This document shows, in pieces, positions 1 to 64,000 of a stretch of 64,000 nt of DNA. The DNA is taken from assembly GCF_003073045.1 (NCBI RefSeq), contig NC_037602.1, forward strand, positions 558,001 through 622,000. Direction: 5' to 3'. The stretch is from Pomacea canaliculata (Eukaryota > Mollusca > Gastropoda > Architaenioglossa > Ampullariidae). The notes below the pieces were generated by a model. That model saw only the letters and a list, made by a program, of their open reading frames with translations. It had not been told where the DNA came from and searched no databases. The position numbers and the translations under genes are program-made. Every line of letters starts with the position of its first letter. Position 1 is the stretch's first letter.

Positions 1-662
1 TCAGCTCTGCCCTTATATACCTGTCGGAAGGCTAAACTTTCCGCGATGCTCCTATATGGCCGAGGCATTTAGCAGCTTTAACCCCAGCTAATCACTGCCG
101 AGTATCCACTCTCGCCATGCCTCAGCAGGTCCCGCCAACAACAATCATTCCCCAGCCCCGCCAAAAGCTAACACCAAGCGCCGGCCTACCGGCCCTCTAC
201 ATCCCCGCCGACCCTTTCTCTAACAGCGTCCAAGCTGATGAGCTTTAGCTAGCAAGACTAGGCTCACATTATGCTTGCCACGGGGGACCTCCAATATTTT
301 AAACCTCAAAAGATCTGTTGCTGCCGAAAGGTGTCACCAAGGATGCCCCCTATCACCTATACTGTTCAATATCATTTCAGAAAACATCAAGCAATAAACA
401 CTTCATGACCATCACACCTTCATTTCCATTGCAACCTGTGCCTTGCAGATGACGATAACATTCTCCTGCTGGTAGGAACCAATAGCAAACTGCAAGGTTG
501 GTTGATTGTTTAAATTTAACTCCGTGCCAGCAATAAAGGCTACATCAGGGCAAGAGAAGGTAAAAATACGCTGAAAGGGTGAAAAAACCAAGACTCTCAG
601 GGGATACAATAACACCATCGCTAGCAATGGAAATTAACATTAGGAACAAGAGAAGAACATAC
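1..662. other. Window edge; downstream part of CDK7 locus, no recognisable exon
   Basis: The remaining roughly 110 C-terminal residues of CDK7 should lie at lower coordinates. I could not find an exon for them in these 662 bases on the minus strand, so they are probably beyond the window. The first 350 bases are richer in C and G than the introns that follow and contain a short plus-strand open frame (117-251, starting MPQQVPPTTIIP) that could be a fragment of a mobile element. I do not recognise it. Confidence 0.3.
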
Positions 663-4967
<4,305 letters not shown>

Positions 4968-6823
4968 TCTGGTGAGAGACATGAAGCTATTCACGGATCT
5001 CTCAGCTACTCACTGATCCCTGAGCTACTCACACGCGCCTTGACCACACGGGCCTCACTCACTCAAAGAGCTCCTTTCACAAGGGAGATGATTTCCACGC
5101 TTCAGCCGGTGGGGAGAGGATTTATTATTGGAATACACTCCACGTTCTGAAATTTACGATAACCGAAGAACAAACTCTTAAAAAAAAAAAACAACTTGGA
5201 CTGATTCTGCCTTTTAGTTTTCCTTGCAATATGATAAAATTATGTTTGTGTGACACTGCTGTGTAATTAATTGGTAGCATGATGCCAATTAAACCTCCTC
5301 TCCACCTTTTCTGTGATGTGCTCGTACTTATCGTGATTTTGTACATTTTGAAAGAGTGAAACAAAAGATTATCACATACGTTAGTGCTATTTTTCTTTTC
5401 TTTGTTTTTGTTTGTTGGCAAGCTCTTTTACATGCAGCTTGTATAATTTGCTTTGCCCCATGCGCATGTATTGCAATGATGAACATATCTCTTACATATA
5501 ATTGTATTTTTATCATGTTTATATTTTACACATTGTGTTCATAAATCCTGCATTTGTGTGTCACCATAATTTGCTGCTCCTCATGTGAGTACATTGCTTT
5601 CGTATCTCTTGTGTTCATGGTTTTTAATTCTATTAAATATAATTTTTCTTGAAACCTTCAATTGAGAAATTTTGATTATTTATGACTTTATAGTAGTGAT
5701 TATGTTACATGCGGACATTTAAAAAGAACACTTTCATAAAACATTGCTGGCTTGCATGTGGCATTCCCATAAATTCCAGCCACTGTAAGAAATTTGGAAA
5801 ATCAATAGCAAAAAACTGAGATACTTCAACAGCTAATCCATCATTACTTTTATTTGACCATACAGTTTTGACAAAATTTATCAGATTTTACTTTTGTGTG
5901 GACAACTTGCATGGTCCAACTTAAATTTAAATGTAGATACTTATATTACACTTGTGGAACTGTTTCGAAAGACATAGACACATAAGAGTAATGTTAAACT
6001 ACGAAAACTTGTATCATCATTATTCTGTGCAAACCTTTGTTGTCCGAGTCAGGAGTAGTACAGCTAGAAAATAATTATTCAAATTGATGCTTTGTGAGGA
6101 GGAAAATCCAATAACAAAAAATATATGTATACTTAATTTTCCTGTCTTTAAATTCTTGTCAGGTTTTACTTGATGGTCGGTTGGTTTGAATATCAAGTGA
6201 TTCCACCTTTTCATGACTTTTCATCATTGCCCAACAAATGGGTAGTGTGAGACATTTTGTCTTCTGCTGATGTATGACTTGTGAGCCTAGACAGCAAGCA
6301 CTTTCTTTAAGTAAGCAACCAATTTTATTAGCGTACTTTTTTTTATCATTGTTGCATGAAAACAAAGCTGCTTTTATGAAAACAGTTGTTGTCATTTCCA
6401 TTCACACTCAGTATGAAAAGAAATGGTTACAATAAGGAGATGAAATAACAGGAATAATGCTTATACAATGTTTAATTCCACACACACACAAACAACACGC
6501 ATCATCGTTGTGTTAGCACTCCTATATTCAAAAACCTGCAACAATTTGATGGCGCATTATCAGTGCTGCTACCAGCAGTATATCCACAGTCTGCAGATCT
6601 TAATCACACCATCAAGATTTGTTGCCACCAATATAGTTCACATTTGAAGTTACAGATATTGTCAATGGTGTTCACCAAAACCAACTTTCACATCAATATT
6701 TAAGGCAGTCTCTAGAATACAGCAGCACTTTCTAAAAAAACATGTCATCATTTGTACTCACACATTCATTTGCTGTAACAAACCATTCAATAAAACACAT
6801 CCATTCACACATGCAGGAGATTC
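4968..6823. other. Intergenic region between CDK7 start and STOML2 stop
   Basis: This holds the CDK7 upstream region, an A-run at about 5180, and AT-rich sequence with no coding exon that I can support. Bases 5129-5180 are similar to 47432-47482, marking a dispersed repeat fragment. A (CA)n tract is at about 6480-6500. On the minus strand an AATAAA lies near 6323-6328, roughly 500 bases below the STOML2 stop, and could be its poly(A) signal. Confidence 0.5.
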
Positions 6824-9800
6824 TCAGTGCTGGTCTCTGTGATCTGATGGTTGATGTGCATCTTTGCTTAGATCCTTCTCTACATAGTTACTAGTGGAGT
6901 CACCGGCAGCATCCAGCTGTTGACAGCCACTGTCAGAGTCACTTCTAGACTTGTTGCTGAGCTCGCTGCCTTGTAGGTGGGTATTCCTGTCAGCCAGACT
7001 GGTATAGATGGTCATAGCCTAAACACCACAAAATGAAACAGGATTCATCTTACTGTGATACGAATGAAAGAAAAATAAATTCTATTGCACAGAAGAATAT
7101 ATACGTGTAATATTGTTACTTTGATGACAGTGCTCACCTATGTTCATAATTTTTTTTTAACTTAAGCAGTTTGGTATTTATATTCCTTTTGATTTTACAA
7201 TGTAGCTGTCATATACATTATGCATTGTATGGTGGAAAGGGGAAGGGAGACTGTTGTTTTAGTTAGGCTAAACCAGCAACTAAGACTATATATTTAGACA
7301 AAGGATCCAGCCACATGCAGAGAAAGAACACCCTGCATAAGATGATAAGATCTGAACCCAGGACAACCAATCCTTACTGTACTGGATGCCACTAGACCAC
7401 TAAACATGTACTTATGTAACATAAGATACAAGTTTATAAATAGAAAAAAATATGAAAAAACTGGCACACAACAGTACAAAATTATAAAGTCATGAATGCT
7501 ACATCTCTACGAAACAGCCTCTGTAGCTGATATATAACCAACAAAAATGTAGTAATTATGCTTGCTTTCTTCCACATAAAAAAAAAAAATGACAGCAGTC
7601 AGTTCAGACCTGTGCAACCATAGAAGAGACATCACCAGTGTTCGAAGGCACAATCAAGGTGTTTGTGGTCTTGGCCAGCTGACCGAATGCTGCCACATAC
7701 TGCTCAGCTACATTCATACCAACTGCATTCAGACCATTCTGAAAATCACAGGTGGCAACTAATTTTAACTGTTCACTTCCGTTTTGTTGTCCTATATACA
7801 AGTTTATGGCACTGCAAAATTAGTGTAATATATTCTCATGTGCATATCTTGTACAAGAATTTTAATAGCTCATGTTGTTTGATTAGCCTCTGTGCTATTC
7901 TGAATGATTAACCTATAAGATAAAACTGCTTGGTACCTGCTTTATGCACACATTTTGTTATTAATGCAACTCTGTTACTAATGAGATGAGTCCATCTAAG
8001 TTGCTTATTAACATATTTGTGCTATTTATAGATATGCTTGTACTGTGCATTTACCCACCTTCTGTGAAAGTGCTTTAGCTACAACATCTACAGATGATGC
8101 CTTGGCACGGGCTCTGGCAATCAGGGCCTCTGCATCACCTGACATGGAGGAATTATGTTGACAACCAATTATAGCGCTGACTCACGACATGAACAGGCTA
8201 TCACTATCACTATAATAGGAAAACTTATCAAGAGTTCTCCTCTTGACCACACACACTACACTATTTGTTATACTCCTGAGTGTTGTTTTCAACAGTCAAC
8301 ATCAAGAAGTGACATCAAATGTATAACATAAAAGTAACATGCCTGAATGATGAAATATATATTAAAATTGTATTCAACAAAACTGTCTTTTGAGGAAAGA
8401 AAATTTAAACTGTGAGCTATACCAAAATAAAGTCTTTTTCATTTCATTTATGCAGGAGATAACCAATACTGATGACCACAATTTTGATTTTGTTTTTGGA
8501 CCCAAGAACAATCCCTCACACAAGAAAAAGTGTTGTATTCAAAAGATGAATCCATTTTGTATAGTAGCTTCCCTTGAAATCTATTTTCTCTTGAACGAAA
8601 AATGGCACTAAGAAACAATTGCCTGTAGATGCTAGATCTCTGCTAGCAGAGATGAGATGTAAATAATTATGTAATGTCAAGTCTGATGATGAAAATAATG
8701 TTATAATTTTATATAAAGATAATATTAGTAATTTGTTTTCATCTAAAAGCAACAATGCACTTTAAGACTCTAATTTGGAAATGTGAGGTTCATTCATTCA
8801 GTTTTAAAACAGCATAGCTGCATGTTGAAATAATTCTTTAAAAACTGTTCAACAACTCTTTTTCACACTTAAAATGACTATTAAAATCAGAGAAAAGATT
8901 TAAGATAAGAACACTTTTTGTGCTTAAATATTCTTTAAAATGTACACACACATGCACTCACTGTATACTGTGTCAAACAAGGAGAATGGCTCTATCATTC
9001 TTGTGTTAGTATGCACTCAAAGAAATGATGAAATATGCTACTTACCGTGAGCCTGGTTAATTTGTTCTGCTTTGAAAGCCTCAGAGTTGAGAATGCGAGC
9101 TTGTTTCTTGCCCTCGGCTATGTTAATTTCTGCCTCTCGTATGCCTGTCATCCAATACAACAAAGCTGTGTTGGTGAAGGCATATTCATTTACCATCTAA
9201 ATAATAATTCTGGGTGAAATATCGCAAGCTGAAGCTTGCAGTCTAGTTTTACCAAACAATAAAGAGAAACAAAAGTATAGATTGTCTTAGAGAAAGAGTG
9301 TAAGATACCCTCTGATTCCAATATGGCTGCTCGCTTCTTCCGCTCTGCTTCAACCTGCATCTGCATGGCTTCTTGTACTCGTGAAGGGAGCTTGATATCA
9401 CCTGGAAAATGTCAGCAATTGTATCACTCTGTCATTCTCATATTAATTTTAAGTATTAAAAAATAGCATTATCAATCTTGCCACTCACATCTCACATTAA
9501 CACTCACAGGCAGAACTCAAAGTGTCACCTCATCTTTACGCTAAAATTAGTCATAGAAAGATTGGCTAAAGTTGGAAAGTAAAATAAAAAGACCAAATAC
9601 TTTCTTTTAATGAAAAAGCATAATATAGACCTTTTCAGTTCACCAGAAATTTAAAATCGAAAATAACTGAAAACTAAGAATTTATTTGCCACAGAGCATG
9701 CTCTATGTAAATGCATGCATATTGAAAGAAATATTTAGGTTTTTGTATGATTTTATATTAATATACATACGGATCTCGTAACGGAGACACACAATGCCCC

Positions 9801-12800
9801 AAGCTTCTGATGCCTTGTTGATTGCCTCTGTGGAGAATTGTTGTAAATTATAGAGCTGATACTCTTTGTCTTCATGCTTTTAAAGCAGGCAAACATTTGT
9901 CAAGAGATAGAGCTTAATCCCTTCCCCACCACAAAAGCACCCAACTTATACATGTATAATGTCACAATATTTATATCTATGATAAAGGCAACAAAATACT
10001 AAATATGGAATGAAAGTAACAAAGCCTTATGGACAAGCTTTTGAAAATGATCTGTCATCATATCTTGCTTTACAAAAAAAAAGCTTGCTCACATGATATG
10101 CACATTTTCAGACATCAATTTGTCTGTAACTTTCAACAGCCCTTTGCCAAGAAATCTTTAAATGGTCATAAAACAACTTCCTGTTATCACCAGATCCTTT
10201 TATATAGCTACTCACCAACAATTGCAATGTTGAGGGATTCTCGTTCTCTGAAGACATTGTCTAAAGTAATTTTACCAATTTCTGATCGCATAGTGGTCTG
10301 GGCTAGCTGTGTAATTGCATACTCTGGATCTTCCACTCCATACGATGCCTTTAGAAAATGGCAACAGAGCAAGTTTGTAGGATAAAATCGATCAGTTGGT
10401 CAAAGCAAAAAAAAAAAAACAATATTTTATATCAACGATAATAATAATTCAAAGACATGATGCTGAAAATGTACTCAGCTTTTATCACCTTATTAGATGA
10501 ATGTGGGTTAGTTCTGATTATGCAAATAAAGCAATTAGACATTTTCAGAGATTATAAGCTTTAGTTAATAATAATGATAATGCGTGTACTTGTAATGTGC
10601 ATCATCACGATCAAGATAGAACACACTCTCTGCACTTATAATAATAAATGAAAGATGGTAGAGGACGGTGAAGTATGTATAGGCCCGCTGAACAATATAA
10701 AGATGAAGTACAAGAATAGAACATCTAGCAATGGATGAAAATATGAAAGGATATAGGCACTATAAACAGTGTAAGATAGGGTTGTTACATGATGATTAAC
10801 ATGACCGACAATATTACAAGGGAATTAAGAATAGTAATTCAGAGATAGTACTCAGTGAACAGATATGTTTTTAGAATAGGTTTGAATGTAGCTTTGGAGT
10901 CAAAGTGGTGAACATGATGTGGAAGAGAGTCCCACTACTTACAGCTCAGAGGGAAAACGTCCATTGTCTGTATGTAATTGTCTTTGTAGGAGTCTGATGA
11001 GGATGGACACAAATGATTTCAGTCAAGTAGTGAGGGGGTGGAGCCTTCAAAAAATCCACAACATACAGTTGAGAGCTTGTAGTCTATTCTAGCTGACATG
11101 ATTTCACTTAAAAGTATCACAGGATTCCTTTAAAAGCCACTGAATAAAATTAAATTTATAAACAAGCAGCTAAGCAATTCTAAAGTACTTTTGATGAGAC
11201 AAAATGAAATCAGTCACATAAAACCAAATAAGCAATATGTTACCTTGTACGGATCCATAACTCTCAGATAAAGAATACCATCCATTGTCAGTGTTACATT
11301 GTCTGAAAACAAAAACTTTGGATGCTAATCATTATCACAAATTAAAGCCTTGTTGAAGCCCTCAATCTCACCACCTTTAATGCTCAGTTCTACATTTTCA
11401 GTCCTGTTGACTGATGGTATGTTTTCATCTTCTGCATACAAGTAGCAATTTATAATAAATAAGACATTTAAGCAACACTGACAATGCTATTCAAAATGAT
11501 ATTGAAAATATTCTAGCCATAAGCATATGCAGTCCATTAATGACTACTTCTTGATCAGCTGTTACTATCTGCCCTCTTTGTCTATATCCAAAAACTATTT
11601 CATCTACATGACCATGACTTTTTCTTGTCTTCTTCATCTAGAGCTAGTTTAATCTCTGTTCTTTATACTTGTGTTGTCACATAAAAATGCACATCAACTA
11701 TTTTCCATGAATACTTGCATATGTGCATACATATGGCAAATAGTGCTCAATCTGACAGTCAATATCAAGGAGTTTTAAGATGGCAATCCACGTTTTCTGT
11801 TCAGTCTGTCTTAAACAAAATTCGTGTGATTGTTGGCAGAATGTAAAACATACCAACAGAGATGGCAGCTTGTTGGGGAACATCAATGGCTATTTCCTTG
11901 AGACTCTGAACATATTTAATTGAGTCCACAACTGGGATGCATAAATTCAAGCCCTTTAAAACCAAAAAATCATATATAAATAGAGAGGTAAAACTCATTA
12001 TGATGTTAACTGACAATCATCAATGTTGCAGAGTAGACGTACTATTCTAGTTACAGTATTTTTCCTATCAATATGTGCTGAGAGTACAAAATTATGTTCC
12101 ACTGGGTGGAAGATAACTAACCCAAACTAAATGCATTTTGCTGTCACAAACAAATCTGCTCCACTGAAACTGATTTTCTTAAGTTTATGACATGGCAAAT
12201 CCCTAAAAGAACCCAGCAACAAAAAGCAAAAGCAAAACAGCAACAAAATGAAAGTGATGCTGTAAAAATAAACAGAAAAACGCAATTTTCAAGAAAGTGG
12301 TAATCACAGGTTCAAGGACTCTGTGATATTTTCCAAAACGCTCAATGATCCAGGCTTCCTGCTGAGGTACAAACAAAATGGCTGTGTTTAGTGGCAGACG
12401 GGATCGTAGACGCACTTGTTGTTGACATAGATGATGCAGTCCCTAAAATAAAGATAAAAGTCATAACCATTATACCATAACTGAAACACTTAAGCTAAAG
12501 TTAAATGAATTAGTAAATGTGATGTTATTAAAATAGTCTACACAGAAAACTGTTATGGAATGTTTATGCTTTTTCTTCATTTAAAAGCATAAGTTAAAGT
12601 TTTAAAAAAAGCAAAAATGATGGAGAAACCTTAAATGAAGATTTAGAAATATAAAACTCATTATATGAAATTAACCATTCGTTTGATTATAACTCTGTAG
12701 CTTAAAACTGTTACAAGACTTGGTAAACACGTTTTATTATTAAATAGATCAATTTTTGAGTGAAGATATATTGTCTTGCAAGGACTAAAAATAAAAATGC

Positions 12801-12946
12801 ACATCTTATAGTTTTATGAGCGTCTCCAACAGCTGCTATGAAATGTTAGCCACTTATTTCGTAAGATCATTGCATGATACACCGCGTCTAATTCATGACC
12901 TTACCTCCAGCGATCGAAGCGTTCCTATCCTTGCTAAACGAAACAT
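6824..12946 (-). CDS. STOML2: Stomatin-like protein 2, mitochondrial (SPFH/prohibitin family), complete, 373 aa
   Basis: STOML2 is an inner-membrane scaffold that binds cardiolipin and prohibitins and stabilises respiratory complexes and the YME1L/PARL protease assembly. Eleven minus-strand exons with GT-AG borders keep one frame: 12905-12946, 12308-12442, 11854-11953, 11244-11302, 10216-10348, 9771-9827, 9309-9401, 9046-9144, 8059-8138, 7610-7738, 6824-7018. The coding length is 1122 bases (373 aa plus stop); the human protein is 356 aa. The N-terminus MFRLARIGTLRSLEG is basic and lacks acids until residue 14, as expected for a mitochondrial presequence. Conserved landmarks follow: LFVPQQEAW, ERFGKYHR, VDSIKYVQSLKE, DNVTLTMDGILYL, AQTTMRSEIGK, MQMQVEAERKKRA, a long coiled coil, VAEQYVAAF and PSNTGDVSSMVAQ. 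The acidic, Ser/Asp-rich tail is the least conserved part and accounts for the extra length. Confidence 0.96.
7294..7412 (-). repeat. tRNA-derived SINE-like sequence in STOML2 intron 10
   Basis: Read on the minus strand, the sequence has a pol III A box (TGGTCTAGTGG, 7389-7399) followed about 30 bases later by a B-box-like GGTTCAGATC (7349-7358). That spacing and order is typical of the tRNA-derived head of a SINE. No tRNA cloverleaf is intact and the tail is not clear, so this is a relic and not a tRNA gene. Confidence 0.5.
10562..11100. repeat. Dispersed retroposon-like repeat in STOML2 intron 3
   Basis: The block starts with an (ATA)-rich tract, runs through 'cactctctgcacttataataataa', and continues with 'gaacagatatgtttttagaataggtttgaatgtagc...' style sequence. 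Its style matches 3640-3960 and, for the simple-repeat edge, 39095-39215. The order of parts resembles an interspersed element found in many aquatic animals. I cannot name the family. Confidence 0.35.
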
Positions 12947-14128
12947 TTTAACAAAGTTAAGTAAAAATAGTTCGATTAACTCTCTGTTCGATTAATCGTT
13001 AGTGATCAGTTATCTCTATCGGTTTCGTACGACACAAAAACATGAACACAAGACGATGAGCCTGCGGCGTGACTTCTGTGCAGACAACCTCCCCGGCACT
13101 TCCGGTGTCAGGACAGACTACTCTGTGAGAGTTCTCCTCGTTACATTTGTAGGATTACTTCCCGTGGAAGTAACATAATTATTATGTTAAAATTTATTAA
13201 AATATGGTATTAATTTTGCTTAGCTTGGATGGCATTTCATATTATTCGTGCCACCTGACGTGATCTGACCATGGATGTGTATTTATGGACGGATGTCTGT
13301 ATGCCGAGACTCACTCTTGGCCTCTTGCGAAATGATCCGCTGTTAGTCTCGGCGAGCCGTAATAAAAAATGTGACTAAACCGGAAGCCATGTCGTCTAAT
13401 GCCTCGTTTTAGCAGTTAACTGGTAAAATCGTCTGTGAACTGACAAATGAGCACAGTTTACTGGGTACCTTGAACCAGGGTGTTCGTGACACTGCGGGTC
13501 GTTTGGCACATACCAATTAAAACGTGCTTGTTGTTCACAGACTTTACGGGAAACAATTCAAATCGCCCAGAATGTTTGCCTGGTTAAAGATTTCGCAAAT
13601 GTTCCAAAGCCATACAAAAAGACACCCCCACTAATGGTGGATGACATCTTCGTTCAGATTCTTAATAAAATCGTGGCTGTGATAACATGTGTATTAGTAT
13701 TTCTCAAAAAATTCTTTGAAGTTGTTGCCTTTATGCAAAATTTCGCTGCCAATAATTAAATGACCAGCAGATTTTGCACAGATACTGAAGCTGATATCAA
13801 ATGAAGAATGATGTTCTAATATTTCAAGTCAGGTTTCATACTGCGATGGCCACAGACTTGTACGATGTGAGGCGATGACACTTTCTGTGAAGAAAGGTTG
13901 ACGTAACATTCCTCACTCTGGGGAATTTTTCTATACGGGGTACAAAAGTTTGATCCTTTAATGCCATTTCTCCTCATTTACTAACCACTCAGGTGTAAAC
14001 AACTCCATGTTCAGTTAGTGATGTAGCTTCTAGTGCACTTGTCCAACTGTTTGCAGTCAATATTACGTTACTGAATGAAATGTAGGTATTGAAGATCGAA
14101 TTGTAAGCATATTATGATATTCTGGGAA
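12947..14128. other. Upstream region of STOML2 and intergenic DNA
   Basis: No exon is visible. The segment next to the STOML2 start is less AT-rich than the introns and contains an ETS-type site (separate entry). Another GGAA core (accggaagcc) is at about 13379. The rest is ordinary intergenic sequence. Confidence 0.5.
13097..13106 (-). promoter_or_regulatory. ETS/GABP (NRF-2)-type site upstream of STOML2
   Basis: On the minus strand the bases read ACCGGAAGTG, a full match to the ETS/GABP consensus, about 150 bp upstream of the STOML2 ATG. GABP sites are typical of promoters of nuclear genes for mitochondrial proteins. The function is inferred from motif and position only. Confidence 0.45.
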
Positions 14129-14216
14129 AATAATTAATTTAAGGTTCCCGGGGTAGACGATCTCTCCGGGTCCCTTGTAATTGTAAATTCTGGCACTCGG
14201 CGGCCCTGATCATGAT
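14129..14216. mobile_element. hAT MITE fragment
   Basis: The phrase 'gatctctccgggtcccttgtaattgtaaatt' (quoted in part) resembles the interior of the complete MITE at 47720-48017, and the right edge 'actcggcggccctg' is the reverse complement of that element's start. The orientation of its halves differs from the intact copy, so this copy is rearranged or truncated. Confidence 0.5.
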
Positions 14217-14473
14217 ACTAAGGCTATTTAACTGGTGAGTTTACAGACGACTCATCTCTAAAGATGATAAAGCAGTCGGCACATCAAACGACTAAAAAGC
14301 TAATTAAGAAGTGAACAACTGTGGTTTGTCGGTCACAGTACAGCGATCACCAACCTGCGACTATAAGTGGCGGACACAGCTTTGTTTTACAGTCTACTGT
14401 CGAGCTCAGCCAAGGGACTGTAAATGACAATCAGCTCGGCACACCTGCACAGGTGACAGCAAGGGTGACGTCA

Positions 14474-14600
14474 GGTACGTGAGGTCATCTTGCCTCCTCC
14501 AGACGATCATCTCATCTTCCAGTCGTCTGTCAGCTTTGTGTTTGTCCTGGTGTGACTGGGTCAAGTGCTTTGTCCTGTCTGCAGAAGTCTGTTTTCTCGT
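14474..14600. repeat. Dispersed repeat copy 1, about 130 bp
   Basis: This is nearly identical, in the same orientation, to 23264-23392 (shared start GGTACGTGAGGTCATCTTGC, shared end GTCTGTTTTCTCGT), with a few substitutions and a 3-bp indel. It directly precedes the 27-bp minisatellite, but the second copy does not. Confidence 0.85.
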
Positions 14601-14619
14601 TTTGTGTTGATGCGCATAC

Positions 14620-15727
14620 ATAGTGTGTAATCCTGTGTGTAGTTACATAGTGTGTAAGCCTGTGTGTGATTACATAGTGTGTAAGCCTGTATGTAACTAC
14701 ATAGTGTGTAATCATGTGTGTAGTTACATAGTGTGTAAGCCTTGTGTAGTTACATAGTATGTAAGCCTGTGTGTAGTTACATAGTGTGTAAGCCTGTGTG
14801 TAATTACATAGTGTGTAATCCTTTGTGTAATTACATAGTGTGTAAGCCTGTATGTAACTACATAGTGTGTAAGCCTTTGAGTAATCACTTAGTGTGTAAG
14901 CCTGTGTGTAGTTACATAGTGTGTAAGCCTTTGTGTAATCACATAGTGTGTAAGCCTGTGTGTAATTACTTAGTGTGTAATCCTTTGTGTAATTACATAG
15001 TGTGTAAGCCTGTATGTAACTACATAGTGTGTAACCCTGTATGTAACTACATAGTATGTAAGCCTGTGTGTAGTTACATAGTGTGTAAGCCTGTGTGTAG
15101 TTACATAGTGTGTAAGCCTGTATGTAACTACATAGTGTGTAATCATGTGTGTAATTACATAGTGTGTAATCCTGCGTGTAATTACATAGTGTGTAAGCCT
15201 GTATGTAACTACATAGTGTGTAATCCTGTGTGTAGTTACATAGTGTGTAAGCCTGTGTGTAGTTACATAGTGTGTAATAATGTGTGTAGTTACATAGTGT
15301 GTAAGCCTGTATGTAACTACATAGTGTGTAATCATGTGTGTAATTACATAGTGTGTAATCCTGTGTGTAATTACATAGTGTGTAAGCCTGTATGTAACTA
15401 CATAGTGTGTAATCCTGTGTGTAATTACATAGTGTGTAAGCCTGTATGTAACTACATAGTGTGTAATCCTGTGTGTAATTACATAGTGTGTAAGCCTGCA
15501 TGTAACTACATAGTGTGTAATCATGTGTGTAACTACATAGTGTGTAATCCTGTGTGTAATTACATAGTGTGTAAGCCTGTATGTAACTACATAGTGTGTA
15601 ATCCTGTGTGTAGTTACATAGTGTGTAAGCCTGTGTGTAACTACATAGTGTGTAAGCCTTTGAGTAATTACTTAGTGTGTAAGCCTGTGTTTAATTACTT
15701 AGTGTGTAAGGATGTGTGTAGTTACAT
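14620..15727. repeat. 27-bp minisatellite, about 41 copies
   Basis: The unit contains CATAGTGTGTAA followed by GCCTGT or TCCTGT and then either GTGTAGTTA/GTGTAATTA or ATGTAACTA. Many stretches alternate two unit types, giving a 54-bp higher-order period. Because 27 is a multiple of three, long open frames exist on both strands (for example 14742-15755 plus and 14530-15501 minus, with 9-residue CNYIVCKPV-type repeats). These are a consequence of the periodicity and are not genes that I would support. Confidence 0.95.
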
Positions 15728-17220
15728 GTGTCAACCGGCAGCTGTGGTGGTGTGATCGTTACCAGACAACTGTCCATTACTTGTCCAAAAGAAATAAGCC
15801 GTCCTAATAGCAAAGGATGCATGCAAGACTATGGCTATTCTAGAACGTTTCATTTTTTTAAACTCTCAAAATGAAAGTGGTCTGATTACTAAAGACTTTA
15901 AACAGCAAGGTCGTCTGAGGCCATTGCTAGGTGCCAGCCTAGTGTCTGACAAACAGTTTGTTACGTGGTCAGTCCTGCCAGTGACGTGTCATTTATCAGG
16001 ACAATAGCTGCCACTCACACTCTCGCCAGGTGCCAACATTGCAAGTGTTTAAATATGAGAGCATTTTATTTATCACAACAATGAGACGCTCATGTGGTTT
16101 GTTGCCCAACGAACCGCTCGCTATTAGGACGCAGGTGGCAGGGAACGATGTTCAGTCATCTGTCATCAGTCATCTGTCTCTCGCAGGCTGGTCTGACGGT
16201 GTACGTACATCACAGCCTCGTGTGATGTCCACACACTTGTGAATGTACAGATGGCCCGAACACACACACCATCACACGCGTTCACAAACGAGCACGTGTG
16301 TTACACTGAGGACCGAGTGTGTAATACCCTGACAACAAAAATAACAACGGACCCCAATGGTCACAGTGAACAAGAAAAACAAAACTGAGAATACAAGGGT
16401 CAGTGCTACTGGGACAAACACTGTTCTTTCAAAGTCTTGACAAAGTAGCCACAATCACACTCACACTGTCACAAATCACAACTCGGATTTCCCAAAACAC
16501 GGACAACCCCGCCAGGTGGCACCACGTGCTTCCCGTCGTGGGTATGCAAACGCGCAGGGTGTACATAAACAAAGGGGAAAATGGATTTGATTGCCTGAAA
16601 AGGAAAAAACTTTTTCCCAGCATCATAAACTGTTCTCAATGCACTGTCCCGTTAGATAAGACAATATTTCCAAGCGGACTGCTCAGTCACTCTTATCGTG
16701 TGTCCAATAATTGGCTGATGGCTGGTCCTGGAAGACAGGCGGATTTGAAGTAACTGGCAGTGATGTAGACATGTTTGTCTCCTCCTTACTTCAACGTCTG
16801 TCCAACACTTTGTTGGTTTACAGCGCTCACTCCACACTGAGCAAGTGAAAACAACAAAACCAGATAAACATCAGTCAACCCACTGCCTGTCAGGCTGGCT
16901 CCTTATGCTTCAGCCGATAGGTTGACCTGGAAAAGGAGAAAATGTAATGTTCTTGTTGGTCCGGAGAGCAGGGATCCCTAGCAAGTCTGGAACTTGCTGG
17001 AGGCCTCAGACGCCATCAGAAGATAATGAATATTGCATTTAAAAGGAAAAAACAATGAATGAGCAGTTTGTCGGCTCCATCAGGTACACGGGGTCACCCA
17101 CAACCACTTGCTGACAGATGATGCATGGAAAGTGATCTCAGACCACAATGTTGCCAAAAGACTGGGCGCCGTGTGGAGGTGTGATGATGATGTAGTCCTT
17201 TCACCTGCTCGTAGGCGCCT
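15728..17220. other. Intergenic region, no gene recognised
   Basis: This is mixed-composition sequence with several short spurious frames. It probably includes the 3' untranslated region of the vWA gene at its upper end. I see no conserved protein, RNA gene or element ends. Confidence 0.5.
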
Positions 17221-20200
17221 TTACAAGTCTGCAAAGACAACAAAAAAATAATCAGTGCTTTTGTAATGTGAGTATTGCTAGTGAGGCTAGAGACTGAGCA
17301 CTACAGCTTTGAAGTTTTTGTTCCACAGCAAGTTGTTCACTCAAAGTATTTGTATGTATGTTCGCCAGCAGTTAATTGTCACATGACAAGGACAGGAAAA
17401 GACCTGAGATGGTCATGCAGGGCAACTTGCACATTGGAGTGGGCTTCAGCTTTAAACAAAGAGGCTTTACAAACGGTAACTGTTGTGATGAGATAAGACA
17501 AGCTGTTGTTTATGGGATGTATGCTCGATCTGTCATGAAGAGGAGGTGAGGCTTGTGAAGTAGAGCGGACCGTGGTTTATGTAAACCCTGTTCTAACGAG
17601 AATATAAACAGTTCACAGGTGGAGCTGGGAGCCTGGCCCATAAAACTTCCAGCAGCAGATCTCGTTTTCAAACTCTCATTGTAATATCATAACCCATTCA
17701 TAACAACAGTTACAAGTACCAGCCACCAGTTTCCACAAATAATGTGACAGGCTGCACTAATGATCTCCCTTCCAACCACAAAGGGAGGAAACCACTCACT
17801 CTGACAGAAGACGCCGAGAAACTGCCGTCGGACTGTGGGGTCCAGCAGGCTGTCGTAGCTGCTGACTTTGATGATCTGAGACGGGGAGGTGATGATCTTC
17901 AACTGACTCTCGTCGCAGTTGTTGCCGATGGCGATGACGTAGACGGAGGCCTTGAACTTGAGCATGAGCGCCTCGTACGTCACCTCATTGAACGACGTCA
18001 GCACGTCGTCCACGAAGACCACCGCCATCTTGGCAGCGTCCGGCCGCCCTCCGCGTGCTGCCTCGTACCCCCCGACACGCAGGCGCTTGAGGAGGGTGCT
18101 GAGGCTGGGAGGGGCCTGAGACTGCAGCTCCGCCACGAAGCTGTCTCGCCGGAAGTGCTGCGACACAAAGATGGAGGAGATGTAGGAAGTTGAACCCATT
18201 CATGACTCGATACTTGTATATGAATGCACGTGCATGTAAGCATAGCACCATTTGGTGTACACTCAGCCTCATACAACATTTACCCGTATTAAGCTCGCAA
18301 GCCAAGGCTTCTGACGAACGTTACCCCTGACTTAGCACTCGCTACCAAGACTGTTTTCTATGAGGTCAGAAGATGCATTTGAGTAAAGACTGAAGATAAT
18401 GACGAGGACGAGTACTGAACACAGGAGATGGTGATGGCAATGGCAGAGATGCTACATCTAAAGATAATGTCACAACGAACAGAAAACCTATCCTCTAATG
18501 ACATACAGTGATACCTCGGTTCTCGAACGCCTTGACTTTCGACCAAATCGGTATTCGACCAGGAAAGTCGAGAAAATTTTGTCTTGGAATTCGAACAAAT
18601 ATTTGGAACTCGAACATCCGAACGTCCGAGATGAGCCGAGTTGAGCCGAATGGCGTTCATTGGGCCCAGCGCGCCTTGCTTGCGTCATCAGTGACAATAA
18701 CCATCCCCCTTCCCTCCTCCCTCCACATTCATTCCCTCCTGCCATAAAGTGTGGTACAGGTACAGTAAATGAAACACAATTTACTGTACTGTACAATGCA
18801 TTTTTTTTTTTTTTTAATAAATACACTTTTATTTCTTATTTCTTGTTGAGACTCATGTTTTTCTACATATTATATACAAATTAGGCCAGTAAATAGGCAT
18901 TTTCTGGGGCTTGGAACGAATTAATCCAGTTTCCATTATTTCCTTTGGGTTTCATTGCTTCGGTTCTCGAACAATTTGGTTCTCGACCGTCCTCCCGGAA
19001 CGAATTATGTTCGAGAACCGAGGTATCACTGTACTAGTTTACAGACGACAAGGACAAGGTACTCACCTTGCCCAGATCGATGTCTCCGGGCTGACAGGCC
19101 TGCGACACGGTCCCCACGCGGATGTTTCCGGTTCCAAAGTTAAACTCGTGGACCGTTTCGTTTACGAACCGTCGGACCTTAGTGACGTCACGAGAGCTCA
19201 TGGTGGCCGAGTTGTAGACAAAGATGACGTCAGCCTTCCGGTTCTTCCCGCATGCTGTGAGACATAAAATGTCCGTGCTTGTGACTAGGCATGTGTGCGA
19301 CAGTTCACAGCCATAACAGAACACCAATCCAACAGCTGTTAAATAAATTAAGTTTTATGGAAACTTTGATCATTCCCACATTAAACACACTCACATACAC
19401 GTCAACCATTCGTCAGACACAGTCGTCAGCACTGACGTACCGGCGTCATCAGCCTGCGGCAGCTCGGTGTTGCAGATGCTGACAGCCAGCCTGGAGCCCA
19501 AGGTGTTGAGGATGTCGAAGCTGGCCACTTGCATGGCGAACTCGTCAGACGGCTGAGAGGCAATGGCCTTGAGCTCGTCCACGTCGACGTCGTTGCCCAC
19601 GCCCACGGCAAACAGCCATATCCCGTCGTCCCGAGCGGCGATGGCCTCGGCCTCTGTGATGCTAGGAAACCGCGACTTGCCGTCCGTGATCACCACCCCT
19701 ACGCGGGTCACGTTCTTGCGTGCGATGCCGTCGCGGAAACCATGCGTGCGCATGCCGTGGATACCTCTTCCGGTGTACGTGTCGCCCGAGATGTAGGGGG
19801 CGTTTTTAACGGCTCGGATGAGGGTGTTCTTGTCGGGGTAACCACCGAGGTCCAGTACGGGTACGAAGGAATTGGAGAAGACGCCCAGACCCACCCGAGT
19901 GGCGTCGGGTGCGATGTGCATCCGCTCAATGATCGAGACGACGAAGCCGAGAAGTTTCTCGAAGTCGACGATCCAGACAGAAGAGGAACAATCCAGCAGG
20001 AAGTAGATGTCCACCGGCTTTTCTGCGCAACCTGTAAGTCAATAAACCACAATGTAAGACTGTCGGTCAAACTGCAGAACAATGTAAACAACTTATCAAC
20101 CGATGTAAGTAACTGGGTCACAACCAGAATGATTATCTTGTCTGATTTAACATTTAAAAGGGAGAAAAAGGGAGAAAAAAGTATGGAATAAAAACAAGAA

Positions 20201-22460
20201 TACGGAATAAAGATGAATAAAAATTGAGCAAATTTTGCAAAAGCGTTAAAGATAAGGTTAGACTTAGGGAATGAACGAATTAATAAAGACAAATAAGAAT
20301 TTTTATGGGATATTGGATAATGACTACGTGTAAGGTTACAGTTAGGGTGTCAGCTAGGCGCAGCAGACGACATCCTGTCCGCGGGCCGTTATATGGTCCA
20401 CGAAATCAGTTGGTCTGGCCCGGCACAGGCAATCGCAGGCGGTGTTCGAAATTCAGTAAATATAGGATGTCTATTTTTTATAGACACACACATTTGTATT
20501 CAGTGAACACTCATTTACTTCTTGTTTAGTGTCTGCACTGCAGGCGAAACCTGATCGCCATGCGCGTGTGTTCCACACCTTGTTTTATTGTGCAGATGAT
20601 ATACAGAGCGGTAATGAGCTTTGTATTGTATGTTAGACGACACCAAGATGGTCACCAACACCAGACGTCAGGCACGTGCGACACCTGCAGCACCTGAACC
20701 TGTCTTGCGGTGACTCAGGAGGAGGTCAGTGCCGTGTAGTCTGCGAGTGTAGACATTGTCAAAGTGTTGACACACTGTGGTGAAGCTTCGACTTGACATC
20801 AGGGCTAATGCCTCGGGCTGATTGTCACCCATTCCACCTTTCCACCTTCACCCATTCCACCCATTGTCACCCATTGTCACCCATTCCACCCATTGTCACC
20901 CATTGTCACCCATTATCACCCATTCCACCTTATGACAACTCGACTCGTGCAGGGAGCACATTCCTAGTTATCACATGACAACGGCCCGCGAATGATGTTC
21001 TACGTATTCAAATAGCTCTTGGAAGAAAAAAGTTCCCCCGCTGTTCTAAAGTCCTGGGTGAAAGGTGAAAGTGTATGAACTCAGCTTCACGCCGAGGCCT
21101 GAGAGGTTCTGTAATATCCAGAAGACGCGCAGGAACCTCACCGTTCTCATGAAAACAACAACAAGCTGCTAGCTAGCAACAGCAACAGCTGTTCTCGGAG
21201 AAATGAGTGACTAGAATCCTCAGGATGTAAGTGCTCTCGCTTCACTCGTATTTCCTATTTCTGCACGTGTCAGAACATCACGTGACCGTCGCGTGCTACT
21301 GTACACGCGCCGCGAATTAAGTCTCATCTACTTCCGGTCTGCCTCATCCTGCTGTTGAGGTGGAGAAGCATCGTCACTGCAGATGGACAGAGCAATTGAA
21401 ACGACCAGTGTGCATGGACTTCGCGCTCGCACGAGCGGATCTCATCCTCTTTATCTTGGTTCCGCGTTCAAACCCAGAACTACGTCTTGCAATTCCGGTC
21501 TCATCCCTGAGGTCCTTGTTGCCGACCTGCGCTCACCACGTCAGTCGTGACTGACCCTCGTCCTCCAGCCAATCATCCGCTCAGCCTGTCGACTAACCAA
21601 GTGGTTAGACACACGTACACGTGAGCCACGGGTAGACGGTTTTTGTGGTGACCGCTACTAACGGAAAGAATCAGCGAATAAAAAAAGAACGAAGGAAAGC
21701 AGATAGAGAAAGAAAAAGGAGTGTGGCTGGAGAAGGAAATGAGTGGGGTTATCGATATTAACGATGTCAGAAGGGGTTAATAATAATAAAGGTATGTCAT
21801 AGAGGGCCATGTCCCAGCACTAAGGGCAAACTCGTGGCTATTGACAAGGGAGGTGGGTTCACCAGGTTAATGAGTGAAAGGTTTGATGTAAGACATTGAA
21901 ACATGTTGATCACTTGTCACTTATATATGAATACACACATACATTCACTTTACACTTCATTTAAAGACATCAATCTGGACTGGTTGGACATTTTGCCAGG
22001 CGATGCATCACTGACACACGTGCGCGCACTTACCGATGGCGTTGGGCTGGTCGGCAGGCAAGGCCGTGGCTGTCCCCATGGCAAGCACCTGGTGACAGAG
22101 GTACAAACATTGGTTTTCTCTCACTCACAGTCTACTTCCACCTCACCCACTGCTATAGGACAGGACCGACAGCCTGCTGGCTATGATAAGCATGTTTGGT
22201 GCATGTTGTGATGATGTGGTGATGTGTGATGATATGATGTGTGGTGATGTGTGGTGATGTGTGGTGATGGTGTGTGTCTACAGATAGAGAGATCAGCACA
22301 AGAGTCGATAACAGTTGAAGTTCACAATTACAAAGCCCACTGAATTATTGTTTGAATTGTATGGATACATGCATGCTTTTATCGACACAATGACATGTTC
22401 ACCAAATAATGAAATGTCTACCTAATGTAGTCTTACCGTCAGCAAAGCCAGCAGATACAT
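17221..22460 (-). CDS. Secreted protein with two von Willebrand factor A domains, 407 aa
   Basis: Six minus-strand exons keep frame across GT-AG borders: 22437-22460, 22034-22088, 19441-20031, 19067-19254, 17800-18157, 17221-17228 (1224 coding bases). The first two small exons encode a signal peptide (MYLLALLTVLAMGTATA, then LPADQP). Exon 3 holds vWA domain 1: DIYFLLDCSSS contains a full MIDAS DxSxS, followed by GDTYTGRG and VVITDGKS with the other metal-site Thr and Asp. Exons 4 and 5 form vWA domain 2, starting ADVIFVYNSATMSS, where the first MIDAS Asp is Asn and the motif is degraded, and continuing through MAVVFVDDVLTSF and VYVIAIGNN. The layout resembles matrilin or collagen VI-type extracellular adhesion proteins, but no collagen or EGF part is present. 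Domain 1 should bind a divalent cation and ligand; domain 2 probably does not. The last exon adds only two residues and is the least certain part. Confidence 0.85.
18506..19031. mobile_element. pogo/Tigger-like MITE, 526 bp, in vWA gene intron 4
   Basis: The element begins CAGTGATACCTCGGTTCTCG at 18506 and ends with its exact reverse complement at 19009-19031 (23-bp perfect inverted ends). It is flanked by TA on both sides (18504-18505, 19032-19033), the target duplication of Tc1/mariner/pogo elements. The interior carries repeats of the phrases 'tcgaac' and 'ggaacgaatta', and no transposase, so it is non-autonomous. The perfect ends suggest recent insertion. Confidence 0.9.
20822..20931. repeat. 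Short minisatellite, about 11-bp unit
   Basis: Tandem copies of CACCCATTGTC and CACCCATTCCA alternate for about 110 bp. Confidence 0.9.
22194..22278. repeat. GATGTGTGGT-type short tandem repeat
   Basis: Imperfect 11-bp copies of 'gtgatgtgtgg' lie inside intron 1 of the vWA gene, just above its exon 2. Confidence 0.8.
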
Positions 22461-23263
22461 GGCCGACAGTCAAGATGTGTCGTCGTCGTCGTAGCCAACA
22501 AACGGAGTTGTAGTTGCTCCAATGAGTGGTAGCCACAAGGTTCAAACCTCGCCGTGCTCACCCGTCTCTGTGGACAGTTACACTCAACCTACAGTAGATA
22601 AGCACAAGTAGATAACTTGAAGGCGATGCTACAGCAGCTGCTGACACAGTGTATGACAATGTACAGCTGTTCACTTGTTGTTCACACAGTTCACTTGTTG
22701 CACTGATGTTGCGAGCGTCCCGTTTGCGGCTGGTGGCGCTGTGGCAGGCCTTATGTAGTGTGGCGGCCATGACTCACCACCAGTGTGGGCGACAGCATTG
22801 TGTGTGTGTCCTCACCTAAGTTTAGACAGGGTGAGACGACAACAGCCAACCGTCTTAACGACAATTGTCTCACCTGGGGTAGCCTCTACCTGACTCAGGG
22901 GATTGGCTATCAATGGCACATCTTACACCTGCAACACGATATTACATTGTTACACGCCTTTGTTCCGGGTAGTAAAACAGACAAAAAATACTCGGATAGC
23001 CATAAGCCGTTACTGACGTCACACCAGGTAGACGATGACGTAGAAACACCTTGTCATTCCAGAGGCAGGTGAATGGCGAAAGTCGAACGAAGCTCTGGTT
23101 CATGTCAGAGGCAGGAAGGAGGATGGAATTGAAGGGGTTGCTACTCTAGAGGCTCAAAAAAGCAAGAACATATTTTCATAGCTGATAAGGTCTAAATATT
23201 TCTAAAACTTAAAAGTAGAAAATTTAGAAACTCCTTTCAAAAATCGCTCTTATGTGTCAGGCT

Positions 23264-23392
23264 GGTACGTGAGGTCATCTTGCCTCCTCCAGACGATCAT
23301 CTCATCTTCTTCAGTCGTCTGTCAGCTTTGTGTTTGTCCTGGTATGACTAGGTCAAGTGCTTTGTCCTGTCTGCCGAAGTCTGTTTTCTCGT
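23264..23392. repeat. Dispersed repeat copy 2, about 130 bp
   Basis: Direct copy of 14474-14600 with few differences. No terminal repeats or target duplication are obvious at either copy, so the mode of spread is unknown. Confidence 0.85.
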
Positions 23393-23859
23393 GCACAAAC
23401 GAACATGTCTGCTGAAGACAACGGGAATCTCGTTTAAACAGTTTATCTTCCTTCCATCATTAGTTTATCAGCAACAGAATGCCGACAGCCTGACGACCAC
23501 CGCGCTGTCCTCAGTGAGTGTCCAGACGAAGATGAGATGAGTCTCACTGGGGGGAGAGAAGCTATTGCAGGAATCCACAGGGACAGGAGGGAGGCAGCCT
23601 GACGGTTACAGTCAAAGCTAGTCACGTGATACACTTTACATTCTAAAGTTGAAGTATTGCACTTGACTACCCTGTCGTCGGCTGTTATCACCGATGACAT
23701 CTTTATGACACCTTACAGGCTTCACGCTGAGGGCTGCGGGCTACTTCCCACACTACATCCGGGCTACCTGTGATTACAGCAGGTAAGTATGATACAATAA
23801 GCCACTGACACGAATAATGTACTTTCTGTAAACACTTGTTTTACATCAGGTACAGTAGT

Positions 23860-24245
23860 ATACAGTAAACAAGATGTACAGTATGTACAGTGCATGTAGA
23901 GTACACTTTGTACACCGGGTGCATGTTGTGTACAGCGTGTATGTCGTTTACATCGAGTATAGACATGTATGTGTACTTATTATGTGTACATATCGATATG
24001 TGTACATATCGTGTACATGTACATATTGTATATAGTGTTTATGTCCTTTACGTCAGTATATAGGTGTCTACGTGTACATATCGTATTACCATGTGTGCAT
24101 ATCGTATTACCATGTGTACATATCGTGTACAACGTGTACACATTGTCAGTATACAAGTGTCTATGTGTACATATCGTATTACCATGTGTACATAGCGTGT
24201 ACATGTACATATTGTACATAGTGTGTACATCGCGTACATTGGGTA
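23860..24245. repeat. GTACA-rich degenerate tandem repeat
   Basis: Repeated 'tgtgtacatatcgt' phrases, with interspersed 'attaccatg', make an irregular array of about 390 bp. The palindrome GTACATGTAC recurs in it. Confidence 0.8.
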
Positions 24246-25157
24246 CAGTTTCCGACTGTCAGCCTGCCTACCCTATTTTATTCTGTTTTCTGACTTTTTC
24301 TATTTGTTTGTTAATTTATTTCGCTGTTTCATTATCGTCTTTCAGACATTGAAACTTATTCATGAAATGAGTGACTCAGTCAGTAAGCATTCACATTTCC
24401 CAATGCTAATTAATGAGAACACTCACGCCTGCCAACACCCTCACCAGGTAAGGGGAGTAGCACCTGAGGCGTGGCAGAGAGGATGTGAGAGTTGTGAGCT
24501 CACTGGGGGATTGTGGGATGGCAGGTGGGCAGGTGTGTAAGTGTGCCAGGATTCCTCCTCCTGTGGTCATTGGGTCGCAACGATTGTAACTGGTTCATTT
24601 GGCTGCTTTGTATTTTAATTTCTTGGGATCCGCGATCAGCTGGACACCCGATATCTTGTAGCCCGCCACAGCTGCTTGCAATGTTGACAGGAAATTCACA
24701 GGGTCTGATGGCAGCTAGGTGTGCTAGGTGTGTGCTAGGTGTGCTAGGTGAGGGACAGGTGAGGGACAGGTGGCGGAACATTCCACTGCACATTCTAAAG
24801 GGTCATCCAGTGCACCCCACCCGAAGCGAATGGTGAGTAGAATGCGAAGGGTGTGAAGCGGGAACTGGGTTAATGAGCGACCTCTTCCATCCTATCTTCA
24901 CTTTCAGTAAAATTTCAACATGTTGCTAAGATTGAGTAAATCTGTACAACCGTAGGTGCGCTATCATTATTTAATGCTAGGAACACAATAAACTACTTGA
25001 TAATGGTTGATGAAGAACTTCAGTTATTTTTACTGCAACCTTATGTAAAATGGCGTATTTCATACTTGTTTTACTGGAACTCTCAGCAAAGACAAAATTG
25101 TATGTTGTGTTGCACACGTGACCACAAAAATAAACTGAAAGGTCAGTGCAGAGCACA

Positions 25158-25256
25158 GTGTCCGACAAAACGAGAGCAACACATAGCAACGTGTCAGACA
25201 AAACGAGAGCAACACATAGAAACATGTCAGACAAAACGAGAGCAACGCATAACAGA
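25158..25256. repeat. 33-bp tandem repeat, 3 copies
   Basis: Three copies beginning GTGTC(C/A)GACAAAACGAGAGC, with a few substitutions. The open frame through it (11-residue period) is not a credible gene. Confidence 0.9.
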
Positions 25257-25701
25257 CTGTCTGACAGCCGCCTGGTAACCTCGGTGACCCTACTTCCTTT
25301 AGTCACGTGTCACCTGACGTAGAGCAGAGAGCAACTACGTCTTTACCGGAGTTAAAGTAACCGCCGGACACGAAACGGAGAATTAAGGTCGTTGTTAGCT
25401 TTCTGATTTTCTTGGATTATACTGGTCACAAATATTTGGAACCATGGTGCATGTACGTTACCTAGACGCCATGTTTGAGAAAGTTTGAATGTAAGAGTTA
25501 TTTATCGATTTGTAATTTTAAAAATTAGACAACAAATATGCAATCTATTTTTTCAAAATTGTAATATTTGCATAAACTTATATTTTTGCAACAAATTTAG
25601 TTTAATAGTAGATTACGATGACATTTTTGCATGTTACTACTGGTATTCATTGTTGTTTTGTGCATAATGTAATAAACAAACGTGTACACCACACACTACC
25701 T

Positions 25702-25757
25702 ACCTCATTGTCTACACATTGTCTACACATTGTCTACACATTGTCTACACATTGTCT
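25702..25757. repeat. 11-bp tandem repeat
   Basis: About five copies of ATTGTCTACAC. Confidence 0.85.
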
Positions 25758-26672
25758 ACCCCTCTACACCTCGACACAAGTCCACCCGCACACTGCAGCT
25801 AATAGCAGCTTATAACAGCCCGCAGTTAATTATTAATTCTAGACAACACCTTATGGTAGACTTGTGCTAATTACTGATGTCTCAAACCAAACCACAATGT
25901 CATGTCAGACATGTCCAAATCTGACATCCTCATTCTTGTCATTGGAGGTGATTGCGGTGACAGAAAGTACTTGTTGTGTATTTGTATATATTACTATTTG
26001 ATTTCTTTTACCTCTTTAGTCAGCAAGAGTTGAAACAACAAGAGCAGTCGTGTATTCAACCGAGTTGTCTCACCTTCATTGTCTCAGATTTTTCATAATT
26101 ATTCTGTATTTATAAGCGTGTGAGTTTGTGTGTGAGCGCGTGTGTATGATATATACAGGTGTATATAAATAGTTTTTTCGCTCCTAAGTCCAGTGTGTGA
26201 TGTCAGCTGCGACCTAGGAGTGGCGGAGAGGAAATTCCAGACCTGGGGACATACATTTGGTTGTCATTGTAGTCTGTATGTTAGCGTATTGACACACATA
26301 CAATGACTGCCTACAGCGCCACCTACATCACACGAAGACAAGGACCACAACCACGTCTTGTGTTTGATGCCGCAAAGGAGCTCAGTCCCCCCACAGGCCT
26401 CGGTAAGGCTTACAAATAGAAAAAAAACACCACTGCCTACAACTCCGATAACAGTCAGTGTTGGTGTCAAAACCAAGTATTTGACGGAGACAACAACAAC
26501 AACAACAACAATGATTGAAGTTCTTGTAAACTGCCTGCACAGCAATTTTTTCTTAAAAATTGATAGACCAAGAAAAAGTTTTTATCTATTGTGAAAATTA
26601 TTGTTAGGTATTAGCTGTTAATTTATAATTTCTTTTCTAAATGCCATCCCGTGTTTCGACTGCTGGCTGTGT

Positions 26673-26812
26673 CACTGTGTCTGTGACAGTGACACCAGTT
26701 CACTCTGTCTGTGACAGTGACATCAGTTCACTCTGTCTGTGACAGTGACATCAGCTGACTATGTCTGTGACAGTGACATCAGTTCACTCTGTCTGTGACA
26801 GTGACACCAGTT
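26673..26812. repeat. 28-bp minisatellite, 5 copies
   Basis: The unit begins CACTCTGTCTGTGACAGTGA. It contains the near-palindrome TGTCTGTGACA, and the copies differ by single substitutions. Confidence 0.92.
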
Positions 26813-27536
26813 CACCAATTACTCTAGGGTCTGTACCTACAATAATGTACGATGTACATTCAGTCACAACACCCAGTCTGGGCTCAGAGGCCAACAGTCC
26901 GTGACGGGGCGCATCCATCTTGTCTGTCGATGGCCATCACCACACGTGACGCACACAAACACCACGACGACTACAATGTCTAAACAAGGCGATGGCTGTC
27001 ACATCATCAACGCCCGTGCATGGCTACTGTCCCCTTCCTTCCCCACCACACAGTTTCCTGTCCCTCCCTCCCTGTGCACCCTGGGGACCAGCAACACGTC
27101 ACATTGTGTCAGTGACAGGCTGCACGTAAGGTCACGTAATGTCACGGACTGACGCCTCGTGCTCCAGTCACGTGCATGTATGTCACGACGAGGACGAGAG
27201 AGAGAGAGGACGGGGAGGTGTTTGGGGGATGAGGAGTGGGGCTGTGTTGGAGAGGAATGTGAAGTGAAGATTGATGATGTCAGCAGCTGTTATGACATAC
27301 ACTTGGGCTACAACTGTGGACACCAGCGGCTGCTGACATCGTGACAACTCCCCGCCACCTGCCGGTGACTACACGGTGACTAGACAACTACTCGTGACAT
27401 GACCTGCTTCATGCTTGGCAAGACACTAACTCACGAGGTTACTCACAGGATGAGCACTTGCAGTGTCCACGTGTCCACTCAGTAAAATGATCAACACTGA
27501 CACTACGTAGTGTGTACAATCAGTTCTGTGCCATCA

Positions 27537-27708
27537 GCTCTACTGTGTGACTATACTTACTGACACTTCGATGTCATCTACTCTACTGTGGTGCTATACT
27601 TACTGACATAGCTTTGTGATCTACTCTACTGTGGTGCTATACTTACTGACACTTCCATGTCATCTACTCTACTGTGGTGCTATACTTACTGACATAGCTT
27701 TCATGGTA
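27537..27708. repeat. About 43-bp tandem repeat, 4 copies of two alternating types
   Basis: Copies share 'ctactgtggtgctatactta' and 'ctgaca' and end alternately with 'cttc(g/c)atgtcat' or 'tagctttgtgat', so there is a dimeric higher-order unit. Confidence 0.85.
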
Positions 27709-28986
27709 TACACTATACACTGTACTTATCGGCATCTTCCTGTCAATTGTTTGTGTCACACAGTACACCGTGTATACAAGGAATACTGAGAAATGACAGC
27801 GGACCTTGGCACACAGACAACATAGTCAGTGTCTACAAGATGAGGCACATGGACATGACACAGTGACACAGTGACACATTATACAGTGGTGTCGGGCGAA
27901 ATTCAACAGTTGTTACGATGCATGGCTCCAAGGGAGTGAGTGTTGTTCACCGACACACAGATTGACAGACGGAAGGAGCCGGCATCTCCAGTAATGAGAT
28001 CGCTCAGACCCTCTGTTTACTGCGCTGCACCTTGTGGGTCACTCAAACTTCTACCCCACCCGTCTACCAGTAGGATACCCGATATATTAGGGAGATTAAA
28101 GTCGCCGGAAGCTCCGCACACCACCTGCACTGTCCTACACAGGACAAACACCCACCACCTGTCATCCCAGACTAACAAACCTGTCTGACATAGAGAGGAT
28201 CAAATCCGCACACGTCCTGCGTAGGCTTAGTGTGGGTTTCTTTCTTTCGTTCTTTTTGGGGTTTTTTTATTTTGCAAATTACCGTGTGGTCTGATAGTTC
28301 AGGGGTCTGAAAGGAAAATAGGTTTTATCATAAAAGTGGACCTCCCCAATGTCCCGCCCACCTCTCTCTCACTCACACACACACGTGACAATTGCACATT
28401 CTCTCAACAAGTCACGAAGACAGCCTGGGACTGTTAGGTGTTGTACTCATTGTTTGCTGGACCAATGGTACAAGGCAACTTATATTACTTCCCACTACTT
28501 ATATTCGACATCCATCTACGGTCAAACAATACAGTGAAGAACAAACACAATTGTGTGTATGTTTGTGTTTGTGTGTGTTTGTTTGTGTGCGTGTTTGAGG
28601 GATCACGAGATGAACATCGACAGGGGCGGGAAAATTCGAAATCACAGAAAATGTTGACAACACTAAAGTAGGTAAACTCTCGGGAATAGTTTCTAATTAC
28701 TTCGCTGAAATTAGCCATGATGTGACTAAATACTGCTGTTCACTGAGTAGTTCCTTCAAATAAATTACTTCATAAGACATAAATATTACTAACAATTCAC
28801 TTGCAGTCTTAACCTCCATACTTTAATGTACAGTGAAGCGGTCAAGCCGACATCTTGACCATCGTCCTTGTCCAACGACACTCGGGTGTACAAGTACCCG
28901 GGGTGTCGAAGTGTCAAAGTGCCTTTCCACTGGCTGAACGACTTTAACACTTGTCACAGAGCCTCTTGGAGTTACAGGCTGGGATC

Positions 28987-29079
28987 TGTGTCAGGTGATG
29001 TCAGGTTTGTGTCAGGTGATGTCAGGCTTGTGTCCGGTGATGTCAGGCTTGTGTCCGGTGATGTCAGGCTTGTGTCAGG
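28987..29079. repeat. 21-bp minisatellite, about 4.5 copies
   Basis: The unit is TGTGTC(A/C)GGTGATGTCAGG plus two or three bases. It is open in frame (7-residue SGDVRLV repeat) only because of its length. Confidence 0.9.
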
Positions 29080-29534
29080 AAATGGGGTGTCGCAGGTCAG
29101 TCCGTTCACTGCCGGTGTTTGTCCGACGCTGTTGACAAATAACGATAACCCCGTGTAATCTGAAAGGTCAGGGTCGCAATAGGACAACACGGTCAACCCT
29201 CGGGACCTCCCTCCTGCCTCGAGGTGGCCTGAGGCCGCTGTGATCTACCTGAGAAAGTCAGCTGTCACAGTGTCAGGTGACCAGGTCGACAGACCCGTCG
29301 AACACACGTCACTTGACAAGATCCAGGTCATGGCTGACACCAGTGGTGACAGTGACATGGATCAACATGAACTCAAAGAACTGAACACCATTAATACCTG
29401 GGGAGCCACACTTTCCAAAGAAGCAGGTGCAGAAATGTCTGCAACGGCGACTACAGCCATGGCCAGGCTGAACAGGACCTGACGCAGCAGCATCATCATG
29501 TTTGCCACCAAGTGTAAACTGTGTAAGTGTCTCA

Positions 29535-29627
29535 TAGTTTCCAGCCTACTGTGCGGGTACAACCTTAGTTTCCAGCCTACTGTGTGGATACAACCTTAGT
29601 TTCCAGCCTACTGTGTGGGTACAACCT
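29535..29627. repeat. 31-bp tandem repeat, 3 copies
   Basis: Copies begin TAGTTTCCAGCCTACTGTG and differ at two positions. Confidence 0.92.
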
Positions 29628-32317
29628 GTGCACGTTGTGTTCATACAGGAAGAAGAGATCAGGCGTTGGAGACCAAGTCCCTGAGGAAATTCTCCAAAGT
29701 TCCAAAGTAAAGACCAAGGAACATTATCAGAGCACAGTCGCCACTAAGTGGGCTGCGTGGGCTGTGTGGGCTATGTGGGCTACCCCAGGCAGGAGTGAGG
29801 GGACGCAAGCAAGTCTGTTTGGGTCACGTGACTCGGCACTGCAGTCTGTATAAGATAGTCATTTTTGAAAATGTCCGACACCAAGGTGACAGGGAAAACA
29901 AGGGTTGTCTAGCGGGTTGGCTGGACAATGAGGACCTAGCGCCCCTCCGGACAGACCTTTGTAGTCTGGTCAGCGTCTAACCAGTTCCTCCCGGCGACAC
30001 GTAGCTGTGTACCAGTGTGGTGGGTACAGGTGGTGCCAGTCAGAAGATGAATAAAGCAAATAAACATGTGTCAAAATAAAAATAAAAAGTCGTAGGAATT
30101 TTGCATTTTGAATGTCTTACAGAATACTTTAACTACATGGTCTATCGTCCAATTTTATATCCCGCAATGAGCGACTCACACTGCAAGTGCCGGGCGAAAT
30201 TCTGGACTTGTTCAGGAACTGATGATTACTGACCATCCTTATAGGTACAAACATGCAACACAGACAGTGGGAGATGATAGGAATATAACTTGTGTAGTGC
30301 GGTGTAAGAAAGTAAGAGACATATCTGTTGACAGCTCACAGTCAGATTTGCCAGATGTACACAGAAGTCATCCCCCTCCCATAATAACTACAAGAACTGT
30401 CTCACAGTTCGCTTGCTGTGGTTGATTTATCTCCCCCTCCCGATGAACGAAAAAGCAATTGTGGTATTCAGAAAGTATGAAAGTATTATACATTGTACAA
30501 CACAAAAGCAAGGTGACAGTCCCGCCTGACACAAAATGTCTGTGTGTAGCCCAGCTTCCTGCCTTCGTGCAGAACGTCCTCCACTGTCCCCCTCGAGTTT
30601 AAAGTCTGATTACCGTGCACTGAGTCGCATCGTGTCTCTGGCTTTTGCCATCGCCGCCTGATTAATAATTTGCAGTCTGTCAACTCGTTCACCGACTCTC
30701 GACAAGTCCAACACCGCTGCCCTCAGTGCGGATGAACTCGGGAGACGATGATGACCGCCACAGGATGACAATGGAGGTCCGCCAGCTTCCGCCTGCGACG
30801 CGCTGAGGACACACAGCTTCCGGCGAGGAACGTGACTCGCCGACACTCCGACCCCCCTGGGTCAGGGGTCACCAGAGGGCGCCAGGCGGACCTACTTGCT
30901 GAGATCTTGGCGCAGATTAGTCTCCCCTGACGACAAGAGGACCTTTGTTGGTGTTGTAAGTAGGAGTCCTAGGATTTCCCGGCACACGCACAGCGACAAG
31001 TAATCCTGCAGTTGTTGTCGTACAGGGCTTGTACAGCTGACAGCTATTTCTTATTTCAGGATAAACATCGGGTAGGCACTTGCTACACCAACTCAAGATA
31101 AAATTGTTTGCCGCCAAGGGGACAATCGTGTTTGTACTTCCGCTAAGAAGAAAGATTTTGTTACAAAACGAGGGCGAAGTCGATGGCTGCTTAGTGTTGT
31201 AGTCCTTGCTACTCATTGAGGGCACAGGGCCTCAGTGGATGCTTGTCAGGGAGTAAAACGAATCTCAAGCAGAAGAGCTCTCAATGTGGGTACAGCGGTC
31301 TCGCAGCTTTGGGTACCCAGTACCCTCGCCATCTTCTGTCTGTATTCTCAGTTGATAAGGACAACACACAAACAATAACACAACATATAAACCCAAACAG
31401 TATATAAACACAACATATAAACATCGTATACACGATGTGGTGTGTATGGAAGGAAAAAAAGGTATATATATTAATAGGGGTGTATATATATATATAGAAG
31501 GGTATGTATGTTTTATAAATATAAAACAAGTACAGGCACACGTGTGAACGATGTCGGTTGCGAGAGTTGTGCCTCTGATGTTCCTGTCAGCTCGTGAAAT
31601 AAATTCTTACCTCATGTTATCTCATTTTATCTTAAAGGAGAAGAGATACCAACAATGAGGGTTCTTGTGCAGGATCGTCAGTACCTTTCTCCACAACCAT
31701 TCCTACCTCCTACCCACCCCATCTTTCCACCCCACGAACATCAAAGCTAAGGAAGCCGTCATTTTGGTTCCCCGACTTTTTTTTGTTGGTATTTTTTTTT
31801 TGTTGTTGTTTTTTTACTCAATTTCAATTTTCGGCTACGAGAAAAATGGATTTGAGCGAGATTTAGATACAAATATTGTTGCTTTAGTTTGTTTAGGTTT
31901 ACACCAAGTATGTTTCTGCTGAAGTAAGCATCACACTCAGTCACACGGTGCGTGAGAGGCTTTCACCTTCACACAGCGGCCACCACAGACACAAAGTTTG
32001 TCACGTGCGTGTAACTGTGACACCTGCAGGTGTCGGGCGAATATATACATAGATATGTTTGCTTTGTTTTGTTTTTCTGTCAAGTTAGAAACATTGTTAT
32101 GACATCTGACCGTCTGAGCAATGGAGGTCGTTATTTATTTTTCTTTTTTGCTTTTTGTATTGTTCATATTTTCTAGACTCACAGTCAGAGCTACACAGTA
32201 TTGAGTTTAAACTATGTTTATATTACTAATGCTCATGTTTCCATGTTTTAATCTTTCCCTTTAGTTTCTCAATGATTGCAGTAGCAGTTAGTATCACATA
32301 CATGAAGATCAAGTAAC

Positions 32318-32766
32318 AACACATTGTAAGATATTGTAGGGAGTAGTAACACCTTGTAAGACATTGTAACAACTAGTAACACATTGTAAGGCATTTTGAC
32401 TAGTAATAATACATTGTAAGACAATGTGACGACTGGTAACACATTGTAAGACAGTGTAACAACTAGTAACACCTTGTAAGACAGTGTAACAACTAGTAAC
32501 ACATTGTAAGACAGTGTAACAACTAGTACAACACATTGTAAGATATTGTACGGAGCAGTAACACATTGTAAGACCCTGTAACAACCAATACAACACCTTG
32601 TAAGACAGTTGTAACAACTAGTAACGCATTGTAAGACAGTGTAACAACCAATACAACACATTGTAAGACAGTGTAACGACTAGTAACACATTGTAAGACA
32701 GTGTAACAACTAGTAACAACACCTTGTCAGACATTATTACAACCAATAACTACACCTTGTAACAGC
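32318..32766. repeat. 30-bp minisatellite, about 15 copies
   Basis: The unit is AACTAGTAACACATTGTAAG followed by ACAGTGTAAC. Some copies carry 1-3 extra bases. On the minus strand it reads as repeated CYTVLQCVTS, a by-product of a 30-bp period. Confidence 0.93.
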
Positions 32767-33460
32767 ATGACAAGCCAGTACAGATGATCTGTAATACAGA
32801 GTGTAAGAGAGGTTTCCTAGCCAACTATTACCAATCTATCAAACCTTCAGTCACTAGTAAACCACTGTTTACCGGGAAGTTGTTTACATAATACACATGA
32901 GTATACTCAGTCTCAATGACTCGTGTCAAAATGCTGGCTACTTTAAATTTCTTGAAATAAACTGGGAAGACACAGCTTTCCCCACTGGCTTGTCATTATC
33001 TGTGTGGGTTTTTTACAGATAGACATGTAAACACTTCAGTTGTTGAACAAATACATGTACACCATCTGCTACTTCACTTTACTGGATTTCCAACTGTAAT
33101 GAGTTTCATGAGCCTTTAAGTGACAAAATAACGGTAACAGATTATGTTGAGGAACCTGTTAGAAATATCAGCAAGAGTACAGCCCCCCCTGTGTGGTCGT
33201 CGTCATAAAGTGTACAGGTGTAACGGGTACAGATGTGTTGAAATGCTTGATACATATACTGACATATACAATGACACCCATACTTCCCGATACCCAAAGT
33301 CCTAAGCGAACACGTGTTTACTACTCAACTGAAGTCTAGGTTTCTATAGCATTTCTATAGCAACACTTGTTTTTTCGGCAAAACACAGACAAATGGATAT
33401 TCAAGTGTGAGGAATGGTCGCAGTTAGACCGAAAACAAACGTTAGCAGAGGACAACCCAG

Positions 33461-33481
33461 TCACGTGGGCGGCCCACGTGA
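33461..33481. promoter_or_regulatory. Inverted pair of CACGTG E-boxes
   Basis: A 10-bp perfect inverted repeat with one central base (TCACGTGGGC, G, GCCCACGTGA) contains two CACGTG E-boxes 13 bases apart, start to start. Such sites bind bHLH dimers (USF, MITF/TFEB, Clock/Bmal or Myc classes). No gene is evident nearby; the closest is C1q gene A about 2 kb away. Confidence 0.3.
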
Positions 33482-34479
33482 TGACGCTGATGGTGATGCA
33501 CACCACTGTCTTACTGCAGCTCACGTCCACAGAGAAGAAGGTGCGTGTAAATATTGTCAGCAGCTTCATCGTTTGATGAACGAGGCTGAAACATGGACAT
33601 CGTTATAAATACAATCTGACGTGTACATTGTCGCCATGTCTGTCTACCTACAGTCTGTTGCAGTGCGAACGTGAATATCTCGTGAGTTCAAGGACTGCAG
33701 TTGACCATGAACCCTGACAAAGAACAAATCAAGTCTGTCTTCGTGGCTTGCCGTCAGTAAACTCAGGCCGGAAAGAAGCCCACGCTGAATTTAAAATTAG
33801 AAAGACCTCACAGAATTCAAAGCTCCCTTGTGTTCTACCGAGTTAGGGTCAAAGGGCAAGTTGATTGCTTATCAGATCACTATTCTCTCTCTCAGTCAAC
33901 AGCTGTCGCGGACCGCAATGGCCGGCGGTGGATGGCGTCTGTCCGGCTGCACGTTGGTGACAAGAATTTGTCGAGCCCACCTCTCGCACCCTGTCTGCTC
34001 CCTCCCCACAGTGTTGTTACAAGTTCCTTGCTCTGTACACCGGCAGCTGCTAACAACAGACAATGCAGATGGCAGCTACACACGTCACGCCGTTACGTCA
34101 CCCTGCATGTTGCATGTAACACCATTTGTAACATCACCACCCGTAGGATGAGCACAACTTGCAGCAGTTAAAAATATCAGCAAGTTACCTGTAACATGAA
34201 ATATATAATATACACACATACTTTATAACAACATGCTACAGTATACACTTGTGTGACAGTTGTGACAGTTGTGTTACATCCTGTCGGCGACAACAACGAC
34301 ATCCAGCTACACAGTAGTGTATACAGTTGTCAGGGTACTTACACATGAACAAGCATGGCAGCCAGCTGTAGCTACATGTACCCTGTGTTGCCATCTTCTG
34401 TATCCTGTCTGACTGTAGAGGTTGAAGTGCCGTGTATTCAACATCAACCTGTAGATCGTTATGTACTCTACGAGTAGTC

Positions 34480-34640
34480 ACCTGTATATACGTGTACTCT
34501 GTGTGTAATCCTCTGTGTATATATAGGTGTGTAGTCCTCTGTATATACTAGTATTGTGTGCATAGTCCTCTGTGTATACATGTACTCTATGTGTGGTGTT
34601 CTGTATATATGTGTGTACTGTCTGTCGGTAGTTGTAGACA
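34480..34640. repeat. GTGTAC/GTATATA degenerate repeat
   Basis: Imperfect copies of 'gtgtgtaatcctctgtgtata' style sequence extend for about 160 bp. Confidence 0.7.
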
Positions 34641-35441
34641 CGTAGTGTACATGTGTTGATGGCAGTTTCAAATCAGTGTGTCAAGATGTATTCAATGTGC
34701 TGCGTGTGTGTGTGTTGTGTGTCGGCAGTCTCGTGTACACGTGTATCTGTGTGCACGCTGTCCGGCAAGCGGTGGCGAGGTCCGCACACAGGAGGAGAAA
34801 GCCTCGAGGTCTGCGTTGTGCGCTGAGTGCATGATTACATCTACAGGAGGGGCAGGACACTAGACAAAGGTTTTTTTCCAGCGTGTGACACACACTACAC
34901 TCTCCCAGCGACTGACACACGCTACAATCATAAAGTGACTGACACTGCCAGTGACTGACACACATGGCACTCGCCCAGTGCCAAGACTCGAGAGCTGACA
35001 CAGACCTTTGTTGTGACGCTACAGGAAACATTATCACCTGTACAGACAGGGAGACAATCCTGACATAATTCTCCAGTGCACTCAGATGGAAAGTAGCTTA
35101 TCTCCCTTTTCTCATTGGCAGCAAAATGTTGCAAACTGTCAGTGACATGTCTCGCCCTTTAGAACACTTGGTGTCCGTAAACAGAAATGTTACGATTTAC
35201 TAATGTTATGTGATAGTTTTACGTCATTCCTTTTTTATGATAATAATCAGTGATGAAGAGAATGCAGAGTTTGTATTAATAATTATTTATGTGCACAGTT
35301 GCACATAACAGGGAGAGAGGAGGGGGAAGAGGAGAAAATGAAAAAAAGCAATGGGTGAAGGGAGAAAACGAATCAAGAGTAGGATGGAAGGAGACAAACA
35401 AGACTAAAACGAATAACAGAGAAAATATTGCGATGATAGTT

Positions 35442-35447
35442 TTTATT
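35442..35447 (-). promoter_or_regulatory. Candidate poly(A) signal for C1q gene A
   Basis: On the minus strand the hexamer AATAAA occurs about 170 bases after the stop codon of gene A. Cleavage would fall near 35420-35430. Confidence 0.4.
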
Positions 35448-35616
35448 GTTTTCAAGAAAATGCTCTGCACCCTGTTTGAGTCGTTACGTGCGTTGAAGCT
35501 GTTGACCTGTTGATGTGTTAATGTACTCTGATGTCGTCACTGGTGAGGTCACCTCATGCGACAGATACGTCACACGAGGGAGGTGACGTCGCGCATGTCA
35601 CATGCGCCAGGTGACG

Positions 35617-36998
35617 TTACGCATCCAGGTGGAGGAGCGTGATGGACAGGAAGGAATGGTAGGAGCCCCAGTACAAGCCCTGTGCGAATGTCTCCAGCCA
35701 CACCTTGTCTCCGGCCTTGACCCGCGCCGACACACCCGACGAGCAGGAGGGCGGGTACTGGCTGGTGACGTCAGGCCCCCGGGCTCTCACGAGGATGTTG
35801 CCGTTCACCTTGAGGTCAACTGCGAAACGTCCAGTAAAGTCCGGGAACATCTGGAAGTTGATGGCGTAGATTCCAGAATACTTGACCGAGTACACGCCAG
35901 TGGTCGGGTCAAATCCGTCTCCGAGGTCGAAGACCTCAGTAAAGCGGATGGGAACAAGGTCAGGGACGTTGACCTTTCCGTCACTAGGCATAGGAAGCTG
36001 ACCTAGAAACGCCGCTCTTGACTCTGTAATTAGTAAACAAAATGTAAGAAATGAAGTAAAATTCCTGGATCATAGAAAAGGGCTGTTATACTCGTGTTTC
36101 AATGATTTATGTCTTCAATGGATTTAACAAATAAGTAATGAAATCTGTATGAAAACAGCAAACGACTTTTGAGTGTTGTCAGGGCAGTCAGCACGTGCAC
36201 GTGTTGTGTCAAATACATGGAGATCTCACCTGGAATTCATGTCTGACCTACAAAATACAATCTCTCTCTCTCTCCCGGTCCTTCAATATTCAAAATTCTT
36301 CCCTCTCTGTCTTCATTTTCTTACCTTCAGAATTTTCCAAAGCTGCGACTCTTGCCACTAAGGCTTCGACATCCTGAAAACGAGAAAAACAATTGACTAA
36401 GGAAACATACGCTGCATATATTTTGATATCATTGTGTATACGATATGTTGATACTTGGGTATATGAAGGCACGACAGAATGAACACAATTTCACACACAG
36501 GCAGACACATGCCCCCGTTTAAAAAATACATGTTATTTCTGTAAGTTGTAAGTTAATATGCATACCATGCGTGTGTGTGTGTGTGTGTGCACGCGCTAAC
36601 ATGAGTTTTACGTGTTCCACATCTTCCAGCGGCCTTTGAGTAAAATTACAACAATGTTCGAAGAGGAGAGGCTGCCTTGTGTTTTATCTTCTCTGTATAA
36701 TCGGGTTTCACACGGGACAGAATAAAATGTGCAGTGGAAACCACTGAGCTCCGGGCTCTACAATTACAAATTACACTTACGGCACAAGGCGCGTGTTCTC
36801 ACGAAAATGTCTTTATTGTGGGATCTCTGAAAACTCAGGAATAATACATTGTGTATACTTTATATAAACTGTCCGCACCTGCGAGAGTTTGCTAACCACA
36901 ACTTGCAGTGGGTTTACATCATCGGACCGTTTGACCACGTGACTTGCAGCTGTCACACCCGCAGATGCAAAGATCACCAAAAGTAAATACATCTTCAT
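35617..36998 (-). CDS. C1q domain-containing secreted protein A, 191 aa
   Basis: Coding exons on the minus strand are 36879-36998, 36325-36373 and 35617-36023 (576 bases). Exon 1 encodes a signal peptide (MKMYLLLVIFASAGVTA) and a short linker with KRSDD. The 49-base second exon encodes a heptad-type helix (DVEALVARVAALENSE) suited to trimer formation. The third encodes the globular C1q/TNF-like fold: FTEVFDLGDGFDP, GVYSVKYSGIYAINFQMF, DLKVNGN, SGVSARVKAGDKVWLE, then SFLSITLLHLDA. There is no collagen stalk, as in many molluscan C1q-domain proteins that act as soluble pattern-recognition or clumping factors. A noncoding leader exon ending at 37217 and a 3' splice site at 37033-37035 are also supported. 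It is the most divergent of the three paralogues in the window. Confidence 0.92.
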
Positions 36999-37216
36999 AA
37001 TGGTACTCCAAAGAAGATAAATTTGTTCTTTTCTGTGAGAGGAAACACACAGAACAACACAATAAAAATTAATGTTTCAGATCACCATCATTATCACACT
37101 GTCTTCTTTCTCATGCTTTACATTATTTGTTCTTCTCATTTACAGGAAACATAATTCGACACAAAATAAAGGAGAACAAAATGCAGAAATCTTCCTTTAT
37201 TGACAGAAATACTCAC

Positions 37217-37260
37217 CTTTGAGAGCGAGAAGTGTCTGAGCACCCAGTCAGACCACAAAT
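37217..37260 (-). other. Putative noncoding leader exon of C1q gene A
   Basis: The minus strand reads CTCTCAAAG followed by GTGAGTATTTC, a strong donor. The matching acceptor (TTTCCTCTCACAG) is at 37033 and up, 35 bases before the ATG. Position and order match the leader exons of genes B and C. The 5' limit is unknown, and I see no clear TATA box. Confidence 0.5.
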
Positions 37261-39094
37261 GACTGATGTGTGTTCCACCCATGGATTTGTAGAGGGCAGG
37301 AGAGAAGTAAGCAGGTACACAGGTGTGTCGTCAATGTAGATAACCACATCCGACCTGTAGACGACTACCTTGTCAAACTGTGAGTGGTGTTTATTACACA
37401 TCTTGATTGATGACTCAAACATGTCTCTCTGTCTAGATGTTGATAAAGGATATTGAAACTTTGCAAAGCTGACATTATCAAAAACTAATAAACAACATTC
37501 ATCTGTCAGACCTGTCTGAAATAAAATAGTGAAGGTGACAAGAGACGTGGCTCGAAGTCTGTTTTATTTACAAACTTATGAACCAATTTCATTTTGCCGG
37601 AGCACTGGGCTTCAAACATTCATTCTTGGAATACTGTACCAATGCAGAATATTGCATGGAAAGTGAAAAACAAAAACTGACTGACATCACCTAAAATATG
37701 TAATATGTGATGTGACATTGGCTGTCAACTTTACACCGCGACACAAAAGGTCGATTATAACATTCTACACAATGTAAAGAGATATATAATGTAGAAGCAA
37801 TGTAGAAATCTCAATACTATAAACTGTGTAGTATACGCTGTCAAAATAGGTAATATTTACTGTAGTATATATAAAGGACACTAATATAAGTCTAGAATAC
37901 ACTTTGTGTATTTATACAGAGCATCGTCCTGCAAAACAAACAATGAAAGCTCTCAACACACAGGTGATACAGACAACCAGGGACATAATTCATGTCGTGA
38001 CACACACACAAGTACACACACACACAGACACAGACACACGCAAGTACACACAGACACACACACACACAGACACACGCAAGCACACACACACAGACACAAC
38101 AAACGTTCGGGAAATATAGAGACAATGTTGTGAGATGACAATAGTTGATAATGTTGATGTGAGATTTCTGACTAGACATGGGTGTCTGACACCTGTACTT
38201 ACAAAGTTTCTTGTGCAAAGATGTTGCTGTGCGTTTGTTTTGTGTGACTGGTTGTCAGTAGAAGTAACATCAAGTAGTTTAGAGCAGTAAATGTGACCTC
38301 GTCTTGTCATGACACACACTTGTCATGACACCCAGTGTCTGTAAGACAAATGTCAAGACGTCATCGTTTCAAGAGGATGTGCAAGGTGTGCATATGAAAA
38401 CTAAAATGTTTTCCGAGCCTAATTAACTGGCATTAGGTGTAGTCTAATCAACCAACACTAAATGTTCTCCGACAACAAATGGAGGTTTCATGTGACAGCG
38501 GTCGTTGTAGCCTTTATCAGGTAGATGTTTGTGTCAGTGTTGGGTCTCACCTGCATTTACGTCAGCAGTACAAAGGGAAATTAATCTTCGCTGAATAAAA
38601 CGAGGACGAATATCCCTGTATTGTGAGCAGCAAAACAAAAGTTGAGTTTCATCCTCGGTAAGAGCTTCACAACATTTATTTTTGTATATATATTAATAGT
38701 CGTCTAGAGTTGTGAGAGTTGTGTCCCTTCGCCTAACAGGCCGAGATGATTGTCTCCCCTAGATGTTATGCTAGTGAAGTGCCGACTGTCGGCTGTGCTG
38801 GCTGCAGTCCACTCCGCCCACTTCACTCGCTCTGACAGCCCTTGAGCTGCAGTGAATGAACTAAGTGATGGTCCGCCTCTTGTAGCTTCATTTCATGATG
38901 TTCCTTCATATTCTCAAGATGTTAAAATATTTTCTCTGTATTCTCCTGATGTCACCGACATTATTCTCTGGAGTCGTTACCCTTCCATCTACAGTTATCT
39001 CCCTTTACTGCCTGTGTCATCACGTTGTTCTTCCTTCTACATCTTTGTTACTATTGTCTTCTACATCTTTGTTATTATTATGCTAAAAGGTTCT
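37261..39094. other. Intergenic region between C1q genes A and B
   Basis: No coding exon is visible. A (CA)n-rich tract lies at about 38000-38100. The rest is ordinary sequence. Confidence 0.5.
37998..38099. repeat. (CA)n-rich microsatellite
   Basis: Interrupted CACACA and CACAGACA runs. The open frames on both strands across it are artefacts of the simple sequence. Confidence 0.9.
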
Positions 39095-39215
39095 ACATCT
39101 TTGTTACTATTTTCTGATCTTGTTTTGCGCAATGAGTCCACCTTTAGGTGAGATATTGCGCTTTATAAATTTCCACTTATTGTTGTTGTTATTATTAATA
39201 TTATTATTATAAATA
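39095..39215. repeat. Retroposon-like 3' tail
   Basis: The phrase 'gtgagatattgcgctttata', followed by (TTG)n and (ATT)n runs, resembles the 3' end of widespread LINE-tailed or SINE-type retroposons ending in trinucleotide repeats. Confidence 0.4.
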
Positions 39216-39319
39216 TAAAGGGTTTCTTGTGACGATAGATATCATTGATTCCCGATCAAAAACAAGCCAGAGCATCCATAAAGCATCCTACGTTGACATG
39301 TCAACATACAGTTCAGAAA

Positions 39320-39740
39320 GGATGAAAAGAGAGAAGACGAAATATATAGAAAAAGAGAGAAACTAAACTAAGCTAAACCACAAAGACAATAAATGAATAA
39401 ACAACTCACAATCAACTAAATGACTGAGTATGTACTTATACTTGAGGACAAAGGCAACTTTAGATACGAAGATGTTTTGTAACAAGTCAGAGTTACACAG
39501 CAAAAGATCGACGGCCATGTTCTGCTGTTAGTAATTATTATGTGAGCTGTACATGACAGAAATAATCACTTTGTATCATCTATGTTACAGTCCGCTGGTG
39601 TCTCTGAGTTGGTTTAAAGTTTATACTCAATAAATCAAAAGAAAGACAACGAGGTGGATATCATTTTAACTTGTTACCGGCTTTCACCCCGTCTCTGCAT
39701 TTCCGTTCATTGACATATTTACATGAAGACCACGTTGTCG
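39320..39740. repeat. Downstream part of the B/C duplication (B copy, empty site)
   Basis: This block is closely similar to 43045-43303 plus 44383-44409 plus 45573-45701 below gene C. At the matching points it lacks both hAT insertions, so it records the pre-insertion state: 'atctatgttacag' before insertion 1, and 'gagttggtttaaagtttata' at insertion 2. Confidence 0.85.
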
Positions 39741-41507
39741 TTAAGCCTCAGGAGTAACCAGAGTGATAGAGAGGAAGGAATGAACCCTACCCCAGTACAT
39801 GCCCTCCATGGAGGTCTCCACCCAGAGTTGGTCGGCGGCCCGGACACGCACAGACACGCCTGACGACACGGAGGCTGCGTAGGTTGTGATCTCAGTCGTT
39901 CGGGATCTCACCAGAAGGTTGCCATTCATCTTTAGGTCAACCTGAAAGCCCTCGTTAGTGAAATCTGGGAACATCTGGAAGTTGATGACATAGACTCCCG
40001 AGTACTTGGCTGTGTACACTCCTGTCACGGGGTTGAAGCCATCTCCGAGGTCAAAGACTTCAGAGAAATGGATGGGAGCTTGTTTTGGCACGTTGGTCCG
40101 TCCATCACTGGTTATGGGCAGCTGACCGAGAAACGACGCCTTCCGTTCTGTAATAAAGAAAACATTTGCTTTGTTTTTAGCAGGACTTAGTAAACAGGAG
40201 TTGTCGTGCTCAAAGTAATGAGTGAATAAATAAGCATGCACGGAGTGAGTCTCTAAACATGTTTACACTACAAAAATATTGAATTCAGATGTTTTGAATT
40301 CACTATCATTTCAGTTTAACAATTACGGCGAAAAATTTAAACCTGGGCAAAAACGAAGGAATTCATCTTGTTACAATCAAGAAGTTTCTACTGTCCACAG
40401 TTCCTACCTCTCCCCTGAGGTAACTGCTCTCCAACATCGACAACGAGAACTACAGTGACAACTACAGTTAGACCTACACCGCCCACACAGCCGACACCTA
40501 GAATGCTCGAGAACACGTCTGTCCTTCTAAAGCTTCACTGAGGGCCAAGCAAAGACGATGATGCGAACTCTTCTGTATTGTACTCGTTCTTAGTTTTGTA
40601 AGCAATACATTTTTATCATCATACTCTGTTGAGTTGAGGACGTGCGACCAGAGAGTCTTCAGTAGGGTTTCCTTGCATGGATACATCGTTAGACCAATGG
40701 ACGAGAATGGACACCAACGAATGTCTGTCCTACTTTCCAAATTCTTCTCCTCTCAAAGATTTTGAAAATAAAATATTCTTACCTATAGAATTTTCTAGTG
40801 CTGTGATTCTTGCCAGTAATGTTGTGACATCCTGGAACGTCCAGAAAAAAACATGACCACCATCTTGTGAAAAACATATATGTATATAGAAAAACGCATA
40901 TACGATACACACAACTGCATACAGATGTACAAAAGTACATTGTCATTAAGAGAGTTCAGTTCTTGACCATACAAGTCATTATACATATATAACCTTACAA
41001 GTAATTATATAACCAGACAAGTCATTATATGACCATACAAGTCATTACATAACCAAACAAATAATTATATCACCATGCAAGTCATTATATCACCACACAA
41101 CTCATTTAGTTTTGTATTTAAAGCTCAGACTGGGGAGCCTCCTGTGTCCAGTCAAGCGCCATCAGGAGAAGACAACTCAGGTTCCCTATTTGTAGCAGGT
41201 GACTGACTAGTCATTAAGTCCTGTGTGTTTACCTGATGCCCCTGCATCTCTACCTGACATGTCGCAAGTAAAATCTCATATTTGAAATACAAACCACGTG
41301 ACTACAGGTGTTGGATATTATCGCACAGTGACAAAGATGTCAAACATCATCTACAGACAGTTGTTGCTTAAGGAAGGAAGAGTTGTTTACCTGCGAGAGA
41401 TTGTTGACCACAACTTGCAGTGGGCTGACATCGTCTGACCGTTTGACGACGTCTGCTGCTACCACAACCGCCAATGTCAAGGTCACCATGAGTAGCAGCA
41501 TCTTCAT
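39741..41507 (-). CDS. C1q domain-containing secreted protein B, 190 aa
   Basis: Coding exons on the minus strand are 41391-41507, 40783-40831 and 39741-40147 (117, 49 and 407 bases). The product starts with a signal peptide (MKMLLLMVTLTLAVVVAA), then DVVKRSDDVSPLQVVV, a coiled-coil exon (DVTTLLARITALENSI), and a C1q fold with FSEVFDLGDGFNP, GVYVINFQMFPDF, VDLKMNGN and SVRVRAADQLWVE. It is close to protein C along its length. Intron 2 contains about 540 bases that gene C lacks. A TATA-like box and a leader exon lie upstream at about 42023-42100. Expected role: secreted lectin-like recognition or haemolymph protein, forming trimers. Confidence 0.93.
40960..41105. repeat. About 22-bp tandem repeat in intron 1 of C1q gene B
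   Basis: Six or so imperfect copies of 'gaccatacaagtcattatat' with 'aac' spacers. The equivalent intron of gene C has a single copy near 46400, so the array changed size after the duplication. Confidence 0.85.
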
Positions 41508-42022
41508 GTTGAGATCGCTCAGGATGGTGAGAGCTTATTGTTCCTGAGGAAGAGCGAATCACAATAATTATGAATTGACCACAACATACATAATTGTGAA
41601 TTAACAGCAGCACATATAAGTATGGTCTGCTTTGCTGTAAAGTCTTGACAAGCCAGTAAAGCACTGGACACTGACGCCACTTCAGTCTACCGTAGAGGGA
41701 AGCTTCTCGTACAGCTGAGCTCAGTTCAATGTTCTAGAATCTCGAGAAGGTTTTTGTTTTTCCCAACATTATAAAGAACACATCGTGAGCTCTGCTTTCC
41801 TTGTGACCTGTGGGTCTGACACTGGATTAGGATGTAAATTGAAATAGAAGAATAAGTAGTTCTGCTCATCGTCGTCATCCTCACAAAGATCATCATCTTC
41901 TCCGCCTCTTGGATTTATACATTGTTATTTAAAAAACGGAAAATGTTATTTTTCGCTCTCCAGGCATTATCTCTACACGAAGCACAACACTAGGTAAAGG
42001 CAGAGATCACAACAAATGTTAC

Positions 42023-42070
42023 CTTGAAGAAGGACAGGTTCTGAGGCAGGAACCAGTGTGGATGTCTCTA
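42023..42070 (-). other. Putative noncoding leader exon of C1q gene B
   Basis: The minus strand ends CTTCTTCAAG followed by GTAACA at 42017-42022. The partner acceptor (CGCTCTTCCTCAG) is at 41544-41546, and the second exon starts at 41543, 36 bases before the ATG. The 5' limit is estimated from the TATA box about 30 bases upstream. Confidence 0.55.
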
Positions 42071-42082
42071 TAAACTCAGCCT

Positions 42083-42100
42083 TGTATATATATATATACA
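42083..42100 (-). promoter_or_regulatory. TATA-type core promoter of C1q gene B
   Basis: A TGTATATATATATATACA run lies about 30 bases upstream of the leader exon. Upstream of it the phrase CTCCAGTTC..GGTAC recurs in the gene C promoter region. A (TA)n microsatellite is the alternative reading. Confidence 0.5.
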
Positions 42101-42512
42101 CGGTCGCTGCACGCATGCGCTCTCCATGCTGAGTTCTGGAGTAGTACCCATGAACTGGAGATACAGATAACTCCAAGATAGCCATGGATCGCCGGAGATG
42201 ATTGATGGTTGGCTTACTGGATGGCTGGATGCTCTTGAATTCAAACGACCAAGTGATTACTGCACTAGAAAGCTCTCCCATCATGTTTCCTATAATTCTA
42301 CCAAGCGTGACAGAGCATGCTGCCATGAATAACAGATAATTGCTTCTGTTCCCCCGATGCACCAGAGAAACCTATCATCGGTTATGTCTTTATTCATTAC
42401 ACAATCCAAGGCAGTCTTCTGGTGATAGTGACTCAGTGATGAACAAACATATTCTTCGACCTAGTTCTCAACCACTTCATTTTTATCAGTGTTGCTGGCC
42501 TTAACCATACAA

Positions 42513-42592
42513 CTTGTAGTGTACTTTACCACCTTGTAGTGTACTTAACCACCTTGTAGTGTACTTTACTACCTTGTAATCTACTTTACCAA
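42513..42592. repeat. 20-bp tandem repeat, 4 copies
   Basis: The unit is CTTGTAGTGTACTTTACCAC, with a few substitutions. Confidence 0.9.
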
Positions 42593-42884
42593 GTACTCTG
42601 GTGTCGACTTTATCGACATCCGCTGGAGTGATGTTACTGCCGCCTGTTTATTCTTGTGTTCGTCTGGTCAGTTCAGGTCAACGCCGAGGTTGTTATCGTC
42701 AATTTATTCGAAACACTTACGTGGGAAACTGTAAAATACTCTAGATGCTGTGAAGCATTGCTCTCCATTTCCCCTCTAAGCAATATTTTTGTCGTAGACA
42801 AAATGACAAATTATTGCGAAAATTTATGACAAATATTTGCCATTCTTTAGCCTCAGTAACTATCTAATTTGTCCTTCAACATTA

Positions 42885-42966
42885 CCGTCCGTCCGTCCGT
42901 CCGTCCGTCCGTCCGTCCGTCCGTCCGTCCGTCCGTCCGTCCGTCCGTCTGTCTGTCTGTCTGTCT
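42885..42966. repeat. (CCGT)n/(CTGT)n microsatellite
   Basis: About fifteen CCGT units are followed by five CTGT units. The Pro-Ser-Val-Arg-type open frame through it is an artefact. Confidence 0.97.
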
Positions 42967-43303
42967 CCATTAGGGCATCTCTATTGAATTTTCACCGATA
43001 TCCAACGGACACTCTCGGAAATAGTCCGAAACCGAGAGACAGGCTGAGAAGAGAGAATGAGAGATATTGAGAAAAACTAAAGAGAGAAACTAAACTAAAC
43101 CAAAAGGCAAAACAAATAAATGAATAAACAACTCACAATCAACTAAATGACTGAGTATGGACAAAGACACCTTTAATTCTGAAGATGTTTTAGCAAGTCA
43201 GAGTTACACAGCAAAAGATCGACGGCCATGTTTTGCTGTTAGTAATTATTATGTGAGCTGTACATGACAGAAATAATCACTTTGTATCATCTATGTTATA
43301 GAT

Positions 43304-44374
43304 CAGGGGTGGGCAACATACGGCCCGCGGGCCGGATCCGGCCGCGGACGGGATTTTGACTGGCCGCAGACTGTTTCTGGTCGTACATGATAATGTGGCC
43401 CGCGCCACATTCTGCCGCAATCTCCCACTACTAATTACTGCTTACTGCGAGAATAATAGTGACTGTTATTATTTTTTGGTTCTTTGTTTTCAGTTAGAAT
43501 TAGATTTAGAAGTCGGCAAGAAAGCAGTATGTTTGTTGTGCAGTGAAAGTGTTGCCGTGATGAGAGAGTATGTTAGCCGCCATTATGCGACGAAACATGC
43601 AGGCTATGGCAGGCTAAGGCAGGCTATGACAGGACTTTATCAGCAGCGGAACGGCAAACAAGAGCAACAGAACTGGACAGAAAACTTGTAAAGCAGCAGA
43701 ATGTATTCGTAAAAACCAAAGTAGCCCAGAAAGCTGCTATTCATGCCAGTTTGTGGTCGCATACAACATTGCCATGCACAGCAAATAGTTCAGAGATGGT
43801 GAATTTGTCAACAAGTGCATGCTCCATGTAGCTGATCAAGTCTGTCCACAGCAAAGAAAGAAGTTTGAAGAAGTCAGTTGGTCGAGAAGAACTGGGGTTC
43901 GCCACATTGAAGCAATTGGTGAAGACTGGACATCACAACTGAAAAGGCGGGTACCTTCATTTCAGCTGTTTTCCTTGGCATCGGATGAAAGCACTGACAT
44001 CGATGACACTGCACAGTTGCTCATCTTTGTACGAGGCATTTCAGAAAACTTTGAAATCACAGAAGAATTGCTGTCAATGGAATCAATGAAAGACACTACT
44101 ACCGGAGAAGATATTTTTAGATGTATGGAAAATGCCATGCATACAATGCAATTACCATGGCAGAAAATGGTCAGTAGTACTATGGATGGTTGTCCATCTT
44201 TGACAGGAAAGAAAGTTGGTCTACTGAAGAGATTGGGAGTTTTACATTAAACACGATTTATTCCTTGCATATGTAGATAAATACGCGATTAAGGTATTGA
44301 TCCAGTAATCTGGCCCGCCAAGGACTTCATTTCCCCATATCCGGCCCGCCGACCGGAGAAGTTGCCCACCCCTG
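43304..44374 (+). mobile_element. hAT transposon, 1071 bp, with 8-bp target duplication TTATAGAT
   Basis: The ends are CAGGGGTGGGCAAC at 43304 and its reverse complement at the right edge. TTATAGAT is present on both sides (43296-43303 and 44375-44382) and fits the Buster-type target consensus with TA in the centre. GC-rich subterminal repeats (CGGCCCGC) are visible at both ends. The copy is truncated internally and keeps only the N-terminal half of a transposase gene. Confidence 0.93.
43356..44250 (+). pseudogene. hAT transposase N-terminal remnant (BED zinc finger, GTF2IRD2/ZBED-like)
   Basis: An upstream frame holds a BED-type finger (VCLLC...RHYATKH, about 43527-43600). After a frame change near 43690-43820 a second frame reads FQLFSLASDESTD then TAQLLIFVRGI, the conserved hAT block with the first catalytic Asp, and continues to a stop at 44250. 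The central insertion domain and the C-terminal dimerisation domain are absent. The product cannot be an active transposase. Confidence 0.8.
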
Positions 44375-44409
44375 TTATAGATTGCTGGTGTCTCTGAGTT
44401 GGTTTAAAG

Positions 44410-45572
44410 CAGCGGTTCTCAACCTTTTACATGTGGCGACCCCCCTGACGAACACCGGTACGTCCGCGACCCCCTTAGCCAGCTAGGTCGGTGAAAGCGG
44501 GGGGGGGGGCAGCTTTAGCTAACCTCGAACGCCGCGTCGAGGAAATCAATGCAATTCAACAACGAAAGAACAAAGTTCGTATCTGCAAGAAGTATAACTG
44601 TTAATGAAATTTTACTAAAGCTAATAAATATTATTTTATTGGACACTCACTTTGATTAATGAGAAGGTTGAACCTGCTTGCTGTTGCATAAAGAAGCGAA
44701 CCTGTGTGCGATGTTCGTACCCACTGCTATTCGCAGCTCAGCCTCTGCGTCCACACGATTTCTGTATTTCGACTTCAGTGCTGCCAATGCTGAAAATCCT
44801 TGCTCACACATATACGAAGTTGAAAATGGCAGCAGAACTTTCATTGCTTTCTCAGAAAGGAGAGGATATTCACCGTTGATGCTAATCCAGAATGTTGGCA
44901 CTGGTGTTGTGTGGAAGACCATTTTCAGGGATTGGTCACTCGAAAGGTCGATGAGCTGCTCTTCTTCTTGCGTGTACAACCCGCTTGTGCTAGGATCAGC
45001 CAGAAATGGATTACGAATCCAATCGTATTTAGTCACATCAATTTCAGCGAAATAATGCTGAAACCTTTCTTGCAGTCCGTTTAGATGGGCAATAATACAT
45101 TCTTCACCTGATCAAGATTCAAGTTGTCAGCCTTGCACTTACACAAGCACGGAAACATATCAAAAATATTTTCTTGGCGTATCTTTTGCGTCCACAACGA
45201 ATTTTTCGGACGAAAGCATTCATCTTGTCAGTTGTTTGTAATATGGTGGTGTAATATAGGGGAGTCAGCGATGAGAGATTGGGGGAGAAAGAGGGCAAAA
45301 GGCGAGAGGAGGGAGATTGGAGGCTTAATTGTTTGAGAGGGGATTGTGTTTTGAGTTTTGGAAGTGAGAAGTCACTGCATGCCGAGACAGTGTACTTGAA
45401 TAGGAAGAAAGATTTGGAGTTTGAGCCCCGCACCACTCGGGTTACACAATGTAAACTAATTCACTAATACCAGTATAAGAAACTTTTTTTAAAAAATGAC
45501 CACCTTCGCGACCCCCTTGTAGGCACGTCGCGACCCCCCAGGGGGTCGCGACCCACAGGTTGAGAACCGCTG
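44410..45572 (-). mobile_element. hAT transposon with SPIN-like ends, 1163 bp, target duplication GTTTAAAG
   Basis: The left end is CAGCGGTTCTCAACCT and the right end is its reverse complement (AGGTTGAGAACCGCTG), with subterminal GTCGCGACCCC blocks. GTTTAAAG flanks both sides (44402-44409 and 45573-45580), again with TA in the centre. The ends and subterminal blocks resemble SPIN-type hAT elements of the Buster group as I remember them. The copy is deleted internally and retains a C-terminal transposase piece on the minus strand. Confidence 0.9.
44656..45036 (-). pseudogene. hAT transposase C-terminal remnant (dimerisation domain)
   Basis: The 126-residue frame contains FWISINGEYPLLSEKAMKVL and LLPFSTSYMCEQGFSALAAL followed by KSKYRNRVD, the signature of the hAT dimerisation region as seen in SCAND3/FAM200/ZBED5-type proteins. 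The catalytic core is missing, so this belongs to a defective copy. It is a different element from the one next door: ends, strand and retained half all differ. Confidence 0.85.
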
Positions 45573-45701
45573 GTTTAAAGTTTATACTCGATAAATCAAA
45601 AGAAAGACAACGAGGTGGATATCATTTTAACTTGTTACCGGCTTGCACCCCATCTCTGCATTTCCGTCCATTGAAATATTTACCTGAAGACCATGGCGTC
45701 C

Positions 45702-46782
45702 TTAAGCCTCAGGAGTAACCAGAGTGATGGAGAGGAAGGAATGAACACTACCCCAGTAAATGCCCTCCCTGGAGGTCTCCACCCAGAGTTGATCGCCGGC
45801 CCGGACACGCACGGACACGCCTGACGACACGGAGGCTGCGTAGGTTGTGACCTCGGTGGTGCGGGATCTCACCAGAAGGTTGCCATTCATCTTCAGGTCA
45901 ACCTGAAAGTCCTCGTTAGTGAAGTCTGGGTACATCTGGAAGTTGATGACATAGACTCCCGAGTACTTGGCTGTGTACACTCCTGTCACGGGGTTAAAGC
46001 CATCTCCGAGGTCAAAGACTTCAGAGAAATGGATGGGAACCTGATTTGGCACGTTGGTCCGTCCGTCAGTGGTTGTGGGCAGCTGACCGAGAAACGACGC
46101 CTTCCGTTCTGTAATAAAGAAAACATTTGCTGAGTACATTATACTCTTTGTTTTTAGCAGGACTTAGTAAACAAATTCTTCTTCTCTCAAAGATTTTGAA
46201 AATGAAATATTCTTACCTATAGAATTTTCTAGTGCTGTGATTCTTGCCAGTAATGTTGTGACATCCTGGAACGTCCAGAAAAAAACATGACCAACATCTT
46301 GTGAAAAACATATATGTATATAGAAAAACGCATCTACGATACACACAACTGCATACAGATGTACATAAGTACATTGTCAGTAAGAGAGTTCAGTTCTCTT
46401 GACCATACAAGTCATTATATAACCAGACTGGGGAACCTTCTGTGTCCAGTCAAGCGCCATGAGGAGAAGACAACTCAGGTTCCCTATTTATAGCAGGTGA
46501 CTGACTAGTCATTAAGTCCTGTGTGTTTACCTGATGCCCCGGATCTCTACCTGACATGTCGCAAGTGAAATCTCATATTTGAATTACACTTGGCTACATG
46601 TGATATTATCGCACGTTGACAAAGATGTCAAACATCATCTACAGACAGAAGTAAGAGTTGTTTACCTGCGAGAGATTGTTGACCACAACTTGTAGTGGAC
46701 TGACATCGTCTGACCGTTTGACGACATCTGCTGCTACCAGACCCGCCAGTGTCAAGGTCACGAAAGGTAAGATTACTTTCAT
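45702..46782 (-). CDS. C1q domain-containing secreted protein C, 190 aa
   Basis: Coding exons on the minus strand are 46666-46782, 46217-46265 and 45702-46108, with the same lengths as gene B. The signal peptide (MKVILPFVTLTLAGLVAA) differs from B most strongly in its first residues, and the rest is nearly the same: DVVKRSDDVSPLQVVV, DVTTLLARITALENSI, FSEVFDLGDGFNP, GVYVINFQMYPDF and SVRVRAGDQLWVE. No coding damage is visible. Two hAT elements sit about 130 bases and more beyond the stop codon and probably lie in or next to the 3' untranslated region. A leader exon at about 48655 joins to an acceptor at 46808-46810. Confidence 0.93.
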
Positions 46783-46810
46783 AGTGATGGATGTATTTAC
46801 TCTTTATCTG

Positions 46811-48654
46811 CCATTATGAAGAAAGACAAAAAACAATTTAAACAAAGAAAAAAATGAATGAAGTCATTAATGAAAGAAAGAAAAAAAGAAAGCCTATGTT
46901 TAACCCTCGGAAAACAAGTTTTTTTGTGTAGATAATTACAATCCAATAGAAGCAGTTGGCGGTATTTCGATGACAACCTGTTAAATGTGAGGAAGGGTGA
47001 AATGGGAGAAGGATGCACAAATGACAGACGCATAAAATGGCGGCGCAGGTGAGTGTCGTGCTTGCAGCTGGAGGTGTAGTGACAGTGTAGTGAGGAAATA
47101 CATCGTTTGACTGTTCACTGTCCTGACCAGTGGACTACAGAGCTCAGTGTGTCTCTTAGTGTTCACACTTAGTGTTCACACAACACTTCTTTATTCTTGC
47201 TGCCTTCACCGTACTTAGCGGTCGTTCACACGAGTGGTTTGGGACACCGAGCTGGTGGTTGGAATGTGAACCGCGATAAATCCACGTTAGTGTTAAATCT
47301 TTCTTTCTCCCTCCCTCTCTCCCACAGACCTTTTGACGCAAGCGCCATCTTGAAACCAGAACGAGACTTCCTGTGCTGGTGGACTGGCTACCGAGACTAA
47401 TCTCTGCATCAAATGGTCCGTGAAGCTGGACTTGGAATCCACTCCTCGTTCTCACATTTACGATTACTGAAGAACGAACACTTGGGAAAAACATTAGACG
47501 CATTTGGAAAAGCCATCACACAAGCCAAAACAGAGATTCTACTGGTGACATAACTTTTATTTGACAATTATGACAAGATTTACAACATACAAAGACAGAT
47601 TCCAGCACCTGTACCTAGCACGCATGTGTAATAAATGTAAACATTGCAGTGTTTAGGTGGAAACATTCATAAAAAATAACAGATGAACGAAAAGTGTTCT
47701 TTCCATGGTGTATTTTATTCAGGGCCGCCGAGAGCCAGCCCGGGCCACGGGACAGACGACCTCTCCGGGCCCCTTGTACTTGTAATCGTAAATTATTTTC
47801 CCAGTAGATAATGTATGTTTACAATTCGAATCTCAATATCTACACTCAAACTCAACTTCTGCATGTGTAATGCTTGGGTGTTCTGTCCTTAGACCTTTCT
47901 TTAAAAGAAAAAGAAAAGGAGAAGAAAAAAAAAATCCACTGACCAAGGCCGGGCCCCCTTGACAGCGCGGGCCCGGTACACCAGACCCTGTCCCCCCCCC
48001 CCCTCTCGTCAGGCCTGATTTTATTTCTCTTGCTGTACACTGAGGTTAGTTGAATAAAGATAAAGAAATAAAACTATGCTCAGGTCTTCTGCGATCACTC
48101 CATCAGTCTCCATCAGGCGCCGTTTGAGTCTCGTTAAGCTCTCGGGCACGAGACACACGAGGCACACGACGGCTAGCTTTGAAAAGACTGAAGAGTTCCG
48201 GGTGAATAAGGTCCATACTTTTAGTCTTCCCGCCTACTAATTTCTTCATGTCCTCCTCTTTTTTTTTCTTTCTTCTCCTCCTCTTTCTCCATCATTACCA
48301 TCATTCTTCTTTTCTTCCTCCTTTGCATAGTTTGTTCATTTTTTCCTTCGCCTGTACAATATTTCACAATTTTCTTTCTCCTTCCTTCTCTGTATAATAT
48401 GTCATGATTTTCTTTCTTCTTTGTTTTTATAACGTGTCACAATTATCTTCCTCCTTCTTTGTCTTTCTAATAGGTTTTAATGTAAAAATGACTGAGGTTT
48501 TAAAACTTTATCGTCAGAGAATTCTGATTTAAGAAAAAAAACGCTCCGTTGCGGGGAAGCAATACCTGCATGGCTGTACTTGCCAAAGACAGACTTTTGT
48601 AACTAAGAATAAAGAAATATGAAAAAGCTAAAATCTTTTCCAAAGTAAGCTTAC
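46811..48654. other. First (5' UTR) intron of C1q gene C
   Basis: No exon is seen within it. It holds a dispersed repeat fragment (47432-47482), a hAT MITE (47720-48017) and a pyrimidine-rich stretch (48253-48480) with irregular CTTCTT runs. Confidence 0.45.
47720..48017. mobile_element. hAT-like MITE, 298 bp, target duplication ATTTTATT
   Basis: The ends CAGGGCCGCCGAGAG and (reverse complement) CAGGCCTGACGAGAG form imperfect inverted repeats. ATTTTATT lies on both sides (47712-47719, 48018-48025). There is no coding content. Fragments of the same family occur at 14129-14216 and 60893-60960. Confidence 0.85.
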
Positions 48655-48695
48655 CTTTATGATGCACAGGTGTCCGGGAGGCGAGTTCGAGGAGG
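48655..48695 (-). other. Putative noncoding leader exon of C1q gene C
   Basis: The minus strand reads GCATCATAAAG followed by GTAAGCTTAC, a strong donor. The acceptor TTTCTTCATAATGGCAG at 46808 and up gives a second exon starting 25 bases before the ATG. The implied intron is about 1.85 kb. Confidence 0.5.
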
Positions 48696-48720
48696 AATGA
48701 ATGGTTTCTGCTGGAGCTGT

Positions 48721-48730
48721 ATTATATAGG
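48721..48730 (-). promoter_or_regulatory. TATA box of C1q gene C
   Basis: CCTATATAAT lies about 30 bases above the inferred leader exon start. The upstream phrase CTCCAGTTCCCTGGTAC resembles the one above the gene B TATA box, although the rest of the two promoters has diverged. Confidence 0.55.
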
Positions 48731-51700
48731 GCTACTCACTTACTGTGCCCCAGCTCGGAGAGTGTACCAGGGAACTGGAGGTATGCACGAGTACCCTGGA
48801 GGCAACAGAAGGGTCCTTAAACTGAGGACTATCTGGATTGATAATAAGTGGGACCCCTGACAGTCGGAACAAGCGGGAAGTCTGTTATCTAACTTCCCTC
48901 CAGTGTTCATGAGATACTTTGAAGCTAAAAAGTAGTCCGGTGTGTAAATAAACACTAATAACACTTGTTGTTTCACCTTTCTAACATACTGTCTACAAAG
49001 GTATAGTCACAGAAAATTGTTGACGTGTTTACAAGATGGCGCTGACGCCGTGACTTTGAAAGGGTAAACGTTTACTTTTGTGATGAGCCATGGAAATGTG
49101 ATTTGGCATCAAACATCTGAGTTTAAAAATGGACTTGGCAGCCGAGGTTTGCACTTGTCTCGTTATCAGCAATAGGCACTTAGCGGTCAGTTTGAAATCC
49201 CATTTCTTTCTCTCGTGAAACCCTTCATCAAGGACTATTTTATTCTAGAAAGCTGTCTCTCAAATACTTGGTTGTCCGTCTGCGCAAACACATTCCTGTG
49301 AAACTCGTGTCGGCAGGTATTTCACAACCAAGATGGCGAATGAGGCGCCGATGTTTGTGTAGATGTCTCACTCTCACAGTGTCAGTCTATTTATCAGATG
49401 AAAGAAGAGTGCGGATGATGACAAAATGTTTTCATGTTTGTGCAGCTGCTACATAAAAGGCGATCAAGTTGACATACCGCCATCACCTAGAGGCTGAGGA
49501 TGCCGCCATGATCACAGGTCAAGGTCGACAGTGTCACTGCGCATGCGCAAGTGTACTAGTCTTGCAGTGACATCATTGCTGTAATTAAATAAAGTCTGTT
49601 CGACTCTGGCACATTAAGTTTCTGTACACAGTACATCAAGTGACAGTACACATACTGAAACGTTATCGAGAGAATAACGGTTTGTGTCCGATGACTCAGT
49701 CTTGCTTTAGAAGATCGGTTGCCGCTGCCAATATTAGGAAAACAATACATTACATACATTCCATATATACAATACAATTTTATCAATCCACAAGATCAAT
49801 TATAGGTACTGCTCACATGCTAGTAGTATAATGACTACGGTGGATGACAAGAAGACTTCGTGTATTTGCCACGTGGTCGTTCATTAGGAATGTCACTTGA
49901 CGATGGTCGCAGCTCATTTGACAAACACTCATCACACTCACGCCCACACTTGCAGAAGCTGCTGCTCGTCCTGTGGGCTATACACGCCACTAGTGGGTGG
50001 AATGCACAATCAGTTCAGAGTGAAATCTTTCTGGTGTTTCTCGCTAAGCCACTGCTGCTGCACCACTACGCCAAGGGCCACGTGTCAACACATCGTTGGA
50101 GGTTTTAAGCAGAATCCAAAGGTTTTTTAAGAGTATGGTGATTGCATCACATAAGTACTGTTTACACTGTGACCTATTAGCCTCTAGTGTATAGTGAATA
50201 GATCACATAAGTATTGTTTACATCTTAAAATACTTACTTCAAGCCTTTAAATGTTGTTTGTTTAGGAGGCCGCACGTACGAGCGTCACCAGCAACTGAAT
50301 GACAGCGCGCGCCCTGGTCACACGAGCTATGCACTCGATCTAATAATAATCACCAATATTTTCTATAAAATTTAAAAAAGCTATACTCGTAGAATATAAG
50401 AGACAAAATATAAAAGATAAAAGACTTCTATCAGCGCCAAAATTAACAAAGCATTAAGCTTTAATCTCATTGTGAACAATGTCTGGGAAAGAAAGAAAAA
50501 AGAGAGAGCACAGGTGACATGTGATCGTCTGTCACGACGATTTTCATCAGACAAACAAACCAAGAAAATGAGCAGAAATCTGACATTACAGTAAGAAACA
50601 TTTTGGTTGGAAGCCTACCTTGAACAACACTTACATCGAGATATCACCGCAAACTTGCTTGGCTTCGCGTAAATGACCTCGTGACTTTTGCTTGGATCGC
50701 GTGAGGACGCAGGTGATAAAAAGGTGAGCAGCTTGGTATAAAGAAGTCAACTTTAGCTGTTAGATCCTTCCCGACATGCGTTACAGTCAGTTGTGAGTCC
50801 GAAATGTCACTGTGAGAAAGCTGAGGGTCATTATATTGAGACGAAGTGTTTTTCTCACAGCCCGGTCTGTGGTGATGTGCACGGAGCAGCCGAGTGTTTT
50901 AATGTTGAGACTGACAGAAGTCGGGTGAACTGGCTTTTCTGTTCTGTACTATCTTGTCCACTAAGGTGTCGAGGGCCAGTAAGCTGTGTGTCTGTTAGTC
51001 ACATCAAGGACAATGAGAAGGTTCCTCCTGACATCGCTTGACACAGTCGTGACGTCACAGGACGCCATCTTGACCTCCCTCTCGCGCGAGTAGCATGCTG
51101 ACCACATGTCTGTACCGTTGTTTTGTCAAGTATCAACTCAGCAAAATTACAAAAGACGATTAGGGTGGGGGTTTCAGTTTACACAAGTTTGAAATAATTA
51201 GTTAAATAATTATCTCACAGGTGAGCGACAACTAGAAAGACACTACCGCCTGCAGTCTCGGCTACTGTACACTCCCTTGTCACGGTAAGTTCAAACCATA
51301 CACAAGCAGTCCCTGCTAATTCTGCCGTTAGAACTTTTTTTTTTTTTAAACCTGATTGTGACAGCATCTGTGACATTTATAGTAGCAGACAACAGTGGGG
51401 CTGTTAAAACCACTTTCATCGGCGAAGAACAAGTAGCAATCCGTTCACCATGCTGTTTGGACCATCCACCACATGGTCGTACTTTAAGATTCACTTTAAA
51501 TTGCCAATAATCTGTATTCCTTCTTCTGTTGACATTGATTCTGAGGTTGAAATCTTGTTTTATCACTCCATCTAACCAAACATCGTATGTCTTACTCGGG
51601 GAATGTGTGGGATGATTATAGTCTATAGCTATTACTCAGCCGGTAAGGCAATACAGTACTAGCAGCCCTCAATACAAGAACCCAGTGAATTATTCTAAGC

Positions 51701-53553
51701 TTTACAAACAAAATCTCGATAAAATATTCTCAACCTTAGACACAAACTAATCAATTGTTTTTAATCATAAACAGAAGAATTCTGTGAATTACTCTCAGTT
51801 TAACACTCAGGAAACTAATGAACGCTTCTAAAGTGGGAAGGTGAGAGGATTCATACATGACTGGAGAATTTTTAATAAACATGATCGGCAGCTCGTTCTG
51901 ATAACAAAATTAAAGAAGGAGAAAGTTAACTGGACCACAGACATACATTGACCGTAAGGAAAGCCACAGAGAGAGAGAGAGATAATGACTAAACAGAGGA
52001 ATGGTCCCGAATGGACACATGAAGAACTACTCACCATGTTGGATGGTTTGATGTCAGATGGCAGGCCACATCATGAAGCCCAACACCTCCAGTCTCAACA
52101 CTCAGGCTACGACTCAGTCAACCTACTTCGTGCCGTGGGATAACCCTGACAATATCATTTCCAGACAGGTAAAACGAATAAATCTTTGTAAATAGCGAGG
52201 AGAGTAAGGCTCGAGGAAATAAGCGATGGGTAAATTAGATGAAGGGTGAAGAGTGTCAGCAACTGGCACAAACGTGTACAACACACAGACGAACACTCAG
52301 TCACTCACGTGTGGTCTGTCTTTCAACAAACAACTCAACGTCTGCACGTGGGCTCCCGTCTGTACTCTCATCCCCCCCCAAAAAAAAAAAACAACCTTAG
52401 CTTGGTCTTATTCCAACTTTGGTGATTTTTTCTTTTCCTTTTCATATAATTTTGTTATATATTTTTCATACTCCAGGTGCCTGATATAACACACATCAAT
52501 AACCAAAGAATAACACATCTCCACTACTCAACATAAACTTTTTTCAGCCTACTACAATAAACAATCCTCTCTCACACACTCACTCCACTCTAAACAACAT
52601 TCAGCACGTGGATGTCTCTCGTCTGCCGGACTCGCAAACTATTCGAAGGCCTGGGTCGCCATCACATGTCCAGGATCCTGTTTGTCGCCAGTGCCCTGAT
52701 GACCGAGGATCGGTCCTGTCCCCAAGGGAGGGTGGCTGACTTTAGTCAACCTTTGGATGTGCACTCGACATCTTTGTTCAGTATGAACACTTTGTTGACA
52801 CTCCTCCACCAGAGCATTTTCTGTGGCGAACATTCCTCGCAAAGAAATCCCCATTTCACTTTACGACTTTCACATGATTCCAAGCAGGATTCCAGGTGTT
52901 GTCACAGGTGGGGAAACGCTCCCCCTCCTGCTCTGACGCCTCGGTGGGGACGCCCCCTACTCTCCTGTCGTTACCTGGCAACAGGATGCTGCTCCCTACA
53001 CAATTCCTAAACATTATTTTCACCTTTAGTCTCTTTACATACTTTGCTTTTCATTCACGCATGTTCCATACCACTGTAATTAACCAAAGTTAATTACTGA
53101 ACGTTAATTAGCAGGATTCTATACTAGTGTTCACGCGCTAGCAAACTCGATAGGAGAGGAGGGACTCACGTGACCACTACTCGCACACGTGCTCACGCTC
53201 TCTTTCACTGGCACACACTGCACACTAATACACGCTAACACACACTGGGACACACACTCTGACACATTACACGCTAACACACACTAATGCACGCTAACAC
53301 ACACTGAGACACGCTCTCTGACACACTGCACACTAATGCACGCTAACACACACTACACACTAATGCACGCTAACACACACTACACACTAATGCACGCTAA
53401 CACAGTCGTTTCTGCAGTTTCCACTGTCCGTCCACCTGGATGTCAATGTGGATGTTTGTACGTTAGTGATATCGTTTTTTATGCTTTAACTTCTACAAGT
53501 AGAGCTGCAGGTATTGGCTGAAACAAAACAAGTCGCTTGTCTCTTTCGTTGTC
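48731..53553. other. Intergenic region, no gene supported
   Basis: Two open frames of moderate length (51291-51566 minus; 52612-53010 plus) show no domain that I know and no clear splice context. Short purine or pyrimidine runs and one minisatellite are the only structure that I can defend. Confidence 0.45.
53211..53404. repeat. CACTAATGCACGCTAACACA minisatellite
   Basis: Imperfect 20-30-bp copies built from 'acacact', 'taatgcacgctaac' and 'gacac'. Confidence 0.9.
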
Positions 53554-56500
53554 ATGGATACAGACGACATTCGGTCAGGAGCGGTGGTCGTCTGCCTGAT
53601 GGCGCTCCTGTTGGTCGTCGGCGTGCCGGCAAATCATCAGCGCCGTCGTCTTCCACAAGCTCGGCCTCCACCAGCGGATCAACGTCTGTCTCCTCGTCCT
53701 CGCCCTCGTCGACCTGGTCGTTGTCGTCTCTGAATTCCTCATCAACGGCGAGACTCTGCTGAGGGACTGCTGCCATCTCCACTCTTGGCTTTTCAGCACT
53801 TATTTTGTTGGTAAACAGAAGATGATGTATACACAATATGCCGACCATAGCATAAATCGACATGGAATCGTTGCCAGGTATTTTGCTGTATCTTTACTTT
53901 TGAAATAATCAAATAACACACATCGATCATTTCATGGACGTGTGTGTCGCTACCTGGCGATGAAAATAAGATGACGGCCATGATGCGAGTCAGTAGGGCG
54001 AGTGGGGCTGATGCTTAGTCCTGACCTCCATCAGCAACTGCAACTTGTGTAATTAGTGTGTGAAGGACCAGACCCAACAATGACCGAGCGAGAGAGCGAG
54101 AGAGCTGTGTGACTCAGACATCTTGATTCACACACGCTACTCTGTCGAAGGGACCTGTGTGTAAATGTAGCATTAGGCGTACATAATTAATGTCAGAAAT
54201 TAGTGTACTCTGTGTGTGTACCACAGTCAGGTGTTCACTTCCATGTATGTTTCGCTGTGGGCGCCGCCACCCCCAGAGCTTTGCTGGTTACCTGCCTGTT
54301 TCTTCTTTTGTCTGAGACAGAAGCAACAGTGTGCCTTCGGTGTTTTGTCCCTTGTCAAAAGAATATGCGGTCTTTGTGTGTTTTATGAGATATCTGTGGG
54401 TGTGAGTGAAAGAGAAACCTGCTGTCTGTTTTTGTGTCTCTCTAGGCTTCAACGGCTTCCTGTGGGCCTCGCAGTTCCTGTCGGCGGTGATCGCCAGTGA
54501 GCGGTGTTTCTGTGTCGTCAGTCCCTTCCACGCCAAGAGGCTGCTCAAGACGTCCACCATGGCCGCCATCATCGTCGTCACCAGCGCGGTTGTCGTTGCA
54601 GGCATGTTCACTATCGTTGGTCTCAAGCACACCATCGTCTCAGTCTTCGATCCGGCCACGAACGTCACCGAGTACATTGTCTACGTCACAGAGTAAGAAC
54701 CTCACCCTACCTGTAAACAGCCTCCGGTGTCTTTGCCTCTACGAGAGAGAGGGATACTAGTTGGTGATGAAATGTTTGGCACTTGTCACTCTCATTACCA
54801 GTCATTATCAGCAAAAATATCTTTGATGTTACTAACAGAAATCGCAACAGTCGAGAAAATTGTCAGTCGCTCACTCATTAATAGTTCAACTCACCACCCA
54901 CAGAATGAATACACAGACAGTGTGGCAGCTCAGGTGTAAACAAAGGCTACAGGTATATCTCGCCAATCTCTTTTCCTCTATGAAGGTTTTTAAAGCGAAT
55001 TGTTGTGTGGGATGGCGAAGCATGAACGTTGTTACCCATTTCTCGACAGCTTGAAAACATTGTACTTTCCAAACCATTTCAAAAGTCCATGTTTCGTAAA
55101 TGTTTTTATTGACAAGCAATGACACTTTGGCTAGAAATGTGTTTGTTGTTGACGATAAGGCAGTTACGACTAGAGCAATAGCAAGACTAGAGTTGGGCAT
55201 CTGTTGGCTACTGGCTCCAAGTCTTGTCTATATCTTCAGACGTGCGCTGGTTCTAGCGTTGAAAATTGTAATATGAGGATATTCTTTTGATTTTCTTTAT
55301 TGTAGTACCCTTTCCAAACTGTACTGAACGATTATCGTATTCGTTCACATTGTACGACATTCCTAACTCATGCCATTTTTTTTGTTGACACTCGAAACCT
55401 TCACCTTCTGAAGATGGGAGACAATAAGTGAAAGCTGTGGCAATATTTTTCAATTTGGTTTCCATGTTTGCATTTTTCCATCCAATGTAATTAGAAAGTA
55501 ACAACGGAGTGTGTGCAACCTAAGTGTAAACACTGGCCGGCCTGTTGTCAGGACTGCTGTCAAAACATGGTACAAATGTCACACCTCTTGTATTTCTCTG
55601 CTGCTCAGCAAAGTCGATTAATTTCCCAGTTTTCCTCAGGCATGTGACACTGGCTAAGGTTGTTATCTGTCAGATCATCGCAAGCTTGCACTCCTACCTT
55701 TCAGCCTTTGACGACATCACACCCTGACCGTTTAACGGTTTGTGGATTCGTCTGCTGCATTGACGAGGATGCTCTGAGAAAATAAACTGTTGGTTAAAAC
55801 AGGCGTTGGGGTTTGTTTGTTTTTGAGATAAAGACTTTCTCTCTCTCCCTCTCCGTCTCTTTCTGTCTTCATCACAAGCACGAACGTCCTCGTACTTCAG
55901 TTATTTTCCATCTTCTTTCCGCTCCTTAGACCTCGAGTACAACACTCGCTGTAGTATTTCATTGCGAGAGACCGTCGTGTTTCTACGGACTTCGTGTGTT
56001 CGAATGTATGTAAGAATGAGCTACGTTCAGAGGATTCGGTTTTAGAAAACTTTTGTCCAAACTACTAATTCAAAAACGAAAAGGATAGAAATATTCCAGC
56101 TTGTCGGAAATGATCTGTTTTGTAGTACAGCAGCCAAACACTGAAACTGTTTGTTGTAAAAGCTGAAGGCCAGATGCCTGACAGCATCACTGTCACGTGA
56201 CTGCCAGGTATTACCAGAACAATCGACACGTCATTGACGCCATCGACTCGCTGCTGTACGGCACAGCTCTGCCCGCCATATTTCTCGTTCGTTCTCTTCG
56301 TCACATCGATCGTCCCTGCGCGGTCTTCCGTTCTGCTTTTAGCCCACCGCTCCTCCCTGACGGCAACATCGTCACCAGCCTCGACTGTCGCTCTCGCCAG
56401 AGAGCGCGTCTATCCAGGCGAGAGGTCGCGGTCACCGGATGCTGCTCGGCAGTAATGTGCTGGTGTTGCGTCTGTACATCGCCAGCGCTGATTGTCTACG

Positions 56501-56807
56501 TCACTTCCTTCATCGTGCCGGATCTGAGCTTCAACGGCAGTACTACAACCTCAATCTTGATGTGGTCACTGATAGCGGTTTCCGTCACCTCAGCTGCTCG
56601 TTAATTTTCTTCGTCTACATCATCATCGCTCAAGATTTCGTCACACACTTCGCACTCACCTGCCTGCACAGCGACACGTGGCCAGTCGCCGGGACTAACA
56701 AGCTAGTGTCTCGGGCTTGGTGTTGTAGCAATAACAGCTACATATTGTTGACAACTTTCGTCAGCCTGCTTTCTCCTGAAACAATTTATTGTCCTCACGC
56801 ACTTTAG
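53554..56807 (+). pseudogene. Class A-type GPCR, molluscan chemosensory-like, three exons, at least five frame breaks
   Basis: Exon 1 (53554-53810) has TM1 (VVVCLMALLLVVGVPAN), a break near 53630, then VVFHKLGLHQRINVCLLVLA and TM2. Its donor (TTTGTTG, then GTAAAC) joins an intact exon 2 (54446-54692) with TM3, the DRY-position SERCFCVVSP, and TM4. Exon 3 (from 56208) continues in phase with YYQNNRHVIDAIDSLLYG and TM5, then changes frame near 56285, 56440, 56465 and 56535. The TM6 (SPALIVYVTSFIVPDLSF) and TM7 (FFVYIII) content therefore lies in different frames, and some residues around the NSS motif of TM7 seem lost. The splice sites are good and exon 2 is clean. It is either a young pseudogene or a real receptor gene damaged by one-base sequencing errors. 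Confidence 0.75.
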
Positions 56808-57137
56808 TGGTCAGTCCCAAATGTGCTTCACGCGGACTAGTAGTATTGACAGCATGTATAGCTGACACATGTCATAGTAGGTAAGAAAATTTAAACTACA
56901 CCCTGTACAACATTTCAGACTGCATGGGTCGTGCGTGCATTGTATAGCACGATGTTCTTCCTCTGCTTTCTTCTTGTCTTCTGAGTGATCAGCTGTCATG
57001 TTGGTCCTTCCGTGCAATTTGTGCACGTGATGTTTGAGTAGGTAGGTAGTGGCGCATACCTTGTGTGTGTCGCTCGCTGTCTCTAGTCGGTGTAGTGTGT
57101 AAGTACACTTTATAAAGCTTACGAACAAGCTACTGTC

Positions 57138-57250
57138 GCCTACGCCATACCACGTTGAACACACCGGTTGCTCTCGTCGATCACCAAGTTAAGCAAGTCG
57201 CCCAGTTAGTACTTGGATGGGTGACCGCCTGGAACACTGGTGCTGTAGGC
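57138..57250 (+). rRNA. 5S rRNA-like gene copy with several one-base gaps
   Basis: The sequence from GCCTACGCCATACCACGTTG to GTGACCGCCTGG and TGCTGTAGGC follows metazoan 5S rRNA throughout, including the internal control region (AGTTAAGCA, TTAGTACTTGGATGGGTGAC). It is 113 bases against the usual 119-120. About six single-base gaps relative to the remembered consensus fall mostly at doublets or triplets of G or C, and one extra base is present. A T-run at 57258-57264 could end pol III transcription. It may be an isolated pseudogene or a gene with consensus errors. Confidence 0.8.
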
Positions 57251-57264
57251 AAAAACATTTTTTT

Positions 57265-60200
57265 GATTGATTTTAAAATTTTATTTCTTACTTTTCTGTT
57301 CACTGTCATCAGCTTGTCATTGTGTGTCATCTTCCTTTCCAAGCATTTCTACTTTTAGTCATTGTGCACAGACATGTCAACTTTTCTCTCTATCCGTTCT
57401 GTTTACTGTACACTGCAACGTCACCTCATCTAGCGCACAAAGCAATCGTCTTCAAACTGTTTCTATGATGGCAGACAAGCGCAGCATGTGGTATTTGTAA
57501 CCAGTTCTTGTATTGTGGGCATTGGATTTTACAACCTTTTACTCAGTCTTTTGAAGAATTCTTGAAGAAATATTTGTGTAATACACCACTATATTTGGGT
57601 TTATTCTTACTCGCTTCATCAGTGCACTTAGTTCGTGTTTTTTTACGTGCCATCAGTTTCTGAAGTTTATGATTCAAGATTCTTTATTCTTTCAGCTTTC
57701 AAGGGTATTGAGATACTCAATATTCTATATATATTTACACGTGTTACTTTATCTTTATATGCAATCTCTCTTGCTCACATCTAACACACATTCACTGTCA
57801 GTTTGTAACAGTTAATACATTAAAAGCTCATTTTTTGCCTCACTCACTTGTTCTTTACTCTTCTAGCCCTTTTTCTTTCTTTTTTTTTTTTTCTTTTTTT
57901 CTTTTTTTTTTTTTTTTGTTTTGTTTTGTTTCAGAGAATAATATAAGCTTGTAGTATATTTTTAGGTTTGCTCTGTGTGCGGACACAGTGTGTGCATGAA
58001 TGTGACATTTGCTGAGTGTGACCGTGCCACCACCACACACCACACAAATATTTTGTTGAAATCCTACATCAGAACTTGCCTGTTGTAGTGGCCACACAGT
58101 TCAAAGGGCTCAGAAACTACACCACTACCTCCCGCATCGTGGGATTTCCCATCACTACGTCACCAGCAGTGGGCTGTCCACCACCCCACTTGTCGTGTTG
58201 GAGAGATGTCCTTAGCAAGTCTGCAAGAGATTATGAGCTATCACAAGTAATAGCAAACATCAGTGAAATCTAAAGACACCCTCATATAAACACCAGCAAC
58301 CCTTGGCAACAGCGACTTGTCTTGTTGAACCACTCGACAGACGAACTGCCGATAAAATGACGGGCGAGAAGGAATGTAAACAAGCCTCGATACGAGGTCA
58401 GAGAAAAATGAACTTCCGCTGACCTCCGATTGAAGTATTTCTCGAGGTTACCTGCATTCACCGACCTTTCGCAGAATGGTTAAACCAGGAACTTGTATGA
58501 CTAGCTGCTGCAGACGGACTTTTCCCAGGGTAACGACTAAAATTAGGCAAAGCTTCCGTTTAAGTCACATTCATTGTTTTAGGTCGCGACTCACCGCAGA
58601 GAACTCGTAAGAGACTCAGCGCGTCTCGGCAGACAGACCCACGGTGTACAGTGTGTGTCGAGCTGACCGTGGAGAGCAGTGGCGACAAGCTGCACTTGTC
58701 GGACTTGTGCCGAAGCTCAACTACCCCAGAGTGCAGTACCTTACACACGTCATCGCTCACTCGGCCACCACGATGACAGCCACTCGCTGCAGACCCACGA
58801 CACGACATTCCCATCCAACACTGAGCGTAGACCACAACAAAGGCGACATGAACGTACGACAGCAACGTTGTTCACCTGCAGACAAGAATGTTTTAAGTAT
58901 ATCCATACACTCACCCACAAAAGAAAAATAACTCCCCCCCCCACTCCAAGGTAAGAGAGAGCAATAGGTATCACCACTAAGGCCTTCAATCTCAGTCGGC
59001 ACATGAAGGGGACTGTCTGGTGGGACTAGTGGCGGACAAAATGAAAATGCGAGATTTACAAAACAAAGAGAGAAAAGCATACAGACAAGTTTCACTAGGT
59101 GGCCTCATCAAAACTCCTCGCCCCGCGCGTGCTACACCGTCACACACCACACAGCCGCTGACACAGTCTGCAGTGTCGGGTAGTCACTGTAAGTATCAGT
59201 GATCAGTGTCACTGGTGGCACTGTCATTCCTGGTCAACTCGCCCGGTGAATACAGCTCTCAACATCTGTTTCCAAGCGAGGTCAGCAGTAACAGTCTCCT
59301 TCCTGTCGCACAGGGCAGCTGCACTAAAGATGTCACCGAGGTTGGTGTGGCCATGATGCTGGAACTAGTGGGACGTAGTCTTCAGTAGCTGCTTGGGGTG
59401 GGGGCTACCTTGAAAAAGTTGGGCGGAGAAAAAAATTACATACCTGCGGACGGAGTCTCGTCGATACATCGAACGCTCAACTGCACATGCACGACAGAGA
59501 GGTCCTCTACCATCCTTTCTCAGGAAGAGAAGAACCTGTACTTCTGCACAACAATTCTGATTCACGCTTTCAGTCACATAGCAAATGTATTATATTCAAA
59601 ATACGATCCTAGAAACAATTAATATTCCTTACACGTTGCACATAGCTCTTCTTTTATTGCGAGTTCTGACCGATGATATAATTTCTTATTTGCCGTAGAG
59701 GCCTGAGTTAACTCATCACTGCGATGACCTCCTTTTTCAAGCCAAGGTTTCGTGAGATCTAAAAACTAAGGCCAAAACTTCTGACTAATGTTCAAAATCC
59801 ACGAACCCTATCAGTATTGTCAGTTTATACTAAGTGTTTTGTGTTGGGCTCTGTTAATGCTTGAGTCAAAACGTACAATTGGTGTTACTCAGTGAGGGAG
59901 AGCTTCTACCCAAACAAAGACTTCATCACTTGCTTTCCAGGGCTGTCCAAGTCGCGCATTCCTATCATCTCTACTTCTCTACGCAGCGCTGACTTGTTGA
60001 TTCTGTACTCCACTACAAGACATCTCTCGCTGTCTCAATAATACCATATAGGCGCTCTGGTATCTTTGTTCTCAAGCAAATACCCTCGTACATTGATCAA
60101 TACTCTCTTCCCCTAACCGAACTTTCTTGTTCTCGATGCATGTCGATACACTGCTTTGCACAATCCGTGGTGATACAACTCACAGCGTGTGGAGGTATTT

Positions 60201-60316
60201 CCTCGTGTAGATCGCATGTACAGTAATGGGTTACTTAAAGTCTGTACACTCAGCTCATTACGGGTGAATTTCTCTCTCCGTTTAGATTCTTGTTCTCCGC
60301 TCGTGCAGGATGATGA
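57265..60316. other. Intergenic region, no gene supported
   Basis: Contains a 60-base T-rich run at about 57868-57930 and otherwise short spurious frames. No domain, RNA gene or element end is recognised. Confidence 0.5.
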
Positions 60317-60416
60317 NNNNNNNNNNNNNNNNNNNNNNNNNNNNNNNNNNNNNNNNNNNNNNNNNNNNNNNNNNNNNNNNNNNNNNNNNNNNNNNNNNNN
60401 NNNNNNNNNNNNNNNN
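60317..60416. other. Assembly gap (100 N)
   Basis: Exactly 100 unknown bases, the usual placeholder for a gap of unknown size placed during scaffolding. The relation of the 3.6 kb to its right with the rest of the window is therefore less certain. Confidence 0.99.
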
Positions 60417-60892
60417 ACTGTGATAACGCCACCAGCATCCATTTCAGATAAATTACTGGTATTTCTAGTCTTGGGTTGGCCCAATAAGAGAAATACAGAC
60501 AAAAGCCAGGGACGCGAGCCGAGAGTGTACCGCTCACGAAGAAAGAGTTCACATGACAACGACCGGGCCGCCTCCACAGCAACAAATTGACAATGACAAT
60601 TCTTATTAACAGAGGAGAGAAAAAAGTGCTTCCCATCGTACAAAACATTCACTCCCAGCGCACATAAACTCGAAGCTATTGATCACAACAAGCCCCTACC
60701 AGCCCACCGCCGACCTATAGATACAAGGGGAATTTATTGGCAAAGGAAGAACAAATGTTTCGTACATGATTAGGGAAGTAGTAGTACACTGGTTGTTGAC
60801 AACTACACCCACGTCTCATCTCCATTACTACACGGAACAATAGGCAGAGTAGAGATCACATGCACTGCCGACGAAGTACGGTGCTGAGAGCT

Positions 60893-60960
60893 AGCGGCGG
60901 CCCGGGGTATTGCGACCTTCCGGGCCATTTGTAATTGTAATGGTTAAATTATTTCCCATT
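60893..60960. mobile_element. hAT MITE fragment interrupted by another element
   Basis: 'cggcggcccgggg', 'ttccgggcc' and 'ttgtaattgtaa..ttaaattatttccc' match the left part of the MITE at 47720 in the same orientation. The match stops exactly where the next element begins. Confidence 0.6.
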
Positions 60961-60961
60961 A

Positions 60962-61529
60962 CAGTCAAATCTGTTACTTATGCCACCCGCTACTATGCCC
61001 ACTTCGGTATTATGGCATTTTGCTCGGTCCACTATAAATTCAATGTAAAAAAAAACTTTACTATGCCACCCCTACTCTCGCTACTATCACTTTTGTGACT
61101 ATTAAAAAGGACACAAGTTGTGAAATTCCGCGCAAGTGCTCGATATATACTCTATGGTAGTGTGGGACATTGCAAGTGTAGTGGATGGAACCTAAGCACG
61201 CACACAGGAGGGTGGAGGGGTGCGATGGGAGTTTTTGGCCGGGTGACAGTCACGTGACAGACGGAGAGCGGGAGGGGTCGACTAGCGACAGGATGCAGGT
61301 GTGGCGATGTGGGTTGGGAGGGTGAGATGAAGAGGAGGGGGAGAATGAAAAGGAAGACAGCTAGCGCCCAGCCGACATATTCTTGAGAAGCTTTGGACTG
61401 ACGGTAACTTGAGCAAATAAAGCCGTTTTACAACCCCCGATTATGCCACTCTCGCTACTATGCCGCACTTCGCTACTATGCCACTTTGCTCGTCCCAGGT
61501 AGGTGGCCATAGTAGGGAAGATTGGACTG
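60962..61529. mobile_element. TA-flanked MITE, 568 bp
   Basis: The left end CAGTCAAATCTGTTACTTAT and the right end (reverse complement CAGTCCAATCTTCCCTACTA) are imperfect inverted repeats, flanked by TA (60960-60961, 61530-61531). Subterminal copies of 'ctactatgccac' occur at both ends. There is no transposase; the pogo/mariner group is likely. Confidence 0.8.
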
Positions 61530-62040
61530 TATATAAAAATAGGCGTACAACTTGATTGTCAGTAGTAATCTACATTATGTTCAGAAAAGTAATGCCATCC
61601 CTATTTATCGAGGGAAGAGGCGTTCGCAAACTAACCCCCGACAAAACATAAAATCCGCAAATTAGAAACGTTATATTTTATTATGTATATACCACACAGT
61701 TTTTACGCTCCATAAACCTTTCTTCATTCATTCCAATAACTAACCAATTCCCACACTGCTCTCGCATTGTAGTTGCACCTTTACAGTAAATAAAAGGAAC
61801 ACACACAGAGTATTTTACTGGTGTGAGTAATCAGCCCCATGTCCCCATCCAACGTTCTTTTCGTGGACAGAGTGATTTATGAATAGTTAATTTTAGCGTT
61901 GGCCGCACTGTTCCAGGGATAGAATTATTGCAAGACAAGCAAATTGTCTTTTCAGTAAGCTGTGTCTAATCCGACTGTCGGCTGCGCCAATTTTTCTTTA
62001 TGGTTGAAATTTACAGGCAAATCCACAGGAAATAAAGTAC

Positions 62041-62770
62041 AGTGAAAACCCGGTTTTTATTGCTTTGGGTTTTCATCGATTATTTTGGTGAAATACTTGT
62101 CTCAGTTTTCACCGGTTGCCTCGGATTTCGTCGGCATTCCCACGTGTCCTGCTCAGTAAGGCGTTGCTTCTCTTGTGAGCATCTAGCGCAACAATTCAAT
62201 TGTTTTTTAGTGTTTTGGTTTTTTAAATTGATTGTGACTGCTAATACTACGATGACATATCAGTGATTACTACAGTATTCGGGGTGTTTATTTTGCATTT
62301 TTCAGTTTCAAAATGTACATAACGCATGTAAGATAAAATCACTTGTACTCAAATCTCATTGTCCCTGTTAAGTGTTTCCCTGGTCCTAGTGCCAAAAGAC
62401 CAAGAAAGGAAATGACCTCAAATAGTGCCTTGATACCTAAGGTCCCTATGAAGGGGGATTTCCCTTCCAAACAATATCTGCACCTCTTTCTTCCCTCCTC
62501 GCTGTCTTCCATACTCCAAGAAGAGTTCCGTAAAATAAATGCAATGTTAAAAATGTTCATTTAGTCTTTGACATTTGTTTTTTTATGTTCGTTTCATATC
62601 AATTTCTTATTGTCTTTAGCATTAAACACTACATTTATTCTCTTTAAAATGTGTTTTTGGTATGCATTTAGGAGTGCCTAGAACGAATTAATTAGATTTT
62701 CATTGATTCTTATGGAAATAGTTACCTATGCTTTCGTTGGCTTCGGATTTCGCTCATTGTCTTGAAACGG
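62041..62770. mobile_element. Truncated Tigger-like element
   Basis: It starts TACAGTGAAAACCCGG and has the interior phrase 'gaacgaattaat(t)agattttcatt', also found near the right end of the MITE at 18506-19031. A short frame (62343-62564) begins with SAKRPRKEMT, recalling the N-terminus of Tigger/jerky transposases, but does not continue. The expected right inverted end is missing. Confidence 0.5.
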
Positions 62771-63562
62771 ATTACCAACAAAGTTTGATTATATTATATA
62801 AGCTGAGTCATGCCTTTTTTCTTTCACTTTCGCCTACTGTAAATTTTTTTCTAAACATCCCCTCCCCCCGACCATCCATCTTTCCTCTTCCCTGAAAGGC
62901 AAGAGGAAAATGAGGCGATATACAGTTAGGCTTTCTATTCACTATTAACGTCTACGACGGTTGCAATGCAGTTGAAAGCTATAATTATGTCCATGTAGGC
63001 CACAGTATTTAAACTAAAGAATGTGCAACGGTCAGCATTCATCCGCGGTTCTGACCAATTTTTTTGGAAAGGCATACGTAGCCTTGCGCCGCAGTCCCAT
63101 GACCGCTGTTCTGCGACGTAACACCCCTTAACGTGCTACCCGGTCCCATCATCTGTGTGTCCGTTTGACTGCGCGTTCGTTTAACTCCTGTCCTGTGCAG
63201 AAGCTCTGTAGCTGTATTGCCAGTTATCTCATGAACAAGTACACTCGCCAAAATTGACCGATGATGACAGTGTGGACTGATGAGCGGGGAGAAGGGTGGG
63301 CCTAACTGCTCGCCTAGGGGAAGTGGTGAGGGGACCAGCTGTGGCTGCTCACCGCATTGTCGCTCATTCACTGTATCGCTTACTCCGCCTATTGCTCACG
63401 TCCCGCACGCGTCACACTGACAGTCACCGTTCGTCTGCGCTGCGAAACAAACAGACAAACACGTTTAATAGCAAACAAATTAGAATCACAAGAAAAGCAA
63501 GCAGGTTGAATACATAAACGCACTAATAATCTCGAAATAATCTGACCTCAAGTCAGTAAAAG

Positions 63563-63946
63563 TTAGATAAGCAAAGGAAACACTTTTTCCTCCCAGTGCT
63601 TCGTGACTTTGAGTCCGCTTCCGACGAACATTTCCCCGGACTTGTACACCTCCCCAGTCTTGAGACTCAGATGGGAACACGGCAGTGTCCTCTTGACAGG
63701 CTGCCCCTCGACAACTAGTAGTGGACAGTCCGAGAATTTCTTTAGCACACTAGTGCCACTAATGGCGGAGATCCACAGGTTGCACCCCATTGCCCGAGGC
63801 AATGAACGATGGCGACGACTTTGATGGTGAGTCTTCCGACGCACTGTCCCTAGTCCACTGGCACTGCTGCTCCTCCGGTTGCCCCAGGCAACGAACAACA
63901 GCTGCAGTGACACCGGCACCAGACGACAGAGATCCCAGGGACACAC
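63563..63946 (-). other. Unrecognised open frame at window end
   Basis: 127 residues, including NLWISAISGTSVLKKFSDC and a lysine-rich tail. The composition of residues 55-127 looks protein-like, but I see no domain and no matching splice sites. The upstream half overlaps three inverted-repeat motifs and is less convincing. Confidence 0.2.
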
Positions 63947-63986
63947 AGGTACATAGTCACTACCCCCTGAGGTTGCCCGAGGTAAC
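63789..63986. promoter_or_regulatory. Three X-box-like (RFX) palindromes
   Basis: ATTGCCCGAGGCAAT (63789-63803), GTTGCCCCAGGCAAC (63878-63892) and GTTGCCCGAGGTAAC (63972-63986) fit or nearly fit the RFX X-box form, spaced 89 and 94 bases apart. RFX sites control ciliary genes in animals. No gene can be tied to them in the window. Confidence 0.35.
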
Positions 63987-64000
63987 GGGTGGCAGAGTTG

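Follow-up and report, generated by a model that had tools for sequence, protein, structure and literature searches.

The genome of Pomacea canaliculata (440 Mb, 14 chromosomes) has been described as carrying the marks of a recent DNA/hAT-Charlie burst, with a DNA-transposon peak near 4% divergence (PMC6129957). Two further hAT systems, TcBuster (PMC3499496) and Mar (PMC3517528), make 8-bp duplications with the consensus nnnTAnnn, and Mar is described as non-autonomous, its origin possibly lying in an internal deletion (PMC3517528). In bivalves, genes encoding C1q domains are reported to have undergone tandem duplication (PMC6835236).

The locus described here lies in a stretch of 64,000 nucleotides of P. 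canaliculata DNA, referred to in full as the window, and brings these subjects together: two hAT elements, E1 and E2, sit side by side below one member of a group of C1q-domain genes. They would be the same kind of element as those of the P. canaliculata hAT-Charlie expansion, and are young copies, although the extracted text of that account holds no single-locus descriptions and names neither family (PMC6129957). Furthermore, Charlie is the label of the published burst, whereas E1 and E2 are classed here by their ends, their duplications and their target consensus. Both agree with TcBuster and Mar in having 8-bp duplications of the form nnnTAnnn, but differ from them in host and sequence, and the likeness is one of target consensus, not of a transposase tree. 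The C1q genes are adjacent tandem duplicates, as are those of the bivalves (PMC6835236), while the host here is a gastropod. The features of the locus, in window coordinates, are as follows.

35617-36069, minus strand: gene A frame, C1q domain
39585..39592, unstranded: empty E1 site in gene B, TTACAGTC, with no central TA
39612..39619, unstranded: E2 site of gene B, empty and unaltered, GTTTAAAG
39741..40262, minus strand: gene B frame, C1q domain, the paralog holding the empty sites
43296..43303, unstranded: E1 duplication, left copy, TTATAGAT
43304..44374, plus strand: E1, a non-autonomous hAT element of 1,071 bp with ends CAGGGGTGGGCAAC and two separate transposase-like pieces
44375..44382, unstranded: E1 duplication, right copy, TTATAGAT
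44383..44401, unstranded: ancestral spacer of 19 bp between the duplications, matching gene B except at its first base
44402..44409, unstranded: E2 duplication, left copy, GTTTAAAG
44410..45572, minus strand: E2, a non-autonomous hAT element of 1,163 bp with ends CAGCGGTTCTCAACCT and the C-terminal transposase part kept
44656-45111, minus strand: retained transposase frame of E2, C-terminal part, Pfam Dimer_Tnp_hAT
45573..45580, unstranded: E2 duplication, right copy, GTTTAAAG
45702..46163, minus strand: gene C frame, C1q domain, neighbour of both insertions

Anatomy and relatives of the two elements

E1 and E2 are ordinary, well-preserved hAT insertions, each lacking the greater part of its transposase gene. 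The termini of E1 are 14-bp perfect inverted repeats and those of E2 are 16-bp perfect inverted repeats, and each element is bordered on both sides by a perfect 8-bp target-site duplication. Both thus carry the short terminal inverted repeats, starting with CA in E1, and the 8-bp duplications by which hAT elements are recognized. A scan of the window (64 kb) for CA...TG termini bordered by identical 8-bp duplications yielded five pairs; E1 and E2 match at 13 of 13 end bases, while the other three pairs have 3, 3 and 4 mismatches. The same scan on five simple shuffles returned 0, 1, 2, 1 and 0 pairs. Both families also recur in the genome with the same ends and 8-bp duplications. An earlier note on this DNA had placed two different hAT families at 43304-44374 and 44410-45572, and these boundaries are correct to the base.

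No accepted hAT domain match was found in Pfam for the protein pieces of E1: the frame at 43302-43691 reaches 22.9 bits with zf-C2H2_12, under the cut-off of 27.3, and the frame at 43789-44250 has no Pfam match. The latter frame does have relatives with open frames of up to 658 aa, at 54% identity. A DNA search of its own genome with E1 scored 40 of 121 candidates. In the search with the protein piece (150 scored of 406 candidates), no scored match of the close family, with 80% identity or above, was listed in an open frame exceeding 352 aa. Five more distant relatives, at 41-54% identity, have frames of 558-658 aa, and one of the five carries a stop within the match. Twenty further E1 loci were fetched, 18 of them with both ends, and their architectures range from about 1.0 to 2.0 kb. 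Perfect duplications border all eight copies of the initial set, the focal one included (7/7 others), and 15 of the 18 further copies with both ends.

In E2, the window fragment matches Dimer_Tnp_hAT, the hAT C-terminal dimerisation domain, at 22.3 bits against a cut-off of 21.4. The DNA search of the genome (40 scored of 1,140 candidates) found 39 other scored places at 95-98% identity, 36 of which cover the whole element, and perfect duplications are present in 28 of 30 copies including the focal one, the other two having one extra base at the left junction. One relative, L066, encodes a transposase frame of 641 aa, in which Dimer_Tnp_hAT scores 19.8 bits, under the same cut-off, and the D, D, CxxH and E motifs are of the kind found in hAT transposases. 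L066, whose fetched stretch is without the last 16 bp of one end, aligns to positions 1-843 of E2 at 97.9% and to positions 849-1147 at 95.1%, with 1,517 bp between the two blocks. Because of this gap, E2 lacks residues 1 to approximately 443 of the transposase, and it represents an internally deleted form of a longer element that encodes the 641-aa frame. Among the matches to the E2 protein piece (150 scored of 970 candidates), five lie in open frames of 645-680 aa. Five stretches of viral contigs fit a pattern of the E2 fragment, none of which was confirmed, and searches of NCBIfam and of solved structures gave no match.

Several further sequences were observed elsewhere in the window. A 5S rRNA-like sequence at 57138-57251 (plus strand), which scores 44.1 bits where the gathering score is 38, could be a gene, a pseudogene or a 5S-derived repeat. 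At 14617-15731 a 27-bp repeat is arrayed in some 41 copies, and both strands can be read as an open frame there (386 aa on the minus and 338 aa on the plus strand). A 129-bp sequence occurs twice, at 14474-14600 and 23264-23392, with 96% identity, and its first copy directly precedes this array. Von Willebrand A domains are encoded by two frames, at 17687-18199 and 19391-20038 (minus strand), the first barely over the cut-off.

The empty site in gene B and the age of the insertions

E2 lies 129 bp past the TAA stop of gene C and E1 lies 1,327 bp past it, and the insertions are therefore in or beyond the 3′ end of the gene. When both elements and one copy of each duplication are removed, the emptied C flank aligns to gene B with 786 of 864 positions identical and 27 gap positions, so that gene B, as had been claimed, runs uninterrupted through both points. 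There are no extra bases in the gene B flank at either insertion point, and the E2 site is identical, which bears out the earlier description of the two as clean insertions rather than as remnants of deletions with footprints. The elements are 35 bp apart (44375-44409) and their duplications 19 bp apart; the proposed spacing of 27 bp holds for the insertion points in the empty site. Since the insertions are clean and the empty site in gene B is intact, both most likely post-date the duplication that gave rise to B and C, in line with the original reading.

A search of the genome (440,159,624 bp, 24 contigs) with the gene B flank gave three candidates, all of which were scored: one is the flank itself, and the others are the two halves of C. 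That search thus gave no third flank copy able to polarise the differences between B and C. Gene A was considered as an outgroup for the flank and rejected, since it has diverged too far for an alignment at the points of insertion. Separately, several hundred bp of gene B are absent from gene C (40174-40738 vs 46134-46172).

However, one feature counts against a perfectly plain empty site. Four substitutions between B and C fall within 6 bp at the E1 site (39588-39593 vs 43299-43303 and 44383), a cluster with a chance probability of about 0.003 at that place and about 0.044 anywhere in 279 bp. As the length is unchanged, the cluster is no usual excision footprint, and it is left unexplained by an account of two insertions.

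The ages of the insertions were approached through private changes and trees. Compared with 29 close copies, each of which has 0-9 private substitutions, the focal E2 carries 18 in 1,163 columns; the counts of the comparison copies are biased low, as these are the copies closest to the focal ones. For the focal E1, the private changes number 15 in 1,058 (against 7 copies), 12 in 1,052 (16 same-architecture copies), 5 in 1,051 (19-25 copies, pairwise alignment) and 5 in 625 (25 copies, shared ends). The terminal branches in the trees are 15.5/1052 (1.5%) and 9.4/625 (1.5%) for E1, and 24.2/1162 (2.1%) for E2. A first tree of E1 was set aside, as the columns of its different-architecture copies are probably non-homologous (16-28% divergence, four column blocks). 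With approximately 0.5-1.5% private change in E1 and 1.5-2.1% in E2, both insertions are young.

It had also been suggested that the order of the insertions could be estimated from sequence divergence. Neither the private changes nor the trees delivered this: the terminal branches of E1 and E2 show no separable difference (p = 0.43). Because one private count for E1, 5/1051, differs from the 18/1163 of E2 (Fisher p = 0.019), E2 may be the older of the two, but the remaining three counts for E1 are nearer to that of E2.

Beyond the C1q frame, the differences between B and C amount to 20/279 sites in the near flank and to 9/249 and 19/338 sites in two other stretches, the last of which may hold a 5′ exon; the sum is 48/866 (5.5%), or about 2.8% per lineage. 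Over the whole flank at 39320-39740 the difference is 38/405 (9.4%), and in the C1q exon it is 22/430 (5.1%). The ages agree with the presence and absence of the elements in placing the insertions after the split of B and C, with differences from the B/C rate that are not significant (E2 p = 0.31, E1 p = 0.08).

Target preference, spacing and competing explanations

Target sites were compiled from 54 of the 58 fetched loci (24 usable copies of E1 and 30 of E2), leaving out L045 and L048, in which one end is missing, and L049 and L051, in which the duplication was not recovered. TA occupies the centre of the duplication in 53 of the 54 copies (E1 24/24, E2 29/30). For both families the motif is nnnTAnnn within a wider palindrome, with A and T three positions beyond the 8-bp core, and the target class is Buster-type by target consensus alone. 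When the 1,152 positions of the emptied gene C locus were scored with a matrix built from 52 non-focal sites, the E2 site ranked 1st and the E1 site 18th; 26 of the 52 known sites score below the former and 3 below the latter. Similarly, an earlier 8-bp matrix (36 sites) placed the E2 site 1st in C and 2nd in the gene B stretch, and the E1 site outside the top 14 of C.

The proximity of E1 and E2 was compared with that of other copies in a sample of 40 of the 121 E1 candidates and of 158 E2-family places, against 970 and 1,140 candidates. Within 1.5 kb, the focal pair is the only one (0.04 expected, p = 0.044, the expectations in this comparison using guessed sizes for three contigs), and the next pair is 7.2 kb apart. 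As the focal pair was the starting point, the relevant count is that of the other E1 places, and in this partial sample none of the 39 comes within 5 kb of any of the 158 E2-family places. Among the fetched loci, the surroundings of 29 other E2 copies, to a distance of approximately 1.5 kb, hold no E1-like DNA, and those of 7 other E1 copies hold no E2-like DNA. For the E2 family among itself, neighbours number 0 at up to 1.5 kb, 2 at up to 5 kb (expected 0.63), 8 at up to 20 kb (expected 2.34, p = 0.03) and 14 at up to 100 kb (expected 11.5). In L022, at 1411-2810, an E2 copy lies within another hAT of 230 bp, which has E1-like ends and the duplication CGCTAGAC. This is the only further hAT-like pair from a scan of the 58 loci, and it shows that one hAT beside another is not unique to the gene C locus.

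Cut-and-paste transposition by a transposase supplied in trans, with an 8-bp staggered cut, is the established mechanism of hAT elements. From the anatomy of E1 and E2, such a transposase would have excised each element elsewhere and inserted it at an 8-bp staggered cut with TA in its middle, the repair of which would have made the duplications. In the case of E2, the genome does contain relatives whose transposase frames are long and open. It is very probable, then, that the locus records two independent insertions of this kind, from two families, into the 3′ flank of gene C after B and C had separated, and that their 27-bp spacing is a coincidence. The idea that the elements, or one of them, pre-date the duplication and were lost from gene B, either through excision or through conversion by a copy that lacked them, would find a use for the four clustered substitutions at the E1 site. 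Yet hAT excision usually leaves extra bases, and gene B and the emptied C do not differ in length at either point, with an identical E2 site; nor did the genome search find a third flank copy that could have been the donor. Such a loss is very improbable. A single composite transposition that carried E1 and E2 together has their closeness alone in its favour and is ruled out by the separate duplications and by the 19-bp spacer, which matches gene B at every base but the first; in addition, no second E1-E2 neighbourhood occurs among the 40 E1 places sampled. We give it next to no weight.

The earlier note had further suggested a preferred or accessible target, and this is where the evidence divides. 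A local hot spot in the 3′ flank of gene C, through open chromatin or DNA shape, might have drawn both families: the two fully end-matched pairs are the only ones in 64 kb and are 27 bp apart, the E2 site is the best-scoring in the locus, one of the 29 other E2 copies is nested in a third hAT, and only 0.017 E1-E2 pairs within 27 bp are expected genome-wide, using copy numbers of 121 and 1,140 that are first-look candidates (the counts of scored places being lower bounds). Preference therefore stands for the E2 point. It is not supported for E1, whose site is a weak target, and for the families as a pair, given that they are unpaired elsewhere in the partial sample. Moreover, the number of chance pairs over all hAT families grows with the square of copy number and reaches 1.5 at an assumed 5,000 copies, and the case was picked after the fact. 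A hot spot is accordingly unlikely, and the spacing of the two independent insertions is best read as a coincidence noticed after the fact and helped by target preference at the E2 point.

Implications for gene C and for the two families

Of the five poly(A)-like hexamers sought, one TATAAA was found in the B flank (39315-39740) and one in the proximal flank of C (45573-45701). That of gene C, at 45581-45586 in plus-strand coordinates, touches the E2 duplication, and E1 and E2 each contain an AATAAA on the strand of gene C. A role of the gene C 3′ end as a landing spot for several Buster-type hAT families is unlikely. Were this true, E2, lying beside the TATAAA and bringing an AATAAA of its own, would possibly have shifted the transcript ends of gene C, and the expression of gene C would possibly have been separated from that of gene B.

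The locus alone opens no long-standing question. It does offer a clean teaching case, in which one of two tandem duplicates preserves the empty sites of both insertions, so that the two can be dated after the duplication, and the copies of E1 and E2 yield a TA-core target motif with a wider palindrome for two hAT families.
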